NCBI GenBank assembly: GCA_946902875.1
Contig: OX336340.1
Location: 17,127,566-17,191,565 of the forward strand
Origin: Nematopogon swammerdamellus
Taxonomy: Eukaryota; Arthropoda; Insecta; Lepidoptera; Adelidae
DNA: 64,000 nt
Direction of reading: 5' to 3'
The position numbers were made by a program, and so were the translations under genes. This document shows positions 1-64,000 of this stretch, piece by piece (the stretch's first letter is position 1; each line of letters starts with the position of its first letter). A model generated the notes under the pieces. That model made no database searches. It worked only from the letters and a program-made list of their open reading frames with translations, and was not told the DNA's origin.

Positions 1-2163
1 TATACGGTCTTGGTCGAAAACTAGACCCTTCATTGCCGTTTGTGGGCCACGTGGCCGAAGGATGGGTAAATAATATGCTTGTTGTCGGTATATGTACCTA
101 CTACGATCTTGGCCGAAATATAGAACGATTTTCTACTCTTATAATTTAGAAAAGTGGCCGAAAATAGGTAGGTTATTAATTAATTCTCGGCCATTTCTCG
201 GTCATGGAATTTTTTTCTGACCAAAACGCTGTGCCGAGAAATGGATACAAGGTAAACCAAAAGTTCTAGAGTAAAAGAGAACTTGAACTTGCAGCACCTT
301 TTTTTATGGGAAGCTCAACATATGGCGCGTGCCAGACTAACGCAGAGGCGTAGTCCGACGGCGCCCACGGGCATTTGAATATTTACGGTGTAAGACCGAA
401 GACACCAGGAGGTGCGTATATTTTTCAGGATTTTAGGAAGACACGCTTGAGGATGGGTGAGAAAATGAAATAATCGACCGGCTTATGTTTCAGCCTGAAA
501 CCAATATGGGAGTATGTGGAAAGACGGGATATTGGGATTTGTTGGAATGAATTTTGCTGCGTTATTGACTTCTCTCTTCTTTTCTTCTGTTTTCTGGTGC
601 ACGAACATATATATATATAATATATAGTTATCCATATATAATATAGACAGTCATCCTCTTTGGGTTGTTAAAAAATAACTGGTGGTACCTACAGACTTAC
701 ACATTACGTTCTCTACTTTTATTGACTGCTCTGTGCTGTGACTCAACTCGACGACGGCGGACGGCGGCGACGGCGGCGCGGCGCGATGCCGGCGCCCGCC
801 CGGCCCGTGTGTGTCGGCTCGCGGCGCGGCGGCGTCAGCGTCGCGCCGCGCGCCGGGCGAGGCGCGGGGAGCCGCACGGTTCGAGAAGGGTAGTGGAGAA
901 GACGGGAGGTAAAGTAGGCGGAGCTTCTTGCATTATAATCACCTTAAGTACGCTGGGGAAAAACATGAGATGAATGACTCCCCGCTCGGGGCGCTTTATT
1001 AGAAGGGAAGGCCATTATTTTCTCGTGAAGCCTGGATCGAATAAAAATTCACAGGAATTAGGAACCTGATTCGAAGCAATATTTATCCGAATTACATATA
1101 TTGCTGAATTATTTAGTTATGACGCAACAAACGTAAAATACGTAGTACATTTACTTTATGCAAATCACTAGCGAATTCTATACTAGGAAGATAAATACAG
1201 AAATTATTAATTCACTAAATTTAAAATGGGGAAAAAAGTTTCAATCATACTTTCTACTGCAGATATAACGTGGAGATCCGATGTCACTGCCTACCTCACT
1301 GGGAAAGAGGCGTGACGCTTTTTATGTATTCACTACTGTACAGTGAAAAAATATAAAAATAAAATAAATTTATTCATTGAACGAACGTGTAATTTAAAAA
1401 CCACAAGAAGATGTTATCTCAGACTGATTTAGTATGGCTCATGCTTATCTCTCTCGGGTCGAGTGCGCCTGATGATGTCTCGTTACATTAGGCGGAAATT
1501 TGAACTTTATGATAGCCTTAATTTCCATTTGTTTGAAGAAAATTAAGTACATAATTTTCTCATAATAAATGTACAGAGATATTCTCGGAATTTCGACAGT
1601 TTACCGTTTAAGGTGTTTTAGTTTTGCGAAATAAACTTTGTCAAAGATTTTAATAACTCGAAAAATTCAGTTTATCTTCTATCACATAATCATAATTCTG
1701 CTCTGTCGCTTATGACAAGAGGGATAATTTTAAGAATAATATTTTAAAAATTTCAAAGATCACTGAAAAAATATGAATGCATTTTTGTCTAAAAGAAAAA
1801 CAGTCAAGGACTTAAATTTTAAACTCTAAAACATAATAAACAATATATTTTAGCTAATATACCTACAAACGAACAAATGTATTTGAGACATATTGCAGGC
1901 ACAAAAAGAACTCAAAGTCGTCTCGGAATAATCGCAAAACTTTCTTGTTTTCAGCGTACACAAATAACGAGAAGCGCCCGAACGTACTTCGATGCTATCA
2001 TAAATTCTCGCGCCCTGAATAAGAATGAGCCGATGAAAGCGCACACAAGTGTATATGCGAATTCGTTTACGTAAGCACATTCGAACTCCGGTAGGTAAGA
2101 GGCGCAATCCCCGGCAGAAGGCTTTCCCGTAATTTAACTTAATAAATAATAATGTCATGATAC
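1..2163. other. No gene recognised; GC-rich patch at 725-880
   Basis: AT-rich sequence without a convincing coding exon. A sharply GC- and CpG-rich patch at about 725-880, built of CGG/GCG repeats, stands out from its AT-rich surroundings. It could be part of a promoter or an exon, but its translations are low-complexity arginine/alanine runs in every frame and no clear splice-site pair bounds it. I see no RNA gene or recognisable transposon here. Confidence 0.4.
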
Positions 2164-2331
2164 CTGAAGAGGGCATGCCGGGAATACTTGTGGGGTAGCG
2201 GGAGGAAGGTGGGGTTGAGAGGCGGCTCCGTCAGGATGGCGAGTAGGTCCTTGCGCAGAGAGAGTGTAGAGCTGATGTCTGCCTCGGCGAGCATCGTGAA
2301 GCTGTGCCAGTGTGTGTGCAGGAGCGTGGCC
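2164..2331 (-). CDS. Internal exon of an unidentified host gene
   Basis: A 168-nt exon read on the minus strand. It is preceded by a pyrimidine-rich tract ending in TTGTTCCAG (complement of 2332-2340) and followed by a GTATCA donor (complement of 2158-2163). Only one frame is open through the splice sites; it gives about 56 residues with ordinary composition, including THWHSFTMLAEADISS and PLPHKYSRHALFR. The exon enters and leaves in phase 2, so it could be skipped without shifting frame. Its GC content is higher than its surroundings, as expected for conserved coding sequence. I do not recognise the family. No neighbouring exon of the same gene is evident in the window, so the gene probably has long introns and lies mostly to the left. 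Confidence 0.55.
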
Positions 2332-2568
2332 CTGGAACAAGAACACGACACTCGCTCAGTACGCACCTACCGGGGCTCACTTAGACTTAAACACACACGG
2401 TAGAGATCCCACATACACAACCACTACACCAAAATACATTCCGAAATTCTCTTCTCTTCTTATATATTGTACTAGCTTTTGCCCGCGGCTAGTAGTAGAC
2501 TCGGTTTAATAGCAAATACGATTTAAAAGCATGTATGATACTAAAATATCGCTTCTTTTATATTTTCT

Positions 2569-2610
<42 letters not shown>

Positions 2611-2989
2611 TTTACTGTCTTTGATAGGTACTGCTCAACCCTAAAGCCTATTCAGCGTGATAGCATATAGCCTATAGTGAGCCTCAAGAACTACTCATTC
2701 CATTGGTACAAACCGCATGAAAATCTCTTGAGTGGTTCCGGAGTTTACCCCAAACATACATACATAGAGACAGACGTTGCCTTTTATATGAAGTAGAGAA
2801 GAGATAGAGATAAAGAAAGAGATAATTTAGTTTTGCAATTGAGTATAGTGCTCTTACTGAACATTCTAGCTGGGGTGTGTTGTGTAGTCAACGTACTGAC
2901 TTTACGAATATAGGTTTCACTAAAAAATTCACTTGAGCAAAACGCATCGAGCAAAGGCTAGTCATGAGTAACGTTAAAAATAATTTTGA
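2332..2989. other. Intronic or intergenic; (CT)n microsatellite
   Basis: Contains a TCTC dinucleotide run at about 2573-2605 and, at about 2470-2490, a short version of the CCCGCGGC motif scattered through this window. No gene is visible. Confidence 0.5.
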
Positions 2990-3335
2990 CTGAAACTCGC
3001 GTATTCGTACATACATACATACATACCACACGCTGTATACCGACAAATCGGGGTAAGAAGAATAAGCGGTGTTGTTCTGCAAGGACTCCGGTAAATTACA
3101 TGACTTAACTGACCACCACATTTAGCAAATTCAGACAAGATACATAACTATATCAAGCAGCAAGTAAACACGAAAACCCACCTGCTGTACGACTCGATGA
3201 AAGGACCGTGCCAAGGTGATAGGTGGCTATCCTTTCGCCAAGGCAGCTTGTCCTCATCCTTTAGTCACCTTTTATGGCATGCACAGGGTGAGATGCAGTA
3301 GGGTTATTCTTTTTAAGTGCCGGCCCCACGCGGTA
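2990..3335 (-). mobile_element. SINE-C copy (minus strand)
   Basis: On the minus strand this reads from a head containing ATTCTTTTTAAGTGCCGGCCCC (complement), through a zone corresponding to CCTTTCGCCAAGG / CACCTGCTG, to an end with a CATA-type microsatellite near 3008-3026. The same order of blocks recurs at 9825-10060 (-), 17785-18110 (+) and, as a fragment, 62045-62155 (+). It is therefore a dispersed, probably non-autonomous retroelement. Borders are approximate and I saw no target duplication. Confidence 0.6.
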
Positions 3336-3629
3336 CGCATTCGTCTATTTGAAAAATGATCGAAGCGCCGCACCTCACCCGTTTGGATCGCTCATTCACC
3401 ATAAATACCAATTTGTAAGTACAGTGGCGCGCAGTTGTAGGTATCCGAGGCAAAAGCCCGGGAAGCTTGTTAATTGTTAATATCGGTCATAGCTCCTTCT
3501 CCGCCCGCGCCCGCCCGCGCATCCCTACTTTTGCTCAGCCCTAAGGCGGATCTTTTTCATATATAAAACGTCTCTTTCAAGTGCAATACAATTTTTTTTC
3601 GTAGTTCAAAGTTGATTTCTTTTTTTTTT

Positions 3630-3950
3630 TAATGAAACTGACATGGTTTGCTACATAACCAACAACATCCGTGATTTCAGCCCATAACACCGGGTGAACT
3701 TGGTGCCACGTCAGTGCTTCCCTTCGGTCGTGTCGGCTACACTGAACTGGACGGAAAACACAAACTATATACGTAGCCGTTTCGACCGACCTTTCATTCA
3801 GTGCGGTGGTACCAACCCGGGCGGGTTAAACCCTACCACCTAGTAATATAAGAAGGGAGTCATATCCCTTAGTCGCCTTTTACGACATACACGGGGAGAG
3901 ATGCAGTGGGGCTATTCTTTTTAAAGTACCGTTTTTTACTTCAAAGTTTG
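3630..3950 (-). mobile_element. SINE-A body with SINE-C-type head (minus strand)
   Basis: The 3' end (T-run and AATGAAACTGACATGG at 3618-3646) begins the SINE-A body seen in about twelve places. Going upstream of the element, the body joins at about 3845 to a block with CCTTAGTCGCC and GGGGAGAGATGCAGTGGGG. That block is the head of the unrelated SINE-C family, so this is a chimeric or modular SINE, like the copies at 14568, 52340 and 56545. Confidence 0.65.
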
Positions 3951-4289
3951 ATACTTCAAACTATATTGTGCGACTTTACATAAAGATCATAATGATAAAA
4001 AAGATAACAATACAAATATAGTAAAGATACAACATAAGAACATAACGATAATAATATAAAAACATTTAGAAAGTGTTTGAATTTTACTGTAGATTCTCTT
4101 TGACCCAGATGCGAAAATATATTCCAAAATCCTTATGAAATTTGCTGGTGGACGCATTTGGGGATAAAAGTGCCCAGGCATTTAGGATGGCAATAGCCAT
4201 TCAGCGGGCGAACGCAGTCTCGGTTTAAGAGACATTGCCGTAGAGGAAGGTTTTTATAAAGTTTTTTATAAAATAATTTTCTTACTTTT

Positions 4290-4513
4290 ATTGGTCTTTT
4301 ATTCACAGAACCGGGAAAATGTGGAACGCACTCCCTGCCCATCTATTTCCTCCCAAGTACAGCCTGGGGTTTTTCAAAAGGGGCGTGAAAAGGCTCCTGT
4401 CAGGCCGGCATGGCATTCGCAATCCTCGTGCATCACAGAATGTCCATGGGCATCGTTAGACACCTACTTATAGGTGAAACGATGCCACATGTCGCGCTAT
4501 CAATAAAAAAAAA
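4290..4513 (+). mobile_element. 3' end fragment of the LINE family found at 23.6 kb
   Basis: About 220 bp matching, in the opposite orientation, the coding end and 3' UTR of the minus-strand LINE at 23559-23790. Shared blocks include TATTCACAGAACCGGG, AGCCTGGGG and CATGTCGCGCTATC, followed by an A-run. It is a 5'-truncated copy, as expected for target-primed reverse transcription, and has no coding potential left. Confidence 0.75.
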
Positions 4514-4997
4514 CTGTTTTCATTTGTAAATGTTTTTAATTTCTATTATTCTTTCTCCAATAAATTATTTCCAAATCTAAAAAAAAAAAAAATAAAAATT
4601 TTACTCGTAATAGAAATTACAAAAATATTCAATATCGCTTCGTGCGATAGTCCAAACAGTATGTCCAAAAAATTTAGACATTAAAACATGCCGACAAATG
4701 TGTGGAAGTCCTGTGTTTGGATAGTTGGACGAGCATTTGGTAAACTTTCATATCACAGGAATTTAGACGAGCAACACAAGAGCGCGACATTACACCCGCT
4801 CTCTCAACAAACATCGACCCGGGTCGCCGAGCGAGTGAGCCGATGCATTTTTAACCGACTTCAAAAAAATGAGGAGCTTCCAATTCAACTGTATTTTCTA
4901 CAGAAATTATCTCGGCATGTCAGTAATGGGTGTGGAGTCCCTGCGAGTGTAAACATTAAGTGGGACTTCCCACTATATTTACATTCATGAGCGCCCT

Positions 4998-5265
4998 AGA
5001 TTTTTTTTATGGAAACTGACACGGTTGGCTACATCACCTACAACATCCGTGATGGATGACAGCCCATAACACCGGGTGAACTAGGTGCCATGTCAGTGCT
5101 TCCCTTCATTTCATGTCTGGTACACTGACTGAACTGGACGGAAAACATGAACTATTTACATAGGTGGCGGGTTAAACCCTACCACCTACTAAAATGGAAA
5201 GGGACCTACAGTTTTACGTGGAATCCGAACCACGGCCAGCCCTTACGCACGATATACTGAAGTAT
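4998..5265 (-). mobile_element. SINE-A copy (minus strand), partial
   Basis: Begins with a T-run and ATGGAAACTGACACGG (about 5001-5025) and includes CCATAACACCGGGTGAAC and GGCGGGTTAAACCC, which are diagnostic of the SINE-A body. It ends near 5265 in sequence matching the complement of the B-box zone (GGAATCCGAACCACGG). The tRNA-like 5' head is mostly lost. Confidence 0.65.
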
Positions 5266-6267
5266 CTGTAAGGTATAGGAGTAGGATTTATTTGTCAATA
5301 TTTTCATATATATTTGTCAATTTATTTAATTTGTCATTCATATACATAGGTACATAACGAGGGCTTACTTCAAGAATGCACTATGTCAAAAAAAATCGAT
5401 TTAGACTTAAATATACAGTTTTGTTCATTATTTCATGCGCTACATTCTTCAAAAACACACTAAGTCGTACACTGACGAGATCCAAAGATAGCTATAGCAT
5501 TAAGTCATAATATAACTACTTTGTACAAGCAAAAAGCACTAAATGACATGATTCGAATAGAATGGCACTAAGTTTTGATTATTGTTGAAATTATAGTCAA
5601 CGTAAATACACTAAGTACAATTTAGTGCCTTACTGTAAATGTTTTTTAGGTTAATCGCAAAATGTAATTCTTCTGAAATGCATTAAGTCTACTTAGTGTT
5701 ATTTCACAAATACAACTTCGATAATTCGTGGTAGAATACTATTCTACAAGAAAGCATTAAGTGACTTAATGCATTTCATGTTGCGGTTTTGGCTTACTTA
5801 GACTTAATGAAATCATTTTCAAAAAGACATTATGTCACTTAGTGCATTTACGAAGACGCGATTTTTAGAAACGTCGTCGTCAAAACTTAGTGCGAAAAGC
5901 ACTAAGTCGGACTTAATGTATTCTTGGCGATATTACTTGAAGTGGTGGTTGTTAAGAACTACACTGGCCGATGCATTAAGTCGACATAAATTAGAATTGT
6001 GTGCTTGCAATACTGAACCGTGGATGGCACCTCAAGCATTCGCTGAGTGAATTTGTTAGTGAGCTGTTGTAATTTGAGGTTATCTAGTTAAAAAAGATTT
6101 TTTTTTAGCAAGATGAAGCGTTTTCTCTCTGGTAATCGTAATAGATAGATGAAGATCAACACAACTAGTTTAGTAGCAGCCACCATTTTAATTCACTGAA
6201 AAATTATAATCCCGTAAAACTGTCTTTTTAATCAACGATTCAATTAGAGAAGCTTTAGAGGTTCGCC

Positions 6268-6317
6268 TGCATAGATATTACCTCCAAGGAAATATCCTTG
6301 GAGGTAATATCTATGCA
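6268..6317. repeat. Perfect 23-bp inverted repeat (hairpin)
   Basis: The 23 bases at 6268-6290 are the exact reverse complement of 6295-6317, separated by a 4-nt loop. The hairpin sits inside the TIR element just upstream of the LINE relic. Confidence 0.8.
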
Positions 6318-6499
6318 CGGATTGTATGCGGTACACCCACGACCACCATTGAAGCCATACTATGTCAACGCTAGACCTATGTGTCAAACAGGAGGCAGCG
6401 GCGTCCGCATTCAGACTCAAGGCACTATGATTATGAAAAGGGGACGAACCGGTAAAGCACACAAGTGTTCTGCACACGGTGTGCAGTGAACTACCCTTA

Positions 6500-7285
6500 T
6501 TAATGACCAACCCCCGGCCCATCTAGTGAGACGGAACTAAGAATCTTCACAGACGGGTCAAGGACAAGCAGCTGGACCGGTGCGGGCATTTTCTCATGTC
6601 ATGAGCTGAACATTAATAGATCAGTACGACTTGGTGCACACTCAACAGTTTTCCAAATGTAAGTAATCGGGGTGCTACAAGCGGCAACCGCTGGGACTGA
6701 TATGGGCGTATGTCATGTACACTGCACTACAACGAAGAGGCTCTAGAACTATACCCATAGGAGCGGAACCCGTGATAATGTCGTCAGCAAGCATACAGAA
6801 AACTTGGTTAAACTTGGACTTGGTTGCACGCGTCGACATCACGGAAACACAGGGACAGATGGAAGGGCCTCTCAGAGTGCAGACAGTCGAGAGCTGCTCT
6901 TCCTAAACCAGACCGAAGGCTGGCTCTGAAGCTTATCAATCTGGCCCGGGCTAAGCTGAGAATAGCCGTTGATCTTATGAGCGGCAACTGCTCACTAAAT
7001 AAATATCTACACACTGTGGTTATTACGAATAGCCCACTGTGCAGGGAATGTTTGGCGACGAATGAAATGACCGAGCATGTTTTGTTGGAGTGCAGTGTGC
7101 TTGACAACCAACGATTCTCCATCTTCCGTTGCAGAGGTCTGCAAACGACCCAGTCGACTTGTGGCTTTCTTCCATGAAAGCCTTTCTTCCATGACATAGG
7201 CTGGCTGGGGTAGCTGGAGATCGCAGGGTTTTGCACGAAGGTCCTCAACCAAGCGGGACTAGTTTGCAGGCCTAGAGCCAATCCC
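6500..7285 (+). pseudogene. Decayed LINE fragment with RNase H domain and C-terminal CCHC-like region
   Basis: Scattered frames on the + strand encode a FTDGSRTSSWTGAGIF block near 6545-6590, the usual start of the RNase H domain of I/R1-group LINEs. Further on (6905-7120) comes an SLNKYLHT...SPLCRECLA...EHVLLECS stretch, with the cysteine/histidine pattern typical of the C-terminal end of such ORFs. Frameshifts and stops separate the blocks, so it is dead. It lies entirely inside the TIR element at 5358-7612 and must have been captured by it or inserted into it. It differs from the LINE at 23.6-42.4 kb, whose visible 3' region has no RNase H. Confidence 0.6.
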
Positions 7286-7612
7286 AAACCAAACCACCAA
7301 CCACAGCTGTCTTTTTCATTAAATTACTATAAGACTTAACGCAGTATTTTTATTTTACTGCAAAATTAACAGTCAAACAAAATACACTAAGTCAGTACCT
7401 TCTCCTACACTTTTGAATAAAAAGTGCTATTGTGTGAACATATATTTTTTTCATTAATAACATTGTTAACCTCGATAGATAATAAATCTCGGTACATAAT
7501 ACTGATATTGTAAATATAAGTAGAATTTTTTATAAATTTTTTGTAAACTTTAAATCTTGATTATCTCAAAACTACTTTTTCTGACTTAATGCATTCTTGA
7601 AGTAAGCCCTCG

Positions 7613-8647
7613 ATAATATGTTGTTAAGTTGAGCAGTGAAAAAACGTATTCAAAGAACCAAATGGAATAATAAATATAATAAATATTTCATTTCATTTCA
7701 GAAATTTTGCTAAACGATCGATCGGTCAAACAAGTAGGCCGGCAACAGCGTTAGCACGTAACACAACTTCCAAACGTCAAGTAAGACACAATGTTTTCGT
7801 AGACTTCCCCCGGTTTAACATTGATGAAATTGAATGAGAAAGACCACGAACCGTGAAAATTACGAATTTCACAAAAAATATATATAAATATTGGGAAGGT
7901 TTACCCTCGGGCCTCGTCTCTAGAGGCGAGCGTAGAACACGTACTGTCGGTGTTGTGGGGCGAGACACGTTTCACACGACTCCCGACCCCCTTACGATAA
8001 ATACGTAGAATTTAAAACGTACGCGCGCGCCCGGGGCTCGCGAACCCTCGTGGAGTAGATTAGAGGCTCTCGCGCGCGAATAAGGCTTGATTTGAACGGA
8101 GCAAATTACGCACAAACATTCGGTGGCGGCTGTCAAAATATTTTGTGACCCGTTTATATTTAAATACAAATTGGTTCGTTACAGATTGGTAGCGAATGCA
8201 TAACGACATTTACTTAAAGTTTCTTTGCTTAGAATGTAGATTTCATTTTGTGTGTATATAACGATTTTGCCCATTTTCAATTTCATCATAATCTCTTTGT
8301 TGTACTTGCCTCGGCCCACTTTATTATACTTGGTATAGTAAGTAGGTACATTTTGGTTTTTAAATTGTCAGTTCGCTCGCTTTATCTTCCTTCATCGGAG
8401 ATTACACACTTTTCAAAATATTTTAGTTTTACATAAAATCATTCAACATGAAGCAGCTTGCGATGAAATATTTTTTTTTATTCTGTTATCACATTTTCTA
8501 TCAAATTGTTCGGTGAAAATGATTTTGGTTCGGCGAGAAATTAACTTCACAAATAATAGTTATAAACGGCATTACTAAACCTGAACCAAAATTATACGGT
8601 CACCACATAAAATATTACACATGCTCATTCATAAAATAAGCTACATT
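7613..8647. other. No gene recognised
   Basis: AT-rich except for a moderately GC-rich patch at about 7910-8110. No supported ORF, RNA gene or familiar repeat. Confidence 0.4.
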
Positions 8648-9013
8648 TAGCTGTAGCTCAGTGGTGTGGTCGGTCAACTGTTATTAAGCACACCTGGGCG
8701 CGGTCAGTACTTGGTTGGGTGACCGTTGGAAGCTGACCGTGGTTCGGATTCCAAGTAAAACTGTATGTAGGTCCCTTCCCTTCTTACCTTACTAGGTGTA
8801 GGGTTAATCCCGCTCGGGTTGATACCAACGCAGTGAATGAAACGTCGGTCGAAACGAATATGTAAATAGTTCGTGTTTTCCAGTCACTTCAGTGTAGCCG
8901 ACATGAAATGAAGGGAAGCACTGACATGGCACCTAGTTCACCCGGTGTTATGGGCTGACATCACGGATGTTGTAGGTGATGCAGCCAACCGTGTCAGTTT
9001 CCATAAAAAAAAA
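8648..9013 (+). mobile_element. SINE-A, near full length
   Basis: Starts with a tRNA-like head: TAGCTCAGTGGTGTGG resembles an A box, and GGTTCGGATTCC about 80 nt later resembles a B box. These would form an internal RNA polymerase III promoter. The body follows (AACGTCGGTCGAAACG, GGGAAGCACTGACATGGC, CACCCGGTGTTATGGGC, GTGTCAGTTTCCATAAA), ending in an A-run at about 9004-9012. At about 365 bp this is one of the most complete copies of the commonest SINE in the window. Confidence 0.75.
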
Positions 9014-9354
9014 CGCAAGTGCTTGAATGTGCCTAACCGAGTTTCACTCGGGCGAGAGAGGCTTAGAGGCGTCTCAACGACTACCCTTCGTTCATCATAC
9101 ATCAGACACCGCCTACTCGTCAAGTTTCCACGGAGGACGATTTGAAATGCCTGAACGGCCTCGCGAAAGAGCCACGTTTTCAATTTTCGGCCTCGTTTGC
9201 TTTTATGATACTTGGCAGGGGCACTGCAATCTCCACACGAGACACTTTATCACATTACCTAAAGAAATAACGCTCTCCTGTGAAGAAGACTTTTGTAGTC
9301 CGTTCTGAGTTAAGGATTGAGTATTTTATTCAGTGCTTTCTCGATTATTTTAGA

Positions 9355-9752
9355 GCGGCGGGCGGTCGGCGCGGTCTTGGCTTGAACTCTTGATTTCAAG
9401 GTCCGAGGTTTGATTTCAGCCGACAGGCACCATATGAGTTTTTTTCTGACAGAAAAAATTACGTGCATACCTAGAAACGCTGACTTCACCGTTCGGAACC
9501 GATGTAAAACTGTAGGTTCATTCACTTGCCCCTTACTAGATGGTAGGCTCAAATTGTAGCCGACTGGGTTGGTACTGCAGTAACTGGAGCTAAGTTGCAT
9601 GGGCTCGCCTCTAGTTCAGTAGATATAGCCAGCAATCCAAAGTGCAGCCCCTGCTATGGCACCTACCTTCTCGGAGCCGATATTGGCTGGTTGTAGCATG
9701 TGCTCTGGGCCCTATGACTCCACCAGTCATAAAGGATTATAAAAAAAAAAAG
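9355..9752 (+). mobile_element. SINE-B copy, near full length
   Basis: A tRNA-like head with GGTTTGATTTC as a degenerate B box (about 9408-9418) is followed by a body containing GGTAGGCTCAAATTGTAGCC and GATATTGGCTGG, ending in an A-run at 9739-9750. The 3' two-thirds matches the insertion that interrupts the Polinton major capsid gene (36780-37060), so this copy helps define what is foreign there. Confidence 0.65.
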
Positions 9753-9824
9753 ATCTCCTCAACGAATGTTGCATTTTCTTCATAAAGATAAAACGAAATA
9801 AAATTAAAATACCTATATTATCTT

Positions 9825-10060
9825 TGCATACATACATAACGCACGTATATCGAGAAGAGTAATCGGTGTTGTGCTGGCAAGTAAGTTACAGCACAACACC
9901 GGCTACCACGTTTCGTAAAGTATTCGGACAAGATAATCAAGCACCAAGAAAGGCACGAAGTCCCACCTGCTGCGTGACTCGGCGGGACGACTGTGCCAAA
10001 GTGAAATGTGTTTAGCCTGTCGCCCTTTAGCACGGCACCTTGTTCTTATCCTTATCTTTG
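9825..10060 (-). mobile_element. SINE-C fragment (minus strand)
   Basis: Same block order as the copy at 2990-3335: a CATACATA-type end, GTTGTGCTGGCAAGTAAG, CACCACGTTTCG-like and CCCACCTGCTG blocks, then the CCTTTAGCACGGC zone. Truncated at the head. Confidence 0.55.
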
Positions 10061-12185
10061 CATAAACAGTTGAAATTCGGCAGAAATGATAACCTATGTA
10101 TGGTATTTCAAACACTAGTTTTGTCCGCGGCCCCGCTAGTGGTATTTAATGTTGGTCTAACAGCTAAGCTCTGGCAGTTACATTTTGCCCGATTGATACA
10201 CTTCGCTCATCTGTTACTAATCTAATAGGTACCTATACTAACTATCAATATTTGTCAAAATTTGGCTCAACTGTGCATTATTATTATTGAATTAGGGGCT
10301 TTCCTTCCTCGTACTCAACTAAATATTTCGCCGCTGTTAAATAATTTATAATCTGTATGCTTACTAACTTTGAAATCCAGGAGCATTAGGCGCTCCCGGG
10401 AACTTCGTATAAGAGATGACATATTCGAGAGAGGAAGCGAAGCATGATGCTTTTTATACTTCTTAAAAGAAATCAAAATAATAGAAGGGGCGCCGACTCG
10501 TCGAACAGGTGAAATATGCTATGTTAAAGGTGTGTACACAGACAATATTAGAATTAATGTGATATGTGTATCGCTGTCGTCTAGACCTTTTCCTCAGCTC
10601 ATCTGATATTATGTAAAGAAAGAAAGAAAGAAAGAGAGAAAAAAAGAAAAAAAAACGTTTATTCAACTAAAACAATATAAAATAACATAAATGAAAATAA
10701 TCAACATACATTTTTTTAAGCTGAAAAAACAGCTAAAAAATAGCACAGGCCGACGCACGATGATGCAAAACCTAACAAACAAATGTTTCGCGTAACCATA
10801 AAAAGAAAAAAAAAGTAGGTAAATCCGGCTGGTTTTGAGTCTGCCCCCTCACATTAAAACACAAACAAATTTGATTTAATCAAGTAAATTAAACCAAAAC
10901 ATAATTATATTTTATGCAATTATGGTAACCACAATATGTATTTAAATTATATGGATGTATATTGAAATATGAGACATACATTGAATTAAATGCCTGTCAC
11001 TTGTGGACGTGCGTATTTTATTATGAACATGCGTGTTATACGAACTTACGAGCCGGGTCATGCTGATTGTGTGAATTTTTTGAAGTTATACTTCTATGAG
11101 CGGGTTATGAAAATAGGGAGTAAAATGAGAAAAACAAAACCGACAGAGTGTCACCATTAGATTTTTCGAATAAAAACCGGTGCTGCAGGATATACAAGCG
11201 GTAATTCGTTATTCGTCATTTATAGGTCGCGGTAGCCTTGTGGTTTAGAAGTCGTCTTCTTGATAGAACAAGTGTCGCGTAGGCAGACACGAGTTCGAAT
11301 ACCGACTTCTAGGTTTATTTCTCTTTTATTTATTTTTTAATACATACTTTCTTCACATAACTTTTAATGTAATATACTTCCACCGAAAATTACTCTCACC
11401 GAAAAATGCGTAGAAGCTTAGCTTCTTAGTTTTTTTAATCATGCCAAAGAAGTATAACTTCTAACGCGCGTACATAAGTACTAACACGCTTCAATTGTTT
11501 TATTACATATGTTAGGCGCAAAGTTAATTGTAGGCAATGTATGACAAATAGTTTATTGTTCATTTCATTATTTCATCCATATGTAGCCCCGATGTTGCTT
11601 ATATGATGTAACCTCGGAGGTAACCTACACTTGAGTACGTCAAATATACCGCAATAACATTTCTATTCTTTTGAATATGTTTGCTTCTCTCAGATGTGGC
11701 AGGTGCATTACGCTGTGTACTCTTCCCAAGATACTCGTAGATAATAACTGGAGTACGAGTAAAGCTTTGCACTTTTCTCGGCAAAACATTTTGAAACTTT
11801 ACTTGAACGTGTATTGAACGTGAAAAGAATTTATAAGCTGTACCTACTTTTATGTAGTTTTACTGTAAGTTAAATGCTAAAATTTACAATCTCTTTTATA
11901 AATTAAATTTTTTTTTTACAATTAGTAAAAGTAAATACCTATAAGTAAGAACCTGAGGTAAGACTATAAAGTATAAAGTATAAGTAAGACTAGAAAGTAT
12001 TGCAATAAACGATCTAACAAAAATATATTCACACACAGCAAACATACGTTAATGAACGCAATATTACCGGGTAAAGATTTAAATGTCGCCGATGCATGAC
12101 CAGCAGCTCGTCACACAGATAATGATCATAGTAAGAAAAAATAAATAAGTTGAAACATTTATAAAACCCGATTGCTAAAATATTG
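10061..12185. other. No gene recognised; GAAA microsatellite and tRNA-like SINE head
   Basis: Contains an AGAAAGAAAG run at about 10614-10655. At 11222-11312 there is a block with A-box-like TAGCCTTGTGGTTTAG and B-box-like GAGTTCGAATACC spacing. It lacks a foldable acceptor stem, so it is probably the head of a tRNA-derived SINE rather than a tRNA gene. Nothing else is supported. Confidence 0.4.
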
Positions 12186-12294
12186 AAGGAAACATGGAAA
12201 GATTAGTAGAAAATGCTGTACTGGGGCTATCTATATATCAAATTTTCTACACGCCCGACTACAGCATTTTCTACTGATATTTTTGTTTCCTTCT
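12186..12294. repeat. Short foldback (MITE-like)
   Basis: GAAGGAAACATGG...TAGTAGAAAATGCTGTA at 12186-12219 is answered by TACAGCATTTTCTACTGATA...GTTTCCTTC at 12260-12294, giving an imperfect hairpin of about 110 bp. No clear target duplication; probably a miniature foldback element. Confidence 0.5.
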
Positions 12295-12830
12295 TTATCA
12301 GTCTGATTTAATACATTTTTTATTTAATCCATTTTACTTCCAAACCTTTAAGTGCATTATATTTTTTAAATCACATAACTCTATTCATCCACCGGTTTGG
12401 AGATCTGCTATCTTGCTCCCACTCAGGAGCCCCCCAGGAGAGGGAGAAAATTGACGATCATCTTACGTTGTGGGCTTGTGGGGGTCTAGTGGTTAATATT
12501 CTTATTTTAATTACCTAATAGCGCTGAGAGTTTCTCTAGCTGTCACCTCGAGACGAACTTCTAGAGGAAGGAGATCCTGCAACAAACAGAGAAATCAGCC
12601 ATTATAAAACGTTGTCTATGGAAAGTTTAATATCATTGACAATGCCTAATTTTTGCAATAAGTGAGCATTCTGCATCACAGATTGCAGGTCCAGAAACAG
12701 TAGAGTCGAGAACAATAGAGGCCAAAATCATGTAGAATTTGTTTTGTATTACAGGCAGGACGTTAAAACAATTGTTAAAGTGAAATAACTTCTAAACGAT
12801 ATTGGCAGTGAATTTGATAGAAAAAAAAAA
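12295..12830. other. No gene recognised
   Basis: AT-rich sequence with no supported feature. Confidence 0.4.
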
Positions 12831-13112
12831 TCGGCCACGGGCGAGTCGGACTCGCGCACCGAGGATTCCGCACCACAAAAAAAAAACATAAAAAAACATG
12901 TTTCTTGTATGGGAACCCCCCTTAATTTTTTACGTTTTCAATATTTTATTATTTGTGGTTATATCCGCCATTATAACACATATTTTGTGAAAATTTCAAA
13001 CGGCTAGCTATTACGGTACCAAAGATACAGTTAGGACAGACAGATAGACAGCCATACAGACAGACGGCGCGGCGTAGGCTTAGTAGTGGGCTTCCGTACG
13101 GGATACGGAAAA
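12831..13112 (+). repeat. Dispersed repeat, copy 1
   Basis: Begins ATCGGCCACGGGCGAGTCGG and ends with CAGACAGACGG and GGGCTTCCGTACGGGATACG. The same sequence order occurs inverted at 45095-45332, and short relatives start near 47085, 47215 and 61410. The GAGTCGGACTCGC block resembles a B box, so this may be a SINE-like element, but the family is not one I can name. Confidence 0.5.
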
Positions 13113-14003
13113 AAGATTCACCACACATTTGAGGCAACTCTATATTAGTTCAATCATTTTGAATCTTCGACTACATAGACCGTAGCTGTTGGCCTCTGAA
13201 TCTCTAAGCTAATTCGCTGTACAAAATGCGAGCCCACTGGTCGGGAAAGCGTTTGCGTCCGGCGATACGCACCGAGGGATTCCACCGCAGAACATTCAAT
13301 CGTGCGTTTATTTTCTTTATACCTAAGTATTCAGTGATTTCAATCGAGGATGAAGGAAAACTCAGATCACATTATTATCTATTTATTTATCGGTTCATAA
13401 TATTGATGGACTATAGTAATTTTAATACCGCGTAAAGTTGTTTGGAATTTTGCTCTATATTTTTAGGGTTTCGTACCTCAAAAGATGAAAAACAACGGGA
13501 CCCTTACAGCATCACTTTCCTGTCTGTCCTTCTGTCACAAATTATTTTCTCCAAATCAATTGGACGAAAAAAGTTGAAATTTGGTACGTAAAGTATACAG
13601 TTTGATTACTCAATCGCCTACACGCATAGTGTAAATGAACGAATGGGGGACATATTAGAAAGCTAAAAACCTTTTTTTTTTCAAGTACATCTAATTCGTA
13701 AAAAAAAAAACATAATCCTTAAATAACTGTAAAAAAAACTGATATGACCACATCAGCTATAGCTGCTTGTTCATTAAAAAATAAATAAATAAATACATCA
13801 TGTGATTTATGAAACGAAAGGACCCGTTATAAGAAATACAAATATATTTCTTATAATTATTATAAAAAAATTTAAAGAACATATACGACAAACGAAAATC
13901 CTAAGTCTTAATGTTCCCACGGAAAACGGAATGGTGCGGAACTCTCTCCACGCGAGTTCTACACGCAATTGGCCGTTTTTTTGTGTTACAACTTTTCCTG
14001 TTT
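13113..14003. other. No gene recognised; possible second dispersed repeat
   Basis: At 13466-13600 a GGGTTTCGTACCTC...CTGTCTGTCCTTCTGTC block has the look of the same repeat class as 12831-13112. No coding sequence is supported. Confidence 0.35.
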
Positions 14004-14186
14004 AACCCGCCGTCGTCGGTCGAAACGGCTATGTAAATAGTTCGTGTTTTCCGTTCAGTTCAATAAAAGCCAACATGAAATGAAGGGAAGCACTGACATG
14101 GCACCTAATTCACCCAGTATTATGGGCTGACATCCCGGATGTTGTAGGCGATGTAACCAACCGTGTCAGTTTCCATAAACAAAAAT
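14004..14186 (+). mobile_element. SINE-A 3' half
   Basis: 5'-truncated copy running from the GTCGAAACGGC zone to GTGTCAGTTTCCATAAAC. Confidence 0.65.
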
Positions 14187-14567
14187 CTTTTGGGCCGGTT
14201 GTCCATAAAAATAACACCCTCCAAGCTTAAACCGCCCTACCTCCTTACTTAAGTGTACTCGGACTTACTTCAGAGTTTTTCTCTTGCAACTATCGACAGG
14301 CCAAGTTCGTTGTTCCTCCGCCTAGTAGCAGTGAAGAGATTCATCAATCACAGAGAGGCATTTGTAAGAGGCTTCCGAGGACTAGCCGGAGTGTGTCCGA
14401 ACTTTGAAAGGACGCGCTGAGGCACGGTGATTGGGCGGATTTCCCAGTCGCGATACAGAATTGGACGTGGCGCAGATTTGTGTGTGCACGTGTGTGATTT
14501 TGGAATAAAGTTATGATGGTCAGCAATAAATTGTATTGTATTGTATTGTATATATTTATTGCACTCA

Positions 14568-14842
14568 AATAGTTTTTTTTTTTTTTTATGGAAACTGACA
14601 CGGTTGGCTATATCACCTACAACATCGGTGATGTCAGCCCATAACACCGGGTGAATTGGTGCCACGTCAGTGCTTCCCTTCGGTCGTGCCGGCTACACTG
14701 AACTGGGTGGAAAACACAAACTATTTACATAGCCGTTTCGACCGACCTTTCATTCAGTGCGGTGGTATCAACCCGGGCGGGTTAAACCCTACCACCTAGT
14801 GATATAAGAAGGGAGTCATATCCCTTAGTCGCCTTTTACGTG
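14568..14842 (-). mobile_element. SINE-A body with SINE-C-type head (minus strand)
   Basis: T-run at 14572-14587, then ATGGAAACTGACACGG and the body, ending at about 14842 in CCCTTAGTCGCCTTTTACG, which is the start of the SINE-C head. It resembles the chimeras at 3630, 52340 and 56545. The neighbouring 14530-14560 is a TTGTA repeat. Confidence 0.65.
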
Positions 14843-17359
14843 TGACAGTATAGCCACTACTCGTGTTTAATACAAATTAAATGATTCGTAGATAGATAAA
14901 TTTTTTTTTCAACCGCTTCATGCGAGTCTTGTCTTACTAGCTATTATATACATTCATTTCGAAAGATGTCGGTTATGAGGGGTATGGGCTTTTACAGAAA
15001 ACTAGAAAATAAGGGGTTCCTTTGTTTAAAGGCGAGCCAAACGAGAAACCCCAGCCAGATGTCAGGAACGTACATCAATAGACGGGGTTTTGCCTTAGTC
15101 GTCGGTACTTGCTTTAGGTACTGCCAGATGTTCAAATGAACGCGCACATATTTGCGTACCGAACCAAGGGTTCCGTAGGAGTATAGGTTTGGTTGGGGCC
15201 ATGTTAGGTAAATGTTACGTGACGTATTGAAGGATGTGTGGCTTGGTGTTAGTTAGGCGGATAATTAGGCGCGTCGGTCGTCGGTGAAGGTCTTAGCTGT
15301 ATAACGTTGCTTTAATTGTGAATTAGACGAGTCATATTACCTAAACTTTTATAACATTACGAATAGGGTATATGAATAAATGAAATAAGATATTTATAAT
15401 TAAGAATATTTCATAGGCGAGTTAGTTAGAGATACCTTTGACGACGGAACCCTAATAGCGGAGGCAGATCGCCTCGGGAAGAGATGGGTATAGCTGCCGG
15501 GCGAGTTTGAGCCTTATTACTGCGACATACGTGGGAGGGTTGATTGAAGGCGCAGAAATATGTATTAAGGGCGGAGTCGGACGGTATTGCATTGCAATTA
15601 CTTGTTTGGGTAACAGGGGTACGGGGGTGGATGCGCCCGCGCACTGAACGGGGAGTCGGGTTGGAAGACAACAGCGGCGAAACTAGGGCAGGCAGTCGGT
15701 TTTCGGATGGAGAGTACTGCGGTCGAAGTGAAGAATCATCGGCTGTCCTGTATTCCATAAATATAACGCGCGCTAAAATACATATTATCGGCGAGGTTAC
15801 AGTACTTATTCCGAGTGCGGTAACGTAACAATATTCTAGGTTTTACCGCGCCTTAAAACCTAGGCTCGCCGAGATACATTACAAAATATTCGTATTTACA
15901 CTTCTAAAACAAAGTGATTAATTTGTGCACTGAACGAGTTCAAGAGGAAAGAATAGCGGCAGTTGGCGCGGCTGGGAGATCAAAATATTACTTTATCCGC
16001 GAATATCCGTAATAAAAACTGTGTGATCCAGAGGCGAGCGGGCGTGAACGATAAGTTTTAGCACATAATTTTCTACATTATTTATTAAGTGCATGTAGCG
16101 TTGGTGTGCCCGTGCGGGCGAACGTAAGCAGGCGACTACGATCTCCGTGACCTAGACGAGCGTGTAATCGCTTCAGGGCGGATCAGAGGTCACACTACAA
16201 CTACTAGAACAACTCCGACGATATACCTACTTACATCCACCTGTTATTCCCACATACTCTCGCCAAGCGAAGCCGACGGACTGGGAGCTGGCGTACATTC
16301 CTCGCGCCGTGTTGGGCGAGTCGGCCGATTGGCAAATTGTGTGAGAAGGCTTCGCATTTGCACGCCTAATCACGCAGACGCGAACTGTTAAGTCTACTTT
16401 TACTTCAACGATAAGCGGCGTGTGTAGGTTGTTTCAGGGGCCGACGCATTAAACCCGATAGACGTTGTGTTGCCGCTATTAATTGCTTAGTGATTTGGCG
16501 AGAGTCTGACAATAATATTAATTATAATTTCCGTTTAATTAGCAGCCTAGTGAAGGCTACTTGTCAGTAGAACCATTAGGTTTCGCTGGTGACTGGCCGC
16601 TCGCTTGCATGCTGACGAGTCGGCAGAGAGGGGTCCAGAAACTATGCCCGTGCAAGTAATCTTCCGTTAAAAGGAGTTCCTTCTGAACTGTAGAGTTTGG
16701 TTTATTAAAAGACTTCGACCTACCAGAGTCAAGGTGGCAGGCTCTCCCATTTCGCCCAGCTACGGGTAGCATTCTTAGATCCGCGAGTTAGTGTAGCAGA
16801 GTCATTATTGTCAACTTATTTTCAACTCAGTTTAGGAGCTAGCCAATCATTTAGAACCGCGGACAGCCGTCGTTCGTCTGTCAATTTCTTCCACGAGTAG
16901 GGATGTCTCATAGGTCGTTTTAGGTAGATGGGCCACGAAACGATCACATTCAGCTAGTTCTCTCCGTAAATAAAGTAATTAACGAAAGATTGCGTAATCA
17001 TAAATGTATCCTATTGCGGGTTGATCCCATACAGATGTGAGAGCGGGGCCGAAGGTGAACATTTCCGCGGTTATTCCTCCCCGTGGTGTGGCCCGGGAAC
17101 ATTTTCCGACTTAGTTAGTCCATGTACTGTTGCCGTTTGGTTATCAATCACTCTCAATCATTACATAATTAATATTTAGTCCACAAAGAAATACGGTATA
17201 CACCCCTACGGTCGGGAAGTGGCTAATATAATCGCAAGTAAAGGGTTTGCAAATTGGTCCTACGCTAGACTTTCACGAGCCACATAAACATTAAAATTAA
17301 AAATAAAAATACAAATTCTACCGCAGACTATCTGCCCTAGCTAATATTATTTATTGGCA
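14843..17359. other. No gene recognised; possible regulatory DNA
   Basis: A 2.5-kb stretch with more mixed base composition and fewer obvious repeats than its surroundings, especially 15900-17150. It has no ORF with splice sites that I can defend. It could be single-copy non-coding DNA with regulatory function, but I see no specific motif. Confidence 0.3.
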
Positions 17360-17452
17360 AAGGTTAGGTATCGTCTCATACGACATACACGGGGAGAGAT
17401 GCAGTGGGGCTATTCTTTTAAAGTACCGGCCCCACACGGTACATAACAAATG
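17360..17452 (-). mobile_element. Isolated SINE-C-type head
   Basis: TACGACATACACGGGGAGAG...GGGGCTATTC...GGCCCCACACGGTAC matches the head module of SINE-C and of the chimeric SINE-A copies, but no body follows. Confidence 0.55.
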
Positions 17453-17784
17453 GTACAAAAGAATATGGGCAAAAGGTAACACTTAATGCCTCTAGGCATT
17501 TTCTAACAGCTTGAATAGTTTAAATACTATATCTATATACCAGATATATACATAAGATAGACTAAATATACTTAGTTTTTACATATGATATATATTTACT
17601 AACTCTGAACATGAGAGACATAGTTTATAAATAGTTGTATCCTTAGATTATTGATAGGTCTCCGAGACCTATCAATGATCTAAGAGTTGTATCTATAGGA
17701 AGTACGTGAAGTCGGATAATTCCATATATTTTAATCTATTTTGCCGAAAAAGGATATTCACACATTTATTAGTTTGTACGATGT

Positions 17785-18110
17785 GGGGCCGGTACTTAAA
17801 AAGAATAGCCCCACAGCATCTCTCCCCATGCATGTCGTAAAGGCGACTAAGGGATAAGAACAAGATGCCGTGCTAAAGGGCGACAGGCATGCCACCTCTC
17901 ACCTTGGCACGGTACTTCCACCGAGTCATGCAGCAGGTGGGTCTTCGTGCCTTACTTGCTGCTTGACCGATTGAATCTTGTTCGAATACTTTGCGAAACG
18001 TGGTGGTCGGTGTTGTCCTGTAATTTACCAGAGTTCTTGCAGCAAAACACCGATTGCTCTGCTTACCTCGATTGCCGGGATTCAGCGTGTGTGTTATGTA
18101 TATGTATTAG
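17785..18110 (+). mobile_element. SINE-C, near full length
   Basis: Head with GGGGCCGGTACTTAAAAAGA and CCCCACAGCATCTC, then GTGCTAAAGGGCGACAGGC, CACCTTGGCACGG, GCAGCAGGTGGG, GTGGTGGTCGGTGTTG and CGATTGCCGGGATTCAGCG. This is the reference copy for the family. Its AATAGCCCCACTG...GTGCTAAAGGGCGACAG segment closely resembles the tandem unit in intron 1 of the Polinton polymerase gene. Confidence 0.65.
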
Positions 18111-18204
18111 TTGTATTATTTACAATCAGTACGATAGAGTTGTTATTTTTTGGTACAACTTTAAAGTCAGTCTGTCTTTTTCCCGCCTTAATAATTTGGA
18201 ATGG

Positions 18205-18312
18205 TCGAAGCAAGTCGAACCGTACGACTAGTGGGCGACCCAATGTCCATGGGCGTCGTTAGACAACTTATGGGTGGTTCGGCGCCACATGTCGCGCATT
18301 CAATAAGAAAAA
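18205..18312 (+). mobile_element. LINE 3' terminal fragment
   Basis: The AATGTCCATGGGCGTCGTTAG and CCACATGTCGCGC blocks, plus an A-rich tail, match the 3' terminus of the LINE at 23559-23680 in inverse orientation. Confidence 0.6.
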
Positions 18313-20194
18313 AACAAAGCAAATAGCAATAGATAATATGTATATATTATAGAATCAAAATTTCAGCAGCATCGCACTATAAAAAAATTAATAAAAAAAT
18401 AGCATTACTTCTGCATGAGATTACCAACTTTTTAATCCAATACTCGAATCTCGGCTTGAATATATTCGATATTCCGGCATCCCGGCAGACGCATCGGACA
18501 AAGGTACAGTAAATGTATTTTACTAGTACGTATAGTAAGCTTATCTACGCCCGACATTATGTTTGCCGGTCAGTGGGTCGCCATAAAATAGATTGAACTG
18601 AACAATCCTATACTATCATGCATTCAAAGGAAGTCCGCGTTTGTTTGGTATGTAGGTATACTTGTAGAATAGTCAACGTAAAATCAGTTATAGTATATTA
18701 TTTTAGATCTGTAGATTTGGTCGTAGATTCTTTTGCAAATACTCTGGGCTGAGTGAAAAGTTGAAGATGCCTCCTCGTACAGAAGTTATTCGAATCTTTT
18801 ATTTTTATTAACATTAGCACTTGGCAGGTGCATTTCTTAGGTGTGTTTCACAGTGCCAAGTTTAGCTTGTCTACTAAGAATCGTAAGTACATATAAATGT
18901 ATAAATCTAAATTAAATGATCAATAGTTTAGGACCTAGTGGTAAACTGAAGACCTTTCCTTTTATTTGATTTATAGTTTTAGATAAACAAAGAAAACGCT
19001 GACACGCCGCCCCTAAACACAAACCCGATTCGGACGTGACCGATTTCCGACACTGGTGAATGTACAATAGTTTGGGCGGGATCAGCCGCAGCAGCTTTGT
19101 AGTATGTCCATCTGTCATCGGAACATAGGGCAGGGGGGAGGGGGGAGGGGGGGGGGGGGGGGGGGGGCTGAAAGCGAGAATAGCTCGGGACCTGCATCTC
19201 TCAACGAGTTTTGTTTGACACAGGCGACAGATGATTGATATAGGTATACATTGCACGATTTTGTGTAATGATGGCGGCCATTTTCTAACCCAAAATGCAC
19301 GATAGATGAAAGGGCTAAAGTGAACGCCGAAATCATACATAAAAAAGTTTTTGTAAATATATAAATAAAAATGTGGCTATACCTTTCATATGAAAATGCT
19401 TATAGTACATGAAATATTTAGTTGTACAAGGAAGGTGTGGAACGAAGCTTGCGATGGCTTCACCGAACATATCCGGGCCCATCGGCAGTAGAGGAGGATG
19501 CTAATCGAGGTCGGGACTAGCGAGTGGTCACTCTAAATTTCCCACGCGGATTGTAATAATCTGATGTTAAGCGTAAAATGTGGTTATCAGAATAAATTGC
19601 TCTAAATGAAACTTTCAGAGCGAGGCCGAGGGCCGAGTTACGTTTAAGAATACGAACGAAAACACATTAAAACTATAATTTTCACGAATGACGACAAGCG
19701 GAAGGAATAATATTTCACTCGCTGCAGCACTTGTCCAATAATTCCAAACTTGCAAGTTAACACTAACACATCTTACCGTATTGTAATTTATCATTCCGTA
19801 TCTGTTTTCGCAGCCACAACGTCTTATGGCGTCTCGTTCGAGAAACTTCGCCAACGAGCGCGGCTAACTGGCGCGTTATTGTCAACTTTCTTCGCAAACA
19901 CTTCATTCTTCAACTTTTTAACTGAAAAAGCAGCAGTGCCCGCTGTTCCGTTTAAAGAAAACATATGCTGGAAAACAAATTCTTTGAAGAAACTGTGTTT
20001 AGAAAATTGCAAAATTTTTCTAAACAAATAATATGGACTGAAATTTAAACAAAATAACATGTTTTATCAGTGGAGTTGCGGGCACAATGTCAGCTATTGC
20101 CTGACCAATTCGTTCTCATCAAGGTGCCTTTTAGGCAAGCCGTTAAAGTAACATTAAAACAGAGATGGTGACATAATATTATATTCCATATATT
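18313..20194. other. No gene recognised; poly-G tract
   Basis: A G-run interrupted by A occupies 19133-19167. The proline-rich reading frames opposite it are artefacts of that tract. At about 19615-19640 there is a single degenerate unit of the GCGAGGCCGAAGGCCGAG minisatellite found at 53.4, 54.2 and 57.6-58.9 kb. Confidence 0.4.
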
Positions 20195-20515
20195 GTTTTT
20201 TTTTAAACTGACGCGGTTGGCTACATCACCTACAACATCCGTGATGTTAGCCCATAACACCTTTAGTGAACTAGGTGCCATGTAAGTGCTTCCCTTCGGT
20301 TTTGTCGGCTATTCTGAACTAGACTGAAAAAAACGAACTATTTACTTAGCCGTTTCGACCGACCTTTCATTCAGTGCGTGTAGTAAGGTAAAAAGGGAAG
20401 GGACCTAATGTATTACGTGGAATCCGAACCACATTCATTTTCCGACGGTCGAGCGGTCACCCATCCAAGTACCGACCGACCGCACCGCTGCTGCTGAGCT
20501 ACCGAGGCTGACATT
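20195..20515 (-). mobile_element. SINE-A, near full length (minus strand)
   Basis: Runs from the T-run and AAACTGACGCGGTTGGC to GCTGCTGAGCTACCGAGGCTGAC, which is the complement of the tRNA-like head. A second near-complete copy with a tRNA head, useful as evidence that tRNA-headed and SINE-C-headed forms coexist. Confidence 0.7.
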
Positions 20516-21087
20516 TGTACTCTCTCCAAGAAATTTTCGCCGAGCCGAAGTTAGATAAAAACAGAACTCGAAAGCTAAAATCCCTTTTCTATCAGTCAAC
20601 GTCAGCGGGCACGGATAAACAAGTGGCTTGTGAAGCATCTCAATTACTCCGCGTAACCAGGCAGTTCGAAACAATAAATCAGCCCGAATTGCCACGGCGG
20701 CGGCGGCGCGGAGGCGGCGGCGGCGGCGGCGTCGCCGCGGCCACCGCTCCGCCACTTCTCCACCCATTAATCTCATTACGTCCAATTTGAGGCATTAAAA
20801 AGTTTCCAGCCGAGTTAGCCGGCGACCGCAAAAAGAAACTCGAATATTTTAACATCAATTTCCATGATTCAACTGGCTGCTGTCAGTCGGCGCCCCACTG
20901 TTGCTGCTGTGATTTACACGCCCGTCCGCGGTCGGCGGCGCGGCGCGGCGAGGAGGGCTGGCGCTCCCTCCCGAGCCCGACCCAGACGCCGCAACTTGCT
21001 GAAATCTCGTTGTCGACTTCGATAGAGAGGACAAACACCTTCGAGGAAAACATTAATAGGGTTGCGGTTTTTTTATTGATTTTTTTA
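20516..21087. other. GC-rich CGG-repeat patch, possible CpG-rich regulatory DNA
   Basis: 20695-20760 is a (CGG)n-like run; 20920-20995 is also strongly GC-rich. Neither has splice sites around a sensible frame. They could be promoter-proximal or conserved non-coding DNA. Confidence 0.3.
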
Positions 21088-21540
21088 TAGAAAGCGCGAC
21101 ATGTGGCGCCGAGGCACCCATAAGGTGTCTAACGAGGCCCATGGACATTCGGTCGTACGCGGGGGTTGCGAATGTCATGCCGGCTTGACAGTTGCCTATT
21201 CACGCCTCTCTTGAAGGACCCGAGACTAGTACTGGGGGGGGGGGGTAAATATGTGGGCAGGGAGAGCGCTCCAGAGTTTACCAGTTCTGTGGAGGAAAGA
21301 TCTGCAGAGCCGTTTGGTACGCATCCGTGGTAAGTCCAGCGTATAGGGATGCCTAGTGCGGATTGTGCGGAGGTGGAAAGGGGACGGCGGCGGGATCGCG
21401 TTAAACAGCTCCTGCGAGCACTCTCCATGGAATAAGCGATAGAACGCACTTAAGGCGCCGACATCCCGGATCTCGGCGGAGAGACAGACGGCGCTGACGG
21501 TGTCCACTTCCGGCTAGTCGCCTCCGTCGTGTCTTCTTAA
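21088..21540 (-). mobile_element. Diverged 3' end of the same LINE family (minus strand)
   Basis: From AAAGCGCGACATGTGGCGCC through CCCATGGACATTCGG, TGCGAATGTCATGCCGGC and GTGCGGAGGTGGAA, this parallels 23583-23960 block for block. Frameshifts, a poly-G insertion at 21234-21244 and substitutions have destroyed the coding sequence. It is older than the copy at 23.6 kb. Confidence 0.7.
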
Positions 21541-23456
21541 GAGACACGACGGATATCCGGAACGCACCTGAACCCTCGTCTGCGGAAACTACCCCCACTG
21601 GCCACCGCTACAATCTTCGTCAACGACGGACGAAGATTTGACAGTTCTCTGCCAACCGTCGCACTAGGCAGAGTGCCCATGAAGATGGGCCATACGCTTG
21701 ACCCGAAACGTCGAGCCATATAGCTCGGAGTGGAACCGTGAGTAAAGCTGCTTTGATTTAAAACGAACTATGTATGATTGATAAAATTACGTATACTAGA
21801 TGATGGTAAAAGAATGGAGAGATGTCAGCGTCTTCTGTCTCCACGGGTCGGCTGCGTAACTTGCTGTTGTGCGGGCTACTGTCCCGATGCTCTCAATGAC
21901 CTAATGAACGTATTTATTATTTCGAGAATGTGCTGTACTAACGTATTGCTCTGACGTTTAGGTTGTCAGCGCCATCTCACGGCGTGATTGGGAATCTTTG
22001 TTTTGTCTCTATGGCGCGTAGTGCATCATCGATTTTCCATGCGGCTGTGGCTAGGTGTCGCTGAATATGTATTCCCACCTTTCTTACAATACAATATTAT
22101 ACAATGGTATATGGCGAAAGAAATGTATGTATGTATGTATGTATATATATATTATTTATTACATACTAATTAATACAGATTAGGCACAACAGGCGAGCTT
22201 AATCCCGCGAGGCATTCTATTCTAACTAACCTTTGGGATGTGGGAGAAGTACATGCAGGCGAACAAGAATAGTTTGTGGCAATGTGTTAGACTGTAAAGA
22301 AATATGTACATACGATAAACTACATATTAATACTACATAAATACTTTAATACGCACGTTTAACAACTTGATGAATTCAGTGTAATAGGAGTTTTAGTAAA
22401 ATTGGGTTTTATCTAAAGGTTAAATGTGGTTTAAAAAATATGTACGTAATCAAATTCACAAAAACGAATAGATTTACTTTGAAACTTTACTCCAACATAG
22501 TGCCCTATAATCTTAAAAGCCCGGAAGGGTCGCGATTCAGTTCGCGCTTCGTTCCGTTCCTCGCCCGCCCACGCCCGCCCTCGCCCGCCCTCGCCCGCGC
22601 GCCCGCCCTCCACAGCGCGCCCGCCCAGGATGAACTGAAATTGAATTTACCGGCGCGACTATCCGCACATTTCCCTGTAACTGTCCACTGCAAAGTTAAT
22701 GGCCGTTGCTGAACTTGAGGCAAACAATAAAGTGACTTACGCCCGACGCTCGTTCAAAACATATTTAATGCAAGTTGATAGGGAAATTTTAATGTTTCTC
22801 AAGATTTATGAAGCTCACTTTTAATGTTCGTACTTTGTAGTGTTGTCGCAATGTGACTGATTTATGAAATGAAATAAAGAAACAATTTTGGCTAACTACA
22901 CAATATTTGAGACGGAGCGAAGTTGAACAAGACAAGAAGAAGCAAAAGGTAGACAACAAAATATTTTCAAAAGATTACTTCAAGATTAATTAAACAAACA
23001 GGGTATTTTGCTTTTTGTATAACAGAAAACTACGTAACTTCGAATCGCGTGCGATTGGCAAAATGCTAAAATGTTAAATGTTAAAATATGACGTATCCGA
23101 GTGCAGTGTTAAGAATAAAGAGAATAAAGAATTTCTACTATCTAGGTGTCTATAGGTTCTTATATATGTTTGTGTTCGATTATTTTAGTATTATTTACGA
23201 CTAGCTTTTACCCGCAGCTCCGCTCGCGTGAATTTAACTAAATTTTTGTAAGAAACCTTCGCGTGCGTGAGCACAACATCGGATGAATGGTTTACGAACG
23301 CATAGAAGACGAACGAACGAACGAACAAATATTCATTTTTATATTTATTGTTTTATTGAAAGCGCGAAATGTAGCGCCTCTTCATTCATAAGGTGTCTAA
23401 CGACGCCCATGGACATTCTGTCGTATATATTAAGAAGACGATTACAAATTATATCA
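21541..23456. other. No gene recognised; C-rich patch and repeat debris
   Basis: 22555-22630 is an unusual C-rich tract of CGCCCGCCC-type repeats. 22118-22145 is a GTAT microsatellite. 23200-23235 is one copy of the dispersed CCCGCAGCTCCGCTCGCG motif. 23357-23425 resembles the LINE 3' terminus on the minus strand. No coding exon is supported. Confidence 0.4.
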
Positions 23457-23558
23457 GCGAAATACCAGCTTGCGTAGATAGACTCAATCTAGCGTCTCGT
23501 GCCGTGGGACTGGTGGTTGACCCTGTAGTGTCCCGCGACTTAGAATCACTGCAACTCC
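23457..23558 (+). mobile_element. Older LINE copy, left piece (split by the younger LINE)
   Basis: About 100 bp on the + strand matching the complement of 23975-24070 of the younger LINE. In the + frame it encodes a recognisable PVVSRDLESLQL stretch of the same ORF. It ends exactly where the T-run (3' poly-A) of the minus-strand LINE begins. The sequence that should follow is found at 42357 on the other side of the nest. Confidence 0.75.
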
Positions 23559-23629
23559 TTTTTTTTTTTTTTTTTTTTTTTTTTATCGATAGCGCGACAT
23601 GTGGCATCGTTACACCTACAAGTAGGTGT

Positions 23630-24256
23630 CTAACGATGCCCATGGACATTCTGTGATGCACGGGGATTGCGAATGTCATGCCGGCCTGACAGGAGCCTTT
23701 TCACGCCCCTTTTGAAAAACCCCAGGCTGTACTTGGGAGGAAATAGATGGGCAGGGAGTGCGTTCCACATTTTCCCGGTTCTGTGAATAAAAGACCTACA
23801 GAACCGGTTGGTGCGCATGCGTGGTAGGTCGATTGAATAGGGGTGCATCCCCTGCCCAGTACGCGTAGTGCGGAGGTGGAATGGGGACGACGGAATCGCG
23901 TTAAACAGCTCCTCCGAACACTCCCCATGAAATAAACGATAGAACACACTCAGGGAGCCGACGTCCCTACGGAGTTGCAGTGGTTCTAAGTCGCGGGACA
24001 CCACGGGGTCACCCACCAGTCGCACGGCACGACGCTGGATTGAGTCTAGCGGCGCAAGCTGGTATTTAGCTGAGCCATCCCACAAGTGCGAGCAGTACTC
24101 CAAGCAGGACCTAACCTGTGTTTTGTACAACGTCAGTTTTTGGCCCGGCGTGAAGTACCGTCGCACCTTGTTCAGTACGCCCAGCTTTTTTGAGGCCAGC
24201 TTGGCTTTGCCCTCAATATGGCGTCGGAAGTTCAAGTCGTGCGACAGTTCGACACC
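23630..24256 (-). pseudogene. LINE ORF, C-terminal part (after Polinton insertion)
   Basis: About 208 codons read on the minus strand from the left Polinton target copy to a stop at 23630. It contains the post-RT thumb-like region common to CR1/jockey ORFs: YTPGQKLTLYKTQVRS-like FTPGQKLTLYKTQVRSCLEY, LDSIQRRAVRLVGDPVV and VFYRLFHGECSEELF, then a basic C-terminus. The frame is open without stops and continues in register across GAGGAC into the N-terminal part at 39428-41761. The ORF was therefore intact when the Polinton landed. It cannot now be translated as a whole. Confidence 0.85.
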
Positions 24257-24262
24257 GAGGAC
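24257..24262. other. Left target-site duplication GAGGAC
   Basis: Identical to 39422-39427. In the LINE frame (minus strand) it reads GTC CTC, Val-Leu, and keeps phase with the codons on both sides. Confidence 0.95.
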
Positions 24263-25150
24263 AGTAGATAGGCAATGAGAGTTCTAACCCACCTCCCGAT
24301 TTTTCTAAGTCCGAGAATCGGGGGGCGTGGCCTAATTTGGGGTGTACGTAGGGCTTCGGAGTCAGGGTTCAGCTCCAGGGTGCCAGGTCAGGGTGCTGCG
24401 CCCTTGGTGTGTACGTAGGCCTTCGGAGTCAGGGTTCAGACCTTCGGATTCAGGATTCAGGCCTTAGGATTCAGGATTCAGGGTTCCAGATTCAGGGTTC
24501 AGGTCCAGGGTGCTAGGTCAGGGTGCTGCGCCCCATCCATTTGAGGCGTACGTAGGCCTTCGGAGTCATGGTTCAGCTCCAGGGTGCTGCACCCCACCAG
24601 CATGGTTCCACATGCACCGAGGCTTCGCCCCTGCCCCCTACCCCACCCCGCCCCTACCACCATCCGCCGCCTCTGCCACCCCTCCGCAATATCGTCCGAG
24701 CGCTTCCCCGCCCCCTGCCTCCCCGCCCGTTCTCCGCGGCTGACTCAGTATCTTTGGAATTTTACCTGTAGAGACGTGACGCCATTTGTCGTGACGTGAA
24801 ATCGGGTCCACAGTACCCCTGCCGACCGAGCGCAGGTAAATAGAGGTAGATAAACTAAGAGTGGTGCGTATTGTCTACCTGATAAGGGGTAGTTGATTCA
24901 CCTCTATTGTCGGGAGGCAGGTTTAAACCTGTAGCAACCTGTAGGAAAGACTGACTCCGCTTACGCATTGAACAGAAAGATAACATTAACAATTGTTCTG
25001 AGAAATGTATTCATACTCAGCATGACTAAGGCATCGTCAGTCAGGTAAGTTGGAGCAGACATGGCGCCGGCCCGCGGCGGGCTTTGGCGGCTGGGAAGTT
25101 TCGCTGATGTATTTAAATATTCCGACACGCTCACTGCGGTAGCAGTCCAT
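24263..25150 (+). repeat. Left terminal inverted repeat (with inner homology)
   Basis: The first about 546 bp (to about 24808) match 38876-39421 inverted with no length difference. The relation continues after a left-specific insert of about 100 bp (about 24809-24911): AACCTGTAGCAACCTG, CATACTCAGCATGACTAAGG, ATGGCGCCG and TTCCGACACGCTCACTG are all shared with the right end. At 24345-24535 it contains irregular 7- to 20-mer repeats of the GGATTCAGG / CTTCGGAGTCAGG type. Homology fades at about 25150, just past the promoter that faces the polymerase gene. Confidence 0.9.
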
Positions 25151-25180
25151 CAGAAGGCTTTGTGGTGTCAATACGTTTGA
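25061..25180 (+). pseudogene. 39-codon leader ORF, relic of the BIR-gene 5' end
   Basis: Starts ATGGCGCCG and encodes a 39-residue peptide whose first about 27 residues (MAPARGGLWRLGSF...SDTLTAVAV) parallel the start of the long form of the BIR ORF at 38491 (MAPQAVGLWRRGSL...SDTLTVTAV). The similarity then stops abruptly, and a TGA follows at 25178. It lies in the inner TIR homology and overlaps the putative polymerase promoter (25110-25144). It is probably a mirror-image remnant and not a functional gene. Confidence 0.6.
25110..25150 (+). promoter_or_regulatory. Core promoter for polymerase gene (in left TIR)
   Basis: TATTTAAA begins at 25110 and an initiator-like GCAGTC has its A at 25144, 34 nt downstream. 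The mirrored pair in the right TIR (38442 and 38408) has exactly the same spacing. It would give an approximately 100-nt leader before the ATG at 25246. Confidence 0.55.
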
Positions 25181-25245
25181 CTCCACAGAGGCACTCTACT
25201 GTGACAGAGTGAATAAACTTTATAAACTAACCTAGAAAATTTTAA

Positions 25246-28200
25246 ATGGAGGCGGAAAAGTGCGCGAGCATTCTGAAGAAGGCCTACGAGCTATTGAAGC
25301 GGGCTCCAGTGGATAGGGACTTGGCGAAAAAGTGGGTTCGTCACTGCAGCATCAGCTTGCGCAGGATAGGGCGGCGGTTACGCAGAGACGGTGTGTCAGT
25401 CGGCGAACGACAAAAACTTCTGGTGTGCATAGGGCGTGTGAAGTGTGTGCAGGCGCAATTTGATACTTTAACGAAGATTGTAGGAGGCGGGAGTGTGCGA
25501 CGCAGTGGGCGGGTGTTGTGGCGAGATCTTGATGCAGCCTTCGCGTCTAGACTCCGGACGGGGGTCATAGTGAATCTCACGCACCGAGATGTTGCAACTT
25601 TCCTCAGCGACGCGCAGCCGCTGTTCGTCAGTCGCATTCGCAACGCGCTCAAACGGGAAAACGCTCTCAAAGTACGTACACGCTAAAGAATCCTTGCATC
25701 GAATTGGAGTTGGGAATTAAAAATAATAGCCCCACTGCATCTTATCTCTCACTTATCATACCTATATACCGTGCTAAAGGGTGGCAGACTAGCCGCCTGT
25801 CACCATGGCATGATCCTTACACCGAATTGAAGGCTGCAATTAAAAATATTAGCCCCACTGAATCTCACCCCATACAAATTGTAAGACCTATAGGACCATG
25901 GTAAAGGATGACAGACTAGTCACCCCTCACCTTGGCATGATCCTTATACGGAATTGAAGGCAGCAATTAAAAATAATAGATCCGCTGAATCTTACTCTCA
26001 CTTATCATACCTATATACCGTGCTAAAGGGCGGCAGACTAGCCGCCTGTCACGTTGGCATGATCCTTACACCGGATTGAAGGCGGTAAAAAAAAAAAAAT
26101 AATAATAATAGTCCCACTGAATCTCACCCCTTACATATCGTAAGAACTATATACCATGCTAAAGGGTAACAGACTAGTCACACCTCACCTTGGCATGATC
26201 CTTACAGGGAATTAAAACCTGCAATAAAAATAAAAAAAAATAAAAATAGCCCACTGTATCTCACTCACACTTAGATATCGTAAGACCTATATACCATGCT
26301 AAAGGGTGACAGACTGGCCACATCTCACCTTGGCGCAGCCCTTCACCTAGTGGGAGCCGATACTAAAAAGTATAATAGTTCCACTACATCCTTTCCCCCG
26401 TACACATCGTAGAGGGCCGTCCTAAAGGGTGACATGCTGCCCACATCAAATTTGTCCGTTTCAGGTGAACGTGGTGCTGGCTGCGGAGTTTAGCAAAGTC
26501 GGAGTTAACGGTGAGGAAGTGACGGAGGACAAACATTTCAACACGGCGAACGCATCCATCATCCAGACCACTGATTTGGCTGCATGGTTCGCCGAGCACG
26601 TCCGGGCTACGATCCAGCGCGACATGGATGAGTTCCAGGAGCGGGGCAGCGGCTGGACTCTACGCTCCGTCACCAGCCTCACTGTTAACATCAACCGTTA
26701 CAACCCCATGCGTGGGAGCTCGTTCATCCCACTCCCACTGGACATCCAGCGCAAGAAGGCATGCATCAACGTTATAAATGAAGATGACCAATGCTTCAAG
26801 TGTGCCGTGCTCTCGGCGCTGCACCCAGCCCACATTCACGCTGACAGGATTTCAAACTACAGGCCGTATGAACATGAATTGAATTTTTACGGAATTGAAT
26901 TTCCTATGAGGCCGAAGGATGTGGACAAGTTCGAGCGACAGAACAGCATCTCTGTCAACGTATACGTGCTGCTTAAAAGAGGCAAGAGCCAGCAGTACGT
27001 AGTCGCTCCAACCCACATCACTAACGAGAAGAGGGATGTCCACATAAATTTACTCCTCATTCAGGATAAATACTGCAGCAGCAGCGATGGTGTGGAGGAG
27101 GAGGGTGAACAGGAAGAGCCCGTCAAGTACCACTACGTGTGGATTAAAAATCTATCCCGCCTGGTGAGCAAACAGCTATCTAAAAATAATGGGCAAAAAC
27201 ACATTTGTGACCGTTGTCTGCACTACTTTCATAGTGCAGAAAAGCTGCAGACGCATGAAGTAGACTGCCGAAAGTTAAACAAGTGCAGAGTAACGCTCCC
27301 CTCACCGCAGAACGCGACCCTGAAGTTCAAAAACTTCAATTATAAGGAGAAGGTGCCCTTCTGTGTATACGCCGACTTCGAGTGTCTGCTCCGGAAGCCG
27401 GAGGGTGGGCAAACTAACGTGCGGCAAGAGCACGAATCATTCAGCGTCGGGTATTACGTCAAGTGCTCGTACGATGACACTCTCTCGCGCTACGGCAGCT
27501 ACCGCGGAGAGAGGCCGGCCGAATGGTTTGCTCGAGAGCTGCTGCAGTTGGCTGAAGACGTCGAGACGGTGTTCTGGTGCCCACTCCCCATGGAACAGCT
27601 GACTGTGGAAAATGAGCAGAGCTTCCGCCGGGCCACTGTGTGCCATATTTGTGAGGGGCAGCTGTACGGCAAGGTGGTACGAGATCACTGCCACCTAACC
27701 GGCAGATACCGTGGACCGGCGCATGAAGACTGTAACCTAAACTACCAGGATTCGAGGATGATCCCGGTAGTGTTCCACAACCTCAGCGGATACGACGCCC
27801 ACTTCATCATAAAAGAGATAGCCACATGCATAGAAGGGCGCATCAACATCATCCCCGTCAACATGGAGCGCTACATCTCCTTTACGAAGCATGTGAACGA
27901 CAGTGACATCTCATTCCGCTTCGTGGATTCGCTGCGCTTCATGGCATCGTCGCTCGAGAAGCTCGCCTCCTACCTGCCAGAATACCGCATCCTCAAGAGT
28001 CAGTTCAACCACCTGGACGAGGGGCAATTCAAGCTGCTCACCCGGAAGGGAGTATTTCCCTACGAGTTCCTCGATTCATGGGCCAAGTTGGAATCGACGC
28101 AGGAGCTGCCGCCGAAGGAGCTGTTCTATAGCGAGCTCACCAACACCAACGTCTCCGCCGAGGACTACGAGCACGCGGAGAAAGTGTGGACTACCTTCGG

Positions 28201-30629
28201 CATCGGCAGCCTGGGAGAATACTCTGACCTCTACCTGAAGACGGACGTGCTGCTTCTCGCCGACGTATTCGAAAACTTCCGGGAGAATTGCCTCAAGACA
28301 TATGGACTGGATCCGGCTCACTATTATACCACACCCGGCCTGACGTGGGATGCTATGCTGAAGTATACAAAAGTGGAACTAGAACTGCTGACTGACATCG
28401 ATATGATGTTGTTCGTGGAGCGTGGCATCCGGGGAGGCATCAGTCAGTGCAGCAACCGGTACTCGCGCGCCAACAACAAATACATGCCAGACTACGACCC
28501 TTACAAGCCGTCCACCTACTTGATGTATTACGACGTAAACAACTTATATGGATTTGCCATGCGCCAGCACCTACCCTACGGATACTTCAAGTGGGTGGAT
28601 GCGGAGACGACCGACTGGCGTGTATCGGACGAGTCACCGGTTGGGTACTTCCTCGAGGTGGACCTGGAGTACCCGCAAGAGCTGCACGACACACACCGCG
28701 ACCTGCCCATGTGCTCCGAACACAAGCGACCGCCCGGATCCAAAGACGCGAAGCTGCTTGCGACGTTGGATCCGAAAACTCGATATGTGATCCACTATCG
28801 AAGCCTGAGGCAAGCCGTCGACTCAGGCTTGAGGATCACTAAAATCCATCGAGTGTTGCAGTTCCGGCAATCGCCGTGGTTGAAGAACTACATCGACCTC
28901 AACACTGCGATGCGCACACGGGCTGGAAATGAGTTTGAGAAGAACTTATACAAACTGATGAATAACGCGGTGTTCGGCAAGACGATGGAGAACGTGCGCA
29001 AGAGGGCCACCATCAAGCTAGTCACCAAGTGGGGTGGCAGGTAAATATCATCTTTATAATATTATACCTTCACTGCGATGCATCTACTTTAAACTGCTGG
29101 ATATACACCTCTCGCACCTTCAGCGGTACATCTGGCTTACTCTTATATGTGTATACTGATAAATATATATTTTCTTTTGTTTCAGATATGGAGCTGAGGC
29201 TCTTATTGCGCAACCGAACTTCCACAGTCGAGCCATATTCGCTGAAGACCTCGTGGCGATTCGGCTGACGAACTTAGACGTTCTCCTGAACAAGCCGATA
29301 TACGTCGGGGCTGCAGTGCTCGACCTCTCCAAGACGTGTGTGTATGAGTTCCACTACGCATACATGCTGGCTGAACATCAGGAGCGTGCCAAGCTCCTCT
29401 ACACCGATACGGACAGCCTCATCTATGAGATTCGGTGTGAGGATGCGTACTCGGTCATGCGGCGGGATATCAACCGGTTCGACACCTCGGACTATCCCGC
29501 CAATAATCCATACGGAATGCCGCTCGCCAACAAGAAGATCGTCGGCCTAATGAAAGATGAGTGCTGCGGACGGATCATGACCGAGTTTGTTGGTTTGCGC
29601 TCAAAGATGTACAGCATACGTGTCGAAGGCAAAGACACCTTCAAGAAGGCCAAAGGTAAATAGATATTTTAACAATTTCTGCGTATTTAAATTTTTCTAT
29701 TTATTTTAAATTTTTTCTGTGTATATAAATATATTTATTTTTATTTTGTTTCAGGTGTAAAGGCTGGAGTAGTCGAGCAGACCATCTGCTTCGACGACTA
29801 CACAGAGTGCCTTCGACAGAACGTCGTAAAGGAGAGGAAACAGCACCTTTTCCAATCAAGGCTACACCAAGTGCAAACCATTGAGCAGCATAAAATTGCA
29901 CTAAGCCCCTACGACAACAAGAGATGCCTGCTGCCCAACACCACCGACACGCTGCCGTGGGGTCACTATAGATTGACTGAGGTGAGATATTATACAGGGT
30001 GTCCCCGGACTGGTGTGGTTCCTTTAAGGAGGCTATTCTACGCTTTGTAACAAACATAATTAGTAAGAGAAGTAGGGTTCTAGGTACGCCTGTTGCGGAG
30101 ATATAAATATTTAAAGTTATTAATTTAGTGTAATGTTGTAATGCTCTAATCGGAAGCGCGCGTGGCGCGGGGAGGCGGACAGCGGGAATACGGACGGGAC
30201 GCGACGCGAGTGAAAGCAAAAAGATAGCCCTCCCCGCCCGCGTACCGCTCGCGCCCCGACTCGCGTCATTCCGCCATGCGTTTCACAGTCGCGCGGTCTA
30301 AAGGCGCCCACACATTGTAGTATGCATTTAGTTTGTTAGGAAATCCTACAATTTTAATGAAAGCTTATATTTAAAAAAATCTTTCACCAGTGCTTTTGTT
30401 ACATAGCGTAGAATAGCCTCCTTAAAGGAAATACACCTGTCCGGGGACACCCTGTATATATATATATATATATGTATATAGGTAATATCTACTATATGCT
30501 GATATACTTTACATGTTTCAATACCTAATTTCTAATGTTGTATGTTTCCAATATCTAATGTAGTATGTTTGTTCTCAGAAGTCGCACGCCGAAGATGACT
30601 ACCTGGGCAGGGCAAATGCTTCGCTATAA
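25246..30629 (+). CDS. pPolB: Protein-primed family B DNA polymerase (pPolB), five exons
   Basis: Replicates the element by protein-primed synthesis. Exons: 25246-25671, 26465-29040, 29186-29655, 29755-29981 and 30579-30629. Every intron has GT...AG, and phases 0, 2, 1, 0 join in frame to give 1,249 residues. Exonuclease motifs: YADFE (D446, E448), [10 protein letters not shown] (D586), YLKTD (D736). Polymerase motifs: YYDVNNLYG (D832), [11 protein letters not shown] (975-985), YTDTDS (1073-1078). A C2H2-like finger lies at about 391-415 and an endonuclease VII-like zinc site (CHIC...[11 protein letters not shown]...CN) at about 535-569. The N-terminal exon matches the family only through its second half. 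Intron 1 holds tandem repeats and intron 4 a MITE; introns 2 and 3 are short (145 and 99 bp). The TAA is part of the ATPase TATA box. All catalytic residues appear present. The last exon (16 codons) is the least certain. Confidence 0.95.
25672..26464 (+). repeat. Intron 1 of pPolB: about six tandem repeats of about 130 bp
   Basis: Each unit carries AATAGCCCCACTG(A/C)ATCT, then TATATACC(G/A)TGCTAAAGGG, then CAGACTAG and a TTGGCATGATCCTTACA block. Units begin near 25716, 25837, 25968, 26096, 26233 and 26366. The unit closely resembles part of the host SINE-C (17785-18110). The intron is bounded by AAAGTACGT (donor at 25672) and CCGTTTCAG (acceptor ending 26464). Confidence 0.8.
29995..30454. 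mobile_element. 460-bp MITE in pPolB intron 4
   Basis: Inverted ends CAGGGTGTCCCCGGAC (29995-) and its reverse complement (ending 30454), flanked by TA on both sides. A second inverted block, CTTTAAGGAGGCTATTCTACGC against GCGTAGAATAGCCTCCTTAAAG, continues the foldback. It has no ORF of note and a GC-rich centre. TA target and lack of coding suggest a Tc1/mariner-type non-autonomous element, by inference. Without it the intron would be about 137 bp, like its neighbours. Confidence 0.8.
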
Positions 30630-30662
30630 ATATGATGCATTTTGCAACATCATATTAGTCGT
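30625..30662 (+). promoter_or_regulatory. Core promoter of the ATPase gene
   Basis: TATAAAT at 30625 overlaps the pPolB stop (TAA 30627-30629). Initiator-like TTAGTC has its A at 30657, 32 nt downstream; the ATG follows 13 nt later. Confidence 0.65.
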
Positions 30663-30669
30663 CGTCAAG

Positions 30670-31362
30670 ATGCAATTTGAGCAACAGGCAATTACGTTGC
30701 CGATTATTAACTTAGATGAGATTGTAGAACAGGATAATCGCAGAAGTAGGCACGGTCAACTATTGCCAAACACTGTACGAGCAGTATTCTGCGGCCCATC
30801 AAACTGTGGAAAGACAAACGCCCTTCTTTCTCTACTCACTCACCTGAATGGATTGAGATTCGAAAATGTATATGTGTACTCCAAATCTCTCAATCAGCCA
30901 AAATATCAATTCTTGAGAAAATTACTGGAGTGTGTGGAGGGGGTGGACTATTTCCCTTTCTCGGAGCACGAGGACGTAATCAAGCCGGAAAATGCACGAG
31001 CCAACTCGATTATGATCTTCGACGACGTCGCGTGCGAAAATCAAGACAACATTAGGGCATTCTTCTCCATGGGGCGACATAGAGACGTCGACTGTTTCTA
31101 TCTCTGCCAGACCTACACCCGCATACCTAAACACTTGGTACGAGACAACACCAACTTATTGGTAATTTTTCGGCAAGATGAAATGAATTTGAGGCACATA
31201 TACGACGACCACGTCAACACGGATATGCCTTATGAGCGATTTAGACAATTGTGCTCAGCATGCTGGAGCAATGGAAAACACAGCTTTGTTACAATCGACA
31301 AAGACAGCGAGCTGGATCAGGGTCGATACCGAAAAGGATTCGATTGTTTTGTGCGTCTATAA
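30670..31362 (+). CDS. FtsK/HerA-type genome-packaging ATPase
   Basis: 230 residues. Predicted to power packaging of element DNA into capsids, as in viruses of the adenovirus/PRD1 lineage. Walker A is GPSNCGKT at 42-49 and Walker B is SIMIFDDV at about 112-119. The YTRIPKHLVRDNTN block near 155-168 carries the asparagine/arginine-rich sensor region of this family. I chose the ATG at 30670 over upstream in-frame ATGs (30565, 30598) because those lie in pPolB intron 4/exon 5 and upstream of the putative transcription start at 30657. The length is normal for Polinton ATPases. The stop TAA is inside the TATA box of the next gene. Confidence 0.93.
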   Translation: MQFEQQAITLPIINLDEIVEQDNRRSRHGQLLPNTVRAVFCGPSNCGKTNALLSLLTHLNGLRFENVYVYSKSLNQPKYQFLRKLLECVEGVDYFPFSEHEDVIKPENARANSIMIFDDVACENQDNIRAFFSMGRHRDVDCFYLCQTYTRIPKHLVRDNTNLLVIFRQDEMNLRHIYDDHVNTDMPYERFRQLCSACWSNGKHSFVTIDKDSELDQGRYRKGFDCFVRL

Positions 31363-31397
31363 ATTGCTCGTACATAAGAATAACCTACTTCAGTCGT
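31358..31397 (+). promoter_or_regulatory. Core promoter of the DUF8207/PY-like gene
   Basis: TATAAA at 31358-31363 contains the ATPase stop codon (31360-31362). TTCAGTCG has its A at 31392 (34 nt). The ATG is at 31417. Confidence 0.65.
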
Positions 31398-31416
31398 ACA
31401 CCGAGCATCATTCAAT

Positions 31417-32298
31417 ATGGCCGAGTTTCGGGATGAAAAACAGCTCCTGCAGCAAATAGATGCTGCAAGTGAGGCAATTAGACGGAAGCACCAGCTGCTG
31501 AAGCAAAACAGAGATGCGGCCGAACGAGTTGCAAACGAAATATTTAAACCAATCGTAATTCCTCTACGCCGCCTAACGAAGCTGCGCCCTATAAAGGAGG
31601 AGCAGTCGCGGGATGAGGAGGAAATTAAAATTGAACCTAAAGATGGTAGTGAGAAGAAGGATGAGGACAAGGAGGAGGAAGAGAGGGAGGAGGAGGAAGA
31701 GAGGGAGGAGGAGGAGGAGGAGGCTGAGGAGGTGGATGAGCATAATTTATCAGCCAGTGATGGCACAGATGCATACATCAAAATGCTGGGTGATCCCGAC
31801 AAGAAGAAACTGATGGATACTACAACTGGAGTTCGCCTATTGAGTGGAAATAAGCTTATGTTGGGAAATTCACCCATAGATTTCCCCGAAGGCTCTGTGC
31901 ACGTGGCGAATAGACTTTACAAGACAACGCCAGGCCTACTCGAATTGCTATTCAGGAAACGACCAAACACCTCTATAGTGCAAGAAAAAGATGTGAAGAA
32001 TTACTCTGAAATGATCACCACCACTAGCGCACATCGAAAATTTTTCGATTCCAAGCTGGGCATTCGGAGTGATAAAAATGTTAAATATAAATACTATATG
32101 AGAGGGAAGGAAGGGCGGTCCCTGACATACAAAAGAGAGAATGGAGCTAAAATCGACTACATTTATTGGGATGATGTAAACGAGCTGGTGGATAGACTTC
32201 GTCTACTCTACGCATCGCAGCACGCCGGCAACAACAACCACCAAAACGAAATTATATCAATCATGGAGGAGCTGAGAGAAACTGGAATAGTGTATTAA
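31417..32298 (+). CDS. Polinton PY-like / DUF8207-type protein with acidic linker
   Basis: 293 residues. The N-terminal 60 are helical with coiled-coil character, followed by a basic patch. Residues of about 62-108 are an almost pure glutamate/aspartate linker (GAGGAG-type codon repeats). The C-terminal half holds the conserved part: VRLLSGNKLMLGNSPIDF, TPGLLELLFRKRP and the terminal YIYWDDVNELVDRLRLL plus NNNHQNEIISIMEELRE. This C-terminal block recurs in Polintons and in many invertebrate proteins annotated with the DUF8207 domain; the function is not established. Its place among virion genes suggests a structural or assembly role, which is inference. Ends in TAT TAA, used as the TATA-like box of the next gene. 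Confidence 0.8.
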   Translation: MAEFRDEKQLLQQIDAASEAIRRKHQLLKQNRDAAERVANEIFKPIVIPLRRLTKLRPIKEEQSRDEEEIKIEPKDGSEKKDEDKEEEEREEEEEREEEEEEAEEVDEHNLSASDGTDAYIKMLGDPDKKKLMDTTTGVRLLSGNKLMLGNSPIDFPEGSVHVANRLYKTTPGLLELLFRKRPNTSIVQEKDVKNYSEMITTTSAHRKFFDSKLGIRSDKNVKYKYYMRGKEGRSLTYKRENGAKIDYIYWDDVNELVDRLRLLYASQHAGNNNHQNEIISIMEELRETGIVY

Positions 32299-32330
32299 TT
32301 CCGGTGAGGGGGGTTAATGGCATCAGTCAC
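32293..32330 (+). promoter_or_regulatory. Core promoter of the coiled-coil protein gene
   Basis: TATTAA at 32293-32298 is the last two codons of the preceding gene. CATCAGTC has its A at 32325, 32 nt downstream. This places transcription start after the first in-frame ATG (32317) and so favours the ATG at 32359. Confidence 0.6.
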
Positions 32331-32358
32331 ACTGCAACCGTCGCTCGAAACAGTCAAA

Positions 32359-32925
32359 ATGAGCATGGACATATTTGGAAGAGTGCTAATGAGAGCGGGC
32401 GCTGGCGGCTCGAGTCGTGGCCCGCCTGGAGAAGGATTTGCAATCACCTCAGACGGTCAATATGATATGCGTGAGATGAGATTGTGCAACGTCGGTATCG
32501 CTCAAGAACCGGATGATGCAGTGTCACTGAAAATGGTGCAAGATATGGTGCAACGAGACATTGAACTAATTATTCATCTGTTGGTGGAAAATATTCAAGA
32601 GCGTACTCAGCGGGAGATCCATGCGTTTACCGCTCGTTTAGAGAGCGCCATTGCCGAGGAGAGTAAACGGTGGAAGGAGCGGCTACAAGAACTCTCCACA
32701 GCGAACGCCAGCCTCATATCACATTTGGATGCGAGACTGCAAACATTGGAGAGCGACGTAACCCGCCTCCGAGACTCCGAACTCCTGTGGGAGGCGTTGA
32801 AAGGCATCGAGGCGAATGTGAATAGTCAACTGGAGTTGGTGCGACGCGACTCTCTGTTGATTACCCAGTTGGATGCGCGATTGAACGAGTTGAAGCATGG
32901 AGCAGGTGGCGGAGGAACTTCATAG
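32359..32925 (+). CDS. Coiled-coil, fibre-like virion protein (probable)
   Basis: 188 residues from the ATG at 32359; an upstream in-frame ATG at 32317 would add 14 but lies before the predicted initiator. After a glycine-rich N-terminus comes a short conserved block (GQYDMREMRLCNV...PDDAVSLKMVQDM) of the kind found near the start of trimeric fibre or tail-spike proteins. The rest is amphipathic with heptad spacing (ERTQREIHAFTARLES, LDARLQTLESDVTRLRDSE, a second LDARLNEL). The C-terminus is GGGG-rich. The role as a receptor-binding or spike protein is inferred from this layout, not demonstrated. It overlaps the integrase start by 29 nt in a different frame. Confidence 0.6.
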   Translation: MSMDIFGRVLMRAGAGGSSRGPPGEGFAITSDGQYDMREMRLCNVGIAQEPDDAVSLKMVQDMVQRDIELIIHLLVENIQERTQREIHAFTARLESAIAEESKRWKERLQELSTANASLISHLDARLQTLESDVTRLRDSELLWEALKGIEANVNSQLELVRRDSLLITQLDARLNELKHGAGGGGTS

Positions 32926-33805
32926 GCCGGCGCGAAGGCGATACCAGCGTCGGCACTTTGACATACGGGAATTGGATGAGACTTGGCAAGCTGACCTCGT
33001 CGATATGACTGCCTATTCACGATACAACAAAGGTTTCAAGTACCTACTAACCGTCATTGATATATTCTCAAAGTTTGCATGGGTTGCACCCACAAAAACG
33101 AAAAATGGCCGCGATGTGACGAACGCTATGAAATTAATCTTGGAGAATGATCGCACACCGAAAAACTTGCACGTCGACCGGGGTAAAGAGTTCTACAACG
33201 GAGCCTTTAAGGCGCTCATGCATCAGCACAACATCCACATGTACTCAACGTACAGTAACATGAAAGCGGCGATCTGCGAACGCTTCAATCGCACCCTCAA
33301 GGAGAGAATGTGGAAACAGTTTACACGACGCGGCACTTACAAATGGTGTGATATTCTGCCTGCGATCGTCGCCGACTACAACAGCACCAGACATAGTACA
33401 ATTAAAATGAAACCGTGTGACGTCACGAGCGGGACGATGATAATAAATAGTCCCCCGACTCCACTGCAGCGGCGGCGGCGGCAGCGGCGCGCGAAGTTTA
33501 CCTTGGGTGACAAAGTACGCATAAGCAAGTACAAACACGTCTTCGAGAAGGGCTACACGCCGAACTGGACTACTGAAATATTCACCATATCAGCTGTAAT
33601 GCCCACATCACCCACCACCTACAAGTTGATGGATTACAACAGTCGACCGATTGAAGGCGGCTTCTATGAGGAGGAGCTGCTGAAAGCCCGACACCCTGAC
33701 ATATACCTCGTGGAAAAGGTGCTCAAGAAGCGTGCCAATCAGCTGTATGTCAAATGGCTAGGATTTGATAATTCGCACAACAGTTGGATAGATTATAAAA
33801 TGTAA
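32897..33805 (+). CDS. INT: Retroviral-type integrase with C-terminal chromodomain
   Basis: 302 residues; joins the element ends to target DNA and made the 6-bp GAGGAC duplication. Catalytic core: WQADLVDM (D33), LHVDRGKEF (D94) and ICERFNRTLKERM (E128), with 33 residues between the last two acids, as in Polinton integrases. A basic stretch (QRRRRQRRAKF) and an SH3-like region (FTLGDKVRISKYKHVFEKGYTPNW, cut here) follow. The last about 35 residues (YLVEKVLKKRANQLYVKWLG and the SWI end) form a chromodomain, which in other integrases guides insertion to certain chromatin. No N-terminal HHCC finger is present. It is the one gene without a clear TATA/initiator pair upstream; its start lies within the previous gene. 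Confidence 0.95.
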   Translation: MEQVAEELHRPARRRYQRRHFDIRELDETWQADLVDMTAYSRYNKGFKYLLTVIDIFSKFAWVAPTKTKNGRDVTNAMKLILENDRTPKNLHVDRGKEFYNGAFKALMHQHNIHMYSTYSNMKAAICERFNRTLKERMWKQFTRRGTYKWCDILPAIVADYNSTRHSTIKMKPCDVTSGTMIINSPPTPLQRRRRQRRAKFTLGDKVRISKYKHVFEKGYTPNWTTEIFTISAVMPTSPTTYKLMDYNSRPIEGGFYEEELLKARHPDIYLVEKVLKKRANQLYVKWLGFDNSHNSWIDYKM

Positions 33806-33832
33806 ACATGTTGTGATACTGTATCAGTTCAA
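33794..33832 (+). promoter_or_regulatory. Core promoter of the PLA2-domain virion protein gene
   Basis: TATAAAA at 33794-33800 sits in the last codons of the integrase. TATCAGTTC has its A at 33826 (32 nt); the ATG is 15 nt further at 33841. Confidence 0.7.
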
Positions 33833-33840
33833 CGTTAGCT

Positions 33841-34620
33841 ATGGTAGTGACAAGACCTAAGCGCTGCGGTAAAGGGCTCCTCAACACGATCATCAGCAAT
33901 CTGCCTGTGGAGTTACACGTCCCCGGATATCAGTACTGCGGCCCCGGTACGAAACTGAGTCGGCGACTAAAGCGCGGCGATCCCGGCATCAACCCGCTCG
34001 ACGCGGCATGCAAAGATCACGACATTGCATACAATTTGAATAAGTCGGTTGAAGCGAGAAATCAAGCCGACCAAATACTCGCAGAGAAGGCGTGGCAAAG
34101 GGTGGTTGCTAAAGACGCCGACTTGGGCGAAAAGGTGACCGCTTGGGGTGTGACCAATACGATGAAAGTGAAATCAAAACTCGGAATGGGTATGAAGAAG
34201 AAGAAGAATAAGAGTGGGAGCAAGATACACCTGCGGCAAATAGTAAATTCTGCAAAGGATTCAATGCAAGTGGGTGGTATATCACCAATAAAATCAGCAC
34301 TACAAGGCGCTCGCGCGGCCCTTAGAAAGGTCGGCGGAAAGCGAAATGTGCGCATACCGCGTATCTTACCCATCCCCACAAGGGTTGGCGGGGTGCTCCC
34401 CTTCCTCATTCCCCTGTTGGCTGGACTCAGCGCCACTGGAGCGTTAGCGGGAGGAGCGGCCGGTATTGCGAAGGCTGTCAACGACGCCAGCGCTGCAAAA
34501 CGCCAATTGGAGGAGAACAAACGTCACAATTCAACGATGGAGGCGATTTCTCTAGGCAAAGGCGTGTACCTGAAACCATACCGACAAGGGTTCGGACTCT
34601 ACCTGCCAAAAAACGGGTAA
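33841..34620 (+). CDS. Minor virion protein with parvoviral-type PLA2 domain and hydrophobic core
   Basis: 259 residues. Residues of about 26-100 resemble the phospholipase A2 domain of parvovirus VP1: calcium-loop-like YCGPG at 32-36 and the catalytic HDIAY dyad (H60, D61). A lysine-rich patch (MKKKKNKSG) lies at about 118-126, and a glycine/alanine-rich hydrophobic segment (VGGVLPFLIPLLAGLSATGA) at about 180-205 resembles membrane-active adenovirus core/minor proteins. By analogy it helps the particle leave the endosome. The last four codons, CCA AAA AAC GGG TAA, contain the slippery heptamer A AAA AAC (34608-34614) one codon before the stop. A fraction of ribosomes may shift into the protease frame. 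Confidence 0.8.
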   Translation: MVVTRPKRCGKGLLNTIISNLPVELHVPGYQYCGPGTKLSRRLKRGDPGINPLDAACKDHDIAYNLNKSVEARNQADQILAEKAWQRVVAKDADLGEKVTAWGVTNTMKVKSKLGMGMKKKKNKSGSKIHLRQIVNSAKDSMQVGGISPIKSALQGARAALRKVGGKRNVRIPRILPIPTRVGGVLPFLIPLLAGLSATGALAGGAAGIAKAVNDASAAKRQLEENKRHNSTMEAISLGKGVYLKPYRQGFGLYLPKNG

Positions 34621-34672
34621 ATCTGCCGCGTCGAGCCCTCACCGATGCGGATCTGCTGAAATTTGCGAGGGC
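34608..34672 (+). promoter_or_regulatory. Candidate -1 ribosomal frameshift signal (slippery site plus pseudoknot)
   Basis: The heptamer A AAA AAC (34608-34614) is in the correct register with the zero frame. After an 11-nt spacer, stem 1 pairs 34626-34632 with 34644-34650 (7 bp, one G-U). The loop bases GCCCTC at 34635-34640 pair with GAGGGC at 34667-34672 (6 bp), giving an H-type pseudoknot with a 2-nt loop 1 and a 16-nt last loop. The spacer is slightly longer than the usual 5-9 nt. The -1 frame is the protease, open with no stop from the heptamer onward. Confidence 0.65.
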
Positions 34673-34976
34673 ATTAAGAATTCCACATTTCCGCGGCGTT
34701 TTCATGCGCAACGATTTGCCGCGGCGTGTTTGGAAATATGAAGCGTCTGTTGTGAATCTCGATGACAAGAGTCGGCCGGGGACGCATTGGGTAGCGTACA
34801 GGAAGAGTGGCGACACTGTAGTGTATTTCGATAGTTTTGGAGACCTTCGACCGCCGCAAGATCTTATGAAATATTTTAATGTAGCCAGCGTCGATTATAA
34901 TTATAATAGATATCAGGACTATGATACGGTCGTTTGCGGCCACTTGTGCCTTAAGTTTCTCGCCGGAGAATTGTAA
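34614..34976 (+). CDS. PRO: Adenain-like cysteine protease (virion maturation), in -1 frame without own ATG
   Basis: About 120 residues from the frameshift point to TAA at 34974. Catalytic residues of the adenovirus-protease (C5) fold are visible: His in GTHWVAY (34785-34787), Asp in YFDSFG (34831-34833), Gln in RYQDYD (34914-34916), Cys in VVCGHLC (34935-34937). It should cleave capsid precursors during maturation. Conserved-looking sequence (RALTDADLLKFA and RIPHFRGVF) lies before the first ATG of the frame (34704), so starting there would lose part of the fold. No ATG exists upstream in the open frame, and there is no TATA/initiator pair. A -1 shift from the minor virion protein solves both problems; non-AUG initiation or splicing are alternatives. 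Confidence 0.85.
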   Translation, partial: RVNLPRRALTDADLLKFARALRIPHFRGVFMRNDLPRRVWKYEASVVNLDDKSRPGTHWVAYRKSGDTVVYFDSFGDLRPPQDLMKYFNVASVDYNYNRYQDYDTVVCGHLCLKFLAGEL

Positions 34977-35185
34977 TATTATTATTATATTTCTATGCAT
35001 TATGAGTGCATATATTGTATCTAGCATATATGATTGAAATATATATTTAAGTGTGAACATACAGATGTATTTATTTGTGCAGAACCCTATTACCAAGCCA
35101 TCTATCCATCAGTCTGCCAGTCCTTCTGTCTGTCGCCAGATTCATATGTGGCTCTGTCACTAAGCCGTCTGCCCATCCGTCTGTC
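34977..35185 (+). other. Short spacer between protease and minor capsid genes
   Basis: AT-rich, then pyrimidine-rich (CTGTCTGTC-type repeats at 35100-35185). The reading frame of the minor capsid gene runs back to 35075 without a stop, but lacks an ATG there and lies upstream of the promoter. Confidence 0.5.
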
Positions 35186-35224
35186 TATATAACCCTCTTA
35201 CTCGTGCGATTTGCATCAGTCGCC
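35186..35224 (+). promoter_or_regulatory. Core promoter of the minor capsid gene
   Basis: TATATAA at 35186-35192; GCATCAGTCG has its A at 35218, again 32 nt. The ATG at 35225 would leave a leader of only about 7 nt. Confidence 0.7.
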
Positions 35225-35908
35225 ATGGATGAGTCTTTCATGTTAACGGTGTCAGGGGAATCCTCTACACTTCAGGCATCATATTTTCCCCCAATTGAAT
35301 TATCCCCATTCAAACGTTACGCTCTCGGCCTCGTTGAGTTGCTTACTTTCAATTCCATTCCGAATATTGATGTGGGATACAACAGAGTACGTATAGGAGA
35401 TGATGTCATCACAATACCCACCGGGAGTTATGAGATACAAGATATTGAACGATACCTACAGAGCGCTGTATCTCCGAGTGTCACCATAAGCCTGCAGCCC
35501 AACAACAATGAGCTGCGTAGTGAGATAAGGTGTACACAACCCGTAGATCTCACCGGCGAAGACTCAATCGCACGCCTGCTGGGATTCAAACGACGCGTAC
35601 TCGCGCCAAATATCCTACACAAGTCTGATTTACCAATCTCAATACTCAAAGTGAGTGCTTTGCGAGTTGAATGCAACATTACTACGGGCGCCTATATGAA
35701 TGAGCACCGAGTGCATACAATTCACGAATTTTTCCCAGCAGTTCCACCCGGATATAAGATCATTGAGGTACCGTCGCAAATCATTTACCTTCCAGTCGCC
35801 GTGCAGACAATACATACCCTGTTGTTGAAAATTGTCGATCAAGACGGCGCCGAGGTAAATTTTCGAGGTGAAACTATCACGATACGGGTGCATATTAAAA
35901 CGTCATAA
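35225..35908 (+). CDS. mCP: Minor capsid (penton-like, single jelly-roll) protein
   Basis: 227 residues. Predicted to form the fivefold vertices of the capsid. Recognisable Polinton penton blocks include IPTGSYEIQDIERYL (near 60-75), NNELRSEIRC (near 95), SIARLLGFKRRVLAPN (about 117-132), ALRVECNITTGAY (about 148-160), HTIHEFFPAVPPGYKI (about 166-182) and NFRGETITIRVHI at the end. These are beta-rich with no transmembrane segment, in keeping with a jelly-roll. I start at the ATG at 35225 because it follows the predicted initiator by 7 nt and no earlier ATG exists in frame. The sequence is intact. Confidence 0.85.
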   Translation: MDESFMLTVSGESSTLQASYFPPIELSPFKRYALGLVELLTFNSIPNIDVGYNRVRIGDDVITIPTGSYEIQDIERYLQSAVSPSVTISLQPNNNELRSEIRCTQPVDLTGEDSIARLLGFKRRVLAPNILHKSDLPISILKVSALRVECNITTGAYMNEHRVHTIHEFFPAVPPGYKIIEVPSQIIYLPVAVQTIHTLLLKIVDQDGAEVNFRGETITIRVHIKTS

Positions 35909-35944
35909 ATGGGTATCGTGCACAACCCGAGGCGGACGCAAATC

Positions 35945-35984
35945 TATAATAGTACACCAACATGCCCGAAAGCCATCAGTCTTC
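35945..35984 (+). promoter_or_regulatory. Core promoter of the major capsid gene
   Basis: TATAATA at 35945; GCCATCAGTC has its A at 35978 (33 nt). The leader to the ATG at 36150 is about 170 nt, the longest of the virion genes. Confidence 0.6.
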
Positions 35985-36149
35985 GTACACCTCGCAAGGA
36001 GCGAACACATCCAGTAGGCGGGAGCCTAACACGTCAGAATATTCAATTTCTGAAGAGTCTGGGACTCCGTCTTCGTCGTCGTCGTGGGCGAGAGTAAGAA
36101 GAGTCATCTGCTGCTCCACCTGCTTCATTAGACTACATTGGCGTCCAAG

Positions 36150-36800
36150 ATGGCGGAAATGTTAGCCATTAAACGTGGAGTGCTGTTTGACGAGTCCATC
36201 GCGCACTATGAGATTCATGCACACCAACCGTATGCGTCATCGACCTATCACAACAAAGATGAAGTCCGCATTGCAGTACAGAACCAAGATCTGTACATTC
36301 TGCCGAGCCATAGCGTACTGCACGTGCGAGGACGATTAACAGCAGCAGATGGCAGCACCGCAGCAGCAACGACGACGAGTTTCGCCAATATGGGCGTGTG
36401 CCACCTCTTTGAGCAGATTCGCTATGAGATAAATGCTGTGGAGATTGATCGAAACAAAAATGTCGGCCTCACAACCCTCATGAAGGGCTATGTCTCCCTG
36501 ACTTCAGACCAGATCAACACTAATGTCGGCTGGTTGGAGGGTGATGATGACAAATTGACCAACGCTGAGGGATACTTTGATGTAGCCATTCCACTGAAAT
36601 TACTTCTCGGCTTCGCTGAAGACTATCACCGAATCGTGGTGAACGCCAAACATGAGTTGATTTTGACGCGAGTCAATAACGACGCCAACGCTGTCATCTC
36701 AGCGGCCGATGGGGACTTTAAAATTACAATCCACAAGATTGAATGGCTGCTCCCCTATGTGAAAGTTGCGGATAAGTTCGGAACCGGTGTAAAACTGTAG
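36150..36800 (+). pseudogene. MCP: Major capsid protein, N-terminal part (interrupted by SINE)
   Basis: About 210 genuine residues from ATG 36150 (good context, A at -3 and G at +4), followed by a few SINE-encoded codons and a TAG at 36798. It is the double jelly-roll major capsid protein that builds the hexagonal faces. The first jelly-roll region is recognisable in YILPSHSVLHVRGRL, CHLFEQIRYEINAVEID, LMKGYVSLT, YFDVAIPLKLLLGFAEDY and the IEWLLPYVKVADKF end. The insertion falls between the two jelly-roll halves, at about 36780. If transcribed, this would give a truncated protein that cannot form a capsomer. Confidence 0.88.
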
Positions 36801-37062
36801 GTCCCTTCCCTTGCCCCTTACTAGGTGGTAGGCTCAAATTGTAGCCGACTGGGTTGGTACCACCGTACTGGATGTAAGATGGCCGCAAGCAACCTCGGTT
36901 GTGTTCTCCTCTAGTCCAGTATAGCCAGCAATCCAGGGAAGTCTCCGGTATGGCACCTACCTTCTCGGAGGTGATATTGGCTGGTTAGAGCATGTGCTTT
37001 GGCCCCTCCGACTCAGCCACCCATACCGGATTGCATAAAAAAAAAAAAAAAAAAAAAGGAGA
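36780..37062 (+). mobile_element. SINE-B insertion in the major capsid gene
   Basis: TTCGGAACCGGTGTAAAACT to an A-run at 37037-37057. It matches the host SINE-B copy at 9498-9752 block by block (GGTAGGCTCAAATTGTAGCC, GATATTGGCTGG, ACTCAGCCACCCATA). It is 5'-truncated and in the same orientation as the gene. I found no clear target duplication; GGA occurs at both junctions. Confidence 0.85.
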
Positions 37063-37646
37063 AAATTCAACTACTCAATTACATCTCTCGAGATCCGGAG
37101 ATTTCGATGAGTTTTCGCTCTTGGGACCTCTACGAATATCCATCACTACCGATGAGCACGAAACATGTGTGGGCCGTGAAGACTGCAACGCAACTCGAGA
37201 AACCGCGCTACGTCATCGTGGCCTTTCAGACGAAACGTAAAAATGCTGCGACGCAAGACGCCAGCTGCTTCGATCATTGCAAACTGAGTGATATTAAACT
37301 CTATCTGAATTCACAATGTTACCCGTACGTCAATCTGCATATTGACTTCAGTCGCAATCAATTTGCCGTGCTGTACGATTTGTTCTGCAGCTTTCAACGA
37401 TCATACTATCAGAAAGAGGCAATGGAGCCTCTGATCACAAAGAAGCAATTTGAACAGAGCGCCCCTCTGATTGCCATAGATTGCTCTAAACAGAATGATA
37501 GCGTTAAAGCTGGTCCAGTGGACATCAAATTAGAGTTTGAATCACATGCTCCTTTTCCACCGCAAACGTCGGCCTACTGTCTTATTATACACGATCGCAT
37601 AGTTCAGTACACACCCATCAGCGGTACAGTGCGCAAATTAATGTAG
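37063..37646 (+). pseudogene. MCP: Major capsid protein, C-terminal part
   Basis: About 194 codons open in one frame from the SINE border to TAG at 37644. It encodes the second jelly-roll: SFRSWDLYEYPSLP, KHVWAVKTATQLEKPRYVI, FDHCKLSDIKLYLNSQCYPY, NQFAVLYDLFCSFQRSYY and a beta-rich C-terminus. No other lesion is visible, so the SINE is the only damage to this gene. It has no start codon or promoter of its own. I leave the two halves described separately. Confidence 0.88.
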
Positions 37647-37957
37647 GTTGCCCCCACTTATGTAAATAGATGTGGCACTTTTTTTGAAATATTTTAGCAT
37701 TAAGATTTAGTTGTACTAAGTGATTCTTGTAGTGTGTGAAACAAAAAATAAATATTTGCTGACGAAATTTAGGTTGCCCCATTTATGTAGATAATGGGTT
37801 TAAGTGACTTTTCTAAAATATATATCATGTACACTTTAGCATTAAGATTTGTGAAAATAAATAAACATTTCTCCTAACTTTTGTTTCATTTATGGGTGTG
37901 GGTGGGTTGAAATAAATGTATTCACTGTTAAATGTAAAAATATTTATTGAAAATTAA
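37647..37957. terminator. Convergent 3' ends of major capsid and BIR genes
   Basis: Two diverged tandem copies of an about 110-bp block (AGGTTGCCCC...TTTAGCATTAAGATTT at 37647-37710 and 37771-37852), each followed by AATAAA-type signals (about 37748 and 37856) on the + strand. On the minus strand, CAATAAA (complement of about 37943-37949) follows the BIR stop. This is the only place in the element where two transcripts converge. Confidence 0.6.
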
Positions 37958-38341
37958 TCATTTCAAGTTAAAGGCTCCATCGTCTGATGGCGCATACAAG
38001 TATGGCGAATAGCTCGGAATGTCGATCTCATCCAATCCTTTTGCTTTGACTGTGGCGAAGTCAGCTCCCTTCATTATGTAGACGAAAGCGCAGCGGTCTA
38101 GCCTCGTGTGCTCCTCCCACGGTGTGTCTTCCGGTCGCCACTGGTTGAGTGTTCCTCCGCAGTAAAAGCACGCCACTTTGTCACCAAAACCAGTGTAGAA
38201 AAACCCAGCCTTAACCATTTCTTCAGGCTTCTGCCGGAGGGCGCGTGGCCAATCGTTGAATGTTTGAAGACGTGCCGACTCGGACGAATAGCGCTCGTGC
38301 CTCGGCCCCGAGGTGTGCACGTGGATAGTTGTTAGCGACAT
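37958..38341 (-). CDS. IAP-like protein with a single BIR domain
   Basis: 127 residues from the ATG at 38341. The frame also starts at 38491 (177 residues), but that ATG is upstream of the predicted initiator (38408). Residues of about 24-92 are a BIR domain: RLQTFNDWP, then GFFYTGFGDKVACFYCGGTL and the PWEEH zone; zinc ligands C58, C61, H78, C84. The spacing between His and last Cys is five residues and the usual WF pair is missing, a small deviation. No RING follows. BIR proteins of baculoviruses and insects bind caspases or IAP antagonists; here it may delay death of the cell while the element replicates. It faces inward from the right TIR and is the only minus-strand gene, so it looks like a captured cellular gene. 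Confidence 0.88.
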   Translation of the reverse strand: MSLTTIHVHTSGPRHERYSSESARLQTFNDWPRALRQKPEEMVKAGFFYTGFGDKVACFYCGGTLNQWRPEDTPWEEHTRLDRCAFVYIMKGADFATVKAKGLDEIDIPSYSPYLYAPSDDGAFNLK

Positions 38342-38401
38342 TGTAGCGGTGGGCGCAGGCGTGCAGCTCGGCGTAATGTTGGTGGCTGACTGCTCATCGT
38401 T

Positions 38402-38444
38402 GTCGACTGCGGTCACAGTGAGCGTGTCGGAATTTTTAAATGCA
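38402..38444 (-). promoter_or_regulatory. Core promoter of the BIR gene (in right TIR)
   Basis: On the minus strand CATTTAAA begins at 38442 and GCAGTC has its A at 38408, 34 nt downstream. It is the mirror of 25110/25144 in the left TIR, with one mismatch in the TATA-like box. Confidence 0.55.
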
Positions 38445-38491
38445 CCAGCCAAACTTCCCCGCCGCCAAAGCCCGACGGCCTGCGGCGCCAT

Positions 38492-38943
38492 GTCTGCATT
38501 CCTACACCATTAGGCTCCAACCTACCTTACCTTAGTCATGCTGAGTATGAACACATTTCTCAGAACAATTTTTATGTTATCTTTATATTAAATGCGTAGG
38601 GGAGAGTAAGTCGTTCCTACAGGTTGCTACAGGTTAAAACCTGCCACCCGACGTCACGTCACCACAAATGGCGTCACGTCTCGCCAGGTAAAATTCCAAA
38701 GATATTGAGTCAGCCATGTCTGCATTCCTACACCATTAGGCTCCAACCTACCTGACTGACGATGCCTTAGTCATGCTGAGTATGAATACATTTCACAGAA
38801 CATTGTTACGTTATCTTTATATTAATGGGTTGGGGGCTAAGTCGTTCCTGCAGGTTGCTACAGGTTAAAACCTGCCACCCGATGTCACGTCACGACAAAT
38901 GGCGTCACGTCTCTACAGGTAAAATTCCAAAGATACTGAGTCA
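38492..38943 (-). repeat. 226-bp tandem duplication in the right TIR
   Basis: GTCTGCATTCCTACACCATTAG begins both units (38492 and 38718), and both end in ATTCCAAAGATA(T/C)TGAGTCAGCC. The copies differ at scattered positions and by small indels (the second has CTGACTGACGATGC, the first CTTAC). The duplication is therefore not brand-new, even though the outer TIRs look near-identical. Confidence 0.85.
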
Positions 38944-39421
38944 GCCGCGGAGAACGGGCGGGGAGGCAGGGGGCGGGGAAGCGCTCGGACGATATTGCGG
39001 AGGGGTGGCAGAGGCGGCGGATGGTGGTAGGGGCGGGGTGGGGTAGGGGGCAGGGGCGAAGCCTCGGTGCATGTGGAACCATGCTGGTGGGGTGCAGCAC
39101 CCTGGAGCTGAACCATGACTCCGAAGGCCTACGTACGCCTCAAATGGATGGGGCGCAGCACCCTGACCTAGCACCCTGGACCTGAACCCTGAATCTGGAA
39201 CCCTGAATCCTGAATCCTAAGGCCTGAATCCTGAATCCGAAGGTCTGAACCCTGACTCCGAAGGCCTACGTACACACCAAGGGCGCAGCACCCTGACCTG
39301 GCACCCTGGAGCTGAACCCTGACTCCGAAGCCCTACGTACACCCCAAATTAGGCCACGCCCCCCGATTCTCGGACTTAGAAAAATCGGGAGGTGGGTTAG
39401 AACTCTCATTGCCTATCTACT

Positions 39422-39427
39422 GAGGAC
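39422..39427. other. Right target-site duplication GAGGAC
   Basis: Second copy of the 6-bp duplication created by integrase-mediated insertion. See 24257-24262. Confidence 0.95.
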
Positions 39428-41761
39428 CCCGAGGTGGTCGCTTAATTTCAGCGACGTGTTTTGGAAGGAAGGAGCTGGCGTGAACGCCGTTCTCTTCGCA
39501 CTGAACGCACACACTTGTGTCTTCGATGCGTTGAACACGACCAAGTTGCTCCGGCCCCATTCGGCAATATACCGGAGGGTTTGCTCGAGTTCAGACACAA
39601 GTGCTAGCCTCTTCTCGTCCACAACGTTCCGTCCGGCTGAAGGGTGACTGGTGCAGGATCCGTGTGCCGTACTGTCGTCTGCATAACAATGTATGTTGCC
39701 AAGTGACAGCATATCATTGATATGCAGAAGAAACAGCGTGGGAGACAACACAGAACCCTGCGGTACACCGGCATTCACTGGCATGGCGTCCGACGAGCAG
39801 CCGTCCACAAGGACTTGAATGCTACGCCCATGTAGGAAGTCGGTGACCCAGTCACAAAGGCCAGAGGGGATTCCGTACGCCGGCAGCTTGCCCAGAAGCG
39901 CTTTATGCCAGACCCGGTCAAATGCCTTGGCAATATCGAGTCCAATTGCCAAGGATTCACCGTACCCTTCAAGCGCTTTCCCCCAAAGGTGAGTGACGTA
40001 CGCTAGGAGATCACCAGCTGATCGGTTTGGCCGGAAGCCGTATTGCCGATCGCTGATGAGATTATTTGTCTCTAGGTACGTCATGAGCTGCGTATTGATA
40101 ACGCGCTCCATCACCTTGCAGAGGAGGGAGGTGATTGCTATAGGTCGGTAGTTTGACGGGTCAGAGCGATCGCCCTTTTTTGGGACATGCTGAACGAAAG
40201 CTGATTTCCAAGCTGCCGGCACGCGGCCAGTTGTGTACGAGAGGCGAAAGAGGCGCGTCAGTACTGGAGCCAGCTCGGGAGCACACCTCTTCAACACCAA
40301 TGCAGGCACTCTGTCCGGCCCACTCGCTTTCCTGGGGTCTAGGGCAAGAAGCTCCTTCCGCACAGTTCTCTGTCGGAACTGTACTTCTGGCATGGAGTTC
40401 TCACACCTAGGTATGGATGGAGGAGAAGCTCCCCCATCATCCAGGTGGGAATTCCCCGCAAAAAGAGATACCAGGAGGTCGGCTTTATCTTTTGCGGAGT
40501 GAGCGAGTGATCCTCCAGTGCGCTGCAGAGGTGGAAGTGAGGAGCGGCAGAAATTCGACTCGACAGATTTGGCGAGAGACCAGAACTCACGGCTCCCAGT
40601 TGGGTGCCGGTTCAGCCTATCGCCAATTCTGCCGATATGCTCGAATTTAGCCCTGGCGATAGCCCTCTTGCAGGATCTGGAGAGGCGGTTGTAGTTCTTC
40701 TTCAATGCGGAGATATTTGGATCTCGTCTGGTACGAGCACGTGACCATGCTCGATATGCCGCAGCTTTAGCCGCGGCAGCATCGGCACACTCCCGGCTGT
40801 ACCAAGGTTGGCTCTTACCTCCGAGGCGAAGGGTGGCATTGGGAATAAACATTTCCATTCCACCCAAAATCACCTCGGCTACGGTATTGGCGCATTCCGA
40901 CGGATCGTCCGAATTGAAGCATAGCTCTCTCCAAGGGAAGGATGCAAAATGCTCTCGCATTCCATCCCAATCTGCCGACGCGTAGTGCCAGATTCGACGT
41001 GCTCCCTCAGTACGTGTCTGAGGGGGCGACGAAGGCACTGTAGATCCCACTAGGCAATGGTCGGAGGAGCCAAGAGGAGCGCTCACTGTTACCTTATACC
41101 CAGCAGGATTAGACGTCAGCAGAAGATCCAGCAAAGAGGGTGTATGACCGTCTATATCTGGTATTCTGGTAGGTTGATCTACCAGTTGAGACAGATCATA
41201 CGTCAGGGCAAAGTCGTAAGCGGCTCTCCCCGCGGAATCGGTTCTGTTGGAGCCAAGCCACACCTCGTGGTGGGCATTAAAGTCTCCAACGAGTACCATA
41301 TCCGCTGTAGGGAACCGCTCTTGGACTTCGTCTGCCGCTCTACTCAGGTACTCAAATAGGCGGGCTGTCTCCGCATCACCTGAGTGCGACCTGTAGACGC
41401 AGGCGTACACGCGCGATTCCGACCCCAGATCCACGTGGACCCAGAGTACTGAAAACGCGAGGTCTTCTTGACAGCGCAGGCGACGACAGCAAATATCCGC
41501 CCTAGCAAACAAGCATACCCCGGCACGGGAACGGAAGGCTTCTTCCAGGGTGTACCCGGGGTAGTGCAAGTACGACGTGTCGGCTGGGCGAGATATTTGC
41601 GTCTCCGTCAGGAATAACATAGCCGGCTTTCCTGTCTCCAAATGGTGGTGGACGGCATCCAAATTGGAGTGCAATCCCCGCACATTTGTTACGTCCACGC
41701 TAAAATGTGTGGGGTTGTGCACCGCTGAGCATAAGTTTTTCCTTTTATTTTGTGCTGCCAT
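39428..41761 (-). pseudogene. LINE ORF, N-terminal part: AP endonuclease and reverse transcriptase
   Basis: 778 codons on the minus strand from ATG at 41761 to the Polinton junction. Residues of about 15-235 form an apurinic/apyrimidinic-type endonuclease (FLTETQ, VLVGDFNAHHEVW, GSSDHCLV). A linker of about 200 residues follows. About 465-760 is the reverse transcriptase: YRPIAITSLLCKVMERV, LDIAKAFDRVWH, GVPQGSVLSPTLFLL and the catalytic CYADDS. These activities nick the target and copy the LINE RNA at the nick (target-primed reverse transcription). The frame is intact up to the insertion, and then runs three codons into the Polinton before a stop. No ORF1 with a nucleic-acid-binding domain is evident upstream. 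Confidence 0.9.
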
Positions 41762-42353
41762 TATTGAAGGGGGGGGGGGGGGGGGGGAGAAAGCATTGAA
41801 AGGCGGCTGCGACGATTTACGGGCAAAGCGTGGATCGTGGCTTCATCACTATCTGCTCAGGATAGTGGAGCGCCGACACGATAGACGGAAGGGCCCCCGG
41901 TCCCCCTCGGAAGTGGCCGCCGGGACCCCTACAACCGGTCACCAACCGGCACGACGGGCCACTCCGAGATTATGCGCCGGTTGACCAGGGCAGCCTCTCG
42001 CACTGGTTAGGTGCGATTGGGCCCCTATACTGCCCGGCGGGCGGCCAGCGGGCCAGCCGTTTCACCGGGTCTCCCTGGCCATCGTGTCGATGCACTACCC
42101 CTGGGCAGTGATTCGGCTTTAGAGCCACTGGCCCACTCCTCGTCACAGCCAGCCCCTCCTGCTACTGGGTCCCCGGGATGTACACCGGAACGCAGAGAAC
42201 TGTTATGGCGGTGTAATTGTTCCCGGGGTGTGGTGGCGAACCCAGGCGATCCGAAGATCTCCCACACGCTTTTGCTGTTCATTTAGCACCACCCAGGAGG
42301 CACGTGTGACTTAAGGACCTTAAGGTGTCACGGACGCGAACAGCGATACCCCC
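41762..42353 (-). other. LINE leader region, GC-rich, with poly-C tract
   Basis: Lies upstream of the LINE ORF in its own orientation. A run of about 20 C (G on +) at 41768-41787 directly precedes the ORF. An 85-codon frame at 42025-42282 (-) beginning MNSKSVWEIFGSPG might be a short first ORF, but it has no nucleic-acid-binding motif. Its status is open. Confidence 0.5.
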
Positions 42354-42356
42354 CAA

Positions 42357-42715
42357 ATCCTTAGGGATGTTTCTCTAAGTGTGTTTTATCGCCTATTTCA
42401 TTCCACCTCCGTACTAAGCGCAGTGGATGCACCTCTATACAATTGACCTACCACGGATTCTGCATTCCCGCCTAACTGGTTCTATTGGTCATTTATTCAC
42501 AGAACTGGGATAATGTGGAACGCAGTCCCTGCCCCTGCCCATCTCTTTCCTTCCAAGTACAGCCTGGGGTCTTTCAAAAGGGTTGTGAAAAGACTCCTGT
42601 TAGGCCGGCATGGCATTCGCAATCTCCGTGCATTACAAAATGTTCATGGGTATCTTAAGACACCTACTTGGTAGGTGTAACGAAGCGACATGTTGCGCTT
42701 TCCATATAAAAACAT
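42357..42715 (+). mobile_element. Older LINE copy, right piece
   Basis: Continues the + strand copy whose left piece ends at 23558. TTAGGGATG...AAGTGTGTTTTATCGCC parallels the complement of 23930-23970, and the alignment runs on to the 3' end (TATTCACAGAACTGGG, AGCCTGGGGTC, CATGTTGCGCTTTCC) with an internal deletion of about 60 bp near 42398. It carries more substitutions than the younger LINE. Confidence 0.7.
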
Positions 42716-43957
42716 CAGTATGATAAACTGTCCTGTTATGTAAATACGCTCGGAAATTTAAACAAAAAAAATGTCTAACGAAAACCTAACGTTGGTATTA
42801 ACGTAGGTAAATTACGTTCCCGAAAAATAGAAAACCCAGTAATAAAACCATTAAACATTGTAATCTCTACACAAATTAGATTTAAGTGAAACGTCGACGA
42901 TGATAAAAATCCTTTTAATTGCGAAGTCACCGATCGTGACAAACGACAGCCAGGGGCGAATTTATTTTCCAAATTGCAAGTCGTAATTCATATCCTGTGT
43001 TCCCGAAGAGTTTGAAAATATAGAACTGTATTGTAGTATTTGTAATCGCTTTTCACCTGCTCGACGAGGAGGTGACGCCCATTCTATAATTTTGAATTTT
43101 TGGAATGTTTCAATAATCGCACGGAAGGGACGGAAAGGGTAATCGAACGAAAAACGGTGTTTGCAGTTTCGTGGCATGCTAACCATTTGCGAATCGAACG
43201 ACGACTCTCTCAGTCACTATAGCTCGCTCCTGTGTTGGTGGAAAAGGACAAAAGTTCGAGAAATCAGGAACTATCGCACCATCTTCAGGGTTTCGTAGAT
43301 AAAACCAGAAACTCTTATGAATGCGGCGAAACCGTCTCGACCGTCCGGCATTCCATCTGACTGTTCTGTCTGTTCGTCGTAGCCTCCTAAGGCCTAATAT
43401 TTACATAAAAAATCTACACTATAAAAAATATAGTATGCACTATAAACCATTCCAGACAAGAGAGTAATGGTAATGGTGTCAATTCGCAGCGAGAGAAGCA
43501 GCCAGCATTGCTGCTTCTTGCGGTTGCGGCAGAACTACTGCGGCAGAAAAAAAAACTATAAACTATGTACATTTATATATAAAATTATTAAAGTAGAATT
43601 TTAAAAGTAATGTTCTCATTACATTGTAAACAATTTCACATATTGTTTGGCCCCATTTACACTAAAAACTCGCTTCAGTCTACGACGAGATCAGATAATA
43701 ACTTACGATAGACTCAAATAAAACTCGTAGCGAGTTTCCGAGTTCCGCAATCTCGCTAGGGGGGTTCGCACACGAGTTTTATCAAGTTACCTGCTATCCA
43801 GTGAAACTCGCTATAAAGTCAGACGAGTTTGACTTCCCAGTAAGATCTAGAGAAGTCTTTGCTTATAACCACAGAACAGCGATCGGTGGCCATCTTCCAC
43901 AATCCGGCCGCCCATAATAAAGCGCGATCCAGTTGTTCCTTGATCTCTTATGTAACA
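42716..43957. other. No gene recognised
   Basis: AT-rich. A GCGAGTTT / ACTCGC-type repeat cluster at 43665-43830 gives short complementary segments. No coding sequence supported. Confidence 0.4.
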
Positions 43958-44025
43958 AACATATAGCACTGACATGACACCTAGTTCACCAAGGTGTTAT
44001 GGGCTGACATCACGGCGATGGAGCC
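43958..44025 (+). mobile_element. SINE-A fragment
   Basis: ATAGCACTGACATGACACCTAG...GTGTTATGGGCTGACATCACGG only; both ends lost. Confidence 0.5.
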
Positions 44026-45094
44026 AGGTAAGTTAAGTGGTTTATGCTGGCTAAGGAAAATAAATTTGTAATTTTTTTTTAATCTAGGCTGATTATTAAG
44101 CAAAGGTTTTACATGTGTTGTATGGTATGTAACTGATGTTTCGATGGTTAGAAAAAGCTAATGTTTACATAATCTATATGTACATGTAATAAAATCGTTA
44201 AAAATCTGTACATTGAATATATTCGAAGAAAACCAATCAGTGCGACTTAAAACGAATAATTGAACATGTAGAACAGTTTTTTAAATTTATGTCTGTGTGT
44301 TTGTCTGCCTGTGCGCGCATCAACCGCTGAACGGATTTCGACGAAACTTTGTATGGCGAGTTTCACTTCTAAGTTCTTCTTTTGAAATACGAATTTCATG
44401 CGAGCGAAGCCGCGGGCAAAAGCTATACGTAAATTAATATTGTCAGTGCAGAACCAGTTTATCTGATTTCTTTTTATTAAGATTTTAGTATCACAAATTG
44501 TCTCTGAAAGAACATTATTTGTTATGTTCGATTATCCACACGGACGAAGTCGCGGGTAACAGCTAGTCGTGGAATAAACTTTGAAGTGTCCATTGTTTGT
44601 GTTGATAACTTATCAAACATGGCTTTTAAGAAAATCTATTTCGTTTGCATTATTTCATATATTTTTAGATCTGAACTTTACTGCAGACAAACAATAAATA
44701 AAATCTCTAAACCTTATAAATACCAAAGATTGTAGATTAATTATACCGCACTTCTAATTAACCTACTTTCTTCCCTACAAAGTTTGGCGGTACGAGAGGG
44801 AAGGCAATGAGACGAAATTTCAAAGTTAATCCCGGCTTATTCGTATGTATCGATAGATTTTGCTGGCAGCTCCGCTCGCAGCATTGTGGATTTTGGGCGG
44901 AGGTTTTTGAACTAGTCTCAAGTTGGAGTTAAATCCGGCATCCACATTGTCCAAGTTAGATAGACTTTTTGTATCATCTCGCTTCAATTGTACAATTAAA
45001 GTATGATGAAACTGAAAGGGACCAATGTGAGAGTCGGCTTTAGATATAATATGCTAACAGTACTAAATGCTATATTTCCTTTATACATCAGTTT
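44026..45094. other. Repeat debris with CGAAGCCGCGGGC motifs; no gene
   Basis: 44280-44425 has the arrangement GTGTCTGCCTG...ACGGATTTCGACGAAACTTTG...GCGAGCGAAGCCGCGGGC, which recurs at 46935-47401. A second motif copy is at 44546-44566. These look like tails of an old dispersed element. Confidence 0.45.
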
Positions 45095-45332
45095 TAGGTT
45101 TCCGTACCCTGTACGGATGCCTATTACTAAGCCTACAACGTCTGTCTGTCCGTCCCGCCGATGTCTTTGGAACCGTAATAGCTAGGCGGTTGAAATTTTT
45201 ACAGAACATATGTCTATTTTGGCAGAGATATAAAAAAATAATAAAACATCTTAAAAGTGAAAAATTAAGGGTGACTGTTTTTGTGGTGCGGAAACCACGG
45301 TGCGCGAGTTCGACTCGCACTTGGCCGGTTTT
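45095..45332 (-). repeat. Dispersed repeat, copy 2 (minus strand)
   Basis: Inverse of 12831-13112: TTTCCGTACCCTGTACGG... to CGCGAGTTCGACTCGCACTTGG (cut). Confidence 0.5.
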
Positions 45333-45466
45333 TATACATCAGATATGCCAGCGTACGCCTATTTATGTGGTTTGGTCGTGTTTATTCCGGCCTTCGTCAA
45401 AGGTTTTTTGTTCGCTCCCAGCTCCTTCAAATGTCACTTTCGATTAGTGAAAACTCTATGTTTGTC

Positions 45467-45818
45467 AGCCTCGGTAGCTCAGTGGTGCGATTAGCCAACG
45501 CTGCTAGAAATTGAAAATTGGTGACCGTTCAACAGTTGTTGGTTGACCGTGGTTCGGATTCCATATGAAACTGTAGGTCCCTTCCCTTCTTACCTTACTT
45601 GGTGGTTGGGTTTAACCCGCCCTGGTCATTACCATACCACCGCACTGAAAGAAAGGTCGGCCGAAGTGTGTAAATAGTTCGTGTTTTCCGTCCAGGTCAT
45701 TGTAGCCGGCACGACCAAAGGGAAGAACTGATATGTCACCTAGTTCACCAAGGTGTTATTGGATGACATCGCGGATGTTGTAGGTGATGTAATCAAATGT
45801 TTCAGTTTCCATATTTAA
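45467..45818 (+). mobile_element. SINE-A, near full length
   Basis: CAGCCTCGGTAGCTCAGTGG is an almost perfect tRNA-like A-box head, and GGTTCGGATTCC the B box. The body is complete to GTTTCAGTTTCCAT and the tail is A/T-rich. One of the best copies for deriving the parental tRNA. Confidence 0.75.
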
Positions 45819-46934
45819 AAAATTAACTCAGTTCAGCCGTTTCCGAATTTATTTCTTATACATACAGACAGAAGACGATGCCTGTACGTACAATAGCAGA
45901 GAAGAGAAGAAAATAAGACATAACCATCCCGAGACATTTCAGATTTCGATAGTGAAAAAATTTTGTTACCGACAAACAATCACTGCCCTTTATAACAGTA
46001 GAGATGTGTACCTACGAGCGGCGTCTATCAGCTGAACTAATCGACACGAGCGGAGCGGGCGTGTCGTCGTCGAGGAAGATAAATATGCTGTCACGTCGTC
46101 GACGACGGTAGCGGTGGCTAAGCTCGATCGTCTCATCTCGGTGGTGCGATTTTCTGCTTTATACGAAACAATTTTGTCTGTTTGGAAAATTTCCAGCAAA
46201 CAGCACAGCGTGTGTAGATAAATGATGGCAGAATTTTCTACGCAAATTATTATTTAGCTTTAAACAATTAACAATTTATCATTTTTATAGCTACTATTAA
46301 AATCAACATTTAATGCCTAATTCTATATGTAAGGGGAATTAATATGTTTAATGCTCGCAGCCATATTAAATGGCTCAAGACAGACTGGCAGACATGGCCG
46401 ATACCGTCTGGATATTTCAATTTGTAAAGATGTGAATAACAAGTGAATAACATTGTTCACTTATAACAAAACTAATTTTTGCTAAGAGTATCATCAAAGC
46501 GACAGAAGTTTCGATTATAATGTCTCAATATTGGATAGCTATGTAAACCCATGAACTTCAATCACGGATGTTGCAGCGACTACACTTGAAAGTGGATTGG
46601 TGGCAATACATACTAGAGAGCAAATAACCAATAAATTATAGAAATAACATCGCGAGAGAAAGCGGAAGATTCTTCGTCGCTGAGCTCCTTGATTTATTTC
46701 CTGCGATTTTCTCAATCTTCGGGAGAGAACCATTTTGCCTTTTAGGGTAGCGCCGGTCGGCAGTGAAAAAAACGAAACCCTATTACTTTCTGTCTCTTCC
46801 TTCATTTGTCTGTCTGTCCCAAAGCTCTAGCTTTGATAATAAGACTTGTTAAATTACTAGACGAAACAATAAACTCTCTATTACACATTTCTTTATTTTC
46901 TATTTAATCTGAACTACAACACAATTAATCTCAT
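45819..46934. other. No gene recognised
   Basis: Short GC-richer patch at 46040-46130 (CGTCGTCG repeats). No supported exon. Confidence 0.4.
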
Positions 46935-47402
46935 CTCACTAATATCGTAAATGTGAAAGTATGTTTGTTTGTTTGTTTGTTCCTCTTTCACGCCTGAACG
47001 GCTGGACGGATTTTGACGACACTTCGTATAGGGGTAGTGTATATCCCGGAGTAACATAATTTTGAAAAAAAAGTGGTCAAGTTTGAGTCGAGCTCGCGTA
47101 AGGAGGGTTCCGTACCATCGCGTTTTCTGTGAGAACTAGAAGCATTGGGATTTTCGTTTACGTTTTCCTGTAAATTAAGTGTAATCCCATGGTAACATAA
47201 TTTTTTTTAAAGTGGTCACTTTCGAGTCGAACTCGCGTAAAGAGGGTTCCGTACCATCCCGTTTTCTGTGAGAACTAGAAGGCTTAGGATTTTCGTTTAG
47301 GTTTTCCTGTAAATTAATTGTCTATTACATGGTAACATAATTAAAACATTCTTCCTATGAAATACGAATTTCACGCGAGCGAAGCCGCGGGCAAAAGCTA
47401 GT
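46935..47402. repeat. Dispersed repeat with internal tandem duplication
   Basis: GTCAAGTTTGAGTCGAGCTC...AGGTTTTCCTGTAAATTAA-type unit at 47083-47190 is repeated at 47212-47320 with few changes. The region ends with GCGAGCGAAGCCGCGGGC at 47378-47395, the motif common to many loci here. Confidence 0.55.
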
Positions 47403-48544
47403 TTATAATAAATGAAATTCGTAATTAAATAACTGAATTTGTTCAAATATGAACGACCGATCTGCATGCGGTGTGCCGCAAGGTTCCTTTTCGGTCCCAA
47501 TATGTTCACCCTTTTTATAAAAAAAATACTTCTTTATGTTCGTAGAAAGTGCTTCATGTTCTCGACTTGTTGGCTTAGTTCGATGCCTATTCAGGTTATT
47601 CTTTTGAAATATCGTGGAAATTATTCTAGCCGGATATTGAAACGACCCGTCTTTGTCGCCCGCCAGGGGGTGCCGACGAGCGACGGTGGGATACTTGAGT
47701 GAGACCTATTTTATTTATTCAATTGGTCGACGGGCAGGGCGATTGAATAAGACTCAAGAAAATAATACTTAGAGCAAATATATTAGAAAAACAATAACCT
47801 AAGCTAATCCCTAAAATAGTTTTAGGGTGTCAAATAATCATTTCATCATTGCTTTGAATAAATGCAAATATTAAACAAACATAGTCAATGTACATCATGA
47901 TTACATTTTCTTGAATAAAATATGTTTCCATTTTTTTTTCTTGTTGGAAAACTAACTTGTATTATTTTCGAATCAGTTTCAAAAAGTAGGGAAGTAGTCA
48001 AATGCAAAATATGAAATTTTATTTCGTTTTAATAAATTTATCTTGGAAATGTATTGTTTAATGCTTCAAGCAAGACACGTAGGTTTAAAATACCTTAATA
48101 TTATTTATTTTATATATTTAAGTTTATTGTTATTGAGATTTTCCTCTTTTTAAGGAAAAGCAATCTAAAATCTAATGTATACCACTTAACGTATCACCGT
48201 TCCAAAAATAAAAATTCCCGAACTTCGTTAACCTATTCCAACCCTCCCACAATAAAATAGCACGGCGAGTGAAAAGGTGAAAAACGCGTCCGAACCTTGT
48301 CCGTCGGCTGTGCGGATAAACACGTAACGCTAACTCAGTCGCAAACAAAATAACGCCAACAAAAATAGACTGCTTTTAGACTATCTTGTCCCATCGTCGG
48401 TCACAAAGCCTTGCTACGCAGAAAAGGTACGACGTTCCCTAGTATGCGAAAGAGTGCGGGTTTGATACCCGTGCGGAGTGCATTTGATGATGATTGCAGG
48501 TATTTATTTTCAGAACCCGAGTATGTCAAATTTTTCACTTCCAT
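47403..48544. other. No gene recognised
   Basis: AT-rich. 48435-48475 has a GCGGGTTTGATACCCG block like a tRNA B box, probably another SINE head. Confidence 0.35.
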
Positions 48545-48612
48545 GTAAACTGTATGCCCGGATGTTATACTTGATGTAACCAAGCGTGCCAGGTTCCATA
48601 AAAAAAAATGCC
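48545..48612 (+). mobile_element. SINE-A 3' tail fragment
   Basis: CCGGATGTTATACTTGATGTAACC...CAGGTTCCATAAAAAAAAA; diverged tail of the SINE-A family. Confidence 0.45.
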
Positions 48613-48811
48613 CTACACTTACAGCACGTTCGGATGGCACCACCGTAGGTAGGTACTAAATGTAGGTCGATCGAAATGGCTACGAAATTTTTTCGTGTTT
48701 TCTGCATCTGCTCAGTTCAGAGTAGCTGGCACGTTCAAATCAAAGCACTGGCACAGCACATATAATATGTACATAATACTAATGTAGCTTCGACAAGAAG
48801 AAGATGCCAGT

Positions 48812-49193
48812 ACCACGGTTGGTTATATCACTTACACATCTGTGATGTCAACCCAAAACATCTTGGTGAACTAGGTGCCATGTCAGTGCTTCCCTTCGGT
48901 CGTGCCGGCTACACTGAGCTAGACGGAAAACACGAACTATTTACATAGCCGTTTCGACTGCCTTTTCATTCAGTGCGGTGATACCAACCCGGGTGGGTTA
49001 AAGCCTACCCCCTAGTAAGGTAAGAAAGGATTCCACGTAAAACTGTAGATCCCTCTACAGTTTTACGTGAAATCCTAACCACGGTCAGCCTCCAACGGTT
49101 GAGCGGTCACCCATCCAAGCTGACCGCACCCAGGTGTGCTTATGATCACGATCGACAGTCGGCCGACCTTACCACTTAACTACCGAGGCTGAC
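48812..49193 (-). mobile_element. SINE-A, near full length with internal inverted segment (minus strand)
   Basis: Body from CACGGTTGGTTATATCACTTAC to the head complement ACTTAACTACCGAGGCTGAC. At 49031-49077 an internal inverted pair (GGATTCCACGTAAAACTGTAG against its complement) forms a near-perfect foldback of about 20 bp, not seen in other copies. Confidence 0.65.
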
Positions 49194-51506
49194 GTGTAGT
49201 ACAATTTTACGTTCATTAAAAAAAAACGAGAAGAACCATGTCAGGTTCCACATTGCAATGCAGTAACACGATAGTGTTGAAGCAGTTGAATCGCACAATC
49301 TCTGCTGGATAGAAGGCCGAAGTCCGCGAACGAACATAGAATGAATTCACTCACATTACGGCGATGTGTCAGGGCGATATGACTAGGGCGACAATAGTTA
49401 TGTCCACGTTGACATTCCATCTATCGATAAACAGTAATTTGACGACTTTATCGAAAAAAATAAAATACATCTCAATACCTCCTAGGTATATAGGTTACTC
49501 GTTCAAAGTTTTTGAGTACAAACTTTAATACGAAATAAACGAATAACTTAATTTTATATTTTTAAAATCTGCAAATTAATATTACGTGATATGAAAAAGT
49601 AAATTAGTTAACAAATTAATATCTATGTACCTATTGTATCAATGTTAATTAGTATTGCGGTGTCGACCTCAATATAATAATAAACCAATTAATACAATCC
49701 ACAGAGTATAATTTAGTAGCGAAACCTGGTGCTGCAAATTCAACGTACAAATGGTCAGACTGAAACAAAATTTTAATAATTAAAAAAAATATAATAGGCA
49801 ATACAATACGAACATAGGAGCAAATAAAATAGATCTAGTAGGTAGATCGATATAGTATCTATACAACCTATAGCACTGTATATGCTTCCAGAAATCTCTG
49901 GGCGCTTACGATAATATTGTTGCTTTAATGAAAACAACATGGAAAGAAGTTCGAACAATTTCAGAATACCAGATGTCAAATTCATATCGACTCTACTTGG
50001 CATCCCTACGCCTCAGAACATTCTCGTCTTGTCCACCGAAAAAAAAATGGCCGTTTCTGATTGCGCGCCGCTCACCAATAATTTACTCGCGAACGGTTGA
50101 TATTCCAGGCCCAGTCCCCAGGATAATAGGCCCATTGTCCTGAGGTGCCGTGACTGAGGACACATCGGCGAAGGCATCAGTGACACCGACGGCCGTCTTT
50201 GTGCTTTTGACAAGTGCTGTGTCGCTATGGCGTTTTGTGAAGGATGTTTTGCGGGAAGATACCGCTAATGATAGCATTAATCTTTCGAGATTTTAGTAGT
50301 TTTTGTTGGCAGTAGCGCCGCGTTGCTATTATTTTTGTTGCGTCTGAACTTTTTGTATTTTTTGTATTAAAAACGCACAGTAAAAACGTACAAAATGGCG
50401 GTATTTTTTTTCAAATCGCAACTGAAATTTACAGTCTGGAAGAAATATGGGTTCTGATTAAACCGAATTGTTTATTTTTGTTACGTCTGAATTGAAATCG
50501 AAATTTTAATAATTACAAGCTGTGCCCGCGGCTCCGCCCGCTCTCATATTTCACTTCACTGCTAACCTCATAAGCCATTTAGCGTGATTGTAAGTAGCCT
50601 ATAGTTGATGGGAAGAATCAAGCTATGCGTAGAATTTTGTTTTATTAAAATCGGTTCAGTGGTTCTCGAGTTATAAGCGGACAGACAGACAGACAGAAAG
50701 CAGACATTGGATTTTATTATAGGTAAGGAAGGATAAGGAAGGATAAGGAAGGATAAGGAAGGATTTAGATTAGATGAATGTGTTACACGAGCCAAGGCGT
50801 GGAAAATGTTTTACTTCTCGTGTAAGAATAATAAAAACAGACATTCAGAATGCTTTTTTATAATATCTTTTGTTGCATACTATTCTCGTCTTAAAACTTA
50901 TGCAAAAATTGGAAATTGCGAAGCTTAAATAACAGATTTTCTAATCCTTATACTTACCTCAATTAGTTTTCTTTGTTATTTTGTCTGTATTTTCAAAAAT
51001 AAATAAAATAAAAAAGGGTGAGTTTGAAGCAGCAAAGCCAATTCTGCGATATCGAGAGCTCGAAATTGAAGCATAAACGCCCATTTAAGTAACAATTGTT
51101 GTTGCCTAAAAGCTTTCGGTTAATGGAATTTTATTTTTCACAGGGTCTTGTTAGAAAAATGCTAATGTCAACGATTAGGGTACAAATAAGCGCGCTATTT
51201 GTTTTCCGGTAATGTAGGTCATTTATTTACAGATCCGGTACACAATGGGCTCATTCCTCAAGGTCACCGCAATTACAAACACAGATCCTATAAAAGGGGC
51301 GTGTCATGCTAGGCACAACACAAATTGGTTGAATTTATTTTTACAATTACAAAATACTTTGCCATTGAGGCCAGATTCTTATTGATGAGGCCTGTCTCTA
51401 ATAGAACAAAAAACTCTGACTGTCTCTAAGGAATTTAAACACTGACTGACTAACGAGAACGCAAAGCCTAAGCCGGTGGGTTTAGGTCTAGAAGCATGAA
51501 ATTTTG
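49194..51506. other. No gene recognised
   Basis: AT-rich. GGATAAGGAA is repeated four times at 50723-50763. One CCCGCGGCTCCGCCCGC motif at 50525-50541. 50060-50280 is somewhat GC-richer and has a 64-codon minus-strand frame, but no splice context or recognisable similarity. Confidence 0.35.
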
Positions 51507-51665
51507 CATAGAGTTTTTTTTTTTTTTTTTTTTTTTTATGGAAACTGACACGGTTGGCTACATCACCTACAACATCCGTGATGTCAGCCCATAACACCGG
51601 GTGAACTAGGTGCTATGTCAGTGCTTCCCTTCATTTCGCGCCGGCTACACTGAACTGGACGGAAT
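51507..51665 (-). mobile_element. SINE-A 3' half (minus strand)
   Basis: T-run 51514-51537, then ATGGAAACTGACACGG... to CTACACTGAACTGGACGG. 5'-truncated. Confidence 0.7.
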
Positions 51666-51787
51666 AGAGTTTCTTTTAAGTTCTTATAGTTGAGCACTGT
51701 GAACGCATTTTTGATAATTCATCCCCTAAGCCGGTAAAATAAGGGGCGAAAGCTGAGGGCGAAAGTTTGTATGGGTAGTGCGTTTTG

Positions 51788-51825
51788 CAGTTTTGTTGTG
51801 TACCGAAAGGTACACAACAAAACTG
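51788..51825. repeat. Perfect 17-bp hairpin with GAAA loop
   Basis: 51788-51804 is the exact reverse complement of 51809-51825, around a GAAA tetraloop. Confidence 0.8.
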
Positions 51826-52339
51826 ATTCTGAAATGCAGTTTTTTGTCAGAAGTGACAGTTGAGAACAGATATGAATAGAAATTGGTGTTTATGCTTCTG
51901 TTTATAAATAAAATAATCAGCGTTTTTTATTTTTTTGGAAATTCATCTCCTAAGAGGGAGGGAGAAAGAGAGAGATGCCGCGAGCTAGTAAATGATGTTA
52001 GTAAAACAATAAAATTGTACACATTCTTCGTTGGTGATATACATTTTTTTACTTGTATTCTTCAGGGTTAGTTTTTTGTAAATATGTAGTGATTTGGCAG
52101 ATATGAGACACGCCATTTTTAGAGGTCAGTAACCTTTTACTCTGAACTGAGCAATTATTGAAATATTAATACAATTCTATTGTTTCACAAACACGTTCAT
52201 TTAATGTACACATAGAGTTCGTTATCCGCAAATCGATCTAGGCTCATAGCAGTAACGGACCAGCTAAAGACACGACACTATTACGCTATTCCTATGATAA
52301 TGCAAAGATTTAGTCAAGTACTTTATGGATTTTGTCACG

Positions 52340-52682
52340 GTTTTTTTTTTATTTTTTTTTTTATTGAAACTGACACGTTTGGCTACATCACCTACAACAT
52401 CCGTGATGTCAGCCCATAACACCGGGTGAACTTGGTGCCACGTCAGTGCTTCCCTTCGGTCGTGCCGGCTACACTGAACTGGACGGAAAACACAAACTAT
52501 TTGCATAGCCGTTTCGACCGACCTTTCATTCAGTGCGGTGGTACCAACCCGGGCGGGTTAAACCCTACCACCTAGTAATATAAGAAGGGAGTCATATCCC
52601 TTAGTCGCCTTTTACGACATACACGGGGAGAGATGCAGTGGGGCTATTCTTTTAAGGTACCGGCCCCACACGGTACACGGTT
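52340..52682 (-). mobile_element. SINE-A body with SINE-C-type head (minus strand)
   Basis: Complete chimera: body (TTGAAACTGACACGTTTGGC...) to 52575, then TCATATCCCTTAGTCGCC, ACACGGGGAGAGATGCAG and GGTACCGGCCCCACACGGTAC. Together with 56545-56872 it shows that the chimeric form is a family of its own. Confidence 0.7.
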
Positions 52683-53315
52683 GGCTACTTTACCTGTTAC
52701 ACCCATAATGTCAACCCCATACATATTTATTCGCTCGTATTGGCTCCATTGTCAGTGGCTTTTCGTCGTTAACGGCTACACTGATGTGAACTATTTTTCA
52801 TGTTATTTCAAGTGGTCGGAGACATTGAAAGTATAGTCGCGCCAAAGGCAGAGAGCAACAAAAGTGGCCAGTGTGAAAACAGTCCGTCGGACGTGACTGC
52901 CGTTATCGGCTCAGCTTGCTACGTGAGGCGTTCAGGGGCGCTTACGTGACGCTGCTGGCTCAGGACATTTTCGTTTGCTTCTTTGCTGATTTTATAATCT
53001 AAAGACGAAAATAACGTTAATAGTAGATTCATATATACTTAGATGGGAGGGATTTAAGATGTTAAGTGCTAGACGCTATGTCAACATTATATATTAACAG
53101 GTTTAGCGCCGGTGTGTATTTTTTGTGGTTTCACCCTAAACCGCCCACACACAGGGCCATAGAAAATTTTCCTATGAAAAACATATTTTTTTTGCTAGTT
53201 TCGGTTGCCAGATCTCAAAACCGAAATTACCCCCAGAAAACTGAGAAATTCGCTGAATCCAATGTACAGTTTAAAATTATCTTGCAGGAACCATCATATT
53301 TTTATTGCACACTAG
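52683..53315. other. No gene recognised
   Basis: AT-rich with no supported feature. Confidence 0.35.
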
Positions 53316-53560
53316 CTGAGCCCGCGGCTCCGCTCGCGTGAAATTCGTATTTCAAAGAAGAATGTAAGTAACTAAGGGCGAGGCCGAAGGCCGAGCTGCT
53401 TTCAGGTAAACGATAAACCTTTCTCAAATAAAGGAAGTAAGTAAGGGCGAGGCCGAAGGCCGAGCTGCGTTCAGGAAGACGATAAACCTTCTGGAAGAAA
53501 GGAAAACCAAAAACCCTCTTCCGCCTTCGGGCCTCGCCCTTAAAGACTTCCTTTCTTCGA
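53316..53560. repeat. Minisatellite of GCGAGGCCGAAGGCCGAG type, small array
   Basis: After the CCCGCGGCTCCGCTCGCG motif (53322-53339) come two direct units of about 65 bp and then one inverted unit (GCCTTCGGGCCTCGCCC at 53524-53540). Confidence 0.6.
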
Positions 53561-53641
53561 TAGAATATAATATCGTTTACTCAATCTATTTATTTCATAA
53601 AAATAAAAAAGTAATATTAATAACTAAAGAATTAAACCTAT

Positions 53642-54090
53642 CTAACAAACATTAAAATAACTATCAAAACGGGCATTTTCAAATGTTCTTAGAGCACTTG
53701 CGGCATTACCCCGCTGGATGGCAAGGCTTACCCTTTGAATATAGTACATAAGCCCTTGATGGCGGGACACCAGTTGCGTCAACCAGCTCAAGCCTCTTTT
53801 GGCTTCAAAGCTCCACGGACCGAGGGTTTCAACCGCAAACGCAACAAATTCGAAATCTTGAATTATATTTCTATATTTGCTGCGTTTGAGGCTCTCCGCC
53901 CCAGCCTCGGCCGCGCCAGCCGCTCTTGAAGATGTCCTAACGTGACTTGGAGCCAATGTGAGAACAAAAGTGGCGTCCCACATCAAAGAACTACCCTTAG
54001 TCCATGGCACTAAGGTGATAGCATCGGGCCTCTTGGCATCCAGCCGGGAATAACCGCGAGGTTCTAGGATGCACGGTATATTTGCCGTTA
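53642..54090 (-). pseudogene. Fragment of a repeat-encoded protein of unknown function
   Basis: Open on the minus strand to a TAA near 53642. It encodes ILEPRGYSRLDAKRPDAITL, WTKGSSLMWDATFVLTLAPS, FVAFAVETLGPWS and SLAIQRGNAAS (about 145 residues). I know this block order from numerous transposon-associated proteins in invertebrates, but I cannot assign a function or superfamily. There is no start codon region; the 5' border is at the minisatellite array. Probably a decayed or 5'-truncated element remnant. Confidence 0.5.
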
Positions 54091-54159
54091 GAAGCGTGGA
54101 CTTTATAATAAAATTTAAATTAAATTAACTCAATCTTAATATTAATTAACTTTATTCGA

Positions 54160-54710
54160 GATGGTTTAGCTTCTTCCTGAACGCAGCTCGGCCTTCAGCA
54201 TCGCCCTTAGTTACTTGCTTTCTTCGAGATGGTTTATCATTTGTCAGAACGTAGCTCGGCCTCCGGCCTCGCCCTAGTTACTACTTTCTTCAAGATGGTT
54301 TATCTTCTTCCTGAACGCAGCTCGGCCTTCGGCCTCGCCCTTAGTTACTTGCTTTCTTCGAGATGGTTTTTTAATCATCCGAACGTAGCTCGGCCTTCGG
54401 CCTCGCCTTAGTTACTTACTTTCTTCAAGATGGTTTAGCTTCTTCCTGAACGCAGCTCGGCCTGCGGCCTCGCCCATAGTTACTTACTTTCTTCGAGAAG
54501 GTGTATGGTCTTCCAGAATTTTCTTCAAGAATGTTTTTCTTCTTCCTGAACTCAGCTCCGCCTTCCGCCTCGCCCTTAGTTACTTTCATCGAGAAAGAAT
54601 ATCGTTTACGTGAGCGCAGATCCGCCTTCGGGCCCGCCATTAGTTACTTACTTTCTTTTTTTAAAATACGAATTTCACGCGAGCGAAGCCGCGGGCAACA
54701 GATATATAAT
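54160..54710. repeat. Minisatellite array, inverted orientation
   Basis: Seven to eight units of about 62 bp with GCTCGGCCTTCGGCCTCGCCC, TAGTTACTTACTTTCTTC and GATGGTTTATC blocks, that is, the reverse complement of the units at 57.6 kb. It ends at 54668-54700 in CACGCGAGCGAAGCCGCGGGC (cut), the common motif. Confidence 0.75.
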
Positions 54711-56340
54711 TTTTATTGCACCAATGACAGCGACATAACTTCGACTTTCAATTATTATTTTTATTTATCAAACAATTTGTCACCGGCCAGCTCACGTCGA
54801 GATGACAGTTCTCCGTTGTCAACATGACATTTAAAATTGTTTTTTACCTTTACTTTGGATTACGTGATTTTTATTATATTTTTTAATTATTATGTTCATC
54901 CGGGATATACACTGTCACTATAAAAAGTTTCGTCAAATTCCGTTCAGTGGTTTTTGCGAGATGCGCGTACAAATAGACATTTTTGCATTTACGATTTTAT
55001 GATATGTATAGAAAGAATAGATATGTATAGACTATTGTGTTCAAGTTATAAAAAAGAAGTACTGTCATTTTCGTTGTATCTACTTATTTTTAAATTTCGA
55101 ATGAATATTTTATTGAAATTGTATTTGCTGCCAGTTCTCAAGATATAATTATGTACTTTGGACTACGTGATTTTAAACGCGCAATAATGTTTATAATTGT
55201 TAATTTTTTTTTATTTTTGTTATTTTTTTTTACGTATTATGTTAACCCGGCATATAAACTGCCACTATACAAAGTTTCGTCTAATTCCGTTCAGTGGTTT
55301 TTGCGTGATGCGCGTACAGACAAACAAACAAACAAACAAAAATTTTAAAAACTGTTCTAACATGTTCAGTATCTCATTTTAAGCCACCCTGGTTAGTTTT
55401 TTTCCGAATACATTCAATGTACAGACTTTCTTACCTCTACGATTTTATTATATGTATATAGATAAAATCCATGTACAAACGACACACCCTTGTGACGTCC
55501 ATGGCGAGAACTAATGTCACTTCATCCTGTTAAGTATGTAAGATCGTAAGTAAAGGCAAAAATGCTTGAAGGAAAATAGGCGATCCCTTTAATCCCACAA
55601 GTCAAAAAGTTAGTGAAACTTCCAACTATAAGTTTCTATAATTTTAAAAACTTCTACCCAACTGCGCTTCGTTCCAGCGACTTAGCAGGCAGGCGGTGCC
55701 TTCTCTTTCCTGTTAACACAAATAGCAGAGACGGGTCTTGAATACTATATGTTGGACTTAGAATTAATATTTAGAGTTAAGTGCATTTCTTCATTACAAC
55801 GAGTCGCTATAAGTATTATACAAAGGCGAGGCCTCTCTCCAAGGATTTTAGCAGAGCCGGAGCATACTTCTTACAACGTTCACAATAGCATCCATAGCTA
55901 TTACACATAGGTAACGCGGTGAATGTCATAGTGCACGTTCCCGGCATCAAACCGTTTGATTAACCGTATGATTTATTCATCCAATAGTCATCGATATATC
56001 CACCGGTCGGGGAGGTCACGTATCACGGGAGTAGCCGTGTCACTCGCCGCAGCTCGTAGGCTGTTTCGAGACCATCTCTCCAAGCTAGGTTAATCTTTAT
56101 TTATTTCATTTCCTTTCATAATATACATAACTGTAATATCAGTCCCCTTTAAACGTTTTGTAAAAACCACTAAACCAACATACCATACGTTTGTACCACT
56201 GAGAAGACCACTTACTCACATGGCCAGTATGACATGCTTGTGTATACCTTTCTATCTATACAGTCAGTTTTCGTGTCTACTGCTGCGCAAAGCCTGTTCA
56301 ATGTTCCACCTTGCATAGTGAAGATATAAGTGGTACTCAC
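54711..56340. other. No gene recognised; intronic candidate
   Basis: AT-rich with two related TTCCGTTCAGTGGTTTTTGCG blocks (54940 and 55285) from a dispersed repeat. It lies immediately downstream of the exon at 56341-56521 in that exon's orientation, so part may be its intron. Confidence 0.4.
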
Positions 56341-56521
56341 GGTGCCGATGCTATGGCGGAAGTCAGCGGCGCGTGGCGCGGCGCGCAGGACTGGGACGCC
56401 GGCGCGCGCGGCGGCCAGCGTGACGGCAGCGGCGGCCGGCCCCGCGCCCACCACCAGTAGCGCCGCCACGCGCCGCCCGCCCAGCGCCGCGCACGCGCCC
56501 ACCAGCACGCGCGCGCGGAAC
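56341..56521 (-). CDS. Internal exon of an unidentified host gene (GC-rich, alanine-rich)
   Basis: A 181-nt exon on the minus strand between ATTGCAG (acceptor, complement of 56522-56528) and GTGAGT (donor, complement of 56335-56340). The open frame starts with one base of a split codon and continues for 60 codons, leaving in phase 0. Peptide features: VLVGACAALGGRRVAALLVV, GAGPAAAAVTLAAARAGVPV and DFRHSIGT. The alternation of hydrophobic strand, glycine turn and helix suggests a Rossmann-like or periplasmic-binding-like fold, such as the ligand-binding region of ANF-type or ionotropic receptors; this is a guess. Third codon positions are almost all G or C, in strong contrast to the AT-rich flanks. 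Confidence 0.6.
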
Positions 56522-56544
56522 CTGCAATCCACATACCTTCACTA

Positions 56545-56872
56545 AGTACCGTGTAGGGCCAGTACTTTAAAAGAATAGCCCCACTGCATCTCTTCCCGTG
56601 TACCTATGTCTTAAAAGGCGACTAAGGGATGTGACTCCCTTCTTATATTACTATGTGGTAGGGTTTAACCCGCCCAGGTTGGTACCACCGCACTGAATGA
56701 AAGGTCGGTCGAAACGGCTATGTAAATAGTTTGTATTTTCCGTCCAGTTCAGTGTAGCCGGCACGACCGAAGGGAAGCACTGACGTGGCAACAAGTTCGC
56801 CCGGTGTTATGGGCTGACATCACGGATGTGGTTGGTGATGTAGCCAACCGTGTCAGTTTTCATAAAAAAAAA
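56545..56872 (+). mobile_element. SINE-A body with SINE-C-type head
   Basis: TACCGTGTAGGGCCAGTACT, AATAGCCCCACTGCATCTC, CGACTAAGGGATG, then the SINE-A body (GGTAGGGTTTAACCCGCCC...GTGTCAGTTTTCATAAAAAA). Starts about 20 bp upstream of the exon at 56341-56521 (in that gene's direction), within its preceding intron. Confidence 0.7.
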
Positions 56873-57564
56873 GTGACTACTTTTGTTCGACCAACAAATC
56901 GACATAAAACTAGAGGGATTGATCATTTCAGGTTTATGTATGCCGCCTGCTCGTATGTCCGACTGGCTGTCTATATTAGTCTAAATCTCTGGCCGTCCGT
57001 CCGTCTGTCAGAAATTTGACCATTATGTATTCTAAGGTCATGCCGAACTTATTTCACGTTGAATCCCAATTCCCATAAATACTTAAGTGATCAATTTTCC
57101 TTCCTCAATTCTGGTTATGGTGAAGATCATTCGAACTTGTTGTTGACTATTATTTCCCATTTCACTAAATCATATCGGCACCATAGTGGCTTTATGTTTC
57201 CATATAGGTAGATATTCACCTAGCGTTATCATACCTCGAAAACGTACTGGTAGAAAATGCCTAGAGGCATTTAGTGTTACCTTTTGCCCATATTTTATGT
57301 TAGTGCAATAAATATGTACAAATACTATAATATAATACTTATAAGTTACTAACAAACACTGTGACTTGCGAAGTTTGTTTGTCAGCTCTTCTTCGCATTG
57401 AAGAACTTGTTGAATTTTCGACATGTCCAAGCGTAGGCTCCTACAATGGATTAAATGATACAATAAAAATACGAGTAAGTAAGTAACTTATATAACAATT
57501 TTCTATTAATGTTTTTCGTGCACACAAGTTGCTTGACGGTTCGGATACCATGTAAAACTATATT
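56873..57564. other. No gene recognised
   Basis: AT-rich with no supported feature. An ATGCCTAGAGGCATTTAGTGTTACC-type block at 57258-57285 has an inverse relative near 17475-17505. Confidence 0.35.
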
Positions 57565-58945
57565 GTTTACTAGCTTTTGCCCGCGGCTTCGCTCGCGTGA
57601 AATTCGTATTTCAAAGGAAGAACTAAGGGCGAGCTGGATTCAGGTACTTAAACGATAAACCGTCTCGAAGAAAGTGAGTAACTTTTTGAGGCCGAAGGCG
57701 GAATTGCGTTCAGGAAGACGATAAACCTTCTTGAAGACAGTAAGTAACTATGGGTGAGGCCGAAGGCCGAGCTGCGTTCAGGATGAGGGTAACCTTTTCG
57801 AAGAAAGTAAGTAACAGAGGGCGAGGCCGAAGGCCGAGCTGCGTTCAGGAAAACGATAAACCTTCTCGAAGACAGCAAGTAACTATGGGCGAGGCCGAAG
57901 GCCGAGCTGCGTTCAGGATGAAGGTAACCTTTTCGAAGAAAGTAAGTAACAGAGGGCGAGGCCGAAGGCCGAGCTGCGTTCAGGAAAACGATAAACCTTC
58001 TCGAAGACAGTAAGTAACTATGGGCGAGGCCGAAGGCCGAGCTGCGTTCAGGAAGAGGATAACCTTTTCAAAGAAAGTAAGTAACAGAGGGCGAGGCCGA
58101 AGGCCGAGCTGCGTTCAGGAATACCATAAAACTTCTCGAAGAAAGTATGTAACAAAGGGCGAGGCCGAAGGCCGAGCTGCGTTCAGGAAGACGATAAACC
58201 TTCTAGAAGACAGTAAGTAACTATGGGCGAGGCCGAAGGCCGAGCTGCGTTCAGGAAGAGGATAACCTTTCCGAAAAAAGTAACAGAGGGCGAGGCCGAA
58301 GGCCGAGCTGCGTTCAGGAAGACCATAAACCTTCTCGGAGAAAGTAAGATACAGAGGGCGAGGCCGAAGGCCGAGCTGCGTTTAGGAAGACGATAAACCT
58401 TTTCGAAGACAGTAAGTAACTATGGGCGAGGCCGAAGGCCGAGCTGCGTTCAGGAAGAGGATAAACCATCTTTAAGAAAGCAAGTAACAAAGGGCGAGGC
58501 CGAAGGCCGAGCTTCGTTCAGAAAGAGGATAACCTTTTCGAAGAATGTAAGTAACAGTGAGCGAGTCCGAAGGCCGAGCTGCGTTCAGGAAGACCATAAA
58601 TCTTCTTGAAGAAAGTAACTTCTTTGTTACTTACTTTCTTCGAAAATGTTTATCTTCTTCCTGAACACATCTCGGCCTTCGGTCTCGCCCATAGTTACTT
58701 ACTGTCTTCGAGAAGGTTTATCCTCTTCCTGAACGCAGCTCGGCCTTCGGCCTCGCCCTTTGTTACTTGGTTTCTTCGAGAAGGTTTAGGATCTTCCTGA
58801 ACGCAGCTCGGCCTTCGGCCTCGCCTTTTGTTACTTACTTTCTTCGAGAAGGATTATAGTCTTCCCGAACGCAGCTCGGCCTTCGGCCTCGCCATTAGTT
58901 ACTTACTTTCTTTGAGTACGTTTATCGTCTTCCTGAACGCAACTC
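57565..58945. repeat. 1.3-kb minisatellite with an inversion point
   Basis: Starts with the CCCGCGGCTTCGCTCGCG motif (57580-57597). From about 57640 to 58615 there are about 16 direct units of 55-65 bp with GGGCGAGGCCGAAGGCCGAG (cut), GCTGCGTTCAGGA and GAAGAAAGTAAGTAAC; many form a higher-order pair of about 120 bp (AACTATGGGCGAGG alternating with AACAGAGGGCGAGG). At about 58618 the array inverts and about five units run in the opposite sense to 58945. A transcript across this would fold into a long hairpin. Confidence 0.85.
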
Positions 58946-61079
58946 ATTCACAAACTTTCGCGTTTATAATATTAGTAGGATGTATTTTGGGTAGGTTCGG
59001 AGTGAGGCCTGATTTTAGAAATTATTCCCAATTATCGGACGCATGCAAGTAAATCCGAAAGCAACAGCTAACAATATATAAATTTTTGAAATGTGTTAAT
59101 TAAGCCCTTTCATTTGATCCCAAAGACATCATTAAAAAAAATTTTTTTAGGTCATGACTTTATGTCCTTTAGAGGGCGCCATTTACAATTTTAAGGGACG
59201 TCACATAGCCTCTATCCAGCGTCAAGACGCATCCAACGATACCTCATTTGTCAAATTATGATAAGTAGTTTCGAAGTTATGTATGAGGGAACAGATGAAC
59301 ATACATACATACATACATACATACATACATACATACATACATACATACATACATACATACATACCGGTCAAACACATAACTCTCATTTTCGCTTCGCCGT
59401 AGTCGGGTAAAAATAAGAATCTTTTCGCTAATAGTGCGCGCATACTACACTACGTACAATATAATAAACATAACTTCAAATAACTTAAATCAAATAGGAA
59501 CTCCAGTTAAGTAAATATCCGCTAGCATCGACTTGCAACAACACATTTACCTAAAATTTGTTTGGTTTGCACCTAAAATTAATCACATAGATACCTAATG
59601 AAGTAAACCTCTGGCTCGAGACAATGCATACACACACCGCGCTCGGCCAGACCGCACCCCGCGCCGTGCGCGCGCCCGCGCCTCCGCCTCCGCGGCCAGC
59701 CTCCGCTAGCTAGCCGCCACAAACCGCCGCCGCCGCGCCGCGCCGCTTTTAATTCGATTCGATTTGTATGGGAGCCACATCTTAGCGTAGCCGGAAGTGA
59801 ATTTTAGTTAGCCTATCCTGTGTCCCGTATAGTAAAATGGGCTTGTACTAAGTTTCATCAAATTCGGATGATGGCTTAAGGAGTTATGGAGGAACATACA
59901 TACATACATACATACATACATACAGAAAAGATTTCTAAAAATCGTCAATTTAGCTTTAGTATCATACATAGAGACTACAAACTCAATATTTCCTAAAACA
60001 AAGTAACTTACTCCATGACCACCCCTTACAGATTTATTATTAGTATTGATTGACCATTCTTGTGCACTCGATCTTTTCACAACTTGTACTGTACGATTCG
60101 ATTACACCCACGAAAAATAACCAGCAGGAAATTTTGCTATTTTATTGACTATCCACATCGTTACAGTTTATCGAAAATATAGCTTTTTAAAGATTGAAAT
60201 TTTACTGAGAGTTCTGACTACAAAGTTTTATTAATTAAGTGTATCCGGTGTAAATTACCTTTGTCAATTTTGATACATAATTTGTATCAACTCAATAATA
60301 TTAGTACATTACGCTTACTACAATGTGTTATACTCGTAATTCTCAAAAAAATTACAATTAAAATATTGCGGGCTCGACGGGGCGCGACGCGATTTCAGGC
60401 TCGGTGGGTATTATCAAAGCGAAGCACTGAGATGGTATCTACTTCCAATAGGAACCAGGTGTGATGAGCTGAATTGAAATGAGCCAATTATGTCAGAAGG
60501 CGGAAATATGATCACATATCTGAGTTCCGATCTAGCCTTCAGTGGTTCGAACGTCGTCGCTCGTCGTTGCAGAAATTCCTCTCTCTCTTGTAATGCACAC
60601 TGAATGACCCTGCTGCTCCTAAATACCTATCCGACCGTTTCCAAATGCTTTTCTCCCACGGTGTATCATAAGATCCTCTGACACCCTTGTTCTTGCTATC
60701 CCGTCCCACTCCTCAGTCTTTTACGCTGACTCTTTCACAGTGCACGTGGAAATAATACATGGAATACATGGAATAAATGCTACTTATGTATGAATACATG
60801 ATCATACATTTAGCTACATACTAGAAGTCAAGTCACGCATTCCAAGGCACTTCGAACAAATCTCCAGACGAGAAGCAACAGCTGGGAGCGGGATACTGAG
60901 GTCATTAAATAAATGGACAGTTTCGAAGCTTGAGGTGGAATTGCCAACACTAGTGACTGGAATTCTGAGGAGCTCTCTAATCTAGTAGTGGGAATGTGAG
61001 AAATGCACGCTCGACTAGTTTTGAAATAAATAGATACATATTTTAAAGTCCTGCAGCAATTTTACACAAGATAGTTTAG
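58946..61079. other. No gene recognised; CATA microsatellites and GC-rich patch
   Basis: CATA repeats at 59300-59363 (about 16 units) and 59896-59923. 59636-59750 is an abruptly GC-rich patch (GCGCCCGCGCCTCCGCC, CCGCCGCCGCGCC). Stops or low complexity in all frames; may be regulatory. Otherwise nothing is supported. Confidence 0.4.
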
Positions 61080-61345
61080 TCAGCCTCGCTAGATCGCTGC
61101 TGCTATGGATCGGCGTCTTATCGTGAAATAAGCAAACCCGGCCGCTGTCAGAACTTGAATGGATGACCGTTCGACCGCTGAGACTGACCGTGATTAGGAT
61201 GCAATGTAAAGCTTTAGGACACTTCCCTTACCTTACTAGGAAGTGGGGTTTAACCAGTTCGGATTGTTACCACCGCACTAAATAAAAGGTCGTCGAAGCA
61301 ACTATGTAAATAGTTGTTTAGTGTTTACGTTCAGGGCCTCGGAAA
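61080..61345 (+). mobile_element. SINE-A, diverged and 3'-incomplete
   Basis: GTCAGCCTCGCTAGATCGCTG (cut) head, GACTGACCGTGATTAGGATGC in the B-box position, GGGGTTTAACC and AACTATGTAAATAGTTG. More diverged than other copies and lacks the tail. Confidence 0.55.
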
Positions 61346-62044
61346 TCTACATCGACAAATCAGGATAGTCTCAGTCCCTGAGATTAGTCGGACACATAGC
61401 TAAAAACAGTCAAGTGCGAGGCTGACTGGCGAACCGAGGGTTCTGTACCGCCACACATTATATGTGTCATGTGTTTACAAAATATGCCTAAACTAAAACG
61501 ATATGCCTAAATAAAAACTACGGCAATGGTTTAAATGTCAGGCATTCTTGTAGTTAGAATATAAAAAATATATATGTTTTATGTAATATACTAATTAACA
61601 ATTTTCCGATTCTTCCTTTACTTGTACGGTAAGACCTTGCTTCTTGGCAAATTTCATTATTCTAGGTAAACTCTAAGTTTAACTCTAACCCTTAAGTCTA
61701 ACCCTATAGGTTTTGATTTGATTTGAGTGAGTTTGCGAGTAAATGTGACATAAATGGCCGTATCTTTTTATTGTGTTAACTTATGCAGAAGCTTGTATTT
61801 TACACCTCCAAGAGACCTTAGTATTTGATATTAATTTCAACTTGATACCTGTACCCGTTCCTCAAAGAGGGTAGGGACAGACGGACAGACAGACAGACGG
61901 ACGGACGGATAACAATGTGATCCCATAAGGGTTCGGTACAATATTTCTTCGTTCCGGCTACATTTAACTGGGCGGAAAACATAATGACAGGAAAGAGAAG
62001 TAAAGATAAGAGATGGAATTTCATTTCCTAATGATCTGCTGAAC
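61346..62044. other. No gene recognised; dispersed repeat fragments
   Basis: 61405-61455 matches the start of the 12831 repeat (CAAGTGCGAGGCTGACTGGC, GAGGGTTCTGTACCG). An ACGGACAGACAGACAGACGG run lies at 61879-61908. Confidence 0.4.
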
Positions 62045-62155
62045 ATGGTGGTCGGTGTTGTGCTGTAATTCACAAGAGTCCTTGCAGCGCAGCACCGATT
62101 ACTTTGCTTACCCCGATTGTCGGGATACAGCGTGTGGTGTGTATGTAGGTATGTA
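62045..62155 (+). mobile_element. SINE-C 3' fragment
   Basis: GTGGTCGGTGTTGTGCTG, GCAGCACCGATTAC and ATTGTCGGGATACAGCGTG, ending in a GTATGTAG microsatellite. Truncated tail of SINE-C. Confidence 0.6.
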
Positions 62156-63605
62156 ATTTTTCAAAGTTAGGAATTTTCCCAATGATATGATAAAACATTA
62201 CCAATGATATCATTGACGAAGGATTCAACTTGCAAGTCTTTGTAACAATTCATATAATGTTAATTATCTGCTTTCTGTGAATCTGTTTTATCCAAGATAA
62301 GAATAAAATGTGTGTCCAGTTACTCCTGAAATTTTCTTCATAATCCAGCACTTACAAGAAAAAAGTATTGAATTTATGGTAATTTCTCCACAGAACAGCG
62401 ATCGACGACCGCCTGACGCGTTTTCCTGCTCTGTGATCTTATTATTTTAGTCATATGCGATTTTGAAGCGTATCTTCCAGTAGCATTTGTATATCTATTT
62501 GACGTGGAGCTCACGATCTGATAAGATAGCAGTCATGATGACTTTCAGCCACGTATTTTGGCATGAGTCGTCACTTTTGCTCCAATACCTGAAGTCAGCG
62601 GAGCAGCGTTACGAAATTTGCGGTTTTTAAAAAAAGCTCATGATGATTCTTATAATACAGAATTATGTAGAGTATGTGTGTGCGCATCTGGCATAGAAAC
62701 AACCACGAAAAGAAAGAAGTGTTCAAGAAAAAAATCGTTCGTATCTCCGTTACAGCCACGCCCATGTTTTTTTTTTATTCCAATCAAATAAGAAAAAAAT
62801 ATATTCATATCTTATTACTTTAACCGAGCAATTCTTGTTTTGTACTTTGATAATGTTTATTTTTTTTTTTTGTAAGTTTATCTAGATTGGTGTAGACGCC
62901 GAGCGAAGCTGGGTTGTCCAGGTACTACACATATATAGATATAATCAGCTGACTCCACACATTGGCCAAATAAAGCAAACTTAGAGTTTTACTTACCTTC
63001 AACTAAGCAATTAAAGGTCAATGAGTGGACCATGGACGCATGACGAAATTGAAACATACCTATTTGCAGAGTCTAAAATTGATCGCGGAAGGCTTCGAAT
63101 CCTTTTGAGGGGTCCTCAAAAGGATTCGAGCCTTCCGCGTGGCGCTTAAGTGGGTACTTAAAAAAAACACTATCAAATTTCAAATAAGCAAAATATATCT
63201 ATTGCTTTATATGCAAGACATTTGGCATCGCTGCGTTGTATCTATAAATAGCTGATATCGTTCCGTTCGTGTTATCATTCACAGATGTTTTATGAAGTTT
63301 GTTCGCAAAATATCGCGTCGTATGTTACACTTTTTATCAGTCAGTTCTGCATTTTGAGTATTCAAATAATATATTATTACATTTATTCCTAAAATAATAT
63401 TAAAAGTTAAAAACAAATTCAATCGCCACAACTAAAATTAAATACTACAAATTCAAACTAACGTTATCTTTACAAACCACCTACTAAAGTAACCTTGGAA
63501 ATAAACCGGTCGGGAGACGGCCCGCGCCAACCGGGTGAGCTAGTGTCAGAACAATCAACTTGACTCTCGCCTCAGTTCGCTAGATAAAATAGTAGAAACA
63601 AAAAT
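62156..63605. other. Upstream region of the last exon; hairpin at 63084-63139
   Basis: AT-rich. 63084-63110 and 63114-63139 are inverse copies (26 bp paired, one bulged T) with a GGT loop. 63330-63350 has TTTTTATCAGTCAGTTCTGC, an insect-type initiator sequence, about 260 bp before the exon ATG, and could be its promoter. Confidence 0.4.
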
Positions 63606-63777
63606 ATGTCACGAGATTCCAGTGAAATAAAGGTGTGGAGTCGATTCGAGAGAAAACTGGCCAGCGGGGAAACTGTGAAGCTGAGGATTCAAACTGTTCC
63701 TAAAGGAATGGCGACTGAGGTTGCAGTATTCATAGTGAAACACTTCGTTCCCGTTGAAGTATGGCTGTCAACTTGTG
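63606..63777 (+). CDS. First coding exon of a host gene, possibly GNAT acetyltransferase-like
   Basis: ATG at 63606 (AAAAATATGTC context), 57 codons plus one base, then a GTATGT donor at 63778. The peptide is ordinary in composition: MSRDSSEIKVWSRFERKLAS, VKLRIQTVPKGMATEVAVFI, HFVPVEVWLST. The order of W-R-F near the start, R-I-Q-x-V-P and a HFVP block resembles the N-terminal region of insect arylalkylamine N-acetyltransferase-like GNAT proteins. That is a tentative resemblance only, because the acetyl-CoA-binding part would lie in later exons outside the window. The gene runs to the right. Confidence 0.5.
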
Positions 63778-64000
63778 GTATGTATAACTTTATATAGATA
63801 ATCGTATATATGGTTCGGTCAGACGACAGTTCAAAAGAAGTATCAAATTACCAGCAAGATAAAATTAAAGTGTGTGACTTTGTGTTAAAAAATTACAATT
63901 TACTCGTCAGCCTTGTGGACTCAACATCTTTATATTCCATTTATTATCAATGTTGTTGAAGACGTAGTTAATTGTATGCAAATGGACGACAATTAGCAGT
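63778..64000 (+). other. Intron 1 of the preceding gene (start)
   Basis: Follows the GTATGT donor; AT-rich, no acceptor-exon pair recognised before the window ends. Confidence 0.4.

Follow-up and report, generated by a model that had tools for sequence, protein, structure and literature searches.

The window, that is the whole stretch of 64,000 nucleotides analysed here, contains a Polinton/Maverick element whose main features are collected in Table 1. Besides the genes listed there, PolB and an A32-type ATPase are encoded between the terminal inverted repeats (TIRs), and all the features by which Polintons/Mavericks are recognised are present: a viral-type PolB, an rve integrase, an A32-type ATPase, a double jelly-roll capsid protein, an adenain-like protease and TIRs. 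The PolB frame (region 26429-29663) stops at 29044 and is followed by an ORF in another frame (29253-29663), for which a Pfam search of that ORF alone gave no match; the gene thus appears split, and may be a broken copy or contain an unrecognised intron. Near the right TIR, the element also carries an ORF on the minus strand (37961-38491) with a BIR (inhibitor of apoptosis) domain (PF00653, E 1e-22), and the outer edge of this TIR is overlapped by a LINE-type ORF, also on the minus strand (39413-41761), with endonuclease and reverse transcriptase.

The 3' end of the PLA2 gene (34606-34620) reads CCA AAA AAC GGG TAA and contains a heptamer of the X XXY YYZ type, A AAA AAC, in the 0-frame register ahead of a -1 ORF. 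The initial annotation had proposed that the frame entered by a -1 shift at this heptamer (34608-34614) is that of the protease and that this frame has no ATG before 34704, and both statements were borne out on the window sequence. In the family of elements to which that of the window belongs, the -1 frame is uninterrupted over the 94 codons that precede the slip codon, likewise without ATG.

Table 1. Features of the Polinton element and of its PLA2-protease junction (positions in the window)
Feature	Position	Strand	Remark
Polinton/Maverick element, 15.2 kb	24262-39422		bounded by two TIRs
Left terminal inverted repeat, 546 bp	24262-24807	+	100% complementary to 38877-39422
Integrase (rve, chromodomain), upstream neighbour	32897-33805	+	domain match
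PLA2-domain virion-type protein, 259 aa, 0 frame	33841-34620	+	PF08398, E 2.1e-12
Slippery heptamer A AAA AAC, 0-frame register	34608-34614	+	exact in 95/102 loci
Adenain-type cysteine protease, -1 frame (RVN-LPRRALTD...)	34614-34976	+	120 aa after the shift plus stop
0-frame stop TAA	34618-34620	+	one codon past the heptamer
Predicted pseudoknot stem 1, 5' arm	34626-34633	+	11-nt spacer after the heptamer; window family only
Predicted pseudoknot stem 2, 5' arm	34635-34640	+	in the loop of stem 1
Predicted pseudoknot stem 1, 3' arm	34643-34650	+	8 bp with the 5' arm
Predicted pseudoknot stem 2, 3' arm	34667-34672	+	6 bp with the 5' arm
First ATG of the protease frame	34704-34706	+	invariant Met, at the end of model strand 23-28, after helix 8-17
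Double jelly-roll major capsid protein (first part), downstream neighbour	36138-36800	+	PF21738, E 9e-37
Right terminal inverted repeat, 546 bp	38877-39422	-	complementary to the left TIR

The protease and its N-terminal segment

A Pfam search with the window protease gave no match, including to PF00770. A profile search matched it to 1avp (E 0.0078), and a Foldseek search with its predicted model (pLDDT 92) returned the adenovirus proteinase 1nln as top match (E 3.3e-7). Eight sequences from the same genome all have the His and Cys that match the adenain active site in the alignment, and in a 53-sequence alignment the His is invariant and the Cys kept in at least 90%. Judged by profile and predicted fold, the window protease is of the adenain type (C5).

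The conserved start of the protease family, LPxRALT...IPHFRG, is encoded before 34704. In the model, residues 8-17 form a helix and residues 23-28 a strand; the helix and the greater part of the strand are encoded before this ATG, and a protein begun at 34704 would therefore lack them. This segment had initially been described as resembling the catalytic domain; it is indeed conserved and part of the fold, but it supplies the N-terminal helix together with the larger part of the first strand, and the adenain catalytic residues fall after the ATG.

The junction in five families of the same genome

A search of the genome with the protease gave 136 matches, from which 102 distinct loci were read (110 records including 8 duplicates), while 31 places lay outside this count. 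A script parsed 100 of the junctions; its requirement for AAAA shortly ahead of an LPxRAL motif biases it towards the heptamer, and L112 and L117, which it passed over, were read individually. The loci fall into five families (F1 to F5, with 29, 6, 14, 47 and 6 loci, respectively, F1 being that of the window), the proteases of which are 49-70% identical to that of the window. At all 102 loci, the protease frame is -1 relative to the one in which the heptamer is read, and the 0-frame stop follows 0 or 1 codon past AAC. The exact heptamer is present at 95 of the 102 loci and, among the 79 of these 102 in which the PLA2 frame is open to the heptamer at full length, at 77. Conservation of the heptamer in related Polintons, named as a check in the initial annotation, was found across five families of the same genome. 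Among the 100 parsed loci, the heptamer and the LP codons are separated by 8 nt at 35, by 11 nt at 52 and by 14 nt at 13, and these changes in threes indicate that variation in length preserved the -1 frame. In the main form of F3, the -1 frame opens just one codon ahead of the slip codon.

The two exceptions with an open PLA2 frame are L044, with T AAA AAC, and L117, with A ATA AAC. T AAA AAC is a weaker slippery site, and the sequence of L117, whose protease is also altered at otherwise conserved residues, should be incapable of slipping. Among the remaining deviations, a subgroup of F3 (L053, L067 and L068) combines T AAA AAC with a broken PLA2 frame, and L032 and L057 have a shortened A run, which itself shifts the frame. 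Loss of the heptamer is not claimed to track decay of the PLA2 gene, since L044 and L117 deviate despite their open PLA2 frame.

At 100 of the 102 loci no in-frame ATG precedes LP, the exceptions being L057, a broken copy, and L040. An in-frame ATG in a related element had been named at the outset as evidence against frameshifting, and it was found in this way in one locus only, L040, beside an intact heptamer. This F2 element (positions 1246-1270) has the heptamer, the PLA2 stop and an overlapping ATG, as TAATG, ahead of the protease, and could use either route, frameshifting or reinitiation.

It is extremely improbable that the layout reflects decay, i.e. a dead protease whose start was lost. 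Several copies are broken, but in 26 of the 29 loci of the window family the PLA2 frame is uninterrupted as far as an exact heptamer, the layout is common to five families and found in families with both frames open, and the active-site His and Cys are conserved as described above.

The sequence of the heptamer shows selection beyond the amino-acid constraint. In eight PLA2 representatives, 58 alignment columns have the same residue throughout (Met and Trp left out), and the same codon is used in five of them, two of which are the slip codons. Outside the site, Asn is encoded by 48 AAC versus 115 AAT codons in these representatives, and AAC is the rarer codon in every one of them (2 versus 21 in that of F5). 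Given Lys-Asn, the probability of AAA AAC in five families would be approximately 1e-4 if the families were independent, a figure that is overstated because they share ancestry and are not fully independent. When 70 bases are compared without gaps, with the heptamer as anchor, its seven bases are the only invariant ones, although gaps further upstream lower the agreement outside it. The eight PLA2 frames have no further in-frame A AAA AAC at any of their 2018 other codon positions.

The same codons bear on transcriptional slippage, in which the polymerase would add one A on the A run and thus produce some mRNAs encoding the fusion. Poly-Lys linkers in relatives and a run of 11 A in a distant contig (see below) are in keeping with such slippage. 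An A6-A7 run is short for polymerase slippage, however, and the run here is A6 (A7 in F4); moreover, the final C is kept despite AAT being the commoner Asn codon, and polymerase slippage needs no C. We consider this explanation quite improbable.

Termination followed by reinitiation, or a non-AUG start, would have ribosomes restart past the PLA2 stop at a near-cognate codon (CTG at 34623) or at an overlapping ATG. In the representatives of F1, F4 and F5, this CTG encodes the Leu of the conserved LP motif, L040 carries TAATG at the appropriate place, and 60 of the best 120 protease relatives listed have a predicted start 0-2 residues ahead of LP (15 had no match to the motif), where predicted starts may be ATG, GTG or TTG (P0106 and P0107 begin with Leu). 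However, no start codon beside the stop is conserved: the Leu codon is CTA in F2 and CTT in F3, near-cognate codons vary between families, none shared at a common place was found across ten representatives, and TAATG occurs only in L040 among the loci read. Reinitiation would also leave unexplained the exact heptamer in 77 of the 79 copies with an open PLA2 frame and a heptamer-LP spacing that preserves the -1 frame, and is thus improbable.

Alternative splicing, which would join an upstream exon to the protease frame, is conceivable in a eukaryotic host, and adenoviruses splice heavily according to the available part of PMC8310308. We nevertheless regard it as very improbable, as no AG acceptor lies at a shared position in ten representatives. 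In F1, no AG lies between the heptamer and LP, and the closest one before LP stands 21 nt ahead of the heptamer. In F3, the nearest acceptor candidate spans the -1-frame stop. In addition, some relatives on unannotated contigs are predicted as one protein.

The -1 register, the missing ATG, the heptamer in five families and the predicted in-frame fusions in relatives argue for synthesis of the protease through a programmed -1 frameshift of the ribosome at A AAA AAC, to which we assign a probability of approximately 0.83. None of the other explanations accounts for the kept AAA AAC codons. We infer slippage, its rate and the ratio of the products: a share of the ribosomes would slip at the heptamer and yield a minor PLA2-protease fusion, and the remaining ribosomes would stop at TAA and yield the PLA2 protein as the main product. 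The fusion may carry the protease into the particle and be cleaved later.

The predicted downstream pseudoknot

The initial annotation described a classic H-type pseudoknot downstream of the heptamer. In the window family this prediction is strong, with 8 bp in stem 1 instead of the 7 first given and 6 bp in stem 2, and the spacer of 11 nt between heptamer and stem was confirmed. On our own rough scoring, in kcal/mol, the window pseudoknot reached -21.9, a value attained by none of 2000 synonymous reshuffles (closest -21.2). Along the element, from 26000 to 37700, this score was reached at 3 of 2925 start positions, all overlapping the site, and one other place among 3195 positions of the whole window, outside 26000-37700, scored better (-25.5). 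A nested fold of the window sequence, at -25.8 kcal/mol (z -1.2), is more stable than the rough pseudoknot score. Within 34618-34700, the arms of the pseudoknot can also be used in this nested fold, and a switch between the two is possible. The 29 F1 loci are nearly uniform inside the pseudoknot; one of them, L036, carries an A to G change at 34668 in stem 2, where pairing is retained as G-U.

With two search ranges, the representatives of F2 to F5 yielded no such pseudoknot (scores 0 to -4.3). Consensus folding of the window and five F2 sequences gave no conserved fold, and pair counting on the same sequences gave no covariation. Other folds downstream of the heptamer in five F2-F5 sequences did not stand out either (z -0.7 to +1.2). 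A conserved 3' stimulatory structure, as expected of a programmed -1 site, was thus not seen, the structure being strong in the window family only; some known -1 frameshift sites lack such a structure. The predicted pseudoknot is at most a lineage-specific accessory or enhancer. Placed 11 nt downstream, it would add to the slip in the window family, and the other families would depend on the heptamer beside the stop codon or on an element not yet seen. What was first proposed as a whole is strongly supported for the heptamer and the -1 fusion, but not for the pseudoknot as a general stimulator.

Relatives in other genomes and known systems

Protein searches yielded at least 7308 relatives of the protease and 1256 of the PLA2 protein, and the best 120 of each were examined; the named species among the relatives listed are insects. 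Among the best 120 of the 1256 PLA2 relatives, 68 end in KN followed by 0-2 residues. A single predicted protein of PLA2 type plus protease was found in 34 of the 159 distinct relatives listed, 32 of them with PF08398, although some of the annotated fusions may contain predicted introns. These single-frame fusions occur in ants, flies, beetles, wasps and unannotated contigs, and those of the named insects have the same two parts in the same order as in the window, but without a change of frame. The PLA2-protease fusion is thus predicted elsewhere as a natural product. Among the best 120 of the protease relatives, 13 have KKL shortly ahead of LP, and in all 13 the next residue can be encoded by codons starting with A or G, a pattern that fits, weakly, a stop after AAC in the other frame. 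In P0163, P0188, P0200 and others, the PLA2 and protease parts are joined via poly-Lys stretches. In relatives without terminal KN, long A runs may serve as another type of slippery site.

A search of IMG/VR with the 53-row protease alignment gave one distant metagenomic viral contig, IMGVR_UViG_3300046323_000841 (19,385 bp; L119). No match came from searches with the capsid protein of the window, with a protease alignment of eight rows or with a PLA2 alignment, and the protease of the contig used as query in IMG/VR found itself alone. This protease is 41% identical to that of the window and lies in the -1 frame of a preceding 207-aa ORF (2309-2932), for which homology to PLA2 was not found (E 0.21). 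After a stop at 2908-2910, the -1 frame stays open across an A11C run (2909-2920) and on into the protease. Positions 2914-2920 read A AAA AAC in frame, although the A11 homopolymer may reflect misassembly or transcriptional slippage. The first ATG of the protease (3028) corresponds to the inner Met of that of the window.

Frameshifting of a protease onto a membrane-active virion protein might be an old strategy shared by Polinton-like DNA viruses, whose lineages would switch among a -1 frameshift, fusion in one frame and a start of its own for the protease, a proposal to which we give slightly less than an even chance. If it holds, the IMG/VR contig, with its different upstream gene and A11C run, would count as an independent example.

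According to the available part of PMC8310308, relatively few eukaryotic DNA viruses are known to frameshift. The available text of a 2024 preprint (PMC11071296) proposes -1 frameshift isoforms for the adintovirus Penton, from KnotInFrame, and suggests by a similar relationship a Hexon-Adenain (Hexain) fusion. The adintoviruses share with the Polinton described here the wider virus group, the protease type and the proposed -1 shift, but the partner in that text is the major capsid protein, with conservation not given, whereas here it is the PLA2 protein and the heptamer, its register and its codons were compared over five families. The initial statement that frameshifting was unreported for a Polinton adenain is thus preceded by this Hexon-Adenain suggestion, and holds for the PLA2-protease case, for which our literature search found no report in Polintons; the available parts of PMC8097293, PMC10120064, PMC12567637 and PMC11071308 contained nothing on it. 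Sf Maverick 1 and 2 of Spodoptera cells, described in PMC5803895, are likewise from a moth and encode a PLA2-domain CAP and an adenain-like PRO of similar size as two ORFs; the frame relation and the start of PRO are not discussed in the part of that paper available.

The PLA2-protease case would be a new variety of -1 frameshifting, a process well known in retroviruses and rarely reported for animal DNA viruses. If the reading is correct, it would support the view that Polintons make virions and would account for the starts of such proteases being absent or cut short in gene predictions. Retroviral Gag-Pro frameshifting uses sites of the A AAA AAC type. As in Gag-Pro, a structural gene has a slippery heptamer at its 3' end, followed by a stop soon after, a protease in the -1 frame and, in the window family, a predicted 3' pseudoknot; the dose of the protease and its entry into the particle would be tied to a membrane-active virion protein as they are there. 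Unlike Gag-Pro, the element is a DNA transposon or virus, the protease is an adenain-type cysteine rather than an aspartic protease, its partner is a PLA2 protein, the pseudoknot is not conserved and the frameshift is predicted from sequence. If true, frameshifting of the Polinton protease would be the DNA-virus counterpart of Gag-Pro.
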